A DNA stretch of 64,000 nt, from positions 1-64,000 of the forward strand of contig NZ_CALXYQ010000008.1 in assembly GCF_944393015.1 (NCBI RefSeq), read 5' to 3'. The notes under the pieces are model-generated. The model was given only the letters and a program-made list of their open reading frames with translations. It ran no database searches and was not told the DNA's origin. This stretch comes from an uncultured Brachyspira sp. (GTDB taxonomy: Bacteria; Spirochaetota; Brachyspiria; Brachyspirales; Brachyspiraceae). The position numbers and the translations under genes were made by a program. Of this stretch, positions 1 through 64,000 are shown piece by piece (position 1 is the stretch's first letter; every line of letters begins with the position of its first letter).

Positions 1-112
1 GTCAACAGTCAACAGTCAACAGTCAACAGTCAACAGTCAACAGTCAACAGTCAACAGTCAACAGTCAACAGTCAACAGTCAACAGTCAACAGTCAACAGT
101 CAACAGTCAACA
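1..112. repeat. 7-bp tandem repeat (GTCAACA, 16 copies)
   Basis: Sixteen perfect head-to-tail copies of GTCAACA run from the first base of the window, so the array may continue upstream. It ends in a degenerate CACATAACACATAA stretch. The array lies about 90 bases upstream of the first gene and outside any gene seen here. The unit is not a multiple of three. Perfect copies suggest recent slippage; copy number probably varies between strains. Confidence 0.97.
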
Positions 113-201
113 CATAACACATAAATTATGTTTTTTATATAAATTATCATCTTATCATAAGAATCACAAACTCGAAGAAAATAATTTCCTGGGGTATTGT
201 G

Positions 202-3200
202 ATGTTTTTTGATATTCTTTACAATATAACAATATATCCAATAGAATTTATTATAGAAATATTATTTTATTTATTTAATAACGTATTTAAATCAAATTAT
301 GGTGTAAGTTTATTTTTACTTAGTTTATGTATAAATTTTTTATCCTTACCTTTATATAATATAGCAGAATCTTGGCAAGCTAAAGAAAGAACTATTCAAG
401 ATAAAATGAAGCCAATGATAGATAATATCAAGGCAGTATATAAAGGAGATCAAAGATATTTATTAATAAGAGCTTGTCAAAGGATAAATGGATACAAAAC
501 AATATATGCTTTTAGAGGTACTTTAGGACTTTTAATACAAATACCATTTTTTATGGCAGCTTATAATTTTGTGCATAGTTTATCTGGTTTGAATGGAGTT
601 CCTTTCTTATTTATAAAAGATTTATCTAAACCAGATGCTTTAATTCATGTCGGAAATATTAGTATAAATTTACTTCCATTTGTAATGACTTTATTTAGTT
701 TATTGGCTGGTTTTGTTTATTCTAAAAAGTTAAAGTTTAAAGAAAGTTTGCCTTTATATATTGTATCATTGATATTTTTAGTATTGCTATATAATTCACC
801 TTCAGGGCTTTTATTTTATTGGACTATTAACTGTTTATTTTCTTTAATTAAGAATATTATAATGGAGTATAAATTATATAATATATTTGTGATTAATAGG
901 TATAAGATACTAAAAGGTTATAATATATTTTTTATAATAATTACAGTATTATTTATATTACTTATTTCATTGGCTGGAATAGAAAGGAAAGCATATTTAT
1001 CAGATTTTAATTTTCTTTTTATAAAAGATAATAATTATTTATATTCAGCTAAAGTTAAATATTACAGCAAAATTTTTAAAAGCAGCGATATATTTGAATT
1101 TAATGGTAATGTTAAGAAACTTACAAAACATATAAAAAGAATAGAATTTAATGGACCTAATACAAAAAATGCTATTTTAGAATTAGATTCTGATATAAAT
1201 AATATAAAAGAAAATGTGGATATATATTATAATTTAAAACCTAAATCATATTCTATTAACATATATACATTTTTATTAATATTGACTTTTATAATAAATA
1301 TAGGATATATCTATAAATATATTTTTAATGATAAAAATATTAATGATTTTTTTATTATTTATAGAGATAAATTGTTATTTTTATCTTGTTTATTAATATT
1401 TTTGCTTTCAGGATTATTTATTCCTACATCTTTGATAGGAGCTTCTCCTCAGGAATTTTCTAATCCGTTTTATTTGATATTAAATAACTTATCTATGAGT
1501 TTTGGATTATTTTTATTTTATCCTTTATTTATATATTTATTGTTTTCAGAAAAAATTAAAAATTATCTGACATTATTATCGGTGTTTGCAGTTTTTACTG
1601 TGTTAATAAATGTATTTATATTAACGGGAAATTATTTGAATATCAATGCAGATTTAATATTTGATGATAGTATGTTGCTTATATCATCTTTTAAAGATAT
1701 ATTATTGATGATAATATTAATACTATTATCTAGTATGCTAGTTATTTTTATCTTAAAAAAGAAAAAAAACTTTATACTTATAAATATTTATTCTATAATA
1801 TTAATAGTATTTATATTTATATCAGTATTTAACGTTTATACAATTATTAAATCTCATAAAAATATTGTAAAAAATAATGCTTTATATAACAATAATGAAG
1901 ATATAAAAATATTTAATTTATCTAAAACAGGTGAAAATATATTTGTTTTTATATTAGATAGAGCAATAAACTCTTATTGGACAGATGCTTTAGAAAGATA
2001 TCCTAAATATAAAGAAAAATTAGACGGATTTATTATTTATCCAAATACAGTATCATTTTCTGATTTTACAACAACTATAGCTTCTTTACTTGGAGGATAT
2101 GATTATTTACCTTATGAATTAAGTACAAACGCTAATTACAGTATTAAAGATAAGCATAATGAAGCTCTTTTGATGCTGCCTTTATCATTAGAAAAATATG
2201 GATATAAAACATCTATATTAGAACCAGTATATGCTAATTTTAAAAATATTCCTGATTTAAGTATTTTTCAAAATTACACAAATATAAACGCTTATAATAA
2301 TATTATTATTGATAATTATAGCATTTCTAATTATTTAAATAATAATAATCTTGATATTAGTTATTCGGATATTAATGAACATAATAAAGTAAATCAAAAA
2401 TATAGATTTATAAGGTTTTCCATATTTAAAATGCTACCTATAAATTTGAGATATGATTTTTATAGAAATGGAAGTTGGTTTAATTTTGATGATTTTATTG
2501 TTAATTCTAGTATATATACTTATGCTATTTTATCAAATACTAAAAATTTTATTAATATAAAAGAAGAAGGAAATTATTATAATATACTTCATAATATGCT
2601 GACACATGAACCTATGTTTGTTTCTTCAGACTATTTACCTTATTCAAAAGTGAAAAACATTAAAGATGAAGATTTATTATTTTATAAAAATGAAGTTAGT
2701 GTAAGACATTTTTATGCTAATGTAGCATCTATGAATATCTTAATTGAATTTATACAATATCTAAAGGAAAATAATGTATATGATAATACCAAAATTATAC
2801 TTGTTTCAGATCATGGAAGAGATGTTAATACAACAGTATTTGAAGATAAATTGAAATTTGTTTCTTGGTATAATGCTTTATTAATTTATAAAGATTTTAA
2901 TAGCAGAGGAAACATACAAATAGATACAAACTTTATGACTATAGCTGATGTGCCATATATTGCTGTAAAGCATATACCAAATATAAAAAACATATTTAAC
3001 AATAATATTATAACTAATAGCTATAAAACAAATGGTATTGATATAATACAATTAAATAGCTTTGACATTACCAAACAATTTTACAATCGTTATAATTTTA
3101 ATGTATTTTATAATGTTAGAGATAATATATTTGATATAAATAATTGGAAAAAATTTGAAATAGATTGGGAAACTAAAGAATCCAAAGAAATAGAATTAAA

Positions 3201-3204
3201 ATAA
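202..3204 (+). CDS. YidC/Oxa1-like membrane domain fused to sulfatase-fold hydrolase
   Basis: A 1000-residue membrane protein joining two families. Residues 1-225 resemble the YidC/Oxa1 insertase core: several membrane helices, a charged amphipathic segment, and the GTLGLLIQIPFFMAAYNF stretch that matches the LLIQMPIFLALY region of YidC. The groove arginine of YidC aligns with an Asn (about residue 45), so insertase activity is doubtful. A middle region has more membrane helices. From about residue 580 the protein has an alkaline phosphatase/sulfatase fold: ILDRA with a metal-binding Asp, a Thr cluster (FTTTIASLLGG) where LTA-synthase-like enzymes carry the nucleophile, and VSDHGRD with the Asp-His metal pair. 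It probably modifies a cell-surface polymer or lipid (inference). ATG at 202 is preferred over GTG at 199 because GGGG at 191-194 is then well spaced. Confidence 0.75.
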   Translation: MFFDILYNITIYPIEFIIEILFYLFNNVFKSNYGVSLFLLSLCINFLSLPLYNIAESWQAKERTIQDKMKPMIDNIKAVYKGDQRYLLIRACQRINGYKTIYAFRGTLGLLIQIPFFMAAYNFVHSLSGLNGVPFLFIKDLSKPDALIHVGNISINLLPFVMTLFSLLAGFVYSKKLKFKESLPLYIVSLIFLVLLYNSPSGLLFYWTINCLFSLIKNIIMEYKLYNIFVINRYKILKGYNIFFIIITVLFILLISLAGIERKAYLSDFNFLFIKDNNYLYSAKVKYYSKIFKSSDIFEFNGNVKKLTKHIKRIEFNGPNTKNAILELDSDINNIKENVDIYYNLKPKSYSINIYTFLLILTFIINIGYIYKYIFNDKNINDFFIIYRDKLLFLSCLLIFLLSGLFIPTSLIGASPQEFSNPFYLILNNLSMSFGLFLFYPLFIYLLFSEKIKNYLTLLSVFAVFTVLINVFILTGNYLNINADLIFDDSMLLISSFKDILLMIILILLSSMLVIFILKKKKNFILINIYSIILIVFIFISVFNVYTIIKSHKNIVKNNALYNNNEDIKIFNLSKTGENIFVFILDRAINSYWTDALERYPKYKEKLDGFIIYPNTVSFSDFTTTIASLLGGYDYLPYELSTNANYSIKDKHNEALLMLPLSLEKYGYKTSILEPVYANFKNIPDLSIFQNYTNINAYNNIIIDNYSISNYLNNNNLDISYSDINEHNKVNQKYRFIRFSIFKMLPINLRYDFYRNGSWFNFDDFIVNSSIYTYAILSNTKNFINIKEEGNYYNILHNMLTHEPMFVSSDYLPYSKVKNIKDEDLLFYKNEVSVRHFYANVASMNILIEFIQYLKENNVYDNTKIILVSDHGRDVNTTVFEDKLKFVSWYNALLIYKDFNSRGNIQIDTNFMTIADVPYIAVKHIPNIKNIFNNNIITNSYKTNGIDIIQLNSFDITKQFYNRYNFNVFYNVRDNIFDINNWKKFEIDWETKESKEIELK

Positions 3205-3339
3205 ATAAAGTAAGTATATAAACTGTCGATAATATTTCAGAATAAGTGTAACTAAACATAACTATTGAAATTTATCGTTAATTATATATAATACTTATTC
3301 AAATTAATTGAAATTTTACAAATAATGGATTTTTACTAA

Positions 3340-4968
3340 ATGTCAAATAAGAAATTTAATTTAAAAATAGCTACATTAGCATCTTGGGTATTATTATTTT
3401 TTGCTTGGATTTTCTTTTATGCAGTAACCCAAACTCCTACTCCAGTTTTTTGGGCAGTATTAGCATTGACTTCTATAATAACTATTACTACATTAATAGT
3501 AGATAGAAAACAGATAGTATCTTTTTTAAAGATGCGATTCGTACATAAAGCTTTTTTTGGAATATTATCATTAATAATAATTCTTGCTATACTTGTAGGA
3601 TTATATATTATAAGTATAAATTTCCCTATAAGATTTGACTTGACACAAAATAAATCATACACAGTATCTCAGCAAACTATGGATGTTTTATCAAGAATAG
3701 ATAGTCCTCTTTCTATAGTGGTATTGAGATCGCCTAGTACAGATCCAACTTCAGCAGATTGGAGAGCTGATTTATTATTAGAACAATATAAAAGAATAAA
3801 TAAACATATAAGTGTTGAATATATTAACCCTATAGAAAAACCTTCCGCTAAAAGTAAATATCAAATGACTCAAGTTGGAGAAATAGTATTTACTTATGGG
3901 CAAGGAAAACAAGTAAGAGTATACAGAAAAGATTTAACAACTCAGTCAAAAGTAACTTCTGATCCTTTATTTGTTGGAGAGGAAAAATTTACACAATCTA
4001 TATATACTTTGCTTGATACAGAATCTTATACTGTATATTTCACAGTAGGACATGGTGAAAGACAAATACAAGACAGAGGCGGTGAAGGTTTATCTTATGT
4101 TAAAACTTATTTAGAAAATGAAAATTATAAAGTAAAAGAATTGAATATAATACTTGAAAATATTCCAACAGATGCATCATTAATAGTAATAGCTGCACCT
4201 GTGGAAACATTCAGCGATTTTGAAATAGACAAATTAAATAATTATGTAAAAACAGGCGGAAAACTTCTTGTTTTATATGATAGCTTTATGGATAGAAGTA
4301 AATTTAACAGCAATTTAGGAAACTTCTTATCTGATTGGGGATTTAAAACTAAAAATGACTATATAATAGATACTGCTTCAAGCGTAGTTATACCTGTTAA
4401 TATAGTACCTCAATATACTTCTCACCCAATAACTCAAACATTAAAAGAAGGAAATGTGTTTGCTTGTTTGGTTGTTGCAAGAAGTATATTAAGCGGTGAA
4501 AATAAATACAATGGAAGTTTTGAAAATATAATTACAACTACACCTCAAGGTTACGGAAAAGAAGAAGCTACTTTCGATTTATCAAGAGCTAGATTCAATC
4601 CTAGAACAGATGTACCAGGACCTGTTCCTTTGGCTATAAGCGGTACTTATGAAATAGAAGGAAGAAAAGACCCTGCAAGAATTGTAGTATTTGGAGATGC
4701 TACATTTGCTTTGAATGCATACATCAATCCTGAACAAGGTCAGTCTGTAGATATTGCTTTTGCTGGAAATAAAGACTTATTTATGAATACTGTTGCTTAT
4801 CTATTAGAAGCAAGACAGAAAATCACAATAAGACCTAAAGAAGCAAGCATTAAAAACCTTACTCTTACAACAACTCAAACTAATTTTATTAGATATGTTG
4901 CTCAAATAGGTTTACCTTGTTTATTCGGTATACTTGGTATATTAATATGGTTCTTAAGAAGAAGATAA
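3340..4968 (+). CDS. GldG-like ABC transporter auxiliary protein
   Basis: A 542-residue membrane-anchored protein. Three hydrophobic helices lie at roughly residues 12-32, 35-53 and 69-92. A large extracytoplasmic part follows, containing YFTVGHGERQ and GGKLLVLYDS, as in the GldG/ABC-auxiliary family (DUF4350-type domain). A C-terminal helix and an RRR tail (about 520-542) close it. Such proteins normally work with an ABC ATPase and an ABC-2 permease. Neither is next to this gene, so the partners must be elsewhere or absent. The ribosome site before the ATG is weak. Neighbours are envelope genes on the same strand. Confidence 0.7.
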   Translation: MSNKKFNLKIATLASWVLLFFAWIFFYAVTQTPTPVFWAVLALTSIITITTLIVDRKQIVSFLKMRFVHKAFFGILSLIIILAILVGLYIISINFPIRFDLTQNKSYTVSQQTMDVLSRIDSPLSIVVLRSPSTDPTSADWRADLLLEQYKRINKHISVEYINPIEKPSAKSKYQMTQVGEIVFTYGQGKQVRVYRKDLTTQSKVTSDPLFVGEEKFTQSIYTLLDTESYTVYFTVGHGERQIQDRGGEGLSYVKTYLENENYKVKELNIILENIPTDASLIVIAAPVETFSDFEIDKLNNYVKTGGKLLVLYDSFMDRSKFNSNLGNFLSDWGFKTKNDYIIDTASSVVIPVNIVPQYTSHPITQTLKEGNVFACLVVARSILSGENKYNGSFENIITTTPQGYGKEEATFDLSRARFNPRTDVPGPVPLAISGTYEIEGRKDPARIVVFGDATFALNAYINPEQGQSVDIAFAGNKDLFMNTVAYLLEARQKITIRPKEASIKNLTLTTTQTNFIRYVAQIGLPCLFGILGILIWFLRRR

Positions 4969-5003
4969 TTATTACAATAAGAGATTGCATAAGTTAATAT
5001 AAT

Positions 5004-6284
5004 ATGAATAATATCAAAAATCTATACAAAAAATATTCATATTATATCAACTATGCTTTATTAGTTTTTATAAATGGCATTGCCAGCGTATTAAATTATG
5101 TATCTTCTATATATGTAAATAGAAGTTTATCAATATCTGATTTTGCCCACTATAATGGTATAATCAATATATATTCAATAATAGTTTTAACAGTTTCAAG
5201 TTTCAGTTATTATATTATGCATCATTATAAAGATGATGAAGATGCTAAAAGTTATTGGGCTTATGGCTACATTATAGCTTTTATAATATCTTTATTGTAT
5301 ATATTATCAATACCATTAATAGATATACTCTTTAATATAAAAAGCTACTCTTCACTTTTTATAATATCTATTGGAATATTCGCAACAATTTTAGGTATAG
5401 TTTCTCAATCCATATTAAAAATAAATAATTATATAGCCTATGATTATACAGCGAGTTTAATAGCAATATTTATAGCTAAAATTTTATTATTAGCTTATTT
5501 CATTATCACAGGATTAACATTATTCAAATCTATAATAACAGTTACTTTATTCTGCGTTCTTTATTTAATAATAAATTTAATAGAATTAAAAAAAGTAAAT
5601 CTCCCCTACTTTATACCATTAAATAAAATAAAATTATATTTATCTAAACAAAATTTATCAGTATTTTTAAATTATATAATACATATTGTAATAATAAATT
5701 TTATATTCAATTGGATATCATTAAGCGATGTATTAATGGCAAACAGATATTTGGATAAAACAAGTGCAGGCTACTACTCTACTATATCATTAATAATAAA
5801 AATGTTTTTCTATATAGGTACTCCTGTTGCATCAGTTATGTTTTCTTATATTTTAATAGCTAAAAAGGATAATAATAAAAATAAAGAAAGAAAGATAGTT
5901 TATTATTCTATTGCTCTTTTTGTATTCGCATCTATTTGTCTGTCAGCATTTTTGATTATATTTGCAAAACAAATAGTATTAATACAATTTACAAATAGAT
6001 ATGAAGCCATTATTCCATTGATTCCACAGGCTGTAATATTTGGATTTTCCTTAGGCTTTACAGTTATTGCCTTCAATTACGGACTTGCTTATAAACTATT
6101 TGCACCATTTTATGGATACTTGATTATATTTGCTTATGTATATTTCTCATTAAGAAACGGACTTAGAACATTTGAAAATTTTATGTTCATAATGAAAATA
6201 TTTTTTATAGCATTACTTATATATAATATATTAATCATATTAATACATAGAATAATATTAAGAACTAATGAAAAACTAAAATAA
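5004..6284 (+). CDS. Polysaccharide biosynthesis flippase (Wzx/MATE-like)
   Basis: A 426-residue, almost entirely hydrophobic protein with about 12 predicted membrane helices. An early SISDFAHYNGIINIYSIIVL segment recalls the LGxxxFGxYxxxxxI signature at the start of Wzx-type lipid-linked oligosaccharide flippases. No soluble domain is present. It lies 35 bases after the GldG-like gene and in the same direction as the two envelope genes before it, which fits a role in exporting a surface glycan precursor. The substrate cannot be read from the sequence. Charged loops are lysine-rich as expected for the cytoplasmic side. Confidence 0.7.
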   Translation: MNNIKNLYKKYSYYINYALLVFINGIASVLNYVSSIYVNRSLSISDFAHYNGIINIYSIIVLTVSSFSYYIMHHYKDDEDAKSYWAYGYIIAFIISLLYILSIPLIDILFNIKSYSSLFIISIGIFATILGIVSQSILKINNYIAYDYTASLIAIFIAKILLLAYFIITGLTLFKSIITVTLFCVLYLIINLIELKKVNLPYFIPLNKIKLYLSKQNLSVFLNYIIHIVIINFIFNWISLSDVLMANRYLDKTSAGYYSTISLIIKMFFYIGTPVASVMFSYILIAKKDNNKNKERKIVYYSIALFVFASICLSAFLIIFAKQIVLIQFTNRYEAIIPLIPQAVIFGFSLGFTVIAFNYGLAYKLFAPFYGYLIIFAYVYFSLRNGLRTFENFMFIMKIFFIALLIYNILIILIHRIILRTNEKLK

Positions 6285-6330
6285 AAATAGTAATTTAAAA
6301 ATATTATAAAGCTAGTTATAAAAATTATTT

Positions 6331-7005
6331 TTAGAATCTGCCGCCTTTGTCAGAAATCAACTTCGTTATTTTACTATTATTTTTAGTTATTGCATAATAT
6401 AATGCTGTGTTTCCATCTTTATCTTTAGCATTAAGATCAGCTCCAGCTTCTATAAATAACTCAGCTACTTCTGTATCTACATTAAATGTCAAAGGAGTAA
6501 AATCTTTTAAATATAATCCATCTGTCTTGAATGATACTTTTGTATTTACATCAGATTTTTTTTCTATAAGCATTTTTGATAAATCTGTTTTCTCACGTTG
6601 TATAGCATGTATTAAAGCTGTAAATCCAGAATTGTCTTTTATATTAACATTAGCACCTTTTTCTATTAGTATTTCTGATATTTCATATCGCTTATAAAGA
6701 ATAGATAAGATTAAAGGTGTAGCACCGCTTTCTTTCTCTTTTCTATTGAGATCAGCACCTTTTTCTATTAACAGCTTTGCAATTTCATCTTGCTCATAAA
6801 TAATAGATAAAATCAAAGGTGTAGCACCATCTACAATATCTAAATTTACATTAGCTTTTTTATTATTTAAAAAAGCTAAAACTTTTTCTTTATTACCATT
6901 CACTATATATGATACAAATTCTTTTTCATCTTTACTAAGCTCTGGATACAAAGTATTAAAACTAAATAAAGTACACAATACTGCCATTAATACAATTTTT
7001 CTCAT
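6331..7005 (-). CDS. Secreted ankyrin-repeat protein 1
   Basis: A 224-residue protein with an N-terminal signal sequence (about residues 1-21, ending near TLYPE), so it is probably exported. The rest is made of ankyrin repeats: units such as GATPLILSIIYEQDEIAKLL, followed by IEKGADLN, recur about every 33 residues, roughly five to six times. Ankyrin repeats bind other proteins; the partner is unknown. AAGAGG lies just upstream of the ATG. It is the most diverged of three tandem paralogues on this strand. Confidence 0.85.
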   Translation of the reverse strand: MRKIVLMAVLCTLFSFNTLYPELSKDEKEFVSYIVNGNKEKVLAFLNNKKANVNLDIVDGATPLILSIIYEQDEIAKLLIEKGADLNRKEKESGATPLILSILYKRYEISEILIEKGANVNIKDNSGFTALIHAIQREKTDLSKMLIEKKSDVNTKVSFKTDGLYLKDFTPLTFNVDTEVAELFIEAGADLNAKDKDGNTALYYAITKNNSKITKLISDKGGRF

Positions 7006-7228
7006 ATAAACCTCTTTTAAAATATTTTACAAAAAAGATATGTTAATTATATTATTTTGTCAAGTATATACTTCATTAGGGTATATAATTTCACGATGCT
7101 AACATTTAATTATTTAGTTTATTTTATGTATATTAGAAATATTTATATATTTAACTTTTTAATGATTTACAAATAAAAAATCTCTATCAGCTTTAACTAA
7201 TAAATATTTTAACACTACATATTCTTTA

Positions 7229-7927
7229 TTATTTAGCACCTTTGGTTATAAGTAACTCTTCTATTTTAGTATTGTTTTTTTCTTTCGCATAATATAATGC
7301 AGTTTTTCCGCTTTTATCTTTAGCATTGATATCAGCTCCGGATTCTATCAATAACTTAACTATTTCAGAATTATCAGTAAAAATAAACCATATTAAAGGT
7401 GTAATATTTTCTAATTTTATATTTTCTCCAGCATCTTGAAAAGAGAATTTAATATTAATGTCTGCACTAGAATTTATTAATGATTGAGCTACTTCTTTAT
7501 TTTCATTAAGTATTAAAGGAGTAACATTTTTCATATATACTCCATTTTCATTTAATGATACTTTTGTATTTACATCAGCTTTTTTTTCTATAAGTATTTT
7601 TGATACTTTTGTTCTATTATAAATTATAGAATATATTAAAGCTGTGAATCCTGAATTGTCTTTGATATTAAGATTTGCACCTTTTTCTATAAGCATTTTT
7701 GCTATTTCATCTTGCTTAAAAATAATAGAAAATATTAATGGTGTCGCACTATTTTTTATTATAGCATTTATATTAATTTTTTTATTATCTATAAAATTTG
7801 AAACTTCTTCAATATCACCAGATGCTATATACGATAAAAATAGGGCTTCATTTTCAGAGTTTGCCGGATACAGAGCATTAAAACTAAATAAAGTATACAA
7901 TACTGCCATTAATACAATTTTTTTCAT
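7229..7927 (-). CDS. Secreted ankyrin-repeat protein 2
   Basis: A 232-residue protein, clear sister of the next gene upstream. It has a signal sequence of about 22 residues (MKKIVLMAVLYTLFSFNALY) and five to six ankyrin repeats with the usual TPLI, LLIESGADIN and DKSGKTALYYA motifs. The ribosome site and first 70 bases are nearly identical to those of the other two copies, which shows recent tandem duplication. About 220 AT-rich bases separate it from copy 1, enough for a separate promoter. Confidence 0.86.
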   Translation of the reverse strand: MKKIVLMAVLYTLFSFNALYPANSENEALFLSYIASGDIEEVSNFIDNKKININAIIKNSATPLIFSIIFKQDEIAKMLIEKGANLNIKDNSGFTALIYSIIYNRTKVSKILIEKKADVNTKVSLNENGVYMKNVTPLILNENKEVAQSLINSSADINIKFSFQDAGENIKLENITPLIWFIFTDNSEIVKLLIESGADINAKDKSGKTALYYAKEKNNTKIEELLITKGAK

Positions 7928-8160
7928 ATAAACCTCTTTTTTTAAAATATTTTAATATATATATTATTATTTTCTCAATTTTATATTTATTAGTTATTAT
8001 TTAGGCAATACAGAATTTATATTTAATTACTATATTGCCTACACTATTGAATTATATAACAACTAATAAAAATTATTTATGAACTTTTTAAAGTGATAAA
8101 TAAGTAGTTGTCAGCTAGCTATCTTTCAGCAAGTTTATCGCTATAAATAATAATAGATTA

Positions 8161-8859
8161 TTAATTAGCATTTTTTGCTATAAGTAACTCTTCTATTTTA
8201 GTATTGTTTTTTTCTTTTGCATAATCTAATGCTGTTTTTCCGCTTTTATCTTTAGCATTGATATCAGCTCCGGATTCTATCAATAACTCAGCTATTTCAG
8301 TATTATCATTCAAAATAAACCACATTAAAGGTGTAGCATTTTCTAATTTTATATCTTGTCCAGGATATTTTGCAGTCAATTTTATATTAATATCAGCACC
8401 AGCACTTATTAATGATTGAGCTACTTCTTTATCTTCATTAAGTATTAAAGGAGTAAAATTTTTCATATATATTCCATTTTCATTTAATGAAAGCTTTATA
8501 TTTACATCAGCTTTTTTTTCTATAAGCATTTTTGATACTTCTGTTCTATTTTTCATTATAGAATGTATTAAAGCTGTAAATCCTGACTTATCTTTGATAT
8601 TAAGATTTGCACCTTTTTCTATAAGCATTTTTGCTATTTTATCTTGCTTATAAACAATAGATAATATTAATGGTGTCATACCATCATCTAATTTGGCATT
8701 TATATTGATTTTTTTATCATCTATATAATTTGAAACTTCTTCAATATTACCAGATCCTATATACAAGAAGAACTGTGCTTCTGTTTCTTCGTTTGCCGGA
8801 TACAAAGCATTAAAACTAAATAAAGTATACAATACTGCCATTAATACAATTTTTTTCAT
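8161..8859 (-). CDS. Secreted ankyrin-repeat protein 3
   Basis: A 232-residue signal-peptide-bearing ankyrin protein, the closest paralogue of copy 2 with the same length and repeat register. Differences are concentrated in the variable helix and loop positions of the repeats (for example ATPLMWFILNDNTEIAELL against ITPLIWFIFTDNSEIVKLL), which is where partner specificity usually lies. An AAGAGG ribosome site lies just before the ATG. No enzymatic domain is visible. Confidence 0.86.
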   Translation of the reverse strand: MKKIVLMAVLYTLFSFNALYPANEETEAQFFLYIGSGNIEEVSNYIDDKKININAKLDDGMTPLILSIVYKQDKIAKMLIEKGANLNIKDKSGFTALIHSIMKNRTEVSKMLIEKKADVNIKLSLNENGIYMKNFTPLILNEDKEVAQSLISAGADINIKLTAKYPGQDIKLENATPLMWFILNDNTEIAELLIESGADINAKDKSGKTALDYAKEKNNTKIEELLIAKNAN

Positions 8860-9080
8860 ATAAACCTCTTTTGTAAAAATATTTTATAATAAAAAATATA
8901 TATATTAATTATATTATTTTGTCAATATGAATATTTTAAAATAAAGAATAAAGAGAATCATCATATATTTTAACTTCATAATATTGTGAATTATTACACT
9001 ATTAATATGCCTTTTTAGATGAATATAGTTGAATAATTAATGAAAAATAAATATTTTTTACATGATTATAATGTTATTGA

Positions 9081-9120
9081 TAAAATAAAAGCTGATAACC
9101 AAAATAATCAGTCATCAGCT
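9081..9120 (-). terminator. Terminator after Crp/Fnr-like gene
   Basis: On the minus strand a 10-bp stem (arms at 9120-9111 and 9099-9090, one G-T pair) is followed by a T-rich tail (9089-9081). It lies 35 bases after the stop of the Crp/Fnr-like gene. Confidence 0.7.
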
Positions 9121-9154
9121 AATTTATTCAATCATATAGTAAAATTATTTACTA

Positions 9155-9790
9155 TTATGATTTCTTTCTCTTTAAATCGATTTGTCTTTGAATTTCTTTT
9201 AAGTTTTTAACATATATGGTATTAGTTCTTATATCTATTTTACCTGTTTTTACCAATGTATTTAAAACTTTTTGTACATCAACTACTTTTACACCGCACC
9301 AATTTGCTATATCATTTATAGTGGCATTTAGTTCCTGAGGTTCATAATAATGATCTCTAGGTATATTTTGAAGCTCTGCCAAAAGTAAAAGACAGTCATA
9401 TACTCTCAAGTCAGTTTCATTTAATTGAAGTATTAAAAGTCTTCTTTTAGCATCAAATATTCTTTTAGCAAAAGTTTTTGAAAGTTTCAAAGCCATAACT
9501 GTATTATTAGCCAATATGCTTTGGAAGTTTTCTTTTCTCAACTCTAAAAGCACAGTAGGTTCATTTGCTATAGCCGATGCACTTCTTGTAGTATCTTCTA
9601 ATATAGCCATTTCACCGAAAAACTCACCAGCATAAACTATGTCTAATAATTTTTCAACATCTTTTATAACTTTTGTAATTTTTACTGAACCGCTTTGAAC
9701 TAAATAGAATTTATCACCTTTTTCATATTCCAGAAATATAACATCATCAGTATTATATTTTTTTGTATGAGAACTTAAATTATTATCCAT
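9155..9790 (-). CDS. Crp/Fnr-family transcriptional regulator
   Basis: A 211-residue protein. Residues 10-125 form a cyclic-nucleotide-binding jelly roll (EKGDKFYLVQSGSVKI, then GEFFGEMAILEDTTRSASAI, which matches the phosphate-binding cassette of CRP-like proteins including the Arg-Ser pair). The C-terminal part (about 140-205) is a winged helix with NATINDIANWCGVKVVDVQKVL as the DNA-reading segment. It probably responds to a cyclic nucleotide or related ligand; the ligand is not provable here. An AGGAA ribosome site precedes the ATG. It lies 25 bases after the cNMP-TPR gene, so the two are likely co-transcribed. Confidence 0.85.
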   Translation of the reverse strand: MDNNLSSHTKKYNTDDVIFLEYEKGDKFYLVQSGSVKITKVIKDVEKLLDIVYAGEFFGEMAILEDTTRSASAIANEPTVLLELRKENFQSILANNTVMALKLSKTFAKRIFDAKRRLLILQLNETDLRVYDCLLLLAELQNIPRDHYYEPQELNATINDIANWCGVKVVDVQKVLNTLVKTGKIDIRTNTIYVKNLKEIQRQIDLKRKKS

Positions 9791-9815
9791 ATTTGTTCCT
9801 TAATTTCTTTTTATA

Positions 9816-10802
9816 TTACAGTCTTGAAATACTTGCATTTGCTTCCTTTGAAAAATTATCCATAGGAGGCATTGAAATAACTTTTTGATAATATGCTTTT
9901 GCTTTAGTTTTATTTCCGCTGCCCTCACAGCTTTTAGCTAAAAATAGTATAGCCTCTTTAACATTTTGAGATTTAGGATATTTTTTTATTGCTGACAACA
10001 ATACAGTAGAAGCATTATCATATTTGTTTATATTATAATAACATTTGCCCATATAAAATATAGAATTCTCAGCAATAGCAGTATCAGGACTTTTAATTAA
10101 ATTATTGAATGCTTTTAATGAGTTAACATAATCATTATTATTATATAACTCAACAGCCTTATTGTATGCAGGGTCATTAATTGCTGCTTTAGCCTGAGTT
10201 TTTGAAGCTGAAGCAGGAGCATTTGAAACAGGAGGTGCTATATCACTATCATCTGTGATATCTAATTCTTCTTTACATTCTTCGATTTTCTCTTTTACAG
10301 TATTATAAAATGCGGAATCTTCATCTGCATATTGTATATATCTTTTATAAGCATATAGAGCATTTCTATACTTTTTATTCTTGAAGTAGAATTCCCCTAT
10401 TCCATATAATCCCTCTAAAGGATCCTGTCCTTCTTCGCTTATATCATTTTCAACAAGTTCTCTTACTCTTTTATTTATTCTTCTAAGCTGATTTGAAAAT
10501 ACCTTAAGCATTTTTATGATTATAGGTTTATTTTTTTCAATCAAACTTTCAAATTCTTCATAAGTAATGATAATAACAACACAATCTGTTAAGCACTGAA
10601 CCGTATCTTCCTGCGGATAAGTACCAAGTATACTTTTTACCCCAAAAAACTCGCCTATATTAATAAGTTCCCTAGTTTCATAACCTGTTTCTTCTGATAA
10701 AAAGATACTTTGAGCCTGACCTTGTTTCAAGATATAAACTCTGTCTGAGGTGTCGCCTGTAAAATATACTATAGAACCTGCTTTATATACTCTTGTTTGC
10801 AT
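9816..10802 (-). CDS. Cyclic-nucleotide-binding domain protein with TPR repeats
   Basis: A 328-residue protein. Residues 1-115 are a second cyclic-nucleotide-binding-like domain (GDTSDRVYILKQGQAQSIFL, GEFFGVKSILGTYPQEDTVQC), but there is no winged-helix domain. Instead residues 125-180 and 210-328 form TPR-like units (LYNNNDYVNSLKAFNNLI, ENSIFYMGKCYYNINKYD), joined by an Ala/Ser-rich linker at about 185-205. The cassette lacks the Arg-Ser of the neighbouring regulator, so ligand binding is uncertain. It is probably a protein-interaction partner rather than a DNA binder. GAGG lies before the ATG. It shares an operon with the Crp/Fnr-like gene. Confidence 0.75.
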   Translation of the reverse strand: MQTRVYKAGSIVYFTGDTSDRVYILKQGQAQSIFLSEETGYETRELINIGEFFGVKSILGTYPQEDTVQCLTDCVVIIITYEEFESLIEKNKPIIIKMLKVFSNQLRRINKRVRELVENDISEEGQDPLEGLYGIGEFYFKNKKYRNALYAYKRYIQYADEDSAFYNTVKEKIEECKEELDITDDSDIAPPVSNAPASASKTQAKAAINDPAYNKAVELYNNNDYVNSLKAFNNLIKSPDTAIAENSIFYMGKCYYNINKYDNASTVLLSAIKKYPKSQNVKEAILFLAKSCEGSGNKTKAKAYYQKVISMPPMDNFSKEANASISRL

Positions 10803-10915
10803 TAACTTTTTTCCTCAACTAATAATTTAATTATATCTAAAGTTTTTTAGAATAAAAAAAGATTATTTTATTTTTTTATTCTATCACTTATAATACTTTT
10901 TTCAAGTTATTTTTT

Positions 10916-11503
10916 TCATTTTCTTAGTTTATTTATCATATCTACAGTTTCAATATCAATATCTTCAGACCTTGTATTTAGATCATCTATTATAATTGTA
11001 ATTTCTTCATCTTGCATATTCTGACCGAATTTGGCTTTTGCTGTGAGATTTTCAATTTTTATAACGCCTATAAGCATATTATTTTGTGCATAATCAAACA
11101 TCTTATTGTCTATAGACAGATTATAATTATTAGGTTCGTATTTTTTTACTATTTCATATAAAATTTCTTTTCTTCTTGATATATCATCTATAGTTTCAAA
11201 TTTACCTTCTATAAAAACAGAAAAGAAAAACTGTGTCGGTATCATTTTACCATTTAAAAATTCAGACGGTATATATGAATATGGTTTTGAAGCACTAAAA
11301 GAAACTTTAGGATTATTCTTTAGAATTTCATATTTCCTACCTGCCATAGCTCCATGAAAATATATTTCGTTATTTTTATAGCAGAAACTTATAGGAACAG
11401 CATAAGGTATATCATCAGGCAAAGCCATAACACCAAATTCTATACTATTAAGCATACTGTATATTTCTTCTTTATCTTCAAATATAAAATCTTTTCTTCT
11501 CAT
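10916..11503 (-). CDS. Pyridoxamine 5'-phosphate oxidase-like flavoprotein (NimA type)
   Basis: A 195-residue protein of the split-barrel flavin-binding fold. The order MRRKDFIFEDKEEIYSML, then GVMALPDDIPYAVPISF, then IYFHGAMAGRKYEILKNN, then VSFSA is typical of the NimA/PNPOx-like group, which binds FMN and may reduce small molecules such as nitro compounds. The last 30 residues form a family-unrelated helical tail. The substrate is unknown; resistance to nitroimidazoles cannot be inferred from sequence alone. It stands alone and is divergent from nadE. Confidence 0.75.
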   Translation of the reverse strand: MRRKDFIFEDKEEIYSMLNSIEFGVMALPDDIPYAVPISFCYKNNEIYFHGAMAGRKYEILKNNPKVSFSASKPYSYIPSEFLNGKMIPTQFFFSVFIEGKFETIDDISRRKEILYEIVKKYEPNNYNLSIDNKMFDYAQNNMLIGVIKIENLTAKAKFGQNMQDEEITIIIDDLNTRSEDIDIETVDMINKLRK

Positions 11504-11641
11504 ATACCAATGTATAACCTTTCTAATTATAAATTATAACTGTAGACTAAATCAATAAATTTTATTATAATATATATAACGGTTTATTATATTTTTTCTT
11601 TATAATTTAATTAATATAAATACATTTGGAGTTCGTTTAAT

Positions 11642-13534
11642 ATGAAAATAGCTGTTTCTCAATTAGAGATAATACCATCTATGCCTTGCGATAATACTGT
11701 AAGAATAATAAGTTTTATAAGCAAAGCTAAAAAAGAAAATGCTGATATAGTAATATTTCCGGAATTATGCGTTTCAGGTTATATGATTGGGGATATGTTT
11801 GAAAGCGAAGGATTCATAAAAGAATGTGAGGAACTTGGAGAAGAAATAATAAAATCTTCAAATGGAATATATGTTATTTTTGGAAATATTGCATCTGATA
11901 AGAATAAAAAGAATTTCGATGGAAGAATAAGAAAATATAATGCTATGTTTGTAGCTAAAGACGGTAAATTAATACATAATAATACAACTGAATACCCTTT
12001 TATAATAAAATCATTACTACCCAATTATAAAGAATTTGAAGATCCAAGACATTTTTTCAGCTTAAAAGACTTGGCTTTTGAGAATAATGCTGATATAAAA
12101 GATTATTTAAAACCTTTAGAAATAGAATGTAATGGAGAAAAGATAAAATTAGGACTTACTATATGTGAGGATGCATGGAGTAAGAATTATACATTTTCTC
12201 CTATGGATATTATAAATTCTAACAAAGATGTAGATTTATTTATCAATATATCAAGTTCACCATATACTTTAGTTAAAGATGCTAAAAGACATAGTATGTA
12301 TGGAGAAATTGCAAGTAAACATAATACTCCACTTGTATATATTAATAATGTAGGAATACAAAATAATGGAAAAACAGTGTATACATTTGACGGCAGAAGT
12401 TCTGTTTATGATAATAAAGGTAATTTACTATTAACAGGAAAAAGATATGAAGAAGATTTGTATTTTATTGATATAGATGTAAAAAATAAAGAATTTGGAA
12501 AAACTATAGAGATAAAAGAAGAAAATGAATATAAATTGATATATGAAACTGTTATTTATGGAATAAGAAAATTTATGAAATCTATAGGAATAAACAAGGT
12601 TGTTATAGGCGTATCTGGAGGTATTGATTCTGCATTATCATCTGCAATGTATGTAAATGCCATTGGAAAAGATAATGTTTTACTTGTTAATATGCCTAGT
12701 AAGTTCAATTCTGATACAACTAAAAACCTTGCAAAGACTTTATCTGATAATTTAGGCTGTGCTTATATGGTAGTACCTATACAGGAATCTGTAGATTATA
12801 CTGTAAAACAATTAGAAACCTCCCCTATTATAAAAGACGGTAAGGAAGATCACCTAAAATTATCATCATTTGTTATAGAGAATATACAGGCAAGAGATAG
12901 GTCATCAAGAGTATTATCCGCTATAGCTGCTAGTTTCGGCGGTGTATTTACATGCAATGCCAATAAAACAGAAACTATGGTTGGATATTCAACTATGTAT
13001 GGAGATGGTGCAGGATTTTTTGCTTGTTTGGCTGATTTATGGAAATATCAGATATACGGACTTGCTAATTATGTTAACAGAGAAGTATTTAAAAAGGAAA
13101 TTATTCCTGAAGGCACTATAAACATTGTACCTAGTGCTGAACTTTCAACTGCTCAGGCTGTAGATGAAGGTAAAGGCGATCCTATAAAATATGATTATCA
13201 TGATTATTTATTCAAATTTTTAATGGAATCTTGGAACAGAGCTATATTAGAAGATATACTAGAACTCTATATAGAAGGAAATTTGGAAGAAAAAATAGGA
13301 TGTCAAAAAGGAACATTAAAAAAATATTTTAAAAGCGGTGCTGAATTTGTAGATGATTTAGAAAGATGGTGGAAACAGTACATGGGAATGGGTATATCTA
13401 AAAGAATACAAGCTCCTCCAATACTTGCAGTAAGCAGAAGAAGTTTTGGATTCGGAAATAGAGAGTCGCAAAATAGAATATATTATACTGCAAAATACTT
13501 GAATTTGAAAAATAAAATTTTTGAAATTAATTAA
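11642..13534 (+). CDS. nadE: Glutamine-dependent NAD+ synthetase
   Basis: A 630-residue two-domain enzyme that makes NAD+ from deamido-NAD+, ATP and glutamine in the cytoplasm. Residues 1-280 are a nitrilase-type glutaminase with the Glu (FPELCVSGY) and Cys (LGLTICEDAWS) motifs visible. Residues 300-630 are the synthetase, with the ATP-pyrophosphatase P-loop GVSGGIDSA at about residue 323 and NKTETMVGYSTMYGDGAG further on. Length fits the glutamine-using class. TGGAGTT precedes the ATG. It is a single gene, divergent from the flavoprotein gene. Confidence 0.95.
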   Translation: MKIAVSQLEIIPSMPCDNTVRIISFISKAKKENADIVIFPELCVSGYMIGDMFESEGFIKECEELGEEIIKSSNGIYVIFGNIASDKNKKNFDGRIRKYNAMFVAKDGKLIHNNTTEYPFIIKSLLPNYKEFEDPRHFFSLKDLAFENNADIKDYLKPLEIECNGEKIKLGLTICEDAWSKNYTFSPMDIINSNKDVDLFINISSSPYTLVKDAKRHSMYGEIASKHNTPLVYINNVGIQNNGKTVYTFDGRSSVYDNKGNLLLTGKRYEEDLYFIDIDVKNKEFGKTIEIKEENEYKLIYETVIYGIRKFMKSIGINKVVIGVSGGIDSALSSAMYVNAIGKDNVLLVNMPSKFNSDTTKNLAKTLSDNLGCAYMVVPIQESVDYTVKQLETSPIIKDGKEDHLKLSSFVIENIQARDRSSRVLSAIAASFGGVFTCNANKTETMVGYSTMYGDGAGFFACLADLWKYQIYGLANYVNREVFKKEIIPEGTINIVPSAELSTAQAVDEGKGDPIKYDYHDYLFKFLMESWNRAILEDILELYIEGNLEEKIGCQKGTLKKYFKSGAEFVDDLERWWKQYMGMGISKRIQAPPILAVSRRSFGFGNRESQNRIYYTAKYLNLKNKIFEIN

Positions 13535-13591
13535 AAAAACTTTAATTAAATATATTTTTACTGTAAAATTATAGTGTAATAAAAATTTTAC

Positions 13592-13620
13592 TTGCAAAAA
13601 GCAATAATAAATGTTATATT
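13592..13620 (+). promoter_or_regulatory. Putative promoter of the chemotaxis operon
   Basis: TTGCAA (13592-13597), 17-base spacer, TATATT (13615-13620), about 48 bases before the GTG of the first chemotaxis gene. It fits a housekeeping promoter. Confidence 0.5.
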
Positions 13621-13667
13621 TATAACGTGATATATAATTTTTTTAGAATGTTGGGAAATTATAAAAA

Positions 13668-15596
13668 GTGGCAGCAACTATTATAGACAATAATATAAGG
13701 CAGGATATCCTTGACTATTCTGCAATATTGGAAACAACTGTAAAGGATATTAACTCTTTCCTTGAAGAAGTTGGAAGAGTATATAGCTTTATAGGTGAAA
13801 AATTTCCTATGATTGAACAGGAAATGAAAAATGAAAACGAAAAAGCTAATAAGCTGCTTTCATATTTTACCAATAAAGAAAAAGGAGAAAAAAACTTCTC
13901 TAATGATTTAGATGAAAACCAAGAAGATTTTTTTAGATCCTTTGATAGAATGCAAAGTTTTATATCACAAGACAATGAACTTTCTGATTCCTTAGTAGAA
14001 GACGTTGGCAGAACAAGTAATATTATGGATTCCATAGAGCAAATTAGGATGCTTGCTGACCAAATTAAAGTTTATTCATTGAATGCCATTATCATATCTT
14101 CTAAATATGGTGCCGGCGGTAAAGCTTTTGGAGAAATATCCAAAAATATAATCAAAATGTCTGAAACATCAAATGAACAGGCAGATCAAATGAATAGAAT
14201 CGGTAAGGAATTATTTGTAAGGTTCGAGTCATTTAAAACTGAAATATTAAAAACAAATGAATTGCAAAGACAGAATTTTACAATTATGAGAGAGCAGCTC
14301 GATAAAGAGCATAATAACATGGTTAATTCCTTTGCAGTATTCTCTAATATAATATCAGATATAATATCAAGAGTTGATAATACTTATGATTTTATATTTG
14401 AAGTAATGATGGTTCTTCCTCGTGAGGATATAGTAAGACAGCAGACAGAACATATAATAGAGTCTATGAATTCGATAGTTTATGAAAATAGAAATTTCAT
14501 TGAATTTTATGGAAAAGAAGTAGAAACTATGGATGCTGCCGATCTTGAAAAAGAAGAAAATCAAAGTTTGGAGCATAAACTTCTTGACTTACTTACTTTT
14601 GATGATGTTGTTTTAACTTTAATAATAGAAAACTTTAAATCAATACATGAGGAAATTGACCTTACAAACTCAGATATTTATAAAAGTTTGAAAGGTTTAA
14701 AAGATGCTTTAACAGATATTACATTAGATAGAACTACTATAGTTGAATATATGATTGGAGGCGAAAGCGGTAAATCAGAGTTTCCTTTCACAGTTTCAGA
14801 GTCTTTGTTTAATGAGTATATGGGTTTCATTAAACTTTATTTGGAAAACTTCAAATTGTTTTTAACTAATAAATATAGAATATCCGACAGCAATATAGCT
14901 ATCATAGACTCAATAGAAGAATTGGAAAGTATGTTCTTAGAAACAAAAAATATTGCTAAAACATTTAACTCTATTAACTTTTTAGCTAAAATAGAACTTG
15001 AAAAGAATAGTGATATATTTAATAATTCACAAACTTTCTCTATAGAAAGTGTTGAATCAATAGCTACTAACATTACAGAAACAGTAGATGGATGTTTAGA
15101 GCAGTTCCATAATATTAAATCAGCTATTTTCAGTTCAATTAATAAATTTAAATCTAATATTAATCAGCAGTCAAGCGAGCATTCTTTTATAGAATCTATG
15201 ACAGACAGTGTAAGTAAACGTTTAGATGAATCAAAATATATCATTAATAATAACATAAAAAGATTAGATAGTTATGCTGATGAATTATTTGGACTTATAG
15301 ACAAAACCCTAATAGATTTAAGTTCATTAAGTACATTGCTTACAAAGATTAATGAAATAATAGAAATCTTTAACAGTATGAGAAATGTTATAAGAGATAA
15401 GAAAAATGAATATTATAATTTATTAGGTATAGAAAATTGGAAAATAGAAAGTGATAAATATTTGGATATAGTTAATTCTTATACAATAAAGAAAGAAAGA
15501 GCTATTGCTAATAGTATTTTATCTGGAGAAGATGCGCCTAATGTCGATATAAGTATAGATGTAGGTGCTGACAGCGGCGATTTTACTATGTTTTAA
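13668..15596 (+). CDS. Soluble, degenerate MCP-like chemotaxis protein
   Basis: A 642-residue protein, almost all helical, without membrane segments. Residues 120-175 resemble the hairpin tip of a chemoreceptor (IRMLADQIKVYSLNAIIISS followed by GGKAFGEISKNIIKMSE), but the tip Glu and Arg that contact CheA and CheW in classical receptors are changed, so it is a degenerate receptor-like scaffold. The rest is long coiled coil with no sensor domain. As first gene of the che operon it probably acts in the signalling array or in adaptation (inference). The start is GTG with GGGA upstream; the nearby ATG at 13648 is out of frame. Confidence 0.7.
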   Translation: MAATIIDNNIRQDILDYSAILETTVKDINSFLEEVGRVYSFIGEKFPMIEQEMKNENEKANKLLSYFTNKEKGEKNFSNDLDENQEDFFRSFDRMQSFISQDNELSDSLVEDVGRTSNIMDSIEQIRMLADQIKVYSLNAIIISSKYGAGGKAFGEISKNIIKMSETSNEQADQMNRIGKELFVRFESFKTEILKTNELQRQNFTIMREQLDKEHNNMVNSFAVFSNIISDIISRVDNTYDFIFEVMMVLPREDIVRQQTEHIIESMNSIVYENRNFIEFYGKEVETMDAADLEKEENQSLEHKLLDLLTFDDVVLTLIIENFKSIHEEIDLTNSDIYKSLKGLKDALTDITLDRTTIVEYMIGGESGKSEFPFTVSESLFNEYMGFIKLYLENFKLFLTNKYRISDSNIAIIDSIEELESMFLETKNIAKTFNSINFLAKIELEKNSDIFNNSQTFSIESVESIATNITETVDGCLEQFHNIKSAIFSSINKFKSNINQQSSEHSFIESMTDSVSKRLDESKYIINNNIKRLDSYADELFGLIDKTLIDLSSLSTLLTKINEIIEIFNSMRNVIRDKKNEYYNLLGIENWKIESDKYLDIVNSYTIKKERAIANSILSGEDAPNVDISIDVGADSGDFTMF

Positions 15597-15620
15597 TAAA
15601 AGTAATGGAGGTATTTATTT

Positions 15621-15884
15621 ATGTCAGTTATAGAGATAAATGATAATCTTAATATAAGAACTATGAGTAAATATTTTAAGAATGTCATAAAAAGTGCTAA
15701 TTATAACGAAGATATGACTGTAAAATTTAATTGTGAGGGTGATGCCCATGTAGATTTAGCAGGACTTCAAATACTGTATGCTATGAAAAAAGAACTTGCT
15801 AAAAATCAAAAAAACCTTATAGTAGAAGGTATGGATAATTTGTTTGTAGAATATTTAAATATAATTAATGATAAAAATAATTAA
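15621..15884 (+). CDS. STAS-domain protein in chemotaxis operon
   Basis: An 87-residue single STAS domain. The core VDLAGLQILYAMKKEL matches the helix-start region of anti-anti-sigma factors, but the phosphorylatable Ser/Thr in D-x-S-G is missing (D-L-A-G), so switching by phosphorylation at that site is unlikely. Small STAS proteins of this kind occur beside cheY and cheA in several phyla. A role tuning CheA or CheY output is plausible but unproven here. A strong GGAGG lies before the ATG. It is followed 19 bases later by cheY. Confidence 0.8.
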   Translation: MSVIEINDNLNIRTMSKYFKNVIKSANYNEDMTVKFNCEGDAHVDLAGLQILYAMKKELAKNQKNLIVEGMDNLFVEYLNIINDKNN

Positions 15885-15903
15885 TGATTAAGAGGTTAAA
15901 TCT

Positions 15904-16272
15904 ATGGCTAAAACAATACTAATTGTAGACGATTCTAATACAGCTAGAGCATCTGTTGAATATACTTTGAAGAAAGGCAGCTATACTGTAGTGTCTGCAG
16001 ATGATGGTACTACAGGATTAGAGGTTCTTGGTAAAACACCAAATGTTGATATGATAATAACAGACCTTAACATGCCAAAAATGGACGGTATAGAGTTTAT
16101 TAAGCATGTAAGAAAAGTAGATCAGCATAAATATACCCCTATTCTAATGCTTACAACAGAATCTCAAGATGAGAAAAAAATGGAGGGTAAAGCTGCAGGT
16201 GCTAGTGGTTGGCTAGTAAAGCCATTTAACCCGACTCAGCTTTTAGATGTAGTAAAACGTTTTTTAAATTGA
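15904..16272 (+). CDS. cheY: Chemotaxis response regulator CheY
   Basis: A 122-residue single receiver domain. The acidic pair D9-D10, phospho-acceptor D54 (in IITDLNMPKMDG), T84 and K106 (LVKPF) are all present, so it should be phosphorylated by CheA and bind the flagellar switch. Residue 103 is Trp where many CheY proteins have Tyr or Phe. It lies between the STAS gene and cheA. No CheC, CheX or CheZ phosphatase gene is in the cluster. Confidence 0.95.
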   Translation: MAKTILIVDDSNTARASVEYTLKKGSYTVVSADDGTTGLEVLGKTPNVDMIITDLNMPKMDGIEFIKHVRKVDQHKYTPILMLTTESQDEKKMEGKAAGASGWLVKPFNPTQLLDVVKRFLN

Positions 16273-16326
16273 TTTCTAACCATCTTATTTTATATAATAA
16301 GGATTTTATAAAGGTAGAGGTGCTAT

Positions 16327-18504
16327 ATGTTTGATAGTGATGAATTTATTTCGATATTCCTAAGTGAAGCCAATGAAATTGTAGAAGGTCTTGAAAACGA
16401 TCTTGTTTTGTTGGAAGATAATAAAAGTGATGAAGATCTTTTAAATAAAATATTTAGAAGTGCTCACACTCTTAAATCTTCAGCAGGTACAGTTGGCTTT
16501 ACAACTATGAGTGAGTTAAACCACGTTGCTGAAAACTTATTAGAAAAAGTTAGAAGCGGTAAGTTGGATGTTACTCCTCAAATGATTACAGTATTATTAG
16601 AGTTCTTAGATACTGTAAAATTAATGCTGCAAAATATTGTAGATGGTAAAAGTGAAACTGAAGGTGTTACTAATATAGATTCACTAAAAGCTAAAATAAA
16701 AGCTATAGCTGACGGTAATGATGTAAGTACTGCAGCAGCTGCACCAAAAGCATCTCCTGAACCCAAAAAAGAAGAGCCTAAGAAAGAAGAGGCTAAAGCA
16801 ACAGAAACTAAACCTGAAGAGAAAAAGGAAGATACAAAAGCTGAATCATCTTCTGCTTCAGGAGGAGAAAATTCATTCCATATCGAAATGGGATTTAAAG
16901 CTACTATTTTTGATAATGGTATAGACCCTCTTATGTTCTTGAACGACCTTAGAGCTATAGGTACTATTAGCAACTTGAAAATAGAATGTAATAGCTTACC
17001 TACTATCTTAAATCTTGAAGATCCTTATGTTTGTTATACTCAGTTCTCTTTAGATTTTGAAACTAATGCTCCTGAAGAACAAGTTCAGAATATTTTCTTA
17101 TTTGTAATAGATGATAATGATATTAATATTATAAATACTAAAGCTGAAATAAAAGATGATGAGGAAGCAAATAAAGCTCCTGAAGCTAAAGAAGAACAGC
17201 CAGCAAAAGAAGAAGCTAAAGAAGAAACTGCTTCTAAACCTGAAGAAAAGCCTGCAGAAACAGCTGCAGCTGCTAGTAAACCTGCTGCTGCTCCTAAAAC
17301 TGGCACAAAAGTTCAGGCGCCTTCAACAGTAAGGGTTGATACAAGAAAATTAGACAGCTTAATGAACTTAATCGGAGAGCTTGTTATAGCACAGTCAAGA
17401 ATAATGCAGCTTACTCAAAGTTTGGATATAGATAATGGACTTAAAGAAGCTGTAAGTTCAATGGATAGAACTTCCAGACAAATACAAGAAGAAGTTATGA
17501 ATATCCGAATGATGCCTATTGGTCCTATATTTACTCAGTTCCATAGATATGTTAGGGACTTGAATTTAGAATTAAACAAAGAAGTAAAACTAGTTCTTAA
17601 AGGTGAAACTACAGAAATAGATAAAAATATGTTAGAGCAGTTATCTGACCCTCTTAAACATATTATAAGAAACTCTATGGACCATGGTATAGAGAAAACA
17701 AAAGAAGAAAGAATAGCAAGAGGTAAGCCTGAATATGGTACAATAACAATGTCTGCTGCTCACCAAGAAGGACATGTTGTTATAGAAGTATCAGATGATG
17801 GTAATGGATTGAATAAAGAAAAAATCTTTAATAAAGCCGTTGAAAAAGGACTCCTTTCAAAAGATGGCAAATATTCTGATATAGAAATATACAGAACTAT
17901 TTTCTCTCCTGGTCTTTCTACTGCTGAAAAAATAACTGACATATCAGGAAGAGGTGTTGGTATGGATGTTGTTAGAGCTAACGTAGAAAAGATGAAAGGT
18001 AAAATAGAAATTAAATCTGCTGAAGGTCAAGGCAGTACATTTATAATTAAATTACCTTTAACATTGGCTATTATTGAAGGTATTACTTTTGCTTTAGGTA
18101 AGCAAATATACATAATGCCTTTGATTTCAATTATAGAGCAAATAAAAGTAAAAAATGAACAGGTAAAACCTTTTGAAGGCAAAGGTGAAATGATAAAAAT
18201 CAGAGATGAGTATTTACCTTTGATTAGATTGCATAAAGTATTTGAAATAGATACGCAAGTTGAAAATATAGACGATGGTATAGTTGTAGTTGTTGAAGCT
18301 GGATATAGAAAATGTGCTATATTTGTTGATGAGCTTTTGGATCAGCAGCAAGTAGTTATTAAATCTTTAGATTCAGCATTCAGTAAACATGCAGGAATAG
18401 CCGGAGGTACTATACTTGGAGACGGAAGAATAGCCCTTATTATAGATATACAAGGACTAGTTAATATGTCTTTACAAGGAAAAATCAATAACGGCGTTAA
18501 ATAA
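16327..18504 (+). CDS. cheA: Chemotaxis histidine kinase CheA
   Basis: A 725-residue kinase with full domain order. The Hpt domain (1-105) has phospho-His H47 in SAHTLKSSAG. An Ala/Lys/Glu-rich linker (about 138-178) leads to a P2-like domain (180-270). A second Ala/Glu/Pro-rich linker (about 277-330) follows, then dimerisation helices (TVRVDTRKLDSLMNLIGELV), the ATPase domain with HIIRNSMDHGIE, DDGNGLNKEKI and GRGVGMDVV, and a C-terminal CheW-like domain (about 590-725). The linkers are repetitive and could vary in length between strains. It phosphorylates CheY and CheB in receptor arrays. Confidence 0.96.
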   Translation: MFDSDEFISIFLSEANEIVEGLENDLVLLEDNKSDEDLLNKIFRSAHTLKSSAGTVGFTTMSELNHVAENLLEKVRSGKLDVTPQMITVLLEFLDTVKLMLQNIVDGKSETEGVTNIDSLKAKIKAIADGNDVSTAAAAPKASPEPKKEEPKKEEAKATETKPEEKKEDTKAESSSASGGENSFHIEMGFKATIFDNGIDPLMFLNDLRAIGTISNLKIECNSLPTILNLEDPYVCYTQFSLDFETNAPEEQVQNIFLFVIDDNDINIINTKAEIKDDEEANKAPEAKEEQPAKEEAKEETASKPEEKPAETAAAASKPAAAPKTGTKVQAPSTVRVDTRKLDSLMNLIGELVIAQSRIMQLTQSLDIDNGLKEAVSSMDRTSRQIQEEVMNIRMMPIGPIFTQFHRYVRDLNLELNKEVKLVLKGETTEIDKNMLEQLSDPLKHIIRNSMDHGIEKTKEERIARGKPEYGTITMSAAHQEGHVVIEVSDDGNGLNKEKIFNKAVEKGLLSKDGKYSDIEIYRTIFSPGLSTAEKITDISGRGVGMDVVRANVEKMKGKIEIKSAEGQGSTFIIKLPLTLAIIEGITFALGKQIYIMPLISIIEQIKVKNEQVKPFEGKGEMIKIRDEYLPLIRLHKVFEIDTQVENIDDGIVVVVEAGYRKCAIFVDELLDQQQVVIKSLDSAFSKHAGIAGGTILGDGRIALIIDIQGLVNMSLQGKINNGVK

Positions 18505-18515
18505 AGGATTGTAAT

Positions 18516-19046
18516 ATGTTAGATAATCAAAAAATAAATGCAGCTAATATACCTCAGGTTGGAGGTACATCTTTAGAACATGATGAAAACATTTCTATTG
18601 AACCTAGTCAGCAATTTTTAGTGTTTAAAATCGATAATGAAGAATATGCTCTTGATGTATTGAGTATTGAAGGTATTGTAGGTGTAACTAATATAACTCC
18701 TGTTCCTGGAAGCCCTAAATTTATGAGAGGTCTTATGAATTTAAGAGGCAATATTCTTCATATCGTTGATATAAGAATAAGATTCGGTTTAGATAGAAGA
18801 GATGATCATTCTATTGAAGATGATGTTATTATAGTTATATCTACTACTAATAGAAAATTTGGTATATTGGCAGATATGGTAAGTGATGTTATTACAGTTT
18901 ATGAAAGCCAGATGACAGAAACTCCTATTGATAATATGAGAGGACTTCAAATTTCTAATGTTATTAGATTGGAAAATAAGATTATTATGGTTCTTCCTAT
19001 AGAAGAAATCATAAAATCTAATGAAACTACCAATCAAACAGTATAA
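18516..19046 (+). CDS. cheW: Chemotaxis coupling protein CheW
   Basis: A 176-residue CheW: about 35 extra N-terminal residues, then the paired beta-barrel core (FLVFKIDNEEYALDVLSIEG, VPGSPKFMRGLMNLRGNILH, ILADMVSDVITVYESQM). It links chemoreceptors to CheA at the inner face of the membrane. It starts 11 bases after cheA, with AAGGATTG as ribosome site, and is followed 18 bases later by cheR. Confidence 0.95.
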   Translation: MLDNQKINAANIPQVGGTSLEHDENISIEPSQQFLVFKIDNEEYALDVLSIEGIVGVTNITPVPGSPKFMRGLMNLRGNILHIVDIRIRFGLDRRDDHSIEDDVIIVISTTNRKFGILADMVSDVITVYESQMTETPIDNMRGLQISNVIRLENKIIMVLPIEEIIKSNETTNQTV

Positions 19047-19064
19047 TATCATTGAGGTATAAAA

Positions 19065-19916
19065 ATGGAAGATATGAATGAGCATATGCCGGCTCTGAGT
19101 GATGCTGAGTTTAATGAATTAGTTAAAATTATTTATGACAAAACTAGAATACAAATGACTAGCCATAAAAGGGCTCTAGTAACCTCTAGATTAAGTAAGA
19201 GATTAAGGGCCTTAAAAATGGACTCTTTTAGGGAGTATATAGATTTTGTTAAGAATGCTAAAGATGAAGAATTAACTAATTTTGTTAATGCTGTTACCAC
19301 AAACAAAACTGACTTTTTCAGGGAAAATAAGCATTTTGAGTATATGAAGAGCACATTTCTTCCAGATTGGGAAAAGAATTTTAAAGCCGGCAAAGTAAAA
19401 AATCTTAGAATATGGTCTGCAGCATGTTCAACTGGAGAAGAACCCTACACTATTCAAATGACTTTGCATGAATATTTTGGTGCTAATTATGATAAATATG
19501 ATATAAAGGTTTTAGCCAGCGATATAGATACAAATGTATTGGCACATGGCAGAGCTGGTATTTATAAAGAAGAATCTGTTGAACCAATACAAGAAAATAT
19601 ATTAAGAAAATATTTTTTGAAAGGTACAGGTGATAAAGAAGGATTATACAAAGTTAAAGATATTTTGAAAAAGAATCTATTTTTTAGACAATTAAATTTC
19701 AAAGATGAAGATTTTGATATTCATACACAATTCGATTTGATATTTTGCAGGAATGTTATTATTTATTTTGATAAAGAATTCCAAAAGGAATTATTTAATA
19801 AATTTCATAGATATTTGAAAGAAGACAGTTTAGTATTTATAGGACATTCAGAAACATTGTTTGGAGTGTCAGATAAATTTAAATATGTAGCAAGCAATAT
19901 TTATAAAAAGATTTAA
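19065..19916 (+). CDS. cheR: Chemoreceptor methyltransferase CheR
   Basis: A 283-residue protein-glutamate O-methyltransferase that adds methyl groups from S-adenosylmethionine to receptor glutamates. An N-terminal helical domain (1-85) precedes the SAM-binding domain with LRIWSAACSTGEEPYTI, then VLASDIDTNVLAHGR and FDLIFCRNVIIYFD. The length is typical and no C-terminal TPR is present. With cheB and cheD downstream it supplies the adaptation arm of the pathway. Confidence 0.95.
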   Translation: MEDMNEHMPALSDAEFNELVKIIYDKTRIQMTSHKRALVTSRLSKRLRALKMDSFREYIDFVKNAKDEELTNFVNAVTTNKTDFFRENKHFEYMKSTFLPDWEKNFKAGKVKNLRIWSAACSTGEEPYTIQMTLHEYFGANYDKYDIKVLASDIDTNVLAHGRAGIYKEESVEPIQENILRKYFLKGTGDKEGLYKVKDILKKNLFFRQLNFKDEDFDIHTQFDLIFCRNVIIYFDKEFQKELFNKFHRYLKEDSLVFIGHSETLFGVSDKFKYVASNIYKKI

Positions 19917-19932
19917 CTAGGGGTGTATAATA

Positions 19933-20526
19933 ATGATTGATTTTCCAGCAGCGGCCAATAGCAATTTTAAGAGAATCACAATATATATAGGTGGTTATTA
20001 TGCTTCAAAAGAACCTGCTGTAATAAAAACAGTTCTAGGCAGTTGTATATCTGTATGCCTGTTTGAGAATAAATTAAAATTCGGAGGTATGAATCACTTT
20101 ATGCTTCCTGAAATGAGAGAATGGGAAAATCCGGCTGAAGATTATAATAATACTAGATACGGTGTTTTTGCAATGGAGGTTCTTATAAACGAAATCATTA
20201 AATTAGGCGGTAAAAAAGAAAACCTCACAGCCAAAATATTCGGAGGCGGACATGTACTCTCAGGTATGACTAGCAATATTCTTCAAGTACCTGATAAGAA
20301 CATACAATTTGCTAAAAAATTTTTGGCAGATGAAAAAATACCTATAGTAAGTGAGGATATAGGAGGTTCTTGGCCTAGAAAAGTATTCTTCTTCAATACC
20401 GAAAATAGAGTGCTTATGAAAAAACTAGAAGGTAAAACTAAAGAGTTCTCAGCTGAACAGGAAATTAAATATTCTAAAAATTTACAGCATAAACTTGAAG
20501 AAAAATCAGACATTACTTTGTTTTAA
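19933..20526 (+). CDS. cheD: Chemoreceptor glutamine deamidase CheD
   Basis: A 197-residue CheD, longer than the usual 160 because of a charged C-terminal tail (about 165-197). The catalytic Cys (C38 in LGSCISVCLF) and His (H55 in MNHFMLP) are visible. It deamidates receptor glutamines to glutamates. In Bacillus it also pairs with the CheY phosphatase CheC, which is not in this cluster. It is followed 24 bases later by cheB. Confidence 0.93.
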   Translation: MIDFPAAANSNFKRITIYIGGYYASKEPAVIKTVLGSCISVCLFENKLKFGGMNHFMLPEMREWENPAEDYNNTRYGVFAMEVLINEIIKLGGKKENLTAKIFGGGHVLSGMTSNILQVPDKNIQFAKKFLADEKIPIVSEDIGGSWPRKVFFFNTENRVLMKKLEGKTKEFSAEQEIKYSKNLQHKLEEKSDITLF

Positions 20527-20550
20527 TATATTAATAATTAAGGATTTTAT

Positions 20551-21684
20551 ATGGCTACAAAAATTAAAGTATTAGCTATTGATGATAGCGCATTAATAAG
20601 ACAGTTGCTTACTAAAATTGTAAACTCAGACCCTGCATTAGAAATGGTAGGAACTGCAGCAAATCCAATTTTAGCTGAAAATAAGGTCAAAAATCTTAAA
20701 CCTGACATTATTACGTTAGATATTGAAATGCCGGAAATGGATGGTATTACATATCTCAAAAAGCTTATGCTTAACAACCCTATTCCTGTAATAATGTTTA
20801 GTTCTCTTTTGGATAAACATAGAGAATTAGCTTTAGATGCTTTAAATATTGGAGCTTTTGATTATGTTATAAAACCTTCTGCAAATGTTAGAGATGGTGT
20901 AGAAGAATTAGCTACAGATTTAGTTGAAAAAATTAAAAATGCTTATGCAAACAGAGCTAAGTTTTATAGAAAACATGGTGTTACAGTTCCAACAGAACCT
21001 GTTGCAGCTACAGAAAGAAGTTCTATTAGCTTAGAAGCACCAAAAACAGCTGGATTCAAAGTTTATCAAAAAAATACTGCAGATATCATACTTCCTCTTA
21101 CTCCTTCAAGAGAAACTCCTATGGATAAAATCATTCTTATAGGTTCTTCAACAGGAGGTACAGAGGCTTTAATAGAATGTCTTAAAAATGTTACTCCTTC
21201 TGCTCCTCCTATAGTTATTGCTCAGCATATGCCTGAACACTTTACTACTTCATTTGCTAAAAGATTAAATAGTATTCTTAAAATAGATGTATTTGAATCT
21301 GAAGACGGTATGAGTGTTGGAAGAGGACAAGCTGTATTAGCAAGAGGTGCTAAGCATACTATGATTAAAGTTAGAGGCGGTAAATATTACATAGAAGTAA
21401 GAGATGGTGAGCCTGTTACAAGACATAAACCTTCTGTAGATGTACTTTTCAGAAGCGGTGCCGTTTATGCTAAAAACAAAGCTATCGGAATAATACTTAC
21501 AGGTATGGGTGATGACGGTGCTAATGGTATGAAAGAAATGAAAGATGCAGGTGCTTACAATATCGCTCAAAATGAAGAAACTTGTACAGTTTTCGGAATG
21601 CCTAGAGAAGCAATCGCAAGAGGCGGTGTTGATGAGGTTTTACCATTAGATAAAATACTTGCTGCTGCTCTAAAAAGAGTATAA
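20551..21684 (+). CDS. cheB: Chemotaxis methylesterase/deamidase CheB
   Basis: A 377-residue response regulator-enzyme. The N-terminal receiver has phospho-acceptor D57 (TLDIEMPEMDG). A linker of about 60 residues leads to the methylesterase domain with the catalytic Ser S200 (IGSSTGGTEA), the AQHMPEHF His motif and GMGDDGANG for the Asp. It removes methyl groups from receptors and is activated by CheA. One base separates its stop from the next ATG, which suggests translational coupling. Confidence 0.95.
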   Translation: MATKIKVLAIDDSALIRQLLTKIVNSDPALEMVGTAANPILAENKVKNLKPDIITLDIEMPEMDGITYLKKLMLNNPIPVIMFSSLLDKHRELALDALNIGAFDYVIKPSANVRDGVEELATDLVEKIKNAYANRAKFYRKHGVTVPTEPVAATERSSISLEAPKTAGFKVYQKNTADIILPLTPSRETPMDKIILIGSSTGGTEALIECLKNVTPSAPPIVIAQHMPEHFTTSFAKRLNSILKIDVFESEDGMSVGRGQAVLARGAKHTMIKVRGGKYYIEVRDGEPVTRHKPSVDVLFRSGAVYAKNKAIGIILTGMGDDGANGMKEMKDAGAYNIAQNEETCTVFGMPREAIARGGVDEVLPLDKILAAALKRV

Positions 21685-21685
21685 A

Positions 21686-22501
21686 ATGGATAATAATATA
21701 GATTTATATGAATATATAAATAGATGGGTAAGCGGATTTAAAGCTTACCCATATTATAAAATAGAAAAAAAATTGGATTTCATATCCAAATTAATATCTT
21801 CTCATAAGCAGTTCAATAATATTTCTATTATTCCTACTGGTTCAAAAAGAAATAGAACAGATATAAACTATATGGAATATTTAAATGTATTTTTAATATT
21901 AGATGATACAACTAATACAGCTGATACTAGAAAATTTAAATCTTCTATTTTAGAATTAATTAAAAATAATGATTTATATTCAAATAAGGTTAATGTTACA
22001 TCGTCATCTTTAATTTTAGAATACGAAAGTGAAAAAATTGTATTAATACCTTCATTCAAAAATTTAGATAATAATGTAGAGGGTGCTTTAGTTACAAATA
22101 ATAATGAAAAAAATGAAATTTTCTATCCTAAACTAGATAATAGGAATTTTGATAAAAAAGAACATGATTGTGGGGCTAATTTTATCAATTTAATAAAATT
22201 ATTTAAGAATTTATTCTTGGCTTTTTCTGCCGAAATTAAATACATTAATGAATTAACTCCTGCTATAACAGAAGCACTTATTTGGAATTTACCAAATGAA
22301 TATTTTCAATTCAAAGATTATACTGATGCTATATTAAAAGCTCTTGACTATATTTATCAAAGAATAGCTAGTGATGATTATATGTCTCTTTCTGAAATCA
22401 ATGATATAAAAGTACTATTTTCATCTAGAAATAATATGGACAGGAAAGAATTATTAAAAGCATTGTACAAATTAAAACAATTTATACATGAAAATATATA
22501 A
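21686..22501 (+). CDS. Degenerate nucleotidyltransferase (CD-NTase-like fold) at end of che operon
   Basis: A 271-residue protein I identify from pattern only. Residues 48-72 (TGSKRNRT, then FLILDD) align with the GS-x-GT...D-x-D...hhhh start of CD-NTase/OAS-type nucleotidyltransferases. IVLIPSF (about 118) aligns with the xDhVPxF strand. Residues 165-215 (INLIKLFKNLF, then ITEALIWNLPNEYF and YTDAILKALDYIY) match the helical part of that family (hxhLKxL...hxSFLIExLVWNVPNxxF). All three catalytic aspartates are replaced (residues 65-67 are Y-L-N; the third is hydrophobic), so it is probably not an enzyme. It starts one base after cheB and ends the operon. The function is unknown; a scaffold or nucleotide-sensing role in chemotaxis is a guess. 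Confidence 0.6.
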   Translation: MDNNIDLYEYINRWVSGFKAYPYYKIEKKLDFISKLISSHKQFNNISIIPTGSKRNRTDINYMEYLNVFLILDDTTNTADTRKFKSSILELIKNNDLYSNKVNVTSSSLILEYESEKIVLIPSFKNLDNNVEGALVTNNNEKNEIFYPKLDNRNFDKKEHDCGANFINLIKLFKNLFLAFSAEIKYINELTPAITEALIWNLPNEYFQFKDYTDAILKALDYIYQRIASDDYMSLSEINDIKVLFSSRNNMDRKELLKALYKLKQFIHENI

Positions 22502-22538
22502 AATTCTAATTTTTTTCTCATAACTTCTAATAGTAATA

Positions 22539-22566
22539 TTGAATTAATTTAAAGTAATGATATAAT
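22539..22566 (+). promoter_or_regulatory. Putative glnN promoter
   Basis: TTGAAT (22539-22544), 16-base spacer, TATAAT (22561-22566), 45 bases before the glnN ATG. Confidence 0.6.
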
Positions 22567-22611
22567 AGTTCTAATTTTTTATAATAAATTTCTTAGGGAG
22601 AAATATATAAA

Positions 22612-24699
22612 ATGAAAAAAATACCAGAAATTTTTGGTAGTATGGTTTTTAATGATAATGTAATGAAGGATAAACTTCCTAAAGACATTTATAAAAAACT
22701 CATAAAAACCATAAAAAATGGAGAGCGTTTAAATTTAGAAGTTGCCAATGTAGTAGCTCATGCTATGAAAGAATGGGCTATAGAAAAAGGTGCTACTCAT
22801 TTTACCCATTGGTTTCAGCCTATGACAGGAATAACAGCTGAGAAACATACAAGCTTTATTACTCAAACCGATGACGGTTCCATCCGTATGGAATTCACAG
22901 GTAAAGAATTAGTTCAGGGTGAGCCTGATGCTTCTAGTTTCCCTTCAGGAGGGCTTAGAGCTACATTTGAAGCTAGAGGATACACCGCTTGGGATCCTAC
23001 ATCTTATGCTTTCATAAAAGATGATACATTATGCATTCCTAGTGCCTTTTGTTCGTATAGCGGAGAATCTTTAGACAAGAAGACTCCCCTACTTCGTTCT
23101 ATGGAAGTTATAGAAAAAGAAGCAAAAAGAATATTGAAATTATTCGGCTATAATGATGTCAATAGAGTATTTACTACTGTAGGTGCTGAACAAGAATATT
23201 TCTTAATAGACAGAGATCTATATTTACAAAGACCTGATTTAAGATATTGTAAAAGAACATTGTTTGGTGCTTGTCCTCCTAAAGGTCAGGAATTAGAGGA
23301 TCATTATTTCGGGGCTATTAAACCTAGAGTTCTTGCTTTTATGAAAGAACTTGATCATGAGCTTTGGAAACTTGGAATAGTTGCTAAAACAGAACATAAT
23401 GAAGCTGCTCCAGGACAATATGAATTGGCTCCTGAATTTACAGTTACAAATATGGCTACAGATCAGAACCAGATCACTATGGAGCTTATGAAAGTAATAG
23501 CTGAAAAACATAATTTGGCATGCATACTTCATGAAAAACCTTTTACAGGAGTAAATGGAAGCGGTAAACATAATAACTGGTCTATCGCTACAGATACAGG
23601 ATTAAACTTGCTAGATCCGGGAGATAATCCTTCTAAAAATAAAAGATTTTTATTGTTTTTAGTTGCTATACTAAAAGCAGTTGATGAATATCAGGATCTT
23701 TTAAGAATAACTACTGCTAGTGCTAGTAATGATCATAGACTCGGTGCTGCTGAGGCTCCTCCTGCTATTATATCTATATTTCTTGGAGATGATATTACAG
23801 AGATACTTGAATCTTTGGAAAGCTCTAAAAAATATAAAGGAAAAGAAAAAGTTGAAATGGAAATGGGGGTTAATTCTTTAGCAAGATTAACTAAAGATAC
23901 AACTGATAGAAATAGAACTTCTCCTTTGGCATTTACTGGAAATAAATTTGAATTTAGAATGGTTGGATCAAGTCTTTCTGTATCAGGTCCTAATATTATT
24001 TTAAATACTATAGTAGCTGAAGCATTATCACAGTTTGCTGATATTTTAGAAAAATCTGATAACTTAGAAAAAGATATCGATGAGTTAATAAGAGAAACTT
24101 TCAAAAAACATAAAAGAATAGTATATAATGGAAACAACTATTCTAATGAATGGGTTAAAGAAGCAGAAAAGAGAGGTTTATTTAATTTAAAAACTACTCC
24201 TGAAGCATTGCCTCATTTCATATCTAAAAAGAATATTGAAGTATTAACTAAACATAAAGTTTTAACAGAAGCAGAAATACATTCAAGATATGAAATAAGT
24301 ATGGAAGAGTATGTTAAAGAAATTAATATAGAGACCTTAACATTAATAGATATGGTGCATAAACAAATACTTCCATACTCAATAGAATATGTTGGCGAGC
24401 TTGCAAATACAGCTGATAAAAAAAGAAATTTAAAATTAAAATTTGATGTTGAAAAAAAGTTAATTAATAAACTCAATGATTTAATCAAAGATCTTGATTC
24501 TAAATTAGAAAAATTAGAAGGATATACTGCAGAAGCTAAGAAAATTAATGATATAGCTAAATCAGCAAAATTCTCAAGAGATAAAATATTTGCTTGTTTA
24601 GAAGATATGAGAGTTACAATAGATGAGTTAGAAAGAACAGTATCAAAAAAATATTGGAAACTTCCAACTTACGGTGATATGCTATACAGTTTATCATAA
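22612..24699 (+). CDS. glnN: Glutamine synthetase type III
   Basis: A 695-residue glutamine synthetase of the large type III class found in Bacteroidetes, spirochaetes and some Firmicutes. It makes glutamine from glutamate, ammonia and ATP. Visible signatures are THWFQPMTG near residue 64, [11 protein letters not shown] (metal-binding Glu), [23 protein letters not shown] (ATP-binding region), [13 protein letters not shown] and [16 protein letters not shown]. The length matches type III. GGGAGA precedes the ATG. It is a single gene with its own promoter and terminator. The symbol follows the Bacteroides usage. Confidence 0.95.
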
Positions 24700-24715
24700 A
24701 GTAAAATATAACAAA

Positions 24716-24757
24716 GGGCATAGATTATATAATTTATGCCCTTTTATTTTTTTACTT
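24716..24757. terminator. Terminator between glnN and WYL gene
   Basis: GGGCATA (24716-24722) pairs with TATGCCC (24735-24741), extended by inner A-T pairs, followed by a T-rich tract to 24757. It lies 17 bases after glnN and between convergent genes, so it may also serve the WYL gene. Confidence 0.85.
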
Positions 24758-24760
24758 ATT

Positions 24761-25795
24761 TTATTTATTTTCTTCATTTTTTTCATTCATAATATATAAA
24801 GAATAGTTTAAATGCTCTATAAGTTCATCATTAAATTTTTTGGGTGATATTATCTTGAAAGAACTAAGCCAAGGACTTACAAATATTCTAAACTCTGTAA
24901 ATGATGAAAAATCAAAATTAACTATTATAGAACCGTCTTCTAATTCTTTTTTTATTTTTTGATTGAATCCATAATCTCTATTCTTAAAATAGTGAGAGAC
25001 ATCTGAATTAAAATGAATAGTAGTTTTTATTAATTCATTATCACTCCAATATATACTTCTTTTCTTCTCTATTAATTTTATTAATTTTTCTCTGTATTCA
25101 ATTCTATTTTTATGTTCCTTGTCATATTCTTCTTTTTCTTTATTACTATTGAACTTTAATTTTTGTATTATTTCTATGTTAGATATATTGCTTATAGAAT
25201 AAGTTTTTATCTTTTGATGTTTATGATCATAAGCAACTAAATACCATATACCCTGAAAATAATAAATGAGGTACGCTATGGCTTTAACTTTATAATTTAT
25301 ATTGCTGCTTTGAATATAATAATCAAACCTAATATCATTCAAATCTTTAACACATGAAAGTAATTTTTCTATATTTTCACTATCACCGGATATATTATTT
25401 ATATCATTATTTGAAATTACAATAACATCATAATACTCATTGTCCACATTTTGAGGTAATAATTTTGATATTGTTGAATGAGGTATAAGAGATAAATTTG
25501 AACTTATCTTTTTCATAAATACAGAAAATAGTATATCCACATTATTTTTTAGATTATCATTATCAAAAATAAGTCCCTTTTTTAATTTTTTTAAATCTTC
25601 TTTTTTTGTGGTATATCTGTCATTTTCTAAAATCAAATCTATTTGTAAATATTTCTCTATCTCTTCTATATCTCTTTGGAATGTTCTTAAAGACATATGA
25701 TTAGAATTCATAAGTTTATTTTTATCTATAAATCCGTCTAATATCAATGAAGTATACAATCCAAACAATCTCTCAAATTTCTTTTTATCTGACAT
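24761..25795 (-). CDS. WYL-domain transcriptional regulator
   Basis: A 344-residue regulator. The N-terminal winged helix (about 5-65) has LRTFQRDIEEIEKYL, the recognition region of the YafY/DeoR-like group. The WYL domain (about 145-215) has KVKAIAYLIYYFQGIWYLVA and a YSISNISNIEI strand. A C-terminal extension (about 240-340) follows, as usual. WYL domains sense nucleic acids or nucleotides in several systems. It lies 14 bases after the unknown gene and is third in a minus-strand operon. AAGGAT precedes the ATG. Confidence 0.82.
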   Translation of the reverse strand: MSDKKKFERLFGLYTSLILDGFIDKNKLMNSNHMSLRTFQRDIEEIEKYLQIDLILENDRYTTKKEDLKKLKKGLIFDNDNLKNNVDILFSVFMKKISSNLSLIPHSTISKLLPQNVDNEYYDVIVISNNDINNISGDSENIEKLLSCVKDLNDIRFDYYIQSSNINYKVKAIAYLIYYFQGIWYLVAYDHKHQKIKTYSISNISNIEIIQKLKFNSNKEKEEYDKEHKNRIEYREKLIKLIEKKRSIYWSDNELIKTTIHFNSDVSHYFKNRDYGFNQKIKKELEDGSIIVNFDFSSFTEFRIFVSPWLSSFKIISPKKFNDELIEHLNYSLYIMNEKNEENK

Positions 25796-25809
25796 ACTAT
25801 ATCCTTTTA

Positions 25810-26937
25810 TTAAAATACACTATGAACAAATTCTTTAACAGCATTACCATTAATATTAAACTGCTCATTATTTATAGTGAAATATCCGTCTAATATGCCT
25901 TTGGTAGTTTCCATATCTATTTTACTAAATCCGCCAAAAGACTCATATAGATAATTTCCTGTAACTGTAAATACAAAACTAAAGCCTTCTTCTTTAGAAT
26001 AATAATCTATAACATCTTTATATTCATGCGATTCAAAGTTTTTATATACATACCATTTATTTTTAAATAAGAATTTAATAATTCTTGAATTCTGTGATTC
26101 AGGCTTAGAGTCATAAATAAATACTGGAATTGGCTCTGTAGTATAAGAAGTATAAACTAAAGCAGCTGTTATATTATGAGCATATCTTGAAGGATTTCTT
26201 CCTACTGTATTAACCGCTATGACTGAACTTGTATCAGTTATAGCATTTTCACTTCCAGGAACAACTAAATATCCGCTTGGAAGTCCATAATAAAATGCTG
26301 TATATAATGCCCTATTATATTTCCAATTTACCATAGAAGCTGTGAAATTAGTAAATTTAAATGAAAACTCTGCATCAATCAAATTCTCTATAGAGGATTT
26401 GATATTTATTTTAGTATTATAAAAGTTTGGAATTTCTATGCTAAATTCACCAACATTTTTTCTAAATTGAGCCCTTACAAAATTATCATAAAAATCTAAA
26501 AAATCTTTTTCATTTTCTTTTATGATAAAAGATTGAGAATCACCATCAAATATATTAAAAGCATAATATGAGAAATACCTTTTTAATCCATATTTATAAA
26601 GTTTCCAAAATATTATATGATTATCATGAAACAAGTATAAATATAAATTTTCTACCATATCATCATTTATATGAATAGATTTTGGAATACTAGTAAAATC
26701 TCCAGTGTAGTAAATACCATTATTATTAGTAATAGAAACAGCATTGGCATCAAGTACAGGAGTATCACTTCTCATATATGCTTTTGAAGGTATTACTCTA
26801 TAATTAATATGTGTAAATATAAGTATGAATAATAAAATAAATAAAGCTGCAGCTATAAGAACAATGTATTTTCTTATATAGCTTGAAGAATATTCATAAT
26901 AATTATCATTTGCTATAAGCTTCTTTTTTATACGCAT
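25810..26937 (-). CDS. Membrane-anchored protein of unknown function
   Basis: I do not recognise this 375-residue protein. A single hydrophobic helix at about residues 23-43 follows a basic N-terminus, so the bulk is probably outside the cytoplasmic membrane. The rest is rich in aromatic residues and predicted beta strands. The last 40 residues (TKGILDGYFTINN, then FNINGNAVKEF) faintly recall the closing strands of AttH/lipocalin-like proteins; this is weak. Its start overlaps the end of the DUF1385 gene by 10 bases, which suggests translational coupling. Confidence 0.65.
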   Translation of the reverse strand: MRIKKKLIANDNYYEYSSSYIRKYIVLIAAALFILLFILIFTHINYRVIPSKAYMRSDTPVLDANAVSITNNNGIYYTGDFTSIPKSIHINDDMVENLYLYLFHDNHIIFWKLYKYGLKRYFSYYAFNIFDGDSQSFIIKENEKDFLDFYDNFVRAQFRKNVGEFSIEIPNFYNTKINIKSSIENLIDAEFSFKFTNFTASMVNWKYNRALYTAFYYGLPSGYLVVPGSENAITDTSSVIAVNTVGRNPSRYAHNITAALVYTSYTTEPIPVFIYDSKPESQNSRIIKFLFKNKWYVYKNFESHEYKDVIDYYSKEEGFSFVFTVTGNYLYESFGGFSKIDMETTKGILDGYFTINNEQFNINGNAVKEFVHSVF

Positions 26938-27989
26938 AATGTTTCTTCTGTTGCATTATCCTTTATATTATCATTATTTTCCAAACTCTTTTTAATATCA
27001 GCCTGCACTTCTTCTTCAGTTCTTTTTTCTATAGATGTATCTAATAATTTACTCAAAGCAAATAATGCTACTTCTATTTCATCATCTTGCGGTCTTCTAG
27101 TAGTTATTTTTTGAAGAGCTAAACCCGGAAGTATAGCAAGTCTCATAAGAGGGAAATTATAAAATTTAAATCCTAATTTCAATATTTCATAAGATATCCC
27201 TGAAACTATAGGAAGTAAAATTATATTAATAGCCAATACAGTTAAATTTCCAACTATTTTAGGCGGAGTATAAGAAGCATATATATATGTATATACAAAA
27301 TAACTTGTAAACATATAAAGCAATATAGAAACTGTTAATACTAAAAACATAAATGTAGTACCGCATCTAGGGTGTATAGTTGTATAATCTCTAATGTTTC
27401 CTGTATCAGGATCAAGCCCATGTTCATAAGCATTAACAACCATATGCTCTGCTCCATGATATTCAAATACTCTTTTTATATCTTTAAAGAATGATATTAT
27501 AAGAAGATATAAAACAAATATAGATAATTTTATGCAGCCTCTTACTAAATTAAATACAACAAAATTACTTTTCTCATCTATGCCAATAAGTGTAGTTATA
27601 AAATAAGGTAAAGCTATGAAAAGTCCCACAGCAAATGCCAAAGACACTAACATACTTAAAGTCATAGCTATATTTTCACTTTTTTCGGATTTAGGTTTAT
27701 TGTCCTTTTTATTGTTTTCTTCTTCAAGGCCTGCAGTATTAGCAGAAAACACCAAAGTTTTATAGCCTAATCTCATCATATCTACAAAATTTACAACACC
27801 TCTGATAAAAGGCATTTTACTTAATTTGTTTTTATTTTCAGGAATGGCAGCCTTAATAAAATCTATTTGCTTATCAGGCTTTCTAACAGCTACAACATAA
27901 TGACTTTTATTTCTAAGCATTATACCTTCTATAACAGCCTGACCGCCTACTCCTTCTTTGATTCTATTTTCATCTAATTGTTTACTCAA
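26928..27989 (-). CDS. DUF1385 (YqhQ-like) membrane protein
   Basis: About 353 residues. The N-terminal VGGQAVIEGIMLRNKSHYVVAVRKP signature (given here in part as GGQAVIEGIMLR) and the central EYHGAEHMVVNAYEHG and HPRCGTTFMFLV motifs identify the DUF1385 family, whose role is not established. Four to five membrane helices lie in the middle and C-terminal half. The reading frame is open further upstream, but TTG at 27989 is the likely start: GAGGTG lies six bases before it and the family signature begins 12 residues later. It is first gene of an operon with the unknown protein and the WYL regulator. Confidence 0.85.
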   Translation of the reverse strand: MSKQLDENRIKEGVGGQAVIEGIMLRNKSHYVVAVRKPDKQIDFIKAAIPENKNKLSKMPFIRGVVNFVDMMRLGYKTLVFSANTAGLEEENNKKDNKPKSEKSENIAMTLSMLVSLAFAVGLFIALPYFITTLIGIDEKSNFVVFNLVRGCIKLSIFVLYLLIISFFKDIKRVFEYHGAEHMVVNAYEHGLDPDTGNIRDYTTIHPRCGTTFMFLVLTVSILLYMFTSYFVYTYIYASYTPPKIVGNLTVLAINIILLPIVSGISYEILKLGFKFYNFPLMRLAILPGLALQKITTRRPQDDEIEVALFALSKLLDTSIEKRTEEEVQADIKKSLENNDNIKDNATEETLCV

Positions 27990-28105
27990 ATTATACACCT
28001 CATCTATTTTAAAGTTAAAGTAAGATATATAATATACTAAATACAATATTCTTTCAAGCATAAAAAAAACTTGAATTTGTAAAAAAAATTTATATATTAT
28101 ATGAT

Positions 28106-28528
28106 ATGAAGTCCTTACCGATATTAATTATTAATTTTATAATTCTTGCTTTTATTTCATGCAAAAGCACAACTCCTCAAATGAAAGAAGTACAAGAAAA
28201 AGCACCAGTAAAAAAAGAAGAACAAGTACCAAAAGCAATAACTTTAAAAGATAGAGCCGGATATTATAAAAGTAAAAGTCCATATTTCACATTTGATGCT
28301 GATTTAAAAGAAAATGGATATGCTTATGTAGTATTGAAAGGCTGGATGGTTTATAGGGGCTATGTAAAAGTTGGAGACCCAGCATCTGAAGCTACAAAGT
28401 TTAGATTAGATATTGATAATATTACTTATGTCATATTAGAGTTTAAAGATTTAAACAATGCAAAAGCATCAGTAGTATTAAAAGAAGTAGTACAGCAAGT
28501 GCTGCCAATGAGTAAAGTACAAAAATAA
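28106..28528 (+). CDS. Small predicted lipoprotein
   Basis: A 140-residue protein with a lipoprotein signal: hydrophobic stretch and LAFISC with Cys at residue 19, so it is probably lipid-anchored. A Lys/Glu/Pro-rich linker (about 25-45) precedes a small beta-rich domain (YFTFDADLKENGYAYVVL). No family is recognised. It ends six bases before the convergent gpsA stop. No clear ribosome site is seen before the ATG. Confidence 0.75.
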   Translation: MKSLPILIINFIILAFISCKSTTPQMKEVQEKAPVKKEEQVPKAITLKDRAGYYKSKSPYFTFDADLKENGYAYVVLKGWMVYRGYVKVGDPASEATKFRLDIDNITYVILEFKDLNNAKASVVLKEVVQQVLPMSKVQK

Positions 28529-28534
28529 ATGCTA

Positions 28535-29536
28535 TTAAAAGAATCCTTCGCTTTTAGCATCTTTGCTCATAAGTTCAGTTAAAGTATCTTGTATATTCGC
28601 ATTATTAAAAAGTATATTGTATATAGCTTCTGTTATTGGCATATAAATATTATTCTTTTGAGCATATTCATAAGCTGCAGTAGTAGCATATACTCCTTCA
28701 GCAACCTGACCATGACTTTCAGCTATTACATCTTGATATTTTTTGCCCTTAGCGAGTTCTCTGCCTAGTCTATTATTTCTGCTTAGTCCGCTTGAACATG
28801 TAACTATTAAATCACCTATTCCAGAAAGTCCGTACATAGTGTCTATTCTAGCACCTTTACTCAATGCAAATCTCACTATCTCATGCAATCCTCTTGTTAT
28901 AAGAGCCGCTTTTGTATTGTCTCCAAGTTTAAGCCCATCAACTATACCGCCTGCAATGGCTATTATATTTTTTAAAGCCCCGCCTATCTCAACACCTTTT
29001 TGATCAGTAGAGTTATATATTCTAAATTTAGGAGGTACTGTCAATGTATCTCTTACATATTCAGAAACACCTTTCTCCCCTCCCACAACAACTGCAGTAG
29101 GTACTCCTTTTGCAGCCTCTTCAGCATGAGAAGGTCCTGAAAGTGTTAATATAGATAAATCTCCTGATATTATGCTTCTTGCAACTTCGCTCATAGTTTT
29201 TCCTGTTTTTCTATCAAGCCCCTTAGTTGCAGATACTAATATTTGATCATTACTTATATAAGGCTCTATATTTGTGCATGCTTCAGCAAATGCAAATGAT
29301 GGAGTTACTATTATTACTATCTCACTATCATTTACTGCATCACCTATATCCATAGTAAATTGTATGTTTCTATTTAATTCTATGTTTTCCAAATAATTAT
29401 CATTTCTATATGAAGTGCTTAATAATTTATAACTGTCTTCACTATGTACCCATACTTTAACATTATGTTTTTCTGAAAATATATTTGCAAGGGCAAGTCC
29501 CCATCCGCCAGCACCTATGACTCCAACATTTATCAT
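28535..29536 (-). CDS. gpsA: Glycerol-3-phosphate dehydrogenase [NAD(P)+]
   Basis: A 333-residue cytoplasmic enzyme that reduces dihydroxyacetone phosphate to sn-glycerol 3-phosphate for phospholipid synthesis. It has the Rossmann motif VGVIGAGGWGLALAN at the N-terminus, then LSGPSHAEEAAKGVPTAVV, the catalytic-Lys region GGALKNIIAIAGGIVDGL, and GLSGIGDLIVTCSS. The frame is open for 20 more codons upstream, but ATG at 29536 gives the normal family start and has GGGGT upstream. The gene is single. Confidence 0.94.
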   Translation of the reverse strand: MINVGVIGAGGWGLALANIFSEKHNVKVWVHSEDSYKLLSTSYRNDNYLENIELNRNIQFTMDIGDAVNDSEIVIIVTPSFAFAEACTNIEPYISNDQILVSATKGLDRKTGKTMSEVARSIISGDLSILTLSGPSHAEEAAKGVPTAVVVGGEKGVSEYVRDTLTVPPKFRIYNSTDQKGVEIGGALKNIIAIAGGIVDGLKLGDNTKAALITRGLHEIVRFALSKGARIDTMYGLSGIGDLIVTCSSGLSRNNRLGRELAKGKKYQDVIAESHGQVAEGVYATTAAYEYAQKNNIYMPITEAIYNILFNNANIQDTLTELMSKDAKSEGFF

Positions 29537-29627
29537 AATATACCCCATAATCCATTGTTTTTTAATATAGTATACACAAAAAATAACTATTATCAATACA
29601 AAATTGTAAAAATATTATGTAAACTCT

Positions 29628-30188
29628 TTATTTAAATGACTTTTCAAGTAAAATACATATATTATTAAGTAAATCTTCTTTATTTATCTTATTATTATCC
29701 TTAACCCAGCAGAATATTACAGAAACTAAAGCACCTGAAAAGAATTGAGAAGTTATTTTTGTATTTTCAATATTATCTTCTTTCATAGTTTCACCTAAAT
29801 AGTCTATAAATATTTTGTGCAATGATGAAACGAATAAAATAGTATTATTATGATCTATTAATGATACATCGAAATATTGTTTATTATCATCAAAGTAATT
29901 AATAACCTTTTCTAATATTTTTCTATAATTTTTTTTGAAATCATATATTGAATTATCTTTCTTTAATTCTTTTATAATATCTTGTTTAATATCTTCTATA
30001 ATTGCATTTAGTAATTCTTCTTTATTATTGAAATGATCATAAAATGTAACTCTATTTATCATAGCATGCTCGCATATTTCTGTTACACTTATGTCTTTTA
30101 ATGAATTAGTTTTTAAAAGTTCTAGGAGTGATTCTTTTAATAATTTTTCAGTTTTTAATATTCTTAAATCTTTTTTGTTATTTTTCAT
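29628..30188 (-). CDS. TetR/AcrR-family regulator
   Basis: A 186-residue repressor-type protein. The N-terminal helix-turn-helix (about 10-55) contains LKDISVTEICEHAMINRVTF followed by YDHFNNKEELL, the classical TetR signature. The C-terminal ligand domain is helical and resembles the TetR_C group with a conserved Trp near the end (VIFCWVKDNNKI). It is divergent from the PadR gene across 146 bases that hold promoters for both, so mutual regulation is possible. Confidence 0.9.
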   Translation of the reverse strand: MKNNKKDLRILKTEKLLKESLLELLKTNSLKDISVTEICEHAMINRVTFYDHFNNKEELLNAIIEDIKQDIIKELKKDNSIYDFKKNYRKILEKVINYFDDNKQYFDVSLIDHNNTILFVSSLHKIFIDYLGETMKEDNIENTKITSQFFSGALVSVIFCWVKDNNKINKEDLLNNICILLEKSFK

Positions 30189-30228
30189 AAATAATTCAAA
30201 ATATTAGAAAATATATTTTATTTAAACA

Positions 30229-30256
30229 ATATTACAATAAAAATAAAGTTTGTCAA
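30229..30256 (-). promoter_or_regulatory. Putative TetR-gene promoter
   Basis: On the minus strand TTGACA (30256-30251), 16-base spacer, TAATAT (30234-30229), about 40 bases before the TetR-family start codon. Confidence 0.6.
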
Positions 30257-30276
30257 AGAAAAATTATTTTTTAATC

Positions 30277-30305
30277 TTGATATATTGTGTATTACACAGT
30301 ATAAT
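30277..30305 (+). promoter_or_regulatory. PadR-HAAS promoter with palindromic operator
   Basis: TTGATA (30277-30282), 17-base spacer, TATAAT (30300-30305). The spacer contains TGTGTATTACACA (30286-30298), a 13-base palindrome with one central base. PadR and TetR proteins bind such palindromes, so this is a candidate operator for autoregulation or for the divergent TetR protein. Confidence 0.6.
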
Positions 30306-30334
30306 ATACTAAACAATATATAAAGGATTTAATA

Positions 30335-30667
30335 TTGAACTATGATGATATAGTATCAAATTTGATGCAGGAACTAAGACGCGGAACTTTAATAATAGCA
30401 GTTCTAAGTCAATTAAAAAAAGAAGAATACGGATACAATTTGATTACTAAATTAAAAAAAAACGGCATCACTGTTGAAGCTAATACTTTATACCCTCTTT
30501 TGAGAAGATTAGAAAATCAGGGTCTTTTAAAAAGTGAATGGAATACCAAAGAGGATAAACCAAGAAAATATTATTCTATAACAAAAGACGGAAAAGAAGT
30601 TTTAAAAAAAGCTGTTCATCATTGGAAGGAATTTTCATCTAATGTTAATAAAATAATAGATGAATAA
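30335..30667 (+). CDS. PadR-family regulator
   Basis: A 110-residue winged-helix protein of the PadR group: LMQELRRGTLIIAVLSQL, EEYGYNLITKL, and TLYPLLRRLENQGLL followed by a KPRKYYSIT wing. The start is TTG, with AAGGAT six bases earlier; the nearby ATG codons are out of frame. It lies 24 bases upstream of a HAAS-domain membrane protein, the usual partner of PadR regulators. Confidence 0.9.
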   Translation: MNYDDIVSNLMQELRRGTLIIAVLSQLKKEEYGYNLITKLKKNGITVEANTLYPLLRRLENQGLLKSEWNTKEDKPRKYYSITKDGKEVLKKAVHHWKEFSSNVNKIIDE

Positions 30668-30691
30668 ATTTTTTAATATATAGGAGTTTAT

Positions 30692-31684
30692 ATGATTGAA
30701 AATAAAGAAAATAAAAAGGCAGAAGATATTATTGAAAGATATATTTATACCGTTACAAAATCAATGCCCGATAAAATAAAAGAAGATGTTTCAAATGAAA
30801 TAAGAACTCTTATTGATGATATAATAAAAGAAAGATTTTCAAACTCAGAGTATAAACTAAACGATATAAAAAATATTTTAATGGAAATTGGAAATCCTTA
30901 TGAACTTGCATACAAATATGATACTGATTACAATAAATGTTTGATAGGATATCCATATTATATATATTATAAACTTGTATTAAAAATTGTATTATCTTCA
31001 ACATTGCTTGGAATAGTAGTTTCATCAATAATTAATATATTTATAAATAATGAGGCTTTAAATTTTATTAATATAGCAAGTAATATTTTTACAGCATTGT
31101 TATTAGCATTTTCATTTGTAACATTAATATTCATATTTATTTCAAATAAGAATATAGATATTTCCAATATTACAATAGATTTTGATAATCTTCCAAAGCC
31201 TTCAAATAAAAAAAGGAATTTATATAATTCAATTATTAAAATATCAGCAGCAATTATATTTTTATTGCTTTTATTTTTATCTCCAAGTATTTTTTCAATA
31301 AAAATAAATAATGAATATTTTGCATTCTTTAATATAGACATTATAAAAGATACTTTTTTATTTCCTTTAATATTCATTTTAATGCTCATATCAAGAGAAA
31401 TTATCAAAATGTTTTCAAATACATACAATAAAAAAACAGTTACTTTGTTTATTATTATTGATATAGTATCAGCTATTGCATCATCATTATGGCTATTATC
31501 ATACAATGTAATTAATATTAATTTTATAAATGCATTAACAAAATTAGAATCAGCAAATTCTCTAGCTTTTAATATATTTAATAATTTTCAGTTGTTTTGT
31601 TTAATCTGTATATTATTTGCTTTAATTCTTGATAGCATATATGTTTTATTAAAATTAAAAAATAACCTTGCATATAAAGTCTAA
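30692..31684 (+). CDS. HAAS/DUF1700-like membrane protein
   Basis: A 330-residue protein. Residues 10-75 match the HAAS-type helical domain found next to PadR genes (IERYIYTVTKSMPDKIKEDV, then EIGNPYELAYKY). The rest has six to seven membrane helices. Such proteins are thought to be regulated by, or signal with, the PadR partner; the actual role is unknown. TAGGAG precedes the ATG. Confidence 0.75.
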   Translation: MIENKENKKAEDIIERYIYTVTKSMPDKIKEDVSNEIRTLIDDIIKERFSNSEYKLNDIKNILMEIGNPYELAYKYDTDYNKCLIGYPYYIYYKLVLKIVLSSTLLGIVVSSIINIFINNEALNFINIASNIFTALLLAFSFVTLIFIFISNKNIDISNITIDFDNLPKPSNKKRNLYNSIIKISAAIIFLLLLFLSPSIFSIKINNEYFAFFNIDIIKDTFLFPLIFILMLISREIIKMFSNTYNKKTVTLFIIIDIVSAIASSLWLLSYNVININFINALTKLESANSLAFNIFNNFQLFCLICILFALILDSIYVLLKLKNNLAYKV

Positions 31685-31695
31685 TATATGCAAGG
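31666..31695 (-). terminator. treC terminator
   Basis: A perfect 11-bp stem (31695-31685 with 31676-31666) is followed on the minus strand by TTATTTTTTAATTTT. It lies just after the treC stop and overlaps the last codons of the convergent HAAS gene. Confidence 0.75.
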
Positions 31696-31733
31696 TGTGA
31701 TAATAAAAATTTATATGAAGGACAAATCTGCAA

Positions 31734-33401
31734 TTATTTATTATTATATAACACTATAGATTCATAAGGTCTCAACTTTAAAGTATTATCAAGTACTGCC
31801 TCATCATAATTTGAAAGAAGGAATTTTGAACTCTTTATATCAAAATCAATATTACTTAAATTTATAGTACATTCATTACCGTAAAAATTATTTATTACTA
31901 AAAGTTTTTCATTATTATATTCTCTTATAAAAGCGAATACATTTTGATCGTCTTTTAATATAGGTATAGTTTTACCTTCTGAAATAACTTTATAATCTTT
32001 TCTTAATTTGATTAATTTTTTATAATGATTAAATATAGAGTTTTCATCATTAATATTATTTTCTGAATTAATCTCTTTATAATTAGAAATCACTTCTATC
32101 CATGGCTTAGCATTTGAAAATCCTGCATTCTCTTTGTCATTCCATTGCATAGGAGTTCTTGAATTATCTCTTGATCTACTTTGAAGTATTTTATATATTT
32201 CTTTTTCTTCTATACCATTATTTTTAAGTATATTGAAATAGTTTATTGACTCAACATCTTTGTACTGATTAATATTATTAAAATAAGCATTAGTCATACC
32301 TATTTCTTCGCCTTGATAAATATAAGGAGTACCTCTCAAACAATGCATAACTGTAGCAAGCATTTTAGCAGATTCTTTATGGTATTTTTTGTCATCTCCA
32401 AATCTTGATACTATTCTAGGCTGATCATGATTGCACCAAAATAAAGCTGACCATGCATTATTATCCTGCATTCCTTCCTGCCAAGAGAATAAAATATTTT
32501 TTAACTCTTGAAAATCAAAATCCATTAACTGCCATTTATCATTATTTTTATAATCAACTTTCAAATGATGAAAGCTAAATACCATACTAAGTTCATTTTC
32601 TTTTTCACCGGAATATTTAATGCAGTTTTCTATGCTTGTTGATGACATCTCGCCTACTGTGATAGCATTATCATATTTTCCAAAAGTATTTTTATTTAAC
32701 TCTTTTAAATATTTATGTATATTGTGTCCATCAGTATAGAAACGTCTTCCGTCGCCTTCAAAATCATCTTCAAAAACTTCAGGCTTTGATATAAGATTTA
32801 TAACATCAAATCTGAATCCATAAACTCCTTTTTTTATCCAGAAGTTAACTATATCAAAAATTTCTTTTCTTACTTCTTCATTATCCCAATTCAAATCGGC
32901 CTGACTAACATCGAACAGATGCAAATAATACTCATCAAATTTTTCTACATACTGCCAAGCGTTGCCTCCGAATTTAGATACCCAATTTGTAGGAGGTTCT
33001 TTTTTTCCGTTAACTACTCTGCCCTTTTTGAATATATAATAATTTTTATATTTTTCTTCTCCATTCATAGCCTTCTTAAACCATTCATGCTCTGTGGAAG
33101 TATGATTGAATACCATATCAAACATTATATCTATATTTCTTTTTTTGGCTTCTTTTATAAGTTCTTCAACATCTTCCATAGTTCCATAAGAAGGATCAAC
33201 ATTATAATAGTCAGCAACATCGTATCCATTATCTTTTTGAGGAGAAACGAAGAAAGGTGTACTCCAAATAATATCTACTCCTAAATTTTGTAGATAGTCT
33301 AATTTTGATATTATTCCTTTTATATCTCCAAATCCATCATTGTTGCTGTCCATAAAAGATTTTGGATATATTTGATAAACAACTTTATTTTTAAAATTCA
33401 T
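31734..33401 (-). CDS. treC: Trehalose-6-phosphate hydrolase
   Basis: A 555-residue glycoside hydrolase family 13 enzyme that splits trehalose 6-phosphate into glucose and glucose 6-phosphate. N-terminal VVYQIYPKSFMDSNNDGFGD, then DMVFNHTS, the nucleophile region GFRFDVIN, the acid Glu in VGEMSST and NHDQPR are all present. The phosphotrehalase assignment over oligo-1,6-glucosidase rests on the adjacent treB and treR genes. AGGA precedes the ATG. The promoter appears to lie in the repeat element just upstream. Confidence 0.9.
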   Translation of the reverse strand: MNFKNKVVYQIYPKSFMDSNNDGFGDIKGIISKLDYLQNLGVDIIWSTPFFVSPQKDNGYDVADYYNVDPSYGTMEDVEELIKEAKKRNIDIMFDMVFNHTSTEHEWFKKAMNGEEKYKNYYIFKKGRVVNGKKEPPTNWVSKFGGNAWQYVEKFDEYYLHLFDVSQADLNWDNEEVRKEIFDIVNFWIKKGVYGFRFDVINLISKPEVFEDDFEGDGRRFYTDGHNIHKYLKELNKNTFGKYDNAITVGEMSSTSIENCIKYSGEKENELSMVFSFHHLKVDYKNNDKWQLMDFDFQELKNILFSWQEGMQDNNAWSALFWCNHDQPRIVSRFGDDKKYHKESAKMLATVMHCLRGTPYIYQGEEIGMTNAYFNNINQYKDVESINYFNILKNNGIEEKEIYKILQSRSRDNSRTPMQWNDKENAGFSNAKPWIEVISNYKEINSENNINDENSIFNHYKKLIKLRKDYKVISEGKTIPILKDDQNVFAFIREYNNEKLLVINNFYGNECTINLSNIDFDIKSSKFLLSNYDEAVLDNTLKLRPYESIVLYNNK

Positions 33402-33442
33402 AATTCATTCCTGTTTTAATTAGATTTATAATAAATTCTTGA

Positions 33443-33471
33443 GTTATACCTAAACAACTACATTTTGTCAA
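33443..33471 (-). promoter_or_regulatory. treC promoter formed by the end of the repeat element
   Basis: On the minus strand TTGACA (33471-33466), 17-base spacer, TATAAC (33448-33443), 42 bases before the treC ATG. The hexamers and spacer lie in the terminal inverted repeat of the element at 33445-33767. It would let treC be transcribed even without read-through from treB. Confidence 0.6.
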
Positions 33472-33767
33472 TTTTGACATTTTTGCAGATGTATTATCAA
33501 CTTTTTTGTTGTTCTTTTTTTATTGTTCTTTTTCCCGCCGCAAAAAGAACAATACGAAGTACGCCTGTGGCGAAAGTGCATGTATAAAATTAGTACTAAA
33601 TAATACTAATCTTGTTTTACATGTAAGATAAAACATTAAATTTAGGCTAAAATATAGCCTTTTTGCTTCTTTGTGGCAACAAAAGAAGTGGGGGTTCGGG
33701 GGCTAGTCCCCGAAAATAATAAAAACATAAAAACTATTTTTTGACAAACTATAGTTATTTATGTATA
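33445..33767. mobile_element. Terminal-inverted-repeat element, copy A (MITE-like)
   Basis: A 323-bp element filling most of the 460-base gap between treB and treC. Ends 33445-33471 and 33741-33767 are imperfect inverted repeats (23 of 27 positions), of form TATACCTAAACAAC... and ...TTTTGTCAA inward. The inside holds three hairpins: 33523-33552 (11-bp stem, loop CCCGCCGC), 33666-33688, and GGGGGCTAGTCCCC around 33699-33712. No open reading frame of note. It has the same organisation as copies B and C in opposite orientation. The rest of the gap is AT-rich without other signals. Confidence 0.75.
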
Positions 33768-33861
33768 TAGTAAAAATTTTTAAGTTATAACGGCAGCTAA
33801 TTAACATAATATTTAACTGCCGTGTATATAATAAAATCCTATAAATATTTACCCCGCTTTG

Positions 33862-35781
33862 TTATTTTATTTCTATAATTTTTCCTTCGCCGTTTTTTAT
33901 TATAGTATTTTCCTTTAATAAATTAATTTTAGTTCCATCTGTAAATACAACAGGAGATACTAGAGATTTTCCATGATTTTTTACGTATTCTAAATCAACC
34001 TTAGCTATTTTGTCTCCTTTTTTTATTTTATCTCCCACTTTTACAAAAGATTCAAAACCTTCTCCATTAAGCTCTACAGTATCCATACCTATATGAATAA
34101 GTATTTCATTTCCGTTTGCAGTTTCTATACCATAGGCATGTTTTGTAGGGAAAACAGCTATTACTTCACCATCGCAAGGAGAAGTTACCATACCATCAGC
34201 TAATTCTATTGCAAAACCTTCACCCATAGCACCGCTTGAAAATGCCTCGTCTGCTATATCTGATAATTTATAAAGTTTTCCATTCATAGGTGAAACAAAA
34301 TTATCATCATCTAAAGTTATCGCTTCTGCAGTTGATGTATTATCTGAAACAGTTTCTGTATTATCAGTTAAATCTTCTGGTTTTAATTTTTTCTTTCCTA
34401 CTATGAGAGTTAATACTAATGGTATAGCTATAGCAAAAATCATAGCAACAGCAAACATTAACATATGCTTTGGCTGTATTGAAAGTATTCCCGGTATTCC
34501 GCCAATACCAATAGATGTAGCCATAACCTTAGAACCAACTGATATAATTGCAGCCACAGAAGAACCTATCAAACCGCATATAAATGGAAAACCATATTTT
34601 AAATTTACACCGAATAATGCAGGCTCTGTAACTCCTAAATAACATGATATAAATGCCGGTATATTTATTTGTTTAGCTTTATTATTTCTTTTCTGAAGTA
34701 TAGACATAGCAACTACTGCAGAACCTTGAGCTATATTTGATAAAGCTATCATAGGCCATAGCATAGTACCGCCAAACTGACTCATAAGCTGCAAGTCAAT
34801 AGCATTAGACATGTGATGAAGTCCTGTTATTACTAAAGGAGCATAGAAGAATCCAAATACACCAGCAAATAAAACTCCAAATTTTGATGTTAAGCCAGTA
34901 TATACAACATAAGAAACAGCCTCACCTATTTTCCAACCTATAGGACCGACAACTGCATGTGCTATTATAACTGTTGGTATTAATGAAGCAAAAGGTATTA
35001 TAACCATAGAAACATATTCAGGTACAATCTTCCTCCAAAACTTCTCTAAATAAACTAAAATAAATCCTGCCATTATAGCCGGTATAACTTGTGCCTGATA
35101 ACCAACCATAGGCATTTTAAATATTCCGAAATCATAAAATTTAGAATCAACAGTACCAACCAAATAAGCATTAACAAGCTGAGGAGAAACCAATGTTATA
35201 CCTAAAACAATACCTAATATTTGAGTAGTGCCCATTTTTCTAGTAATAGACCATGTGATACCTACAGGAAGGAAATGGAAAATTGCTTCACCTATTAACC
35301 ATAAAAAATCATTTGTTCCAGCCCAGAACTGAGATATTTGAGTTAAGCTCTTTGTACCCTCTTCAAAAAATTTTATATCCGATATTACGCTTCTAAAACC
35401 TAATATAAAACCTCCGCATATAATTGCAGGAATAAGTGGTGAAAATATTTCGGCTATGTTAGACATTAAACGCTGCAAGAATGTTTGATTGCCTTTTGCT
35501 GATTCTTTTACAGCATCTTTACTTACTCCCTCTATTCCTGAAATCTTAACAAATTCATTATAATATTCTGAAACTTCATTACCTATTATAACTTGAAATT
35601 GTCCTGATTGAGTAAAAGTACCTTTAGTAGATTTTAAATTTTCAATAGCTTTAATATCTGCTTTTTTAGTATCTACCAAAACAAAACGCATTCTTGTAAC
35701 ACAATGAGTTATTGCTTTAACATTTTCTTTACCGCCAACATATTTTAATAATAAGGTGGCGTCTTCAGTGAATTTTCCCAT
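33862..35781 (-). CDS. treB: PTS trehalose transporter EIIBCA
   Basis: A 639-residue fused phosphotransferase permease that imports trehalose as trehalose 6-phosphate. EIIB (1-85) has the phospho-Cys in AITHCVTRMRF. EIIC (105-455) has about ten membrane helices, including GLHHMSNAIDLQ. EIIA of the glucose type (485-639) has the phospho-His in ILIHIGMDTVEL. The order B-C-A with a C-terminal IIA differs from enterobacterial TreB, which lacks IIA. The specificity comes from the tre neighbourhood. Its promoter has two operator sites. Confidence 0.88.
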   Translation of the reverse strand: MGKFTEDATLLLKYVGGKENVKAITHCVTRMRFVLVDTKKADIKAIENLKSTKGTFTQSGQFQVIIGNEVSEYYNEFVKISGIEGVSKDAVKESAKGNQTFLQRLMSNIAEIFSPLIPAIICGGFILGFRSVISDIKFFEEGTKSLTQISQFWAGTNDFLWLIGEAIFHFLPVGITWSITRKMGTTQILGIVLGITLVSPQLVNAYLVGTVDSKFYDFGIFKMPMVGYQAQVIPAIMAGFILVYLEKFWRKIVPEYVSMVIIPFASLIPTVIIAHAVVGPIGWKIGEAVSYVVYTGLTSKFGVLFAGVFGFFYAPLVITGLHHMSNAIDLQLMSQFGGTMLWPMIALSNIAQGSAVVAMSILQKRNNKAKQINIPAFISCYLGVTEPALFGVNLKYGFPFICGLIGSSVAAIISVGSKVMATSIGIGGIPGILSIQPKHMLMFAVAMIFAIAIPLVLTLIVGKKKLKPEDLTDNTETVSDNTSTAEAITLDDDNFVSPMNGKLYKLSDIADEAFSSGAMGEGFAIELADGMVTSPCDGEVIAVFPTKHAYGIETANGNEILIHIGMDTVELNGEGFESFVKVGDKIKKGDKIAKVDLEYVKNHGKSLVSPVVFTDGTKINLLKENTIIKNGEGKIIEIK

Positions 35782-35821
35782 AATATGCCTCCATAGCTTT
35801 TATATATTTCTATTATCATTA

Positions 35822-35862
35822 ACTTGTACGTACATATTAACATATACGTACAAGTTTGTCAA
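35822..35862 (-). promoter_or_regulatory. treB promoter overlapped by two TreR-like operators
   Basis: On the minus strand TTGACA (35862-35857), 17-base spacer, TAATAT (35839-35834). An inverted repeat with arms ACTTGTACGTA (35822-35832) and TACGTACAAGT (35845-35855) covers spacer and start region. It can be read as two copies of a TTGTACGTA-type palindrome with centres 18 bases apart. GntR-family TreR proteins bind similar TTGTATATACAA sites, so repression of treB in the absence of trehalose 6-phosphate is likely. Confidence 0.8.
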
Positions 35863-35950
35863 TTATCTTTTTATGATTTTTTATTAATTTTAATTATTGA
35901 TAAATACTTATAGTAAGATTATAATTACATTATAGCGAGGTATTATAATT

Positions 35951-36670
35951 ATGGGATTATTTAATTATTTGGCTTATAAAATTCTTGGAAATATATTCTA
36001 CAGTGATTCACTTAAAGGAAAAATTGGAGAATTGGAAGTAGATAATGCTTTAAATCCATTATTTTTTGGTAAAGCAGAACATAGACAAATAAATAATTTA
36101 GTAATAATTGATGATAATGGAAAAAGCCATCAAATAGATCATATAGAAATAAGATCAAATGGTATATTTTGTATAGAAACTAAAAATTACAGCGGGCTTA
36201 TATTTGGAAGTGAAAAAGATCAAAAATGGACTCAATGTTTAAGACATGGTAAAAAGAACTATTTTTATAACCCAATAAAGCAAAATAAATCTCATATATT
36301 TCATTTAAAAAGATTATTGGATAACAAATATAATGTTTATTCATTAATTGTATTTACTCAAAATAATGCTGATAAAATAAATATAAATAATGTAATTAAT
36401 TTATACGATTTAAAAAATTATTTAAATAATTTTAATGAAGGAAATAATTATACTATTGATGAAATGAATTATATTTATGATAAACTAATATCAAATCACA
36501 ATAATATTTCAAATTCACAACATATAAAAAATATAAATGATACTAAAGAAGAAATAAGCAATGGTATATGTCCGAGATGCAAAGGAAAATTAATTTTAAG
36601 AGAAGGTAAATACGGACAATTTTATGGATGCAGTAATTATCCAAATTGTAAATTTACGATAAAAAAATAA
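35951..36670 (+). CDS. NERD-domain protein with topoisomerase-type zinc finger
   Basis: A 239-residue protein. Residues 20-120 are a NERD (nuclease-related) domain: GKIGELEVDNAL, QIDHIEIRSNGIFCIETKNY (the D...E-x-K nuclease-like triad is kept) and the FYNPIKQNKSH motif. Residues 205-239 form a C4 zinc finger like those at the end of topoisomerase I (CPRCKGKLILREGKYGQFYG and CSNYPNC). It is probably DNA-associated. It lies between treB and treR without an obvious link to trehalose. AGG precedes the ATG. Confidence 0.85.
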   Translation: MGLFNYLAYKILGNIFYSDSLKGKIGELEVDNALNPLFFGKAEHRQINNLVIIDDNGKSHQIDHIEIRSNGIFCIETKNYSGLIFGSEKDQKWTQCLRHGKKNYFYNPIKQNKSHIFHLKRLLDNKYNVYSLIVFTQNNADKININNVINLYDLKNYLNNFNEGNNYTIDEMNYIYDKLISNHNNISNSQHIKNINDTKEEISNGICPRCKGKLILREGKYGQFYGCSNYPNCKFTIKK

Positions 36671-36684
36671 TAGCAGTAAATTAA

Positions 36685-37395
36685 TTATCTTCTTGCAAAA
36701 TCTCTGAATTTAAATTTATCCGGTCTATGTCTTGCTGAAGTTATTTGAAAAACTCTGGTATCTGATAAAAAAGTCCTAGATTCTACATTTATTATCATAT
36801 CATAATCTTTTAAATCTAAAAGTTTCTTATCATTATTATTTATTTTTTCACATGATATTTCTCTTTCAGCATATGATATTTTTAACTGAAGATTTTTTTC
36901 TATATGCTCGTATAAAGAGTCTTTTAAAATATTTTCATCTATAAACGGTATAATAGATGCATTGATAAAGTCTATATCAAGTATAATATTTTCTCCGTCT
37001 ATATTTCTTATTCTCTCTATGGCCCATACTTTATCATCATCATTTAATTTCAATGCTTTTTTTACTAATGCATCAGGTTTTATGCATTCACATCTATGCA
37101 CTATAGTTTCTACTTTTTTACCATACATTTTTGAAGCAACTTCTTTAAAACTGAATATTCCTCCAAATTCAAAATTATATATATTGGAATTAATAACTAT
37201 AGAACCTTTGCCTTTATGTTTTTGAATGCATCCATTATTAGATAATAGCTGCAATGACTTTCTTATAGTATCCCTTGAGGCATCATATTCTTTCATCAAA
37301 TCATATTCGCTTGGAAGTATATCTCCCTTCTTATAGTATCCAAATCTTATTTTATCCAGCAAACTATTATAAATTTCTTCGTATTTCGATGCCAT
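36685..37395 (-). CDS. treR: Trehalose operon repressor, GntR family
   Basis: A 236-residue regulator. The N-terminal winged helix (1-70) has FGYYKKGDILPSEYDLMKEY and SRDTIRKSLQLLSNNGCIQK, standard for GntR. The C-terminal UTRA ligand domain (about 80-230) has WAIERIRNIDGENIILDIDF. Homologues in Bacillus bind trehalose 6-phosphate. The treR assignment rests on family plus the location near treB and treC and on the operator pair before treB. AAGAGG precedes the ATG. Confidence 0.85.
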   Translation of the reverse strand: MASKYEEIYNSLLDKIRFGYYKKGDILPSEYDLMKEYDASRDTIRKSLQLLSNNGCIQKHKGKGSIVINSNIYNFEFGGIFSFKEVASKMYGKKVETIVHRCECIKPDALVKKALKLNDDDKVWAIERIRNIDGENIILDIDFINASIIPFIDENILKDSLYEHIEKNLQLKISYAEREISCEKINNNDKKLLDLKDYDMIINVESRTFLSDTRVFQITSARHRPDKFKFRDFARR

Positions 37396-37580
37396 ATTAA
37401 CCTCTTAATTGATTTAAAGATTATAATATAAAAAATTATGTTTGTAAATATATCTTTTTCATAGTCTTAATTTACAAAAAAATAAAAATGTAGTTTATCA
37501 TACAATAGTAATTTTTTTGTACTTGATAAAAAAGTCAAAAATAATAGAATAGATACAATATTTATTTTAGGTGAATAAAA

Positions 37581-39092
37581 GTGTTGAGGAAATTGATATA
37601 TATTATTTTTTTACATTCAGTTTTTTTTAATTTTTTTATTTTTGCACAAACTAACAATACAAATACTATAATACTTCCTTATACTCAGTATATGGAAAGA
37701 ATAAAATTATTAATACCAGAAATGAAATTGACAGCTTCTCAAGAAAGTAATGCGGCAAACAATTTAACAAAGGCAAAAAGCTCCGGAGATGTTAAATTTG
37801 ATTTGCAGGCTGGTGCTATAGGAAAGCAAAGCCATTTTGATGAATATAGTTTTTTACCAACATCAGATTTTAATTATAATGGTTTTAGAATAGGTGCAGG
37901 TTTCAGCGGACTTATACCCTACTCTGGAACTAGATGGTCTGTAGAAATTAAGCATGACAGTTTTTTCGGCGATTTTAATACTGGAGATATTTCATTACCG
38001 GTTGATACGCCTCTAGGTACAATAAATGGAAAACTTCCAAATTTAAGTACTAATAATTTTAAATATTATTATCCAAGTATTAAAATACAAATTGCACAGC
38101 CTATACTAAGAGATTTTTTTGGTAAATTAGACAGATACCCTATAAAGGATGCAGAATATCAGCTTACTATAGCAAAATTAAAAAGAATAATAGATGATAA
38201 CAGCGTATTAACATCCTATCAGAAAATTTATTATCAATGGATAATGGCTAGAAAATTAATAGCTTTATATAATGAAATGATAAGAGAAGCAAGAAGTTTT
38301 GAAAATCAAGTATACAGAAGATATACAAGCGGTGTTATAGATAATGATTCATATCAAAATGCAAAAAGACAAACATTAAAATATATAGAAGCAAGAGATA
38401 AATCAGAATTAATGCTGAAAAAAGTTATGAGAAATATTCAATTCTTTATACCTGAAGAAAATATACAGCCTAATGAAGATGATTGGAATCAAACATTAGA
38501 AACTTCTATAAATTCCAAAATAGATATAGTACCATTTTTAGAAAGTGCTCAAGGACAAATGGCCTATCAATTAAAATTAAGAAGTGAATATGCTATTTCA
38601 GTAATGAAGAATAATGCATTGCCTGATTTATCTATAGTAGGAAGTGTATCATTATCAAGTTTAGACGACAGCGGATATTTTAAGTCTTTTTCTACTATGA
38701 CAAATGTTGATTATTTTGTAGGTCTTATGTTCTCCTACCCTATAGGCGGAAGAGATGCTAAAGCAAAAATGGAAGATGCTTATGCAGCTTTGAATGCTGT
38801 TACTGCTGATTTTGATAGAGTTAATAGAGATTTCGATGTGCAGATAGGTACTTATTATGATGAGTTTGAAACATACAAAAAAATGCTAGAAAATAAAAAA
38901 TTAGAAGTTAATACAATAGTATCAAGAATAAATACACAAAATGCCAAATTCAGACAAGGACGACTCCCTATAGATGAAATAATAAATGCAAGGCTTGATT
39001 TAGCACAGGCAAGAGCAGAACTTCTTAATTTGCAGTATTTAATAATAACTACTGTTATGGATTATAATTCTCTAGTACTGCTTAATAATTAA
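37581..39092 (+). CDS. TolC-family outer membrane protein
   Basis: A 503-residue protein with an N-terminal signal segment (about 1-22, ending near FIFAQ) and the long helical repeats of outer membrane efflux proteins (LMLKKVMRNIQFFIPEE, then FDVQIGTYYDEFETYKKMLE and INTQNAKFRQGRLPIDEIIN). It should form the trimeric exit duct of an RND pump or a type I system. The start is GTG, with AGGTG seven bases earlier. It lies directly upstream of an RND gene. No periplasmic adaptor gene is present. Confidence 0.85.
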   Translation: MLRKLIYIIFLHSVFFNFFIFAQTNNTNTIILPYTQYMERIKLLIPEMKLTASQESNAANNLTKAKSSGDVKFDLQAGAIGKQSHFDEYSFLPTSDFNYNGFRIGAGFSGLIPYSGTRWSVEIKHDSFFGDFNTGDISLPVDTPLGTINGKLPNLSTNNFKYYYPSIKIQIAQPILRDFFGKLDRYPIKDAEYQLTIAKLKRIIDDNSVLTSYQKIYYQWIMARKLIALYNEMIREARSFENQVYRRYTSGVIDNDSYQNAKRQTLKYIEARDKSELMLKKVMRNIQFFIPEENIQPNEDDWNQTLETSINSKIDIVPFLESAQGQMAYQLKLRSEYAISVMKNNALPDLSIVGSVSLSSLDDSGYFKSFSTMTNVDYFVGLMFSYPIGGRDAKAKMEDAYAALNAVTADFDRVNRDFDVQIGTYYDEFETYKKMLENKKLEVNTIVSRINTQNAKFRQGRLPIDEIINARLDLAQARAELLNLQYLIITTVMDYNSLVLLNN

Positions 39093-39113
39093 TATTTTTT
39101 ATTGGAATTGAAT

Positions 39114-42100
39114 ATGGATAAAATAATAGAACTATTTGCAAAAAACAGATTATTAGTTAATGTTATTATTTTGGTTACTTTAGCTGTCGGAATATACTCT
39201 TATCTTAATATAAAGAAAGAAGCTTTTCCATCAACTAACTTCGATGTTATGATAGTTCAGGTTATATATCCGGGTGCTTCTCCGGAAGACGTTGAGCAAT
39301 ATGCAATGATTCCATTAGAAGATGAACTGCAAACTATAGCAGGTATTGATGAGTTTTATTCTATAATAATAGAAAACGCCGGAATACTTACTATAAGAAT
39401 AGATATGAATCTTAAAGACTCAAGACCTGTAAAAGATGAAATATTTAGACGTCTTCAAAATGCTCCTAATGTATCGAAAGATGTTTCAGAAATAAAGATT
39501 TTTGAAGCTAATGCAAACAGACTTCCTATATACAATTTAGGTATAAGATTCAAAAAAGGAATGGAAGGAAGTGAAAAAGAACTTTATGATATATCCAAAA
39601 AATTTGAAAAAGAATTAAAATATGTAGATGGAGTTGCAAATATTGAAGTATATGGAAGAACAGATCCTGAAATTCAAATACTAGCAGATCCTAATAAATT
39701 AAATGAGTACTATACTTCATTAACAGAAATAGTACAGGCATTGTCTTTAAGAAATATACGGTCTACAAGCGGAAGTATGAAGCCTGATGAAAATGCTGAT
39801 TTAGAAGAAAAAAATAAACTTCTTGTAACTACAGGACAATTTCAAGATCCATTGTCTATTACAAATGTTATTATACGTTCTATATTCAATGGTCAGCCAA
39901 TAAGAATCGGAGATGTGGCAAGAGTTGAAGAATTATTTGTTGATAAAAGCGTATATATGAGAGTTAATAGTCAGCATGGATATTCAATAAACATTATAAA
40001 AAAAGAAGATGCTGATATATTAAAAACTATAGACAATGTTAATAAATATTTTGATAATAACAAAGCATCTATACCTAATAATATAGAAATAGTACCTATG
40101 GCTGATAACTCAAGAACAATTAATGATTTGCTTAATGCCGTTTCTTCAAATATTATAACAGGATTCATAATCATATTTGTAATACTTATAATATTTTTAG
40201 ATTTCAAAAGTGCAATATTTACTTCGCTTGGAATGCTTATAGTTATTTCCGTTTCTCTTATTTATATGACATACTCTGGAATAACTTTCAATATAATTTC
40301 TTTAGGCGGTATTATAACGGTTTTAGGTATGATAGTTGATAACTCAATAGTAGTTTCAGAAAACATTTTTAATTATCATCAAAGGGGAATAAAAGGACTT
40401 GATGCCACAAAAAGTGCTGTAGGCGAAGTGTTTATGCCTATGCTTGTTTCTACTCTCACAACCGTTGCATCTTTTGCACCTATAATATTTGTTACTGGAA
40501 CTATGGGAAGATTAATCAATCAATATCCTAGAGTTGTAATAGTAGCTTTGATTGTAAGTATATTTCAGGCAGTACTTCTTTTGCCTAATAACTTAATTAC
40601 TAAAGAAGAACTTACAGGAGAGCATAAAAGAAAAAGATTTAATTTCAAAAATCCTCTTGATTTCGACAAAGATAAATTATTCGATAAATTAAAAATACCT
40701 TTTATTAAATTTTTAAGATTTACATTAAAATTTAGATATATTGTATTAATATTTTTTGTAGTTACGTTACTCATCACTTTAGCAATAGCAAAAGTAATAT
40801 TTGCAAAATTTACTTTAGTTTATGATACTAGTGCTGATGTTATAGTTGTTAATATGGATACAGGAGTTGGAAGTTCTTTATATAAAACAGAAAAATATCT
40901 TCAGCAGGTAGAAAATATTATTTATGAAACTGTAAACACTAATGATATAATAGCAGTATACAGCCTATTAGGAAAGCAATTAGATAAAAACACTGTGGAA
41001 GTGTCCGAAGAAATGGATAATCTTGCCGGTATTATGATATATTTAGTTCCTGCCAATAACAGGAAAAAAATAGCTTATGATATAGCAGATGATTTAAATC
41101 TAGCTATAGAAAAAAGCGGCATAAAAAAAGAATTGGCATTAATCACAGTAAATACTAAACTTCCAATAAACCCTGGTAAAGCAGTTGATATAAAAATAAT
41201 AGGCAATGATACTGCTATAGTTAAAGAAGTAAAAGATAAAATGAAAGAGCATCTTTTAAGTTTAAATGGAATAATAAACTACGATGATGATGATAAAATC
41301 GGACAGGAAGAATTAAGAATAATATTTGATTATGACAGAATGGGAGAACTAGGTGTTAATGTTGCTTATGCTGCAAGAGAATTGAGAGCGGCTTATGCTG
41401 GAATAGTCGCTACTTCAATTCAGCAGTTTGAAAATAAATTAGACTTCAGAGTAAGATTAGATAAAAAATATACTTATGATACAAATGTACTTAATAATCT
41501 TTACATACCAAATACATATAACAGACTTATACAATTAAAAGATATAGCACATATATATATTACAAACAATCAATCAAGCATAAGACATTATAACGGTAAA
41601 AAATCTATAACGATGACAGCGGATATTGAACAGGGAAAAAATACTGCCATACAAGTAACTTATGCAATGCAGGATTATTTTAATTCTATATCAAAAGAAT
41701 ACCCTAATATAAGTGTAGAGTTTGCAGGAGAGGTAAAAGAAACTAGAGGCTCTATAATAGGTATTGCTTGGGGATATGTTGTTGCTATAATTGCAATATA
41801 TGTAATACTTCTTCTTCAATTTAATAAATTTGTTCAGCCTTTCATGATTTTGGGTATAATACCATTTGGAATAATAGGAGTTATACTTGGATTTGCAGCA
41901 CATAGAATGCCTATGTCATTTGTTGGTGCTGTTGGTATAGTTGGGCTTGCAGGTGTAGTTGTAAATAATGGTATTATAATGGTGGACTTGATAAACAGAA
42001 TACTTGAACAAGGAAACATACATGCAAAAGAAGATGTACTTAATGCGGTAGTAGAAGGTGCAGGCGACAGATTCAGAGCAATATTTCTAACAACAGTTAC

Positions 42101-42284
42101 TACAATATTCGGACTTCTTCCAACTGTTTATGGTATAGGCGGAAGTGCTGATTTGATAGTACCTATGGTTATGGCTATGGCTTATGGGCTTTTATTCGCT
42201 GCCCTTTTGACATTGATACTGTTGCCTTCTCTATTCATGATATCAGCGGATTTGAAACTTATTAAAATAAATTATAAAAACTGA
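39114..42284 (+). CDS. RND-family efflux pump inner membrane protein
   Basis: A 1056-residue AcrB-like transporter with twelve membrane helices in two halves. N-terminal AKNRLLVNVIILVTLAVGIY, YPGASPEDVEQYAMIPLEDE, and the helix-4 motif GMIVDNSIVVSENIF are typical. The first proton-relay Asp is kept; the second is Asn as in many COG0841 members. The C-terminal half shows GLAGVVVNNGIIMVDLINR. Substrate unknown. ATG at 39114, with GGA seven bases earlier, is preferred over TTG at 39102. It is paired with the TolC-like gene. Confidence 0.88.
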   Translation: MDKIIELFAKNRLLVNVIILVTLAVGIYSYLNIKKEAFPSTNFDVMIVQVIYPGASPEDVEQYAMIPLEDELQTIAGIDEFYSIIIENAGILTIRIDMNLKDSRPVKDEIFRRLQNAPNVSKDVSEIKIFEANANRLPIYNLGIRFKKGMEGSEKELYDISKKFEKELKYVDGVANIEVYGRTDPEIQILADPNKLNEYYTSLTEIVQALSLRNIRSTSGSMKPDENADLEEKNKLLVTTGQFQDPLSITNVIIRSIFNGQPIRIGDVARVEELFVDKSVYMRVNSQHGYSINIIKKEDADILKTIDNVNKYFDNNKASIPNNIEIVPMADNSRTINDLLNAVSSNIITGFIIIFVILIIFLDFKSAIFTSLGMLIVISVSLIYMTYSGITFNIISLGGIITVLGMIVDNSIVVSENIFNYHQRGIKGLDATKSAVGEVFMPMLVSTLTTVASFAPIIFVTGTMGRLINQYPRVVIVALIVSIFQAVLLLPNNLITKEELTGEHKRKRFNFKNPLDFDKDKLFDKLKIPFIKFLRFTLKFRYIVLIFFVVTLLITLAIAKVIFAKFTLVYDTSADVIVVNMDTGVGSSLYKTEKYLQQVENIIYETVNTNDIIAVYSLLGKQLDKNTVEVSEEMDNLAGIMIYLVPANNRKKIAYDIADDLNLAIEKSGIKKELALITVNTKLPINPGKAVDIKIIGNDTAIVKEVKDKMKEHLLSLNGIINYDDDDKIGQEELRIIFDYDRMGELGVNVAYAARELRAAYAGIVATSIQQFENKLDFRVRLDKKYTYDTNVLNNLYIPNTYNRLIQLKDIAHIYITNNQSSIRHYNGKKSITMTADIEQGKNTAIQVTYAMQDYFNSISKEYPNISVEFAGEVKETRGSIIGIAWGYVVAIIAIYVILLLQFNKFVQPFMILGIIPFGIIGVILGFAAHRMPMSFVGAVGIVGLAGVVVNNGIIMVDLINRILEQGNIHAKEDVLNAVVEGAGDRFRAIFLTTVTTIFGLLPTVYGIGGSADLIVPMVMAMAYGLLFAALLTLILLPSLFMISADLKLIKINYKN

Positions 42285-42306
42285 TTGAATATTTATAGTT
42301 TTATAG

Positions 42307-42619
42307 TATATACCTAAACAATTATATTTTGTCAAAATAATTTTTTCTAATTTAAAATATTTGCATGGCTTTGCCCTTACGAAGTACACAGAGTGCAGCC
42401 ACCCACTTCTTTTGTTGACACAAAGAAGCTTATATCCTCGACAAGCTCGGATACGCTTCACGAAAGGCTATATTGAGCTTAAATTTAATAAATTATTTTA
42501 CATGTAATACAATTTTAGTATGATTTAACACTAATTTTATACTTGCACTTTTTGCAACTTTTTGCGGCGGGAAAAAGTTGAATAAAAAAATTGATAAAAT
42601 ATAGTTGTTTAGGCATATA
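42307..42619. mobile_element. Terminal-inverted-repeat element, copy B (MITE-like)
   Basis: A 313-bp element in the 397-base gap after the RND gene. Ends 42307-42335 and 42591-42619 are inverted repeats matching at 26 of 29 positions. Internal hairpins: 42406-42428 (CTTCTTT with AAAGAAG), a TATCC/GGATA hairpin near 42430-42455, and 42555-42580 (CAACTTTTT with AAAAAGTTG, loop GCGGCGGG). It is oriented opposite to copy A. No open reading frame. The remaining 62 bases before the next gene show nothing else. Confidence 0.78.
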
Positions 42620-42681
42620 CAATTAAAAAATGAGTTCGCTCACATTAATACAAAATGTAATTAAAAAATTATTAATATTAT

Positions 42682-43541
42682 TTAATACTCTAGTAAATTG
42701 CTATTAAGTATTGCACCGAGTTCATATCTGTTATTATCGCTGTTGTAATTATATATATAAAATGTTAAATAATCATATTTATAATCAGCCATTTTTTGTC
42801 CTACATATAAAAGTCCATTAGCAGGTATTGAACTTAATATATGAACTTCTTCTAAATTTCTATATTTTACTATATCATCAAAAATCTCATCTATCTTTTT
42901 AGTAAATAAATAATAACATCTTTTATTTACCAAACTTTTATGAGAATACTCTTCTAATATAACTTGATGTGTTATTGTGATGATATTGCTGTATGAATAA
43001 TCGAATCCTTTATTAAGAATAAGATTTTTATCATCTTTATAAACTTGTTCTATATCATTAATATTTGATTGTCCTGATAATATTATCCCTATTGGGTGAT
43101 TAATATTATCTATTCTCATAACATTTGATTTGCTTTCTACAAAACTCTTTAATTCAGGCTCATCTATCTCTATATCTTTAATGAATCTTTTGGCTTTGGG
43201 AGAAAAACAAAATTATATCCGTATTTCTCTAATATATAAGCAATAGAAACAAGTATGCTGTTAGGAGCTATTGCATAAAGCACTATTGGATAATCTTTAG
43301 TTATATTTTTTTCTTTAAACTTTGATAATATAATATTTTTTAATTTCTTTATAACATTATCTATTTTATTTTCTTTTTCATTTTTGTATTCTTTATATTC
43401 TTTATCTAAATCTATTTCCAAATCAATAGGAGGCATTTCTCCAAAGTTCTGAGCATTTCCTCTTATAGAATGAAATATTTTTACTCTTTTAATATTATCA
43501 TCTTCAGTCATATAATCAAAAATTTTATTATTATCTTTCAT
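42682..43541 (-). pseudogene. SAVED-domain protein gene, frameshifted
   Basis: Two minus-strand frames (43541-43170, then 43189 to 42682) together encode about 286 residues. The first ends in FLPKPKDSLKI-stop; shifting by one base in the AAAA run near 43181-43184 continues as FIKDIEIDEPELKSF into the second frame. The joined protein fits the SAVED fold of cyclic-oligonucleotide sensors: YPIVLYAIAPNSILVSIAYI corresponds to the hhxLAPxPLLIxLG region, and VHILSSIPANGLLYVGQKMA to the C-terminal ihLFxAxPxxxAxxLGQ motif. No effector domain is fused and no CBASS genes flank it. It may be a decayed gene, a phase-variable one, or a sequencing slip in an A-run. Confidence 0.6.
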
Positions 43542-43675
43542 GCTTTACTCTCTATACATGTTTTATAAATTAATCAAAATAAACTATTTACAAATAATAT
43601 AAAAAAATATATATTATAGAAACATTTTCGTAATAATTTTAACATAAAATAGAATAAATTGATATTGGAGATAAA

Positions 43676-44698
43676 ATGAAAATATTAGGTATAGACACTT
43701 CATGCGACGATACTTCTGCTGCTATAGTTGAGGACGGAAAAAATGTACTTTCTTCAGTATTAAGCTCATCAATAGATGCACATAAAGAATTTCAAGGAGT
43801 AGTTCCTGAAATTGCTGCAAGAAAACATTTGGAAGCAATACTCTATGTAATAGATAAAGCATTAAAAGATGCAAATACCACTTTAGATGATATAGATTTA
43901 TTTGCAGTTACCAACAGACCAGGACTCTTAGGCTCTTTGCTTGTTGGAGTGGCAAGTGCAAAATCATTGGCATTTTCTTTAAACAAGCCGTTATTAGCTT
44001 TGGATCATATAGCCGCACATATTTATTCGCCTCATCTTACAAATGATATAGAGTTTCCTTATATAGCATTGGTTGTATCTGGAGGACATACTATAATAAC
44101 AGAAGTGCATGATTACGGTGAGTATAAAGTTGTAGGCACTACTTTAGATGATGCTGTGGGCGAAGCTTATGATAAAGTTTCAAAGTTTTTAAATCTAGGA
44201 TATCCTGGCGGTCCTATAATAGATAGATTAGCTAAAGAAGGAAACAAAGAAGCAATAAAGTATCCTATTGTATTATTAAACGGCATAGATGAATTTAACT
44301 TCTCATACAGCGGACTTAAAACTGCATGCGTTTATTCTACAAAAAAATATCTTAAAGAAGGATATGAAGCAACTAATGAAAATATAGCTGCTGCATTTCA
44401 AATAAGTGCAATAGAGCCTTTATATATTAAAACTTTGAAATATGCTGAAAAAAGCGGTATTAAAAGAGTTACATTATCCGGAGGAGTGGCATGCAATAGT
44501 TATTTGAGAGAGAGATTTGGAAACTCTAAAGACTTTGAATGTTATCTGCCTGCTTTAAAATACACAACAGATAATGCTGCTATGGTTGCAGGGCTTGCTT
44601 ATCATATGAAAGATAAACAGGATTTTGCTGATTATAATTTAGATTGTTTCTCAAGAGTTTTGAATAAAAAATATAATAAAAACAAAAGTGCAAAATAA
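43676..44698 (+). CDS. tsaD: tRNA threonylcarbamoyladenosine transferase TsaD
   Basis: A 340-residue ASKHA-fold enzyme that, with TsaB and TsaE, transfers the threonylcarbamoyl group to A37 of ANN-decoding tRNAs. N-terminal GIDTSCDDTSAAIV, the metal-binding HIAAH (H111 and H115), VSGGHT, and LSGGVACNSYLR are all present. GGAG lies before the ATG. It is a single gene, followed by a repeat-rich gap of about 700 bases. Confidence 0.95.
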   Translation: MKILGIDTSCDDTSAAIVEDGKNVLSSVLSSSIDAHKEFQGVVPEIAARKHLEAILYVIDKALKDANTTLDDIDLFAVTNRPGLLGSLLVGVASAKSLAFSLNKPLLALDHIAAHIYSPHLTNDIEFPYIALVVSGGHTIITEVHDYGEYKVVGTTLDDAVGEAYDKVSKFLNLGYPGGPIIDRLAKEGNKEAIKYPIVLLNGIDEFNFSYSGLKTACVYSTKKYLKEGYEATNENIAAAFQISAIEPLYIKTLKYAEKSGIKRVTLSGGVACNSYLRERFGNSKDFECYLPALKYTTDNAAMVAGLAYHMKDKQDFADYNLDCFSRVLNKKYNKNKSAK

Positions 44699-44741
44699 AA
44701 TTATAATTAACTAGAATTTATTTACTAGCTTTATTATAAAA

Positions 44742-45310
44742 TAGACTTGTTTCAAAACTTATTTATAAATAATTTTTTAAGTTTGTCAACTGATTCACTT
44801 TATGTAGAATTATCAACTTTTTTGCTGCACATTCTCTGCAAGCTTCGCCAAAGTTGCTGCCGACACCACAGGTTGACTTTGTCGTCATGCTTTGGAAAAC
44901 GCAATTACTAGAACTTTATATTTTAATGATGTTTATTAAATGTATGATATATACTAAAAATTTTTAACTTTGTCAAAATTAGTTTTTATATTGCTATTAT
45001 TTTCGGGGGCTAGCCCCCGACCCCCAGTTCTTTTGTTGACACAAAGAACCTATATCCTCGACAGGCTCGGATACGCTTCGCGAAAGACTGCATTTTTAAC
45101 CTAAATTTTAGGTATTACCATACATTTAATATATATTGTAATAATATAAGGTTTTAGCACTTGCGTTTTTTGCAACTTTTTTGTGCGACAAAAAAGTTGA
45201 TAATACATTTACAAAATATAAAAATTGACAAAATATAGTTGTTTAGTTATACACTGATTATACTAATAATTATATAACTAATTTTATAAATAAGTTTTGA
45301 AACAAGTCTA
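44742..45310. mobile_element. 569-bp element with perfect 28-bp inverted ends, enclosing copy C
   Basis: Bases 44742-44769 and 45283-45310 are perfect inverted repeats of 28 bases (start TAGACTTGTTTCAAAAC). Nested inside is a third copy of the smaller element (44950-45251). Its right end (45225-45251) matches the end of copy A at 25 of 27 positions; its left end (44950-44976) is more diverged. Internal hairpins are 45027-45049 (GTTCTTT with AAAGAAC) and 45173-45199 (12-bp stem, loop GCG), plus GGGGGCTAGCCCCC near 45005-45018. The 695-base gap between tsaD and purB holds no gene; besides this element only the purB terminator was found. Confidence 0.75.
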
Positions 45311-45332
45311 ATAATTAAAATTTATGCAATAA

Positions 45333-45377
45333 AAAAGAATGATAACTAATTATTCTATAATCAATTATCATTCTTTT
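45333..45377. terminator. purB terminator
   Basis: AAAGAATGATAA (45334-45345) pairs with TTATCATTCTTT (45365-45376), with A and T tracts outside, so it can work on both strands. It lies 17 bases after the purB stop. Confidence 0.85.
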
Positions 45378-45393
45378 ATTTTATTTAATTAAA

Positions 45394-46686
45394 TTATATT
45401 CCAAATCTTTTCATTATAACATCAATATTTCTTAGATAGTATGCATAGTCAAAGCAGTCATCAATTTCCTGAGAGCTTAAATATTTTGTAATATCCTCAT
45501 CTTTGTGAACATTCTCTCTAAAGTCTTCGTTATTGAGCCATCTTTTCATTGCATTTCTTTGTACCCATCTGTAAGCATTATCTCTGTCAATGCCTTTATT
45601 AACTAAGCTTATCAAAATTCTTTGGCTGAAAATTAAACCGCCTGTCTTTTCAATATTAGCTTTCATAGCTTCAGGATAAATTAAAAGCTTATCTACTATA
45701 TCAATGAATTTGTTAATAGCATAATCAACTGCAATTGTAGAATCTGGAAGTATAACTCTCTCTACTGATGAATGGCTTATATCTCTTTCATGCCAAAGCG
45801 TAATGTCTTCCATAGAAGCTAATGCATTACCTCTTACTATTCTTGCTAAACCTGATATTCTTTCGCAAGTGATAGGGTTTCTTTTATGAGGCATAGCAGA
45901 TGAACCTTTTTGCTTTTCACTGAAATATTCTTCTGCTTCTCTTATATCTGTTCTTTGAAGGTTTCTAATCTCTGTAGCAAATTTCTCTAATGAACTAGCA
46001 ACTATTGCTAAAGTAGTAAGATACTGTGCATGTCTGTCTCTTTGTATTATTTGAGTAGAAACTTTATCAGCTTCTATACCTAATTTTTTACAAACTATTT
46101 CTTCTATTCTAGGATCAATATTACTGTAAGTACCAACGGCACCGGAAAGCTTACCAACCGAAACCTGTTTTTTAGCCTCCTCTACCCTTTTAATATTTCT
46201 TTCGTTCTCATCATACCATAAAATAAATTTAAGTCCTAATGTCATAGGCTCTGCATGTATACCATGAGTACGTCCTATACAAGGAGTATATTTATGTTCT
46301 TTAGCTCTTCTTAATAATACTTCTGATAATCTTTTTAAATCATCCAATATAATTTCAGCAGATCTTTTCATCATAACAGCTAATGCAGTATCTTTTACAT
46401 CGCTTGAAGTTAAGCCTTTATGTATATATTGTCCGCCCTCGCCTACATTTTCCTGAACAGCAGTTACAAATGATATAATATCATGATTAGTTTCTTTTTC
46501 TATTTCAGCAATTCTCTCTACTGTGAAAGTTGCTTTTTCTTTAATATTCTTTACTGCCTCTGCAGGAATCTCTCCTATTTCAGCCATAGCCTCACAAGCA
46601 GCAATCTCAACATCAAGCATAACCTGAAACTCATTTTGCAAGCTCCAAAGTTCGCCCATCTCTTTTCTAGTATATCTCTTTATCAT
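45394..46686 (-). CDS. purB: Adenylosuccinate lyase
   Basis: A 430-residue member of the fumarase/aspartase superfamily that acts twice in purine synthesis (SAICAR to AICAR, adenylosuccinate to AMP). The signature loop GSSAMPHKRNPI is at about residue 260, and GRTHGIHAEPMTLG holds the catalytic His; TSSDVKDTALAV is also seen. Length fits the bacterial short class. It is a single gene with its own terminator. Confidence 0.95.
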   Translation of the reverse strand: MIKRYTRKEMGELWSLQNEFQVMLDVEIAACEAMAEIGEIPAEAVKNIKEKATFTVERIAEIEKETNHDIISFVTAVQENVGEGGQYIHKGLTSSDVKDTALAVMMKRSAEIILDDLKRLSEVLLRRAKEHKYTPCIGRTHGIHAEPMTLGLKFILWYDENERNIKRVEEAKKQVSVGKLSGAVGTYSNIDPRIEEIVCKKLGIEADKVSTQIIQRDRHAQYLTTLAIVASSLEKFATEIRNLQRTDIREAEEYFSEKQKGSSAMPHKRNPITCERISGLARIVRGNALASMEDITLWHERDISHSSVERVILPDSTIAVDYAINKFIDIVDKLLIYPEAMKANIEKTGGLIFSQRILISLVNKGIDRDNAYRWVQRNAMKRWLNNEDFRENVHKDEDITKYLSSQEIDDCFDYAYYLRNIDVIMKRFGI

Positions 46687-46832
46687 AGATTATTATCCTT
46701 AATATAAAATATTGAATTATTATAGACAGAATTATAAATTATTTCAATTATTTTTTAATAGTTGTAATTTATAAAAAAAGAATTAAAATTATTGCATTAA
46801 AAATATATTTTTAATATACGGAGCAATTAAAA

Positions 46833-47855
46833 ATGAAAATTTATGATTTAAGAAGTGATACCATTACAAAACCAAGCGATGAAATGCGTAAGGCAATATA
46901 TAATGCTGAATGCGGTGATGATGTATACATGGAAGATACAACCGCAAATAAATTACAAGAAATGGCAGCTGAAATTACTGGAAAAGAAAAAGCGATATTC
47001 GTTTCAAGCGGTACTATGGGTAATTTAATACCTATGATGATATTAGGAAAAAAAACTAGACAAGTTCTTTTAGAAGAAGAATCCCATATAATACATTATG
47101 AACTTGGAGGAGTTTCATCTTTGGCAGGAATAATACCATTTCCTGTAAAAGCTGAAAGAGGAATATTAACTAAAGATATTATAAAAAATTATTTAAATGA
47201 ACAGCCTTATTATATGTCATCTGTTAATATAGTGGAAGTAGAAAATACTCATAACAGACATGGCGGTTCTGTTTATCCTATAGAAGTATTGAAAGAATTA
47301 CATGACTTCACTAAATCAAAAAATGTTCATCTTCATATGGATGGTGCAAGAGTTTTTAATGCATCTATAGCTAGTAAAGTATCTGTTAAAGAAATAGCTT
47401 CAAATACTGATTCAATAACTTTCTGTTTATCTAAAGGCTTGGGTGCTCCGATGGGTGCTATGATATGTTCTAATAAAGATTTCATTGACGAAGCATTTAG
47501 AATAAGAAAATTAATAGGCGGAGGAATGAGACAAATAGGACTTATGGCTGCTGCCGGAATATATGCTTTAGAAAATAATATACCTTCATTAGAAGAAGAT
47601 CATCAAAAAGCAAAAAAAATAGCAAATGCAATACTTGAATCAGGAATAGGAACTCTTAATTTAGAAAATGTAGAAACTAATATAGTTATAGCCGATACTA
47701 AAAAATTATCAACAGAAATATTATCAAAACTTTCAGAAAAAGGTATTAAAGCAAGTTCTTTCGGAGATTATAAAATAAGATTTGTAACTCATAGAGATAT
47801 AAGTATGGATAAAGTAGATAAAGTTTGCGAAATAATAAAAGGTTTAAAAATATAA
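46833..47855 (+). CDS. ltaE: Low-specificity L-threonine aldolase
   Basis: A 340-residue PLP-dependent fold-type I enzyme that splits threonine and allo-threonine to glycine and acetaldehyde. DLRSDTITKPSDEMRKAI at the N-terminus, VSSGTMGNLI, HMDGARVFNA (cofactor Asp and Arg) and FCLSKGLGAPMG with PLP-Lys K201 are all visible. CGGAG precedes the ATG. It is convergent with a chemoreceptor gene. Confidence 0.92.
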   Translation: MKIYDLRSDTITKPSDEMRKAIYNAECGDDVYMEDTTANKLQEMAAEITGKEKAIFVSSGTMGNLIPMMILGKKTRQVLLEEESHIIHYELGGVSSLAGIIPFPVKAERGILTKDIIKNYLNEQPYYMSSVNIVEVENTHNRHGGSVYPIEVLKELHDFTKSKNVHLHMDGARVFNASIASKVSVKEIASNTDSITFCLSKGLGAPMGAMICSNKDFIDEAFRIRKLIGGGMRQIGLMAAAGIYALENNIPSLEEDHQKAKKIANAILESGIGTLNLENVETNIVIADTKKLSTEILSKLSEKGIKASSFGDYKIRFVTHRDISMDKVDKVCEIIKGLKI

Positions 47856-47922
47856 TTAATCAATAAATTATAGGCTCATCACTAATTAATTAAATTGTTA
47901 TATTTTTAATTGAGTTTATATA

Positions 47923-47960
47923 AAAAAGAGTATGCTGAATGTAAAAGCATACTCTTTTTT
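47923..47960. terminator. Bidirectional terminator between ltaE and chemoreceptor gene
   Basis: AAAAGAGTATGCT pairs with AGCATACTCTTTT around a short loop (47923-47960), with T tracts on both strands. It lies between convergent genes and ends eight bases before the chemoreceptor stop. Confidence 0.88.
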
Positions 47961-47967
47961 ATTTTAT

Positions 47968-49785
47968 TTATTTAAAATTTTTATCCAATTTGAAATACTC
48001 TAATTCAGATGTCAAATTAGTTGTTCCATTAACAACATCTTTTCCAAGTAATGAACTATCATTAACTAATTCAGCATTTTCCTGAGTAATTTTATTTAAC
48101 TCATTCATAGCAGTATTGATTTGTTTAACACTTTCCTCTTCTTCAGATGTAGCCTCATATATATGAATCAATATATCAGCAACTTCTTTAGCAGAATTTT
48201 CTATTTCTACAAGTATATCCAAAGATTTTCTTACAGACTCATCTCCAATCTCTATTTTAGAAACAGTATTTTCTATAATGCTTGTAATATTTCCAGCAGC
48301 TTCATTAACATTTTGTGCTAAACTTCTTATTTCTGAAGCAACAACAGCAAATCCTCTTCCTTGATCACCAGCACGTGCAGCTTCAACTGCCGCATTTAAT
48401 GCTAATATATTAGTTTGAAAAGCTATTGATTGTATTAATTTTGTAATATTTGATATTTCTTTACTAGACTCTGAAATTTCAATCATATTATGGGATATTT
48501 CATTAACAGCAGCTACTCCATTCTGTGTAGATTCTGTAACCCTAGAACTCATATTCTTAGCATCATAAGAATTTTTAGAAGTACTTGAAATAGCTGTGAG
48601 TAAATTTTCTATAGAACTTGTTATCTCTTCAACAGCTGCCGCCTGAGAAGATGTTCTATCTGATAAATTATCTATACCTCTTGATATCTTTTCAGAAGAA
48701 TCATTAATTAATGATATATTTTGTTTTAATTCGGAAACAATAGTATACATTATATGCTGCATATCATTAATAGAATTAGCCAAAGTACCTGAAACATCTT
48801 TTCTTTTTAAATCTCTTTCTTCAAATTGACTGTCGAATCTTCCGTCCTGCATTAATGTCATTATTGTAATGGCATGATATAAATTATTTGATAACGGTAT
48901 TACTATTCTAGCAACTAAAAGAAATTCTAACACTATAAGTAAGAATATGCATAAAAAGAAACTTAACATTAAAAATCTGAATTGAGAATAAAATATATCG
49001 GCACTTCCTTTGAACACCAGTATCCAAGGAGCATTATCTGTCTTTTTAATAGAATACCATTCATTACCTATTATATCTAAATCCCCTATATGAGATGATA
49101 AATTATTTTTAAAATCAGCAAATATAGGATATGTAAATAAATTATTAGTTTCATTTAGTATATAATCTTTATTATCATGTGTCATGAAAATACCATTATC
49201 AGAAACTATATAAATTTCATCTTCAAAATTTTTCTTTAAACTTTCAGTTATGGTACTTATATTAGCAAAATCTATTGCACATACACCTTTTAAACTGCCA
49301 TTAGTATAAACTGCCTTTCCAAATGTAATAGTAAGTTTATTAACAGCAAAATCTATATAAGGATCACTAATCATTATATTATTAGTAGCTACAGAATCTT
49401 TATACCAATCTCTAGAAGTTTGATCATAAGTACGCGGATAAACTTCCAAAGTATTCATAAAAACCCCGCCTTGAGGATATGGAGTGCTATTTCCAAAATA
49501 TACATTCAAATAACCTTCATTAAGTTTCTGAACATTAGTAATAAAATTACCAAATTCCTCCCAATTAGGATTAGATGATAAATATGCATCCATAACATAA
49601 ATAGTATTTTTTAATTCTTCAACATATCCTTCTGTTCTAGTTTTTGCCTCTAATGCTTGAAGATTCTTTTCTCTTAAAAATCTAGATTTATATAAAGGCT
49701 TATAAAAAATATATATAACAACGAATAACAACAGAAGAAATATTATGAAAGGAGCTAAAAATTTGATCATTAATTTATTTTTCAT
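47968..49785 (-). CDS. Methyl-accepting chemotaxis protein (dCache type)
   Basis: A 605-residue membrane chemoreceptor. Helix 1 is at about 8-28, a periplasmic double-Cache sensor region follows (to about 270; RDWYKDS and GVCAIDF are Cache signatures), helix 2 at about 273-297, a HAMP-like stretch, and the signalling domain (about 360-590). The tip [20 protein letters not shown] and GRGFAVVASEIRSLAQ is fully conserved, so it should bind CheA and CheW. No C-terminal pentapeptide for CheR tethering. The ligand is unknown. Confidence 0.92.
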   Translation of the reverse strand: MKNKLMIKFLAPFIIFLLLLFVVIYIFYKPLYKSRFLREKNLQALEAKTRTEGYVEELKNTIYVMDAYLSSNPNWEEFGNFITNVQKLNEGYLNVYFGNSTPYPQGGVFMNTLEVYPRTYDQTSRDWYKDSVATNNIMISDPYIDFAVNKLTITFGKAVYTNGSLKGVCAIDFANISTITESLKKNFEDEIYIVSDNGIFMTHDNKDYILNETNNLFTYPIFADFKNNLSSHIGDLDIIGNEWYSIKKTDNAPWILVFKGSADIFYSQFRFLMLSFFLCIFLLIVLEFLLVARIVIPLSNNLYHAITIMTLMQDGRFDSQFEERDLKRKDVSGTLANSINDMQHIMYTIVSELKQNISLINDSSEKISRGIDNLSDRTSSQAAAVEEITSSIENLLTAISSTSKNSYDAKNMSSRVTESTQNGVAAVNEISHNMIEISESSKEISNITKLIQSIAFQTNILALNAAVEAARAGDQGRGFAVVASEIRSLAQNVNEAAGNITSIIENTVSKIEIGDESVRKSLDILVEIENSAKEVADILIHIYEATSEEEESVKQINTAMNELNKITQENAELVNDSSLLGKDVVNGTTNLTSELEYFKLDKNFK

Positions 49786-49886
49786 AATGACAACCTTTAT
49801 AGAAATTTAGTATATATTTTAAATATACTAAATTATGTGCCTAAAGTCAAAAATAATGATAATTTTTTGTACAAAATTCTACAATT

Positions 49887-50777
49887 TTAAAGATTTGATA
49901 TTACTCTTATATTTTCTCCATAAGACCATATGTTATTATTATCACTATAATCGATAAATATTGATTTTGGAGAAATGAGCATTTTTAATGCGAAAATAGA
50001 AAAAGAACATATATTATTTATATTGGGTAAACTACCCTCTAATATATTTGCTCTAAGCATTTCATTATTTACAGGAACTTTATAATTACTGTAATTAGAT
50101 TCTATTATATTTAATCCTGATTTTTCTATAAATTTTATGAGATTATCCTTATTAAAATTTACAATATGCTCAGTAGATAAATATCTCATAAGCATTTCAT
50201 AACTGCATTGATCTTTCATAGGAGAATTAGGCACTTCAATATATAAATATCCATTAGGTTTAAGCATATTTTTAATTTTTAATAATATTTCAGATGGATT
50301 TTTAAAATGCTCTATAACATGCGAAAGCATTATTATATCATATTTATCTTCACTTTCTAAAAAATTAGGTTTTAAATCAATATTATATTTATTTTTTGCA
50401 TAAAGTCTGGCATTATCATTGAGTTCATAACCGTAAACATCACATCCATATTTTTTAAATATGCTCAATAATAAACCATCAAAAGCACCTATTTCACATA
50501 CTTTTTTATTTTTACAGTCAATATACTTATTTACAAAATTAAACTGTGATAAGCTTCTAGCATAACGCATTTTGCTTTTAGCTTTTTCAAATAATTTATT
50601 TTTTATATTATTATGATATTCATTCTTATACAGAAGATATATTTCTTCATCAGTGGGCTGATCTATAAAATAAAGCCCGCAATTACTGCATTGATAAACC
50701 TTTTTGTGATTCTTCCATATATTTTTTATAATACCGATTTCAGTATAATTATTACTTCCGCAAACCTCACATATCAT
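49887..50777 (-). CDS. SAM-dependent methyltransferase with N-terminal zinc motif
   Basis: A 296-residue protein. Residues 1-40 form a zinc-ribbon-like unit (ICEVCGSNNY and YQCSNCGLYF). A class I methyltransferase domain follows with VCEIGAFDGLLLSIFKKYG (SAM-binding), GYELNDNARLYA and LSHVIEHFKNP. This layout is common in methyltransferases near sugar or polysaccharide genes. Here it follows nusA by 23 bases and may be co-transcribed with it, in the place where infB stands in many bacteria. Substrate unknown. Confidence 0.82.
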   Translation of the reverse strand: MICEVCGSNNYTEIGIIKNIWKNHKKVYQCSNCGLYFIDQPTDEEIYLLYKNEYHNNIKNKLFEKAKSKMRYARSLSQFNFVNKYIDCKNKKVCEIGAFDGLLLSIFKKYGCDVYGYELNDNARLYAKNKYNIDLKPNFLESEDKYDIIMLSHVIEHFKNPSEILLKIKNMLKPNGYLYIEVPNSPMKDQCSYEMLMRYLSTEHIVNFNKDNLIKFIEKSGLNIIESNYSNYKVPVNNEMLRANILEGSLPNINNICSFSIFALKMLISPKSIFIDYSDNNNIWSYGENIRVISNL

Positions 50778-50800
50778 AAAAATATACTCTATTATTACTA

Positions 50801-52291
50801 TTATTCAAAAGAAAGCTCAATTCCGCATTTAGGACATTTAGTCATATCTTCTGTAATGCTAGATCCGCAGTTAGGACATTCATAAACTTCTATCTCTTCA
50901 ACAACCTCTTCGGAAGTAGTTTCATATTCATCATCAGAAGCCTCCACAACCTCAACAACATCTTTCATCACAAGCATTAAATTATCAACAACATCTTTTT
51001 CAAGATTAGTTTTTTCCATAACCTCTTCTACAGACATATTGTATAATTCTTCTATAGAGTTAATATTATTATCTATGAGAGTTTTTATAATTGCTTCATC
51101 AATACCCTGTAAAGAATATAAGTTACTTTCAAATACTTCTGCTGTTTCTAATTCTTCATCAGCAGCTTGAACTTCTTCTGCAGTATCTGAGAATATTTGA
51201 TTCAAAGGAACTATATCTTTTAATAATTCAGGATTTTCTTTAATATCTGTTTCTGTTTTTATATCAAAATAATATCCTGTAAGCTGAGAAGCCAATTTTA
51301 CATTATAACCGCTTTTACCCAAAGCAAGAGAAAGCTGTTCATCAGGTATAATAATCATAGCTTCTTTCTTTTCAGGGTCTGTAATGATAATTCTTATAGG
51401 CTTAGCTGGAGTTATAGCTTCTGCAATATACTCTCTTATATCTTTGGACCATTTTACAACATCTATCTTTTCACCTTCTATTTCTTTAATTATAGACTGT
51501 ATACGAATACCTTTTTGACCTATACAAGCACCTATAGGATCAACTTCAGGCTTATTAGATGCAACTGCAACTTTTATTTTTAATCCTGGCTGTCTTACTA
51601 CATTTTTAATTTCTATAGTACCGTCAGCAATTTCAGGTATTTCTAATTCAAAAAGTTTCTTTATGAAATCAGGTTTTGTTCTAGTAAGCAATATTTTTGT
51701 ATGAACATCTTTACCTTTTTCATCTTTACCGCCCTGAACTTTATATATATAAGCTCTTATTCTATCTCCAACAGTATAATGTTCTCTAGGAGATTGGTCT
51801 TTCTTCTGTAATTCTCCTTCTGTCTTTCCTAAATTTATATAGATAGTTCCTCTATGTTCTCTTTGGAAATATCCGTTTACAAGCTGATTTTCTCTTCTTT
51901 TGAATTCATTATATATAAGATTTTTTTCTAATTCAGAAATTTTTTGTAAAAATGCAGTTCTTGCTACTGTACTTTCTATTCTTCCGAATGCTTCTACCTG
52001 ATCAACAAGTATTAAAACTTCATCACCCAAATTAATATCCTGATCTAATTTCTTAGCCTCTTCTAAAGATATTTCTTTATTCTTATTTCTAACTTCTTCT
52101 ACAACACTAGCACCCTTGTATACAGTAGGATTATTTTTATTGTCAAAATGAATATGAAATTTTATATCATCACCATATTTCTTCTTTAAAGCTAATTCCA
52201 TAGTGGATGCTATTACTTCTTTTAAAAGCTCCACACTAATATCTTTTTCATCAGAAAGCTGCTGTAAATAAGTTCCAACATTTTCAAACAT
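50801..52291 (-). CDS. nusA: Transcription termination/antitermination factor NusA
   Basis: A 496-residue NusA. The N-terminal RNA-polymerase-binding domain (1-130), S1 domain (about 135-200, VNGYFQREHRGTIYINLGKT) and two KH domains (about 205-345, GACIGQKGIRIQSIIKEIEG and LALGKSGYNVKLASQLTGY) are followed by an acidic stretch, one helix-hairpin-helix-like unit (about 400-450) and an unusual C-terminal zinc ribbon (YECPNCGSSI and CPKCGIEL). The ribbon is not part of standard NusA. GGAG precedes the ATG. It follows rimP. Confidence 0.94.
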   Translation of the reverse strand: MFENVGTYLQQLSDEKDISVELLKEVIASTMELALKKKYGDDIKFHIHFDNKNNPTVYKGASVVEEVRNKNKEISLEEAKKLDQDINLGDEVLILVDQVEAFGRIESTVARTAFLQKISELEKNLIYNEFKRRENQLVNGYFQREHRGTIYINLGKTEGELQKKDQSPREHYTVGDRIRAYIYKVQGGKDEKGKDVHTKILLTRTKPDFIKKLFELEIPEIADGTIEIKNVVRQPGLKIKVAVASNKPEVDPIGACIGQKGIRIQSIIKEIEGEKIDVVKWSKDIREYIAEAITPAKPIRIIITDPEKKEAMIIIPDEQLSLALGKSGYNVKLASQLTGYYFDIKTETDIKENPELLKDIVPLNQIFSDTAEEVQAADEELETAEVFESNLYSLQGIDEAIIKTLIDNNINSIEELYNMSVEEVMEKTNLEKDVVDNLMLVMKDVVEVVEASDDEYETTSEEVVEEIEVYECPNCGSSITEDMTKCPKCGIELSFE

Positions 52292-52344
52292 TTTGACTTC
52301 TCCATTTTTTATTTTTTATTAAACATGTTTATAGTATATAAATA

Positions 52345-52914
52345 TTAACAATTTAATCTTGCTTTTATGATATCTTTTTTTAATATTTTTATATTTTTTT
52401 CATTAATAACATTATCTTCATCGGTTACAGTTATTATAATGTAATCATCTTCAGACTTTTTAAGCATTGCATAAGCAGTAATAAATTCTTCACCGCTTCT
52501 ATATTTTATTTTTATAGGCATATCTTCAAATAATTCATATCTGTCATTGAATTTCCACCTAAATCCGGCAGAAGAAACAGTTATAGTATAATCTCCCTCA
52601 TCATAACCATTAGCCTTTATACAATCCTGAATCTTTCTAGTAGTTTCTATACAATGAGTATGAGATACACTTTCTTTTTTCTTAAAAATAACAGCATATA
52701 CTTTTTTATTATCAGAAATAGCTCTTACTTTCAAATCAAGCAAATATATATTATTTTTCTCTAAAACATCTTTTATACCATTAAACAATAAAGCTTCATC
52801 TATTATATTATTATCTATTTTTTTATTTGATTTTTCTTTATTTTTTAATTTCTTTTTCTTAGGCTCTCTGCCATATTCTTTTTGTTTTTGAGGTTTAGTT
52901 TTATTATTATTCAT
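52345..52914 (-). CDS. rimP: Ribosome maturation factor RimP
   Basis: A 189-residue protein. About 40 extra Lys-rich N-terminal residues precede the RimP core (IYLLDLKVRAISDNKKVYAV, then DEGDYTITVSSAGFRWKFND, the family's VSSPGxxR-type motif with A for P). RimP helps 30S subunit assembly. The classical rimP-nusA pair is kept. No strong ribosome site is seen before the ATG, so an internal start cannot be excluded. The leader carries a terminator (see below). Confidence 0.88.
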   Translation of the reverse strand: MNNNKTKPQKQKEYGREPKKKKLKNKEKSNKKIDNNIIDEALLFNGIKDVLEKNNIYLLDLKVRAISDNKKVYAVIFKKKESVSHTHCIETTRKIQDCIKANGYDEGDYTITVSSAGFRWKFNDRYELFEDMPIKIKYRSGEEFITAYAMLKKSEDDYIIITVTDEDNVINEKNIKILKKDIIKARLNC

Positions 52915-52947
52915 ACAAATGCTGTTTTTTATTATTTTCCTAAATAT

Positions 52948-52990
52948 AAAAAAAGAGTGTCAGTTTTTGCTGCCAAAAACCAACGCCCTT
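52948..52990 (-). terminator. Terminator in the leader of rimP-nusA
   Basis: On the minus strand a 16-bp stem (52990-52975 with 52968-52953, one C-A mismatch, loop GGCAGC) is followed by seven Ts. It lies between the rimP promoter and the rimP ATG, so it would stop transcripts before the operon unless read through. This suggests attenuation, possibly by NusA itself. Confidence 0.78.
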
Positions 52991-53018
52991 CATTACAAAT
53001 ATTTTCGGAAGTAATTAT

Positions 53019-53046
53019 ATTTTACCCTACTAATGATTTTTGTCAA
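53019..53046 (-). promoter_or_regulatory. rimP-nusA promoter
   Basis: On the minus strand TTGACA (53046-53041), 16-base spacer, TAAAAT (53024-53019). The expected leader is about 100 bases and contains the terminator at 52948-52990. Confidence 0.65.
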
Positions 53047-53160
53047 GTATTTTAATAAAATTTATTATTATGTTAATATTAATTAATTGACTTTTATTAT
53101 TTTCTATTTTATTATAAAGAAAATAAACTATGAATAGAATTATTAAATAATTGGTAGAAG

Positions 53161-54687
53161 ATGGTATTTTATATATTAACAATTATATTCTTCTTGTATG
53201 TAGTATCTATAGCTATAAAAATGCTGCTTGAAAACAGACCTCCATATTCATTTATAGCTTGGCTTACAGTTTTAGTATTTTTGCCTTATATTGGTGTAAT
53301 ATTTTATATATTTCTTGGAATGGATTGGAAGAAATCAAAAAAGAAAATTTCTGCTAAACTTCCAGAGGATATGATAAAAAATTATTTTTCTTCATTGCTT
53401 AAAGAACAAATAAAAATACTTGATAATATGCAGGGTAATTATGGGAAGCATATAAATTTGGTTAAGCTTGCAATAAAAAGCGGATACTCCCCTATTACAG
53501 TTCAAAATGAAGTTTATGTATTTGATGAAGGCGACAAACTGTTTGATGCTATAATTCAGGATTTAAAATTAGCAGAAAAAACTATACATATGGAATATTT
53601 TATATGGAGAAGCGATAAGCTTGGTAATAGAATAAAAGATGTACTTATAAATAAAGCAAAACAAGGCGTTGAAATAAGGCTTATTTTTGACGGTGTAGGA
53701 TCATTAAAAAGAATAAGCAGAAAATACAGAAAAGAACTAAAAGCAAATGGAATAAAATTTTTATATTATCATGACCCTTTTTCTATATTATGGACTAGAT
53801 TTGTAAATTATAGAAATCACAGAAAAATAGTTGTAGTTGATGGTGTTGTAGCATATATGGGCGGAATGAATATGGGGCAGGAATATATAGATGGAGGAAA
53901 ACGATTTAATTCTTGGAAAGATGTTCATATGAGAATAGTTGGGGATTCATGCAATCTTATACAGAATGTTTTCGTATGCGATTGGTATAATGCCGGAGGA
54001 AGAGATTTAGAAATTTTTAATATTGAAGAAAATAAACATAAACATTTCAAAAAAATAAAATATGCTGATAAAAATTTAAACGAAGAAAAAGTGTCAATTA
54101 TAAGAAAAGATTTATTTCCGCAGTCTTTCACAGATAAATTTCTGCCTGTTCAGATAATAACTTCAGGTGCCGACTCTAAATGGGATAGCATACAAAAAGT
54201 ATATTCTAAAATGATAGAAGAAGCTAAAGAAAGTATTTATATAGAAAGTCCTTACTTTGTACCTGATGACGGATTTTTAAGAACTTTAGAAAATGCTGCA
54301 TTATCCGAAGTAAATGTAAACCTTATGATAACAGGAAATCCTGATAAATTGGTCGCATGGTGGGTAGCTCAAACATATTTTGAAACTTTGCTCAATGCTG
54401 GCGTAAACATATATTTATATGAAAAAGGTTTCTTGCACAGTAAATTCTGCGTAATGGACGGAAGAATAGTATCATGCGGTACTTGCAACATGGATATAAG
54501 AAGCTTTTATTTACATTACGAAATGAATGCTGTTATATATGATATTGATATAGCTAAAAAATTTGAAGATATATTTAAAAAAGATATGCTCGATTCTCAT
54601 AAAATAACTATAGAGGAATATTCTAAACAGCCTATGCTTGTAAGACTTAGAAATTCGGCTTGCAGAATTATAGCTCCTGTTTTATAA
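53161..54687 (+). CDS. cls: Cardiolipin synthase
   Basis: A 508-residue membrane enzyme of the phospholipase D superfamily that joins two phosphatidylglycerols. Two N-terminal helices (about 1-20 and 30-52) anchor it. Two HKD motifs are present: H220 in RNHRKIVVVDG and H426 in LHSKFCVMDG. The length and helix pattern match ClsA-type enzymes. It starts a plus-strand run with the LRR-like and nitrilase genes. Confidence 0.92.
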   Translation: MVFYILTIIFFLYVVSIAIKMLLENRPPYSFIAWLTVLVFLPYIGVIFYIFLGMDWKKSKKKISAKLPEDMIKNYFSSLLKEQIKILDNMQGNYGKHINLVKLAIKSGYSPITVQNEVYVFDEGDKLFDAIIQDLKLAEKTIHMEYFIWRSDKLGNRIKDVLINKAKQGVEIRLIFDGVGSLKRISRKYRKELKANGIKFLYYHDPFSILWTRFVNYRNHRKIVVVDGVVAYMGGMNMGQEYIDGGKRFNSWKDVHMRIVGDSCNLIQNVFVCDWYNAGGRDLEIFNIEENKHKHFKKIKYADKNLNEEKVSIIRKDLFPQSFTDKFLPVQIITSGADSKWDSIQKVYSKMIEEAKESIYIESPYFVPDDGFLRTLENAALSEVNVNLMITGNPDKLVAWWVAQTYFETLLNAGVNIYLYEKGFLHSKFCVMDGRIVSCGTCNMDIRSFYLHYEMNAVIYDIDIAKKFEDIFKKDMLDSHKITIEEYSKQPMLVRLRNSACRIIAPVL

Positions 54688-54717
54688 TATGGCATATTTT
54701 TTATACGGTAAATAATT

Positions 54718-55671
54718 ATGATGAAGAAAATAAAAATATCTGAATTAGATAATCAAGCCCTTTTAGATTTGGGGCTTTCAAAGGAAAGACATATTCTTTT
54801 TGTGGATGATATAGGTATAAAGAAAGATAATATACCAGCTTTGAATGAACTTCTAAAAACTAGACAAGATTTCTTTATTAATTTATCATCAGAAAAGAAT
54901 GAAAGTAATAAAAATTATATAAGCGGTAATGATCTGCTTACAGCTTTGCCTGAAATGAGAAATCTTATATATCATGCATCGCTAAAGTATCCTTTAAAAA
55001 ATATTTCTATATTTGCCAAACTTATCAATTTGAGAAGTTTACATTTATACGGCGACTTACCTAAAGATATGGAATTAAAGCCTCTTGATAATATAGAAAA
55101 TTTGGAAAGTGTTTATATAGAAAATGGACTTACATTAAGACAAGATGTTTATTTATCTATGAAAAGCACAATAAGAGAAATAGGTGCCGGAACATTTAGA
55201 ATGGAATCTTTTGATAAGAATCCTAATCTAAAAAAAATAGCTGTTCTCACAGGAGTTTCTCATGAAGAAGAAATTCCTAAAAAACTTCCTGAACTAGAAG
55301 AACTTTATATTGAAAAAGGAAAAAATATAAGATCATTTAATTTTCTATCAGAAATGAAAACACTTAAAACTTTGGAATTAAATAATATACCTTCTCTAAA
55401 AGAAATTCCTGATTTAAGTAATTTAGAAAATTTAACAAAAGTTATTTTAACTAATCTAAGAAATCTTGAGAATATGGATGCAATATTAAATCACCCTAGA
55501 ATAAGAACTTTAATATTAGAAAATATAAAATGCTTTAATATAGATATGCTTTCAAAAGAAACAGCTCCAAGATTAAAATATATATCAGTTGTCAGCGATG
55601 ATAAAAATTGGGATAAAAGAACAAAAAAGTTACTAGAAGAAAAAGGATACAAGGACTATAATGAAGATTAG
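54718..55671 (+). CDS. Leucine-rich-repeat-like protein
   Basis: A 317-residue protein without signal peptide. From about residue 85 it shows irregular leucine-rich units (LINLRSLHLYGDLP, LENLTKVILTNLRNLENMD, RIRTLILENIKCF) of 20-24 residues, so it is probably a protein-binding solenoid in the cytoplasm. The first 80 residues are unrecognised. It overlaps the nitrilase gene by 11 bases, which suggests coupling. The function is unknown. Confidence 0.72.
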   Translation: MMKKIKISELDNQALLDLGLSKERHILFVDDIGIKKDNIPALNELLKTRQDFFINLSSEKNESNKNYISGNDLLTALPEMRNLIYHASLKYPLKNISIFAKLINLRSLHLYGDLPKDMELKPLDNIENLESVYIENGLTLRQDVYLSMKSTIREIGAGTFRMESFDKNPNLKKIAVLTGVSHEEEIPKKLPELEELYIEKGKNIRSFNFLSEMKTLKTLELNNIPSLKEIPDLSNLENLTKVILTNLRNLENMDAILNHPRIRTLILENIKCFNIDMLSKETAPRLKYISVVSDDKNWDKRTKKLLEEKGYKDYNED

Positions 55672-56458
55672 TATCTTGGAATTCGATATACAAAAAGACA
55701 AGTATAAAAACCTAGAAATAATAAATAATCATTTAAAAAATATAAGTACTAAAGAAAAATCTGATTTGATAATACTTCCTGAATTATCTTCTAATGGTTA
55801 TTTATTTGAAAATAGAGATGAATTAAGTAAAACAGCTGAAAATATAAAAGACGGTATATTTATAAATGGTATATCTGAAATTTCAAAAGAATATAATACT
55901 TCTATAATAGCAGGATTTGCTGAAAAGTTTGAAGATAAAATTTATAATTCTGCTGTGATAATAGATAAAGGAAATATTAAAGGCATATACAGAAAAATAC
56001 ATTTATCCGATTTTTAAAAGAAATTCTTTGACTCTGGAGATATAAATAATGCTGATTTAATATTCAATATAAACGGCATTAATATATCAGTACAAATATG
56101 TTTTGATTTATGGTTCAATGAAATATCAAGAAAACAAATATTAAATGGAAGCAATTTGATATGCGTACTTGCTAATTTCGGTTCTAATACTACTTTTGAA
56201 ATAGCTAGAATAAGAGCAATAGAAAATTTAACTCCTCTAGTATTATGCAATCGCATAGGTATAGAAAAAAATTCAATTATGGAAGCATCTTTCATAGGCA
56301 AAAGTTTTATATGCGATGAAACAGGAAAATTACTCACAAATATAAACGAAAATCAAAACAATAAGATAATAAAAGCTGAAATAGAAATAAAAAACAAAAG
56401 ACAAAATATAATATGTTCTGATTTTATGGAAGAAATAAAAAGGCATTATACAATTTAA
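55661..56458 (+). pseudogene. Nitrilase/carbon-nitrogen hydrolase gene with one in-frame stop
   Basis: A 265-codon gene interrupted by TAA at 56015-56017; the frame continues unchanged on both sides. Before the stop are the Glu (ILPELSSNGYLF) and Lys (YRKIHL) motifs, after it the catalytic Cys (VQICFDLWF) and ARIRAIENLTPLV. All three catalytic residues exist but are split between two parts. The codon falls in the loop after RKIHLSDF, a region that usually reads xxExxxFxxGD. A single substitution explains it. No frameshift is needed. It is either a recent pseudogene, a sequencing error, or read-through; the first is most likely. Confidence 0.8.
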
Positions 56459-56495
56459 ATAATGAGCCTGATTTACATAACCAAGCCCATTATTT
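56457..56495 (-). terminator. Possible terminator after AAA+ gene
   Basis: An 11-bp stem on the minus strand (56495-56485 with 56467-56457, one G-T pair). The T tail is weak. It lies 13 bases after the AAA+ gene stop and overlaps the end of the convergent nitrilase gene. Confidence 0.4.
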
Positions 56496-56507
56496 ATATA
56501 CAATATA

Positions 56508-58064
56508 TTATACCAAAACCCTTCTTACTAATTTATTATCATCGTTTTTGCCGCCTATAGGTATATTTGAAGCAGGTACGGCTCTTTCCCTTCCCCAATC
56601 TCTTATATACTCTATTTTTTCAGGGCTAGTCTTTGAAAGCGGAATAACATTTTTAAGTGCATTTATAATAAGCTCACTTGTAAACTTAAGATCATCATTT
56701 GCAATAACCCTATACGCTACATCTCTAATTGATGATTCTAAATCTGCACCGGTAAAGCCGTCAGTTATTTCAATAAGTTCTTTTAATGTATTTTCATCTA
56801 CAGAAGAATTCAAATATTTTTTTAAATACAAATTAATAATATCTTTTCTCTCCTCTTCTGAAGGCAAATCTATAAAGAATAATTCATCAAATCTTCCTCT
56901 TCTTAAAAGCTCTGAAGGAAGTTCGGATACATCATTTGCAGTTGCAACAACGAATACCATCTTTTTGCATTCCTGCATCCAAAATAAAAACTGACCTATC
57001 ATTCTAGTTGTAACGCCTGAAGAATCAGAACCGCCGCCTGAAAGTCCCTTCTCTATTTCATCTATCCATAAAACACATGGGGAAACTCTTTCAGCAGTTT
57101 GAAAAGCTTCTTTAAGCTGCTGCTCACTCTGACCAACATACTGTCCCTGAACAGTGGCAAAATCTAATCTATAAAGAGGTAAATTCCAATACGAAGCAAC
57201 CGCCTTAGCAGAAAGAGATTTTCCGCATCCAGGTACTCCTACTAATAATATTCCTCTAGGCGGATTTAATCCTCTTTTTGTTAATTCATCTCTCTTTTCT
57301 GATACCTGAAGCTTCTTCTTATCATTAAGCCAATTCTTTAATCCTCCAAGTCCTCCTACATCTGCTATATCAGATGATACTTCTATTTTTTCAAGACCGT
57401 TTATATCTGAAAATAATTTATCTTTTGCAAATTTTAATTCAAGCAAATCAGCTTTCTTTATATGTCTGCTTGCTATCAAAGAAACTATTACATTCTGTAT
57501 TTCTACTTTAGTAATACCTGTAAGAGTTAAAGCAGCTTCTCTATAATCATTTTCGTCCCAATCAACTTTTATGCTATTTTTATAAGGTTCTATATTTTCT
57601 GCTATAATATCATAAACCTCATCTTCTGAAGGCAAATCCAAATCTAAACTCATACCCAATCTCTGTAAATTAGACCATACAGTATCCTGAGTAATAACTA
57701 TAATAGAAGCACCTTTTTCTTCTGCTAAATTTACTATATCAAAAATATATCTTGCAGTAGTTGTATCTGCATCCAATTCTGAAACATCTGTAAAAATAAA
57801 AGTTAAATTAGCCTTTAAATTTATTTGTTCAGCTATAAAATCTAAAGCTCCTATAACTGTTTTATCATCATTAACAGATTTTTCTGTAACTATATCATAC
57901 ATACCTTTTGATAATGTATGAACATAAAAAGGCAATGAAAGATCCTTAGCTGTTTCTCTCAAAATATCTAATGCTCTTTGTCTTTCTATTGTATAAAAAG
58001 GAATAAAAGGTATTCTAGCAAGGGAATATCTTTTTAATTTTTCTTTACATTCTTTATAATTCAT
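56508..58064 (-). CDS. AAA+ ATPase, Ycf46-like
   Basis: A 518-residue ATPase. Residues 1-220 form a degenerate AAA-like domain without P-loop (IPFIPFYTIERQRALDILRE), as in Ycf46-type proteins. The active AAA+ module has Walker A GVPGCGKS (276-283), Walker B VLWIDE (331-336) and arginine finger RRGRFD (388-393). It should assemble into a ring and remodel a protein target. It is the last gene of a five-gene operon, starting one base after the 152-residue gene. GGAG precedes the ATG. The target is unknown; the four upstream proteins are candidates. Confidence 0.85.
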   Translation of the reverse strand: MNYKECKEKLKRYSLARIPFIPFYTIERQRALDILRETAKDLSLPFYVHTLSKGMYDIVTEKSVNDDKTVIGALDFIAEQINLKANLTFIFTDVSELDADTTTARYIFDIVNLAEEKGASIIVITQDTVWSNLQRLGMSLDLDLPSEDEVYDIIAENIEPYKNSIKVDWDENDYREAALTLTGITKVEIQNVIVSLIASRHIKKADLLELKFAKDKLFSDINGLEKIEVSSDIADVGGLGGLKNWLNDKKKLQVSEKRDELTKRGLNPPRGILLVGVPGCGKSLSAKAVASYWNLPLYRLDFATVQGQYVGQSEQQLKEAFQTAERVSPCVLWIDEIEKGLSGGGSDSSGVTTRMIGQFLFWMQECKKMVFVVATANDVSELPSELLRRGRFDELFFIDLPSEEERKDIINLYLKKYLNSSVDENTLKELIEITDGFTGADLESSIRDVAYRVIANDDLKFTSELIINALKNVIPLSKTSPEKIEYIRDWGRERAVPASNIPIGGKNDDNKLVRRVLV

Positions 58065-58065
58065 A

Positions 58066-58524
58066 TTATACTCCTAAATCATTTACTCTAGTACTCTTTA
58101 TTATCTTCTTTAAAAATCCTGTTCTATCTGAAGCAGCGGAATCTTCTAAACTCTGCTGTACTGTATCAGCTGAACTTTTTATAAACTCTACAAATTTATC
58201 AGAATACTCCTTAGACACATTCAATATAGACTGTGCTTTAACTATCTTCAAAAGAAAAGTATATTCTCTTTTTAAATTGTTTAATGCAGGAGATAAAATA
58301 TCAATATTTGTTGTTTTACCTGTAATAGAGTCAAATTTTTCATCTGCTTTTTTCATTCTATACTCTATAGTTTCTTGCAGCTTTGTGAATAATCTCTCAT
58401 AATTTCCAGATTCTATAACACCATTATTTATTGCTTCAAGTATTTCAGTATCTGAAGGAGATGAACTTTTTAATGTATCTAAAATTTTAGTCCATTCAAA
58501 ATATGTTTTTGGAGCTTTTATCAT
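58066..58524 (-). CDS. Small helical protein of the AAA+ operon
   Basis: A 152-residue protein predicted to be all helical, without membrane segment or recognised domain (MIKAPKTYFEWTKILDTL at the start, then a long helix with IEYRMKKADEKFDSI). It lies between the acidic protein (15 bases) and the AAA+ ATPase (one base), so it is translationally coupled to the latter. It may be an adaptor or substrate; this is inference from location only. AAGGA precedes the ATG. Confidence 0.7.
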   Translation of the reverse strand: MIKAPKTYFEWTKILDTLKSSSPSDTEILEAINNGVIESGNYERLFTKLQETIEYRMKKADEKFDSITGKTTNIDILSPALNNLKREYTFLLKIVKAQSILNVSKEYSDKFVEFIKSSADTVQQSLEDSAASDRTGFLKKIIKSTRVNDLGV

Positions 58525-58539
58525 AATATATTCCTTAAA

Positions 58540-58929
58540 TTATTTTCTTCTTACCCTTTTTATAGGTACAGCCGGAGGCATCAAATCCCATTTAGGAAAA
58601 CTTTCAGACATATCATTATAAGAATTAAGAAGACTTGCCCTAGGCTGTATTATAATCTGATCATTTACAGAATTTTCTTCTTCTGTTTCTTCTTCCTCGT
58701 CATCTTCTTCGTCGTCATAGTCATCATCTTCGTCATAGTCATCATCATCGTCTTCGCTATCTTCCACATCTTCATCATCTGAATCATTATCATATTCTTC
58801 ATCTTCTAAATTTTCAGCATCATTTACATCATCATAGTTATCAGTATTTTCAGACTCCTCTTGATTTTCATCTTTATCATCAATAGGTTCTAAACCATCA
58901 ACTTTTTCATTGTCATCTAAAATAATCAT
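58540..58929 (-). CDS. Very acidic small protein of the AAA+ operon
   Basis: A 129-residue protein. Residues 8-90 are almost entirely Asp, Glu, Asn and Ser, so disordered and strongly negative. The tail (about 93-129) is different: QPRASLLNSYNDMSESFPKW, a Pro-rich bit and a basic KRVRRK end, which could be a docking motif. ATG at 58929 with AAGGA six bases earlier is preferred to TTG at 58935. Codon bias and operon position support a real gene despite low complexity. Confidence 0.65.
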   Translation of the reverse strand: MIILDDNEKVDGLEPIDDKDENQEESENTDNYDDVNDAENLEDEEYDNDSDDEDVEDSEDDDDDYDEDDDYDDEEDDEEEETEEENSVNDQIIIQPRASLLNSYNDMSESFPKWDLMPPAVPIKRVRRK

Positions 58930-58965
58930 AAACAATCCTTAATATAAATTACACATTTAAAAACT

Positions 58966-60663
58966 TTAATTTGTTAATGTTGCAGAAGATATACTATTCA
59001 AGAAATCTATAACCCTATTATAATCGCTGTCCTTCTCTGCATAAAAACTTCTGTAATCCACAACTTCAGCCAAAATACCTCTTAAAACCGTAAGAGATTT
59101 TTCTAAATATTCATCATATTCTCTATTGATCTTATTTATACTATCTTTATAATCCTTGTTTAATTTATATATCTTATATCCTGCCAATCCTAGTACAACA
59201 ACAGATGCTATTATATGTAAATTGCTTAGTAAGAATGCAGCTATAACAGCTATAACACCTACTGTAATAGAAGCTGGAATCCATTTTTTCTTGCTGAGTT
59301 CGTATGTTCTCTCTCTATTAATATGTTCTGTTAAAGACTGAACGAGTTCTTCTTCATTTGATCCGTCCTGAGTAACACCATGCCAATCTTTTATTCTTAT
59401 ATCTATATTTGTTGGCACTTCTGCTCTGCTTTTAGCTGTTAAATCTGTATATGCATCTATAATCCAATCTTTAGATAAAGACACAGCAAGTTTCTGTGTG
59501 GCTACGAGAGCCCCTGTAGCCTCAGGAAACAATGCTATATTTGTAAGATGTTCTGAAAAATCACTGTATTCTTCATAAGCCTGAAACTCAGAATCAAATC
59601 TTTCTTCTGCAGTTTCTGTATCTCCCTCTTCTTCTACAATAAGTTCATTTTTTCTTAATAGTGCTCTTTTAGGTAATTCTTCATTATCATAATTATTTAC
59701 TAAATTATCTAATATCTCATCTATTTTATCTGATATCATAGCTACATTTTTTACTTCGGCATTAAAGATATCATAAAAATAATCATATATATCCTCATGA
59801 CTATATGCCCAATTAATTACTTCTTTAAGTTTAGGCCAAGTTTCGCTATACTCCTGCAAAAGAGGATATTCTTTATCATCTAAATCAACTATTTGATCAT
59901 ATAAAGCATTGCTCCATTGTTCTCTTTGATTCTCTATAAATCCGCTTTTACTTGAAAGTTCATCTATCCAAAAAGCAATTTTCTCAGAGCATAAACCTTT
60001 AGCATCAGGACCAAATAAACCGCTCGCAAATGCATCTAAAACAACAACTATTCTTCTCTCCATCTTTGACGGATCCTGCATAGAAAAATATCTGTCAAGC
60101 CAAGTTAAAGCACCATTGAATTTTCCTGCCCTTCTGCTAATCAAACAGAAAAGCAAACTTGTTTTTTCATCATCTCTTCTAATTGCTTCTTTCAGAGCTT
60201 TTTCAGCCAATTCTCTATCATCAGATATCCAAGCAGAAAGAGCTATCAATGCAGGAGCAAGCCAATACCTAGGAGCTTTCATCATAAGTTCCTCAGTAGC
60301 ATTTGCCATAGTTTCTTTTCTTACAATACCCACATCATTAGCATTTAATATTCCAACAGTATGCCTTCTCACTTCATCATAATATCCGAAATTTTCTTCT
60401 ATTTCCTGCTTCAATATCATTATGCTTTGTTTAGCATCTGCCAAAGCAGCTATTCTTCTTGACTCTCCTACAAATTCTTCAAACTCATCTCTTAAATTTA
60501 TAAATTCAGAATAAAAATTATCAACTTTTCCATCAACCTGAATAACTCTATCATCAACATTATTAACAATAGAAGAGATATGATATACCCTCTCAGATAT
60601 AGCCGCCAAATTAGCTTCTATAGCGGAAAGATTAGCTCTTGAGACTAAACGATCATTAGACAT
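58966..60663 (-). CDS. Large coiled-coil/membrane protein of the AAA+ operon
   Basis: A 565-residue protein I do not recognise. Residues 1-90 form a coiled coil (IEANLAAISERVYHISSIV and following). Residues 120-230 look like helical repeats (RELAEKALKEAIRRDDEKTS). Two adjacent hydrophobic helices (about 468-505, ASITVGVIAVIAAFLLSNLH and IASVVVLGLAGYKIY) form a membrane hairpin near the end, followed by another helical segment. A strong GGGAGG precedes the ATG. It probably anchors the system at the membrane. Confidence 0.72.
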   Translation of the reverse strand: MSNDRLVSRANLSAIEANLAAISERVYHISSIVNNVDDRVIQVDGKVDNFYSEFINLRDEFEEFVGESRRIAALADAKQSIMILKQEIEENFGYYDEVRRHTVGILNANDVGIVRKETMANATEELMMKAPRYWLAPALIALSAWISDDRELAEKALKEAIRRDDEKTSLLFCLISRRAGKFNGALTWLDRYFSMQDPSKMERRIVVVLDAFASGLFGPDAKGLCSEKIAFWIDELSSKSGFIENQREQWSNALYDQIVDLDDKEYPLLQEYSETWPKLKEVINWAYSHEDIYDYFYDIFNAEVKNVAMISDKIDEILDNLVNNYDNEELPKRALLRKNELIVEEEGDTETAEERFDSEFQAYEEYSDFSEHLTNIALFPEATGALVATQKLAVSLSKDWIIDAYTDLTAKSRAEVPTNIDIRIKDWHGVTQDGSNEEELVQSLTEHINRERTYELSKKKWIPASITVGVIAVIAAFLLSNLHIIASVVVLGLAGYKIYKLNKDYKDSINKINREYDEYLEKSLTVLRGILAEVVDYRSFYAEKDSDYNRVIDFLNSISSATLTN

Positions 60664-60685
60664 GAATAAACACCTCCCATAATAA

Positions 60686-61174
60686 TTATTTTGATATTAC
60701 TGCTGTTGAACCATCACTCATAACAGCAATCATGAACTTTTCATAAACTTCTATAAATTCGTATTGAGGATGCTGACATAAAGACCTTGCAGATTCAAAA
60801 CCATTAGGTAATTTTTGATTGCTTTTATAATGTTCTATTATCATGATACCTGAAATATCTAAAGTATGAACATCATAAGTATCCCCTAAATAACATTTAC
60901 CTAATACACCGATTAAATTAGATGCTACAAAAATAGAAGAAACATCAGCAAATTCTTCCTTTATTGTACTGAGCAATTCCTCTTTTTGTTTTTGAGACAT
61001 CATTACATCTCCAGCATCCAAAGCTTTTATAGCTTCCATATACTTATCAGATCTCTTTTTTCTAAGTTTCTCTCTCAATACTTTCTCATCAACTTTTAAT
61101 CCATTCTTTTTTGAGGTGCTTACATTAGTTTCAATTTTTTGGGATTGTGTTGTATTAAAAATCGGTTTAGGCAT
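60686..61174 (-). CDS. Unknown protein, first gene of the AAA+ operon
   Basis: A 162-residue soluble protein. The first 50 residues are Lys/Ser/Thr-rich and probably flexible; the rest (about 55-162) is a compact mixed domain (EEFADVSSIFVASNLIGVLG, then TYDVHTLDISGIMIIEHY). No family is recognised. ATG at 61174 is chosen because the longer frame to 61213 would run through promoter-like TATAAT sequence and lacks a ribosome site. It is followed 22 bases later by the coiled-coil gene. Confidence 0.68.
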   Translation of the reverse strand: MPKPIFNTTQSQKIETNVSTSKKNGLKVDEKVLREKLRKKRSDKYMEAIKALDAGDVMMSQKQKEELLSTIKEEFADVSSIFVASNLIGVLGKCYLGDTYDVHTLDISGIMIIEHYKSNQKLPNGFESARSLCQHPQYEFIEVYEKFMIAVMSDGSTAVISK

Positions 61175-61240
61175 AAAAATACTCAACTTTTTTTTATTAT
61201 AATATAATATCATGATATATAATTATGTCAATAATATTTT

Positions 61241-61294
61241 AAAAAAAATAATTATAATTAATTTAAAAATACGGTTTTTAAATTAATTATAATT
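61241..61294 (-). terminator. Perfect 20-bp hairpin with T tail, upstream of the AAA+ operon
   Basis: Bases 61250-61269 and 61275-61294 are perfect complements around a five-base loop, and on the minus strand eight Ts follow (61248-61241). It stands in the 447-base gap before the AAA+ operon and would end any transcript begun at 61.5 kb. Confidence 0.75.
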
Positions 61295-61518
61295 TAAAAA
61301 ACATACTTATCATGTTAAAATAAATATAAGCGTTACAAAAAAAATATTTTTTAAAAAAACAGTACATTATACATGATTTTAGGTATATAATAATAAAAAA
61401 AACAACATTTTCAAATATTAGAATTTTGATACATTTCAATCATTTATAGTATATTCAACGCTTTTCGAGAGAATTTAACTAGAGATTATTTTTCATATAC
61501 TACATAATCAACTTTTTT
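61245..61518 (-). ncRNA. Candidate small RNA
   Basis: A minus-strand unit with its own promoter (TTGACA 61556-61551, 19-base spacer, TATAAT 61531-61526) and a strong terminator (61241-61294). No open reading frame longer than a few codons lies between them. The expected RNA is about 270 bases. The promoter is a near-copy of the one before the AAA+ operon (61.18-61.25 kb), so a duplicated promoter region without product is the alternative. Confidence 0.3.
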
Positions 61519-61564
61519 TTATTGTATTATAATAACATAATATGTAATTATGTCAATAATATTT

Positions 61565-61606
61565 TAAAAAAATAAAGTATTATCAATTATTTGATAATAC
61601 TTTATT
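61565..61606 (-). terminator. Terminator after chemoreceptor gene
   Basis: A perfect 16-bp stem (61606-61591 with 61586-61571), loop of four, followed on the minus strand by Ts. It lies 15 bases after the chemoreceptor stop. Confidence 0.88.
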
Positions 61607-61621
61607 AACTTCAACAAATTA

Positions 61622-63475
61622 TTATAATTTGAAATAACTTACAACATCTATCAATTTCTGAGCTTCACTGCTTAAAGTTATGCTGGCTTCTTTTGACTGT
61701 TCAACCAAGCTAGCATTTTCCTGCGTGCTTGCATCCATTCTCAATACTGCCTGATTAACCTGATCAACACCGCTTTGCTGTTCAACTGCTGTTGTAGAAA
61801 TATCCTGCATTATATTAGCTGTATTTTCTATTTTATCTTTAATATCAATAAATATCTCCTGAGATTTTCTTGCTGCTTCTGTTGCCACTCTTATTTTCTC
61901 ATCTGAATCGGCTATTAAAGAAGTAATATCTTTAACAGATGTTTGAGTATTCTGTGCCAAAGTTCTAACTTCAGAAGCTACAACAGAGAAACCTCTGCCC
62001 TGCTCTCCTGCACGTGCTGCTTCAACTGATGCATTTAATGCTAATATATTAGTTTGAAAAGCAATATCTTCTATTAATTTTGTTATATTAGTTATTTTTC
62101 TGCTTGCTTCATAAACATCTTCCATACTTCTTGTTGTACTGTCTATTATGAGTCCTGCTTCTTCTACAGACTTTTTAGAATCATTCATCATATTATTTCC
62201 TATAACAGATTTTTCTGCAGAATTTTTTATTGTAGAAGCCATTTGCTCCATAGAACTAGCAGTTTGCTCTAATGATGATGATTGAGATTGAGTTCTTAAA
62301 GCTAAATCGTTATTTCCGCTTGCTAATTCTTTTGATGTCAATTCTATATTATTAGAAGAATCAATTATATTGCTTACTATATTTTTTAATTTTTCTATAG
62401 TATTATTAAATCCATTAGCTATTATTCCAAATTCATGATTTTGATATTTGTTAGTCAAAAATTTAGTTGGTGCTGATACAGTTAAATCGCCGTTTCCAAG
62501 TCTATTCAAATCGCTTGCTATTCTTGATAATACTCTTGATATATTTTTATTAACATAAACTATAACTATAAATGATGTAATAATAAGAAGTAATAAACTC
62601 AAAACTATAGTTATTTTTATTAAAGTATTTTTATTAGCAAAAAATTCACTGTCAAGCATAGTAACACACATTATCCAATCTATATTTTCAAGTCTTGAAA
62701 AAGCCATTATTTTTTTACCTTCATCTTCATAATGTAAAGCACCTTTTCTTTGTGAGGCTGCAGCAGATAATGCATTTTTAGAGCCTATAGATATAGTATT
62801 AACTTTTTTAACTTCTTTATGTGCCACTCTTCTTCCTTCTTCATTAACAATATATATATTACCTGTTTTTCCTATAGTAATTTCAGAAAAATATTTTTGA
62901 ACAAAAGAATCCCATCTTAATTCAGCATATAAAACTCCGGCAGGTCTTGCATTAGTATCAAATACTCCAGCCAAAACCCCTATAACATAGTTTCCTGTAA
63001 CTGATGATAAATAAATCTCATCTTCAATAGCATATTTATAATTATTGTTTTGAAGCTCTTTCCATATAGTTTTTTGACTTATAGTATTCAAATGTTCATT
63101 AGAAGCAGTATCTAAAACAACTTTTCCATTTAAATCTATTAAAGCAAAAGCTGAGAAATGAGATTCTAATTCTTTTAGAAGTTCTTTAAATTCACCGTTT
63201 GCTATAGATAATGTATATTGATTAGGATTTTCAAAATAATCTAAAAATTCAGATTCTTTTGATATAACAGAAGTCAAATCTGCCTGATCTTCAATCCATA
63301 TAGAAACTAAATCTCTATATCCGTCAGCGGTTTCCATAAATCCGCTTATAGCAGTTCTCTCCATAAATATTGCCGAAGCAGATATTATTACTATCATAAG
63401 AACTAAAAGCATTATAGCTACAGAGGATATAATAGTAAAAGGCATTTTAAATTTCAAAGTTTGCATAAATTTCAT
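61622..63475 (-). CDS. Methyl-accepting chemotaxis protein (dCache type)
   Basis: A 617-residue membrane chemoreceptor. Helix 1 is at about 8-35, a double-Cache sensor domain spans about 40-280, helix 2 about 283-305, HAMP about 306-365 and signalling domain about 370-610. The tip [20 protein letters not shown] and [16 protein letters not shown] is intact. ATG at 63475 is preferred because GGGGG lies 9 bases before it; the open frame starts nine codons earlier. It is divergent from a galactokinase-family gene, but no sugar ligand can be deduced. Confidence 0.92.
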
Positions 63476-63671
63476 AAATAATAACCCCCATATATAACTC
63501 AATTATTATAATAATAGTATATGATATTTTTTTGAAAAAGTCTATATTTTTGTAAATAATTTTTACTAAAATCTTTAAAAATCCTCTATTTTTTTACATA
63601 TTAAGTAAATATTTAGTAAATTTATAATATTATTGTAAATATTTTTTGTTTTTTATTTTTTGTATTTTTCT

Positions 63672-63700
63672 TTGACAAAATTAATATAATTGTATATCAT
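63672..63700 (+). promoter_or_regulatory. Promoter of galactokinase-family gene
   Basis: TTGACA (63672-63677), 17-base spacer, TATCAT (63695-63700), 29 bases before the ATG. Confidence 0.6.
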
Positions 63701-63729
63701 AAGAGTATTATTAAAATTAAGGATTTAAT

Positions 63730-64000
63730 ATGTATAATATCAGCCAATTAAAAGACTTTTTAAAAGAAAAAAAGATGGATGAAAAATTTTCTTCTATTTA
63801 CGGAAATGATGCATATAGTATATCTGAAGCATATAACAGATTAAGCGATACTATAAAACATTTTGAAAGTATAGAAAAGACTCAGGAAATATATGTGTTC
63901 AGTGCTTCAGGAAGAACAGAACTTTCAGGTAATCATACAGACCATAATAATGGATGCGTATTAACAGCTTCTATAAATTTAGATAAGTTGGCAGTGGTGT
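63730..64000 (+). CDS. galK: Galactokinase-family protein (partial, runs off the window)
   Basis: The first 90 residues of a GHMP kinase. The substrate signature GRTELSGNHTDHNNGCVLTA corresponds to the galactokinase motif GRxNLIGEHTDYxxGxVLP; the Glu of GEHTDY is Asn here, and Tyr is His. The N-terminal 70 residues are longer than in E. coli GalK. AAGGAT precedes the ATG. The ATP-binding part lies beyond the window, so the substrate (galactose or another sugar) cannot be settled. Confidence 0.7.
   Translation, partial: MYNISQLKDFLKEKKMDEKFSSIYGNDAYSISEAYNRLSDTIKHFESIEKTQEIYVFSASGRTELSGNHTDHNNGCVLTASINLDKLAVV

What the first reader, a model, noticed from the sequence alone, without database searches (positions are those of the whole stretch)
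21686..22501. Catalytically dead CD-NTase-like protein in the chemotaxis operon
The last gene of the che operon, one base after cheB, has the GS-x(4)-T start, a xIVLIPSF strand and the IKLFKN...ITEALIWNLPNEYF helices of the CD-NTase/OAS nucleotidyltransferase group, while all three metal-binding Asps are replaced. A pseudo-nucleotidyltransferase tied to CheB would be a new kind of chemotaxis component, perhaps a nucleotide sensor or a scaffold.
Basis: inference. Interest (0 to 1): 0.75.

Follow-up and report, generated by a model that had tools for sequence, protein, structure and literature searches.

The report
Dead CdnE-like protein in chemotaxis operon
Spirochaetes of the genus Brachyspira carry, as the last gene of their main chemotaxis operon, a protein with the fold of an anti-phage signalling enzyme (CdnE) whose catalytic residues have all been replaced, which suggests that a defence enzyme was recruited as a non-catalytic part of the chemotaxis machinery.

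Summary
The gene at 21686-22501 starts one base after the cheB stop and encodes a 271-aa protein. Profile searches (PADLOC cyclase, E = 1.8e-17) and structure prediction (pLDDT 85, pTM 0.82; best PDB matches LpCdnE/EfCdnE, TM up to 0.87) show a clade-E CD-NTase fold. All three metal-binding Asps are replaced (Y65, N67, V119) in every one of 23 intact Brachyspira orthologues; 13 canonical relatives aligned with them keep all three. All 24 gene copies in the genus lie directly after cheB. A divergent relative sits at the same place in a second Brachyspiraceae genus; it has lost two of the three Asps but kept base-recognition residues. The gene is under purifying selection (dN/dS about 0.08-0.26). 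Most base-contact residues are gone in Brachyspira. Conservation is highest in the lid helix and C-terminal loop that frame the old cleft. I read it as a CBASS-type cyclase recruited, and catalytically silenced, as an accessory of the CheR/CheD/CheB adaptation module, most likely a protein-binding regulator. The chemotaxis role rests on gene linkage alone. A nucleotide sensor is less likely but not excluded.

The parts
21686..22501 (+). pseudo-CdnE gene (271 aa), last gene of the che operon
21839..21859 (+). GSKRNRT, remnant of the GS motif (residues 52-58); G52, K54, R55, N56, T58 invariant, S53 is Ala in 12 of 23 orthologues
21869..21886 (+). YMEYLN (residues 62-67), where canonical CdnE has the D-x-D; D65->Y (23/23), D67->N (22/23, Ser once)
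22040..22042 (+). codon 119, position of the third catalytic Asp (EfCdnE D137); V, M, L, A or I in orthologues
22124..22162 (+). YPKLDNRNFDKKE (residues 147-159), lid helix; contains one of the two most conserved stretches
22205..22207 (+). K174, equivalent of LpCdnE K201 / EfCdnE K202 (donor gamma-phosphate side); invariant
22391..22435 (+). SEINDIKVLFSSRNN (residues 236-250), C-terminal lid-3 loop region; the (R/Q)xW motif is replaced by N-N-[M/I/L]
20551..21684 (+). cheB (receiver + methylesterase)
19933..20526 (+). cheD
19065..19916 (+). cheR
18516..19046 (+). cheW
16327..18504 (+). cheA
15904..16272 (+). CheY-like receiver protein
15621..15884 (+). STAS-like small protein (weak hit, below Pfam cut-off)
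13668..15596 (+). MCP-signal-like protein at the head of the operon (weak hit, below Pfam cut-off)

Best explanation
The protein is a pseudoenzyme derived from a clade-E CD-NTase (CdnE, the cyclic-dinucleotide synthase of CBASS anti-phage systems). Shown: predicted fold and sequence relationship, loss of all three metal-binding Asps in every intact orthologue, fixed position directly after cheB in the main che operon, a homologue at the same place in a second genus of the family, and purifying selection. Inferred: a CBASS-type cyclase was acquired before the two genera split, came to lie at the end of the che operon, and lost catalysis. Inferred mechanism: made together with CheR, CheD and CheB, it no longer makes a nucleotide signal. 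It uses the rebuilt rim of the old active-site cleft (lid helix about 147-162 and C-terminal loop about 231-250) to bind a partner of the adaptation module, most likely CheB or CheD, and so tunes receptor methylation or deamidation.
For: Fold: an AF2 model from the 17 Brachyspira orthologues alone (pLDDT 75, pTM 0.50) already matches EmCdnE and EfCdnE in the PDB at 6e-12 and 1.4e-11; a model with canonical relatives added (pLDDT 85, pTM 0.82) matches LpCdnE and EfCdnE at 6e-14 to 2e-13 with TM 0.82-0.87. Sequence. Triad lost in 23/23 intact orthologues, kept in 13/13 canonical relatives. Linkage: 24/24 copies directly after cheB, while the downstream gene differs between subgroups. Second genus: same operon order with a homologue 10 bases after cheB, matching EfCdnE at 5.3e-18; trees join it to Brachyspira at 98/98 and 96/99. 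Selection: dN/dS 0.08-0.26. Mean entropy per ten residues is 0.19-0.28 at 151-160 and 231-250 against 0.49-1.55 elsewhere.
Against: No interaction, expression or phenotype data. Three of 26 genomes of the genus have cheB but no such gene after it, and the related genus g2 lacks it too, so chemotaxis does not need it. One genome has a frameshift. It evolves faster than CheB, whose dN/dS is 0.004-0.08. The partner (CheB or CheD) is a guess from gene order. Long branches could produce the join of the two genera (warning). The second model's alignment contains canonical CdnE proteins and so leans towards that fold, though the first does not.
Confidence: 0.55

Rival explanations
1. Nucleotide sensor: it cannot catalyse but still binds a nucleotide or cyclic dinucleotide in the old cleft and reports it to the chemotaxis adaptation enzymes.
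For: G52, N56, T58, N154, K158 and the phosphate-side Lys K174 are kept. Conservation peaks around the cleft rim. The homologue in the second genus keeps D67, the lid-1 Asn and the QxW motif that select pyrimidines in CdnE, though it has lost D65 and D137 (residue roles from PMC10442399).
Against: In Brachyspira the Q51, R61, lid-1 N174, S221, F222, (R/Q)xW and metal-binding Asp positions are all replaced, many of them variably; pocket positions as a set are not more conserved than the rest (8 of 19 invariant, Fisher p = 0.45).
Confidence: 0.25
2. A decaying relic of a CBASS system that hitch-hikes at the end of the operon and has no function.
For: Catalytic residues lost; absent from 3 of 26 genomes; frameshifted in G009; dN higher than that of cheB in every pair compared.
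Against: dN/dS 0.08-0.26 across 14 pairs, 91 of 271 positions invariant in 23 orthologues, one fixed gene position across the genus and in a second genus.
Confidence: 0.12
3. Still an anti-phage protein, an inactive regulator or decoy of a cyclase encoded elsewhere.
For: Best profile matches are CBASS cyclases and an anti-phage nucleotidyltransferase.
Against: No effector gene next to it; it sits in a che operon. No other full-length clade-E cyclase found in Brachyspira genomes with two family models. The one other spirochaete match (G108) keeps the Asps and lies beside a type I restriction-modification gene.
Confidence: 0.05
4. Still catalytically active through other residues or without metal.
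For: The fold and several phosphate-side residues are kept.
Against: No acidic pair remains in the aligned strands; E64 is next to the D65 position but by strand alternation should face the other way, and there is no acid at the third position.
Confidence: 0.03

Closest known systems
EfCdnE / LpCdnE / ClCdnE, cyclic di-pyrimidine synthases of clade E (PDB 7x4c, 7x4f, 7x4a; PMC10442399)
   Same: Overall predicted fold (TM 0.82-0.87), GS-loop region, lid helix with conserved Y-P and N...K pattern, phosphate-side Lys, C-terminal loop.
   Different: All three catalytic Asps, the lid-1 Asn and (R/Q)xW are lost; about 20-25 residues are missing after the strand that carried the D-x-D; it sits in a che operon instead of beside a CBASS effector.
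DncV of Vibrio cholerae / E. coli ECOR31 (PMC6401482)
   Same: A CD-NTase with a reported effect on chemotaxis or motility.
   Different: DncV makes cGAMP, and its catalytic mutants had no effect on motility in ECOR31; that it is not encoded in a che operon is my own knowledge, not tested here.
CBASS-like cyclase of spirochaete G108 (L094)
   Same: Matches the same cyclase family model in the same phylum.
   Different: Keeps SDID and a third Asp and lies beside a type I restriction-modification gene.

Membership tests
CD-NTase, clade E (CdnE) | Nucleotidyltransferase fold with C-terminal helical domain, best matches in clade E | tested here: met
   predicted structure and profiles
CD-NTase, clade E (CdnE) | Three metal-binding acidic residues (D-x-D plus a third Asp) | tested here: not met
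   0 of 23 intact orthologues
CD-NTase, clade E (CdnE) | GS motif | tested here: inconclusive
   G52 in 23/23, Ser in 11/23 and Ala in 12/23
CD-NTase, clade E (CdnE) | Lid-1 Asn for the acceptor base and (R/Q)xW for the donor pyrimidine (cyclic di-pyrimidine subgroup) | tested here: not met
   F/Y/D146 and N-N-[M/I/L] in Brachyspira; both kept in the second genus
CBASS system | Adjacent effector gene (Cap) | tested here: not met
   Neighbours are cheB and, in most species, glutamine synthetase type III
CBASS system | Synthesis of a cyclic oligonucleotide | not testable with these tools
   needs purified protein
Chemotaxis operon component | Conserved position in a che operon across species | tested here: met
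   24/24 copies after cheB; same in a second genus
Chemotaxis operon component | Physical or functional interaction with Che proteins | not testable with these tools
   needs two-hybrid, pull-down or deletion

The most novel reading that the evidence does not exclude
A CBASS cyclase was turned into a non-catalytic ligand sensor that feeds a nucleotide or cyclic-nucleotide signal into receptor adaptation, linking anti-phage signalling chemistry to chemotaxis.
Probability: 0.22. Interest if true: 0.85.

Novelty: new variant of a known kind. Interest (0 to 1): 0.62.

Why it matters
Che operons have a well-known parts list. A nearly genus-wide extra gene that is a disarmed immune cyclase would be a new chemotaxis accessory and a case of a CD-NTase working without making a signal. 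The second genus shows what looks like an intermediate stage (two Asps lost, base-recognition residues kept), so the order of loss can be studied from sequence. It also warns that annotating the gene as an anti-phage cyclase by profile match would be wrong about catalysis.

Tried and rejected
Pfam found nothing above noise, either for the single protein or across 17 orthologues. A scan of genome contigs with the orthologue profile gave only Brachyspira. Searches of 393 spirochaete genomes with the orthologue profile, with the second-genus protein and with a PADLOC cyclase model found no further cheB-linked case. Plasmids gave canonical clade-E cyclases and phage records gave nothing with the second-genus protein; the window's protein found only weak plasmid matches. 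Promoter and terminator scans did not differ from shuffled sequence and say nothing about the transcript. No paper in the held library names both CD-NTase and Brachyspira, and none holds the guessed locus tags. The idea that the triad might be kept elsewhere was checked on the alignment and rejected. Testing whether pocket positions as a set are unusually conserved gave no signal (p = 0.45).

Full report
The gene. ORF 21686-22501 (+) encodes 271 residues and follows cheB with one base between stop and start. Upstream, all on the + strand and closely spaced, are an MCP-signal-like protein, a STAS-like small protein, a CheY-like receiver, CheA, CheW, CheR, CheD and CheB. Downstream lies a type III glutamine synthetase. 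The window is from a Brachyspira-like genome: the named contigs that hold orthologues (52-93% identity) are all Brachyspira, and cheB is up to 99% identical across the genus set.

What it is. Pfam is silent, but NCBIfam gives weak hits to an anti-phage nucleotidyltransferase and a CBASS cyclase in 17 and 16 of 17 orthologues, and PADLOC gives cyclase PDLC00801 at 1.8e-17. A profile of the orthologues finds LpCdnE at 1.8e-13 and EfCdnE at 2.7e-10 among PDB chains. A model predicted from Brachyspira sequences alone (pLDDT 75, pTM 0.50) has CdnE structures as its best PDB matches, from 6e-12, TM about 0.65-0.71. With six canonical relatives and the second-genus protein added, pLDDT rises to 85 and pTM to 0.82, and the best PDB matches are LpCdnE and EfCdnE, TM 0.82-0.87. 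The second alignment leans towards the CdnE fold by its content; the first does not.

Catalytic residues. EfCdnE residue roles are taken from PMC10442399 and mapped by alignment. D65, D67 and D137 correspond to Y65 (23/23), N67 (22/23, Ser once) and V/M/L/A/I119. Six plasmid proteins, six proteins from viral contigs and EfCdnE, aligned together, all keep the three Asps. Also replaced are Q51, R61, S64, lid-1 N174 (F/Y/D), S221, F222 and the (R/Q)xW motif (N-N-M/I/L). Kept are G52, N56, T58, N154, K158 and K174. Ser of the GS motif is Ala in 12 of 23.

Conservation. Entropy is lowest at 151-160 and 231-250 (0.19-0.28 per position on average), which align with the lid helix and the C-terminal loop that frame the nucleotide cleft in CdnE; 91 of 271 positions are invariant. 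As a set, base- and phosphate-contact positions are not more conserved than the rest (p = 0.45). So the rim of the cleft is constrained, but not in the way a CdnE nucleotide pocket would be. Pairwise dN/dS (Nei-Gojobori) is 0.08-0.26 for this gene and 0.004-0.08 for cheB: a maintained protein, less constrained than CheB.

Linkage and distribution. 23 of 26 genomes of the genus have the gene; 24 copies in all, every one directly after cheB. In the subgroup that includes B. pilosicoli the window's downstream gene, glutamine synthetase, is not found next to it, so the link is to che. Three genomes have cheB without the gene. In genus g2 of the same family it is absent. In genus g3 (G146) the same operon order ends with a homologue that starts 10 bases after cheB and runs off the contig; a matching C-terminal piece starts another contig. 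That the two pieces are one gene is inferred. This protein matches EfCdnE at 5.3e-18, has D65->P and D137->N but keeps D67, the lid-1 Asn and QxW. Trees join it with Brachyspira at 98/98 and 96/99, with a warning about long branches in the first. On the cheB tree, presence and absence need two changes. In 393 spirochaete genomes the only match to the cyclase model outside this family is a canonical-looking protein next to a type I restriction-modification gene.

Mechanism. Shown: predicted fold, homology, triad loss, linkage, selection. Inferred: acquisition of a CBASS-type cyclase, loss of catalysis before or soon after capture, and a role as a partner of the adaptation enzymes. Binding of a protein through the cleft rim is my first choice; a nucleotide sensor is second. 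DncV, a catalytically intact CD-NTase, is reported to affect chemotaxis in V. cholerae and, through its activity, motility in E. coli ECOR31 (PMC6401482); this is a precedent for a connection but not for this mechanism. The che genes of B. hyodysenteriae have been listed as BHWA1_00489 to 00493 (PMC2650404); by inference the present gene would follow cheB there. CheB is among the detected proteins in Brachyspira proteomes (PMC4955376); whether this protein was detected could not be checked.

Verdict. The chemotaxis function is plausible and untested.

Noticed in passing
L025:1501-1640 (G009) against window 21764-21772: In G009 a run of 7 A replaces the window's 8 A at codons 27-29, which frameshifts the gene; a sequencing error, a real loss or a slippery phase-variable tract cannot be told apart.
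   Followed up: partly
L007 and L024 (G021): G021 has two different copies (88% and 67% identity to the window's); the genome is given as 7% contaminated, so the second copy probably comes from another species.
   Followed up: partly
window 13668-15596; L091:2676-4574: A GTG-start MCP-signal-like protein heads the che operon, and a similar-looking protein heads it in the second genus as well; the Pfam hit is below cut-off.
   Followed up: partly
L083:1054-3295 (Halomarina plasmid): Two annotated nucleotidyltransferase genes in tandem (437 and 302 aa), followed by a hypothetical protein.
   Followed up: no
L028:99-951 (G003): Where the gene is missing after cheB, two overlapping ORFs in different frames look like one broken unrelated gene.
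   Followed up: no

What the first reader, a model, noticed from the sequence alone, without database searches (positions are those of the whole stretch)
56508..61174. Uncharacterised five-gene AAA+ operon
Five genes with gaps of 22, 36, 15 and 1 bases: a soluble unknown, a large coiled-coil protein with a C-terminal membrane hairpin, a highly acidic disordered protein with basic tail, a small helical protein and a Ycf46-like AAA+ ATPase with a dead first AAA domain. The set looks like a membrane-bound remodelling machine with its own adaptor. I know no described system of this composition.
Basis: partly seen in the sequence, partly recalled or inferred. Interest (0 to 1): 0.7.

Follow-up and report, generated by a model that had tools for sequence, protein, structure and literature searches.

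The report
Mobile five-gene membrane AAA+ module
A mobile block of five genes that travel together in very different bacteria encodes what looks like an ATP-driven machine anchored in the cell membrane; it matches no described system, and in some gut bacteria it is wired to a pump-like ATPase and to toxin genes used in bacterial warfare.

Summary
Five genes (A-E, minus strand, 61174-56508) form a discrete cassette: in seven relatives of the same genus the flanks are joined without it, so it is a ~5.1 kb insertion. Across Bacillota, Pseudomonadota, Fusobacteriota, Acidobacteriota and Actinomycetota, 52 of 53 adequately covered loci carry all five genes, ordered ABCDE or BCDEA, on chromosomes, plasmids and a satellite-phage record. 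A-D match no Pfam, NCBIfam or PADLOC family; E is a two-domain AAA+ ATPase with a dead first domain. C's acidity is peculiar to this genome; its conserved part is a C-terminal peptide [FL]PxWDxxPP...RR. In gut Clostridia the module sits beside a HerA-type ATPase (F0), a membrane protein carrying the same RKVL motif that ends E, and polymorphic toxin/immunity genes. Other F0 loci, one of them elsewhere in this genome, have dynamin-like GTPases instead. Best reading: a membrane-anchored AAA+ remodelling machine used in microbial conflict. Module, mobility and linkage are shown; the mechanism is inferred.

The parts
60686..61174 (-). Gene A: 162-aa soluble protein, disordered N-terminus (MPKPIFN...) plus an alpha/beta domain; invariant R41, S42, D53, E74, C94, H103, H115, Y138, E142
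   Evidence: ORF; conserved in 72 sequences; model pLDDT 78, no convincing fold match
58966..60663 (-). Gene B: 565-aa coiled-coil / TPR-like helical protein with a C-terminal hydrophobic hairpin (residues 460-496)
   Evidence: ORF; 84 sequences; model pLDDT 86; TPR-like residues 93-196
58540..58935 (-). Gene C: disordered protein (highly acidic only here), conserved C-terminal peptide FPKWDLMPPAVPIKRVRRK
   Evidence: motif in 83/83 homologues
58066..58524 (-). Gene D: 152-aa helical protein with conserved SLEDSAxxDRTG motif
56508..58064 (-). Gene E: 518-aa two-domain AAA+ ATPase; degenerate AAA domain (about 1-228), active AAA domain (Walker A GVPGCGKS, Walker B VLWIDE), conserved tail RAVPAS...RRVLV
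56500..61621 (.). Inserted cassette (about 5.1 kb) absent from relatives of the genus, whose flanks are joined directly
61204..61231 (-). Promoter-like site TTGACA-16-TATTAT with extended -10, 30 bases upstream of gene A
   Evidence: 11 of 12 matches; a consensus match only
61529..61556 (-). Second copy of the same promoter-like site, within an 85-bp direct repeat (61179-61263 / 61504-61588, 87%)

Best explanation
The cassette is a horizontally mobile, self-contained module that encodes a membrane-anchored AAA+ machine. B (coiled coil, TPR-like repeats, C-terminal hairpin) is the membrane scaffold. E, probably a hexamer with one inactive and one active ATPase tier, is the motor. D is a small helical adaptor and C a flexible tether that presents a conserved C-terminal peptide. 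A, with invariant Cys, His and Glu residues, is a regulatory or catalytic subunit. Partners are recruited through short R-[RK]-x-[VI]-L tails, and E uses ATP to assemble, dismantle or pull on a B-based membrane complex. The module serves microbial conflict: in gut Clostridia it is coupled to a HerA-type pump and polymorphic toxins, filling the slot that dynamin-like GTPases fill in other such loci. SHOWN: five-gene integrity, insertion, distribution, motifs, linkage to HerA/toxin loci. INFERRED: complex formation, membrane remodelling, conflict role, the role of each subunit.
For: All five genes together in 52/53 loci over several phyla. Precise insertion with empty sites in 7 relatives and sporadic carriage (B absent from 60 relatives; about 9 of 299 genomes of one Clostridia family) point to an accessory function. 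Membrane hairpin and long coiled coils in B; active AAA domain behind a dead one in E. Shared short motif: C-terminus of E (71/81), D (20/83), B (20/89) against 15/1193 background proteins; the related motif in membrane protein f1 8/8 against 0/653. Core and F0 co-occur in 6 of 299 genomes where about 1 is expected (hypergeometric p = 6e-5; 0.002 without the two genomes already known to have both). Of 39 F0 loci about 19 have GTPases, 9 have the core, 1 has the core plus a doubtful GTPase. Toxin and immunity identities: Gln_amidase, LHH, WHH/colicin DNase, Endonuclea_NS_2, SUKH, YezG-like.
Against: Most core copies, this one included, have no HerA or toxin gene nearby; only 4 of 30 core-bearing genomes had F0 anywhere, apart from one marginal hit, so the toxin link may be secondary. 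No direct evidence of complex formation, membrane localisation or ATPase activity. The F0 loci were partly chosen through core loci, so the exclusivity of GTPase and core is not an unbiased count. TPR-like matches of B are common for helical models.
Confidence: 0.42

Rival explanations
1. Anti-phage or anti-plasmid defence module: the complex senses infection at the membrane and E triggers a blocking or abortive response.
For: Mobile, sporadic, compact cassette; carried on plasmids and in a Streptococcus satellite-phage record; the active domain of E resembles the ATPase of the IetAS defence pair (PADLOC IetA 111 bits).
Against: No clear enrichment of known defence genes among 138 close neighbours: the specific hits (Wadjet JetB/JetC, type IV restriction enzyme, PD-Lambda-1) fall on single proteins. 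No recognised effector domain in A-D. In Clostridia it is linked to toxin loci, not to defence genes.
Confidence: 0.28
2. Membrane-protein quality control or chaperone: E extracts or disassembles membrane complexes under stress, with B as docking platform.
For: The nearest solved relatives of E by sequence are CDC48/VCP-type unfoldases; zinc-ribbon membrane proteins with M48 peptidase, lectin-like or YARHG domains lie next to some Clostridial cores.
Against: Presence/absence within genera and movement as a cassette are unusual for housekeeping quality control; no dedicated protease is encoded.
Confidence: 0.17
3. The core is itself part of a protein-export or delivery apparatus for polymorphic toxins; stand-alone copies export cargo encoded elsewhere.
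For: F0 is a HerA/FtsK-superfamily ATPase next to the core; toxins with shared N-terminal [FY][DE]DC repeats and variable ends lie between E and A in L021, L040, L046, L047, L068.
Against: Toxins follow F0, not the core: F0 loci without the core also have toxins, and cores without F0 showed none between E and A.
Confidence: 0.13

Closest known systems
Ycf46 / SpoVK-type (COG0464) two-domain AAA ATPases
   Same: degenerate first AAA domain followed by an active CDC48-like AAA domain; PHROG 8638, function unknown, matches nearly full length (340 bits)
IetAS anti-phage pair (IetA AAA ATPase + IetS protease)
   Same: active AAA domain of E aligns with IetA
   Different: far below the curated cut-off (87 of 510 bits); no protease among the five proteins; five genes instead of two
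SGI1 sgiAT (subtilisin-like toxin + AAA antitoxin related to SpoVK/Ycf46/Vps4; PMC10954446)
   Same: mobile-element cassette with an AAA ATPase of the same broad superfamily
   Different: two genes, a protease toxin, no membrane protein
Polymorphic toxin systems (Zhang et al. 2012, PMC3482391)
   Same: Clostridial core loci contain toxin and SUKH-type immunity genes
   Different: the export routes seen tabulated there (T5/T6/T7SS, PVC, TcdB/TcaC, PrsW and others) do not include this core, nor HerA with dynamin-like GTPases
Vps4/CdvC (ESCRT) remodelling ATPases
   Same: works-like analogy: AAA ATPase acting on a membrane-associated helical protein
   Different: CdvC model 91 of 650 bits; no ESCRT-III match for B

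Membership tests
Two-domain Ycf46/SpoVK-type AAA+ ATPase (gene E only) | N-terminal degenerate AAA domain without Walker A, then an active AAA domain | tested here: met
   hhalign of the two domains of E, E 1e-3; Walker A 0/41 and 41/41
CDC48/VCP (TIGR01243) | whole-protein score above curated cut-off | tested here: not met
   124.7 against 802.65 bits; first domain lacks Walker A
IetAS defence system | IetA-type ATPase above curated cut-off | tested here: not met
   NF042959 87.4 against 510 bits
IetAS defence system | partner serine protease in the operon | tested here: not met
   no protease match in A-D above threshold
CdvC/Vps4 (ESCRT) | CdvC model above cut-off | tested here: not met
   NF041006 91.4 against 650 bits
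CdvC/Vps4 (ESCRT) | ESCRT-III-fold polymer partner | tested here: inconclusive
   no ESCRT-III match for B, but a missing match is not decisive
Type VII secretion | EssC/FtsK-type ATPase and WXG100/LXG substrates in the locus | tested here: not met
   neither among the five genes; Clostridial F0 is DUF87/HerA
Polymorphic toxin system (expanded Clostridial loci only, not the window cassette) | toxins with constant N-terminus and variable C-terminal toxin domain, followed by an immunity gene | tested here: met
   L021 HNH-like end + SUKH immunity; L068 Gln_amidase; L040/L046/L047 metallopeptidase-like ends by inspection
Known anti-phage defence system | A-E match PADLOC components | tested here: not met
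   only E matches, and only over its AAA domain
Known anti-phage defence system | protects against phage | not testable with these tools
   needs plaque assays

The most novel reading that the evidence does not exclude
The five-gene core is a new class of bacterial membrane-remodelling machine, an AAA+ counterpart to dynamin, that mobile elements carry and that HerA-driven toxin systems can use in place of dynamin-like GTPases to get proteins through or out of the membrane: a previously undescribed protein-delivery route.
Probability: 0.2. Interest if true: 0.9.

Novelty: categorically new. Interest (0 to 1): 0.68.

Why it matters
Four of the five proteins belong to no described family, yet the set is kept as a block in hundreds of species across phyla and moves as a cassette. 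Such conservation means a real, unrecognised machine. The link to HerA ATPases, dynamin-like GTPases and polymorphic toxins offers a way to find out how gut Gram-positive bacteria handle or deliver toxins that have no recognised secretion signal.

Tried and rejected
Structure searches: A gave no match above Z 3.5 and B only TPR-like helical repeats, so no function was taken from them. Weak family hits were treated as chance: COG3_N, HblC, ComFB, Cmr5, and the annexin match of D (44 residues, E 5e-5). Defence-island reading: not supported by the neighbour scan. The first idea that the toxins belong to the core was dropped, because they track F0. A transposon origin of the cassette was looked for at the junctions: no transposase and no clear target-site duplication. 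Structure jobs with rows from annotated records were not accepted and were rerun with permitted rows only. Literature searches for Ycf46 and for HerA + dynamin + toxin found no description of either system.

Full report
OBSERVATION. The five ORFs are present, intact and co-directional. A begins at 61174, B at 60663, C at 58935 (TTG) or 58929 (ATG), D at 58524, E at 58064; E ends at 56508. The stated gaps are right. B has one hydrophobic stretch at residues 460-496, which the model shows as two helices beside long coiled coils (mean pLDDT 86). E has an intact second AAA domain; its first domain lacks Walker A in 41 of 41 homologues yet aligns with the second (hhalign E 1e-3). One detail needs correcting: the acidic tract of C (44% D+E) is peculiar to this genome. 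In 83 homologues the median is 12.5%, lengths run from 57 to 329 residues, and the only constant part is a C-terminal peptide [FL]PxWDxxPP with a basic end, present in 83/83. In Clostridia the N-terminus of C often carries a zinc ribbon (by inspection).

A MOBILE CASSETTE. B has no match in 60 relatives, 25 of them of the same genus. Seven relatives of the genus carry both flanks without the cassette. In six of them the flank ending near 56,500 (3' end of a nitrilase gene) and the flank starting near 61,620 (3' end of a chemoreceptor gene) are at most about 30 bases apart; the seventh lacks the nitrilase. The cassette is thus a ~5.1 kb insertion whose only genes are A-E. Its coding GC (31%) is a little above the window's 27% but within the spread of other genes (28 +/- 4%). 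Nothing at the junctions identifies the mobilising enzyme.

DISTRIBUTION. Homologous sets lie on plasmids of Comamonas and Komagataeibacter, in a Fusobacterium record and in the record of a Streptococcus oralis satellite phage. A scan of 84,980 species genomes with the B alignment confirmed 256 loci, of which the best 80 were kept. Of 53 loci with enough flanking DNA, 52 carry all five genes. Two orders exist, ABCDE and BCDEA, and they follow the B tree closely. The window's copy groups with Anaerocolumna, Ruminiclostridium and Clostridium zeae (SH-aLRT 100), all ABCDE, and its E is 70-72% identical to theirs, which fits acquisition from Clostridia. Carriage is sporadic: about 9 of 299 genomes in one Clostridia family.

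WHAT THE PROTEINS ARE. A-D match no Pfam, NCBIfam or PADLOC family above threshold. A is a small alpha/beta protein with invariant R41, S42, D53, E74, C94, H103, H115, Y138 and E142 in 72 sequences, which suggests an active or metal site (inference); its fold has no convincing match. B is a helical scaffold with TPR-like repeats. E is nearest to CDC48-type ATPases but far below every curated cut-off. A short terminal motif R-[RKQ]-x-[VIL]-[LMIV] (x optional) ends E in 71 of 81, D in 20 of 83 and B in 20 of 89 loci, against 15 of 1193 neighbouring proteins. A shared tail on several subunits suggests one common docking site (inference).

LINK TO HerA-TOXIN LOCI. In seven Clostridial loci (L021, L040, L046, L047, L059, L061, L068) the core lies directly downstream of two genes; L090 has a related pair, and in L075 the contig ends just after B. 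F0 is an ATPase of about 890 residues of the HerA/DUF87 family. f1 is a membrane protein with N-terminal cysteine motifs that carries R[KRE][VI]L[LIV][NG] in 8 of 8 copies, against 0 of 653 background proteins: nearly the tail of E. In five loci the genes between E and A are polymorphic toxins with a common N-terminus rich in [FY][DE]DC and different C-termini, followed by known or candidate immunity genes: an HNH-like end with SUKH immunity (L021), a glutamine deamidase (L068), metallopeptidase-like ends by inspection (L040, L046, L047). In the 299-genome family, core and F0 co-occur in 6 genomes where about 1 is expected (p = 6e-5; 0.002 without the two genomes already known to have both). 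A divergent set (L198) runs F0 - toxin - B - B - D - E - B.

F0 also exists without the core. This very genome has, on another contig, two dynamin-like GTPases, a small membrane protein, F0, an LHH nuclease toxin and a SUKH immunity gene in a row (L163); four other genomes of the genus have F0, with varying toxin genes behind it. Across 39 F0 loci about 19 have GTPases, 9 have the core, 1 has the core with a doubtful GTPase, and the rest have neither (two loci counted as core by weak AAA hits were reassigned on inspection). The toxins therefore belong to F0, and the core takes the position of the dynamin-like GTPases. Since dynamin-like proteins remodel membranes (established knowledge), this is the best indirect evidence that the core does too. 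The F0 loci were partly chosen through core loci, so the exclusivity is suggestive only. Most cores have no F0: 4 of 30 core genomes had it, besides one marginal hit.

MECHANISM. I favour a membrane-anchored AAA+ machine: B scaffold, E motor, D adaptor, C tether with a docking peptide, A regulatory or catalytic subunit, acting in microbial conflict (0.42). Rivals are phage defence (0.28), membrane quality control (0.17) and toxin export proper (0.13). A scan of 138 neighbouring proteins showed no clear defence-island signal and mostly ordinary genes.

NOVELTY. No description was found in PADLOC, Pfam, NCBIfam, PHROGs or held papers. Papers outside the held library and defence catalogues after 2023 could not be checked. 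Composition and conservation are those of an undescribed kind of system; the mode of action remains inference.

Noticed in passing
L163 (own genome, contig C44) 3996-12568: Row of two dynamin-like GTPases, a 136-aa membrane protein, a HerA/DUF87 ATPase, an LHH nuclease toxin and a SUKH immunity gene; the F0-toxin-immunity order recurs in other genomes of the genus and widely in Lachnospiraceae. Looks like an undescribed HerA-based polymorphic-toxin system worth its own study.
   Followed up: partly
window 55661-56458: Nitrilase-family gene next to the insertion is split into two reading frames here but is one open frame of about 269-285 codons in relatives: a pseudogene in this genome or an assembly error.
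   Followed up: partly
window 61179-61263 and 61504-61588: 85-bp direct repeat (87%) upstream of gene A, each copy holding a near-consensus promoter (TTGACA-16-TATTAT, extended -10): a duplicated promoter region.
   Followed up: partly
L033, L039, L044 (Streptococcus oralis); L004: The cassette lies next to the ribosomal protein S4 gene, with an integrase remnant in L033 and L039; the satellite-phage record Javan368 ends exactly with gene A, so the record may include a neighbouring cassette rather than a cargo gene set.
   Followed up: no
L198 9265-16558; L050 9944-16531: Divergent cores with two or three tandem B paralogues around D and E.
   Followed up: no
window gene D, residues about 96-139: Local similarity of the D profile to an annexin repeat (44 positions, E 5e-5 against PDB sequences); probably convergent.
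   Followed up: no
L091-L161 (viral contigs): More distant relatives of E (26-45% identity) occur in many phage genomes, in which no B, C, D or A was detected nearby; role unknown.
   Followed up: partly
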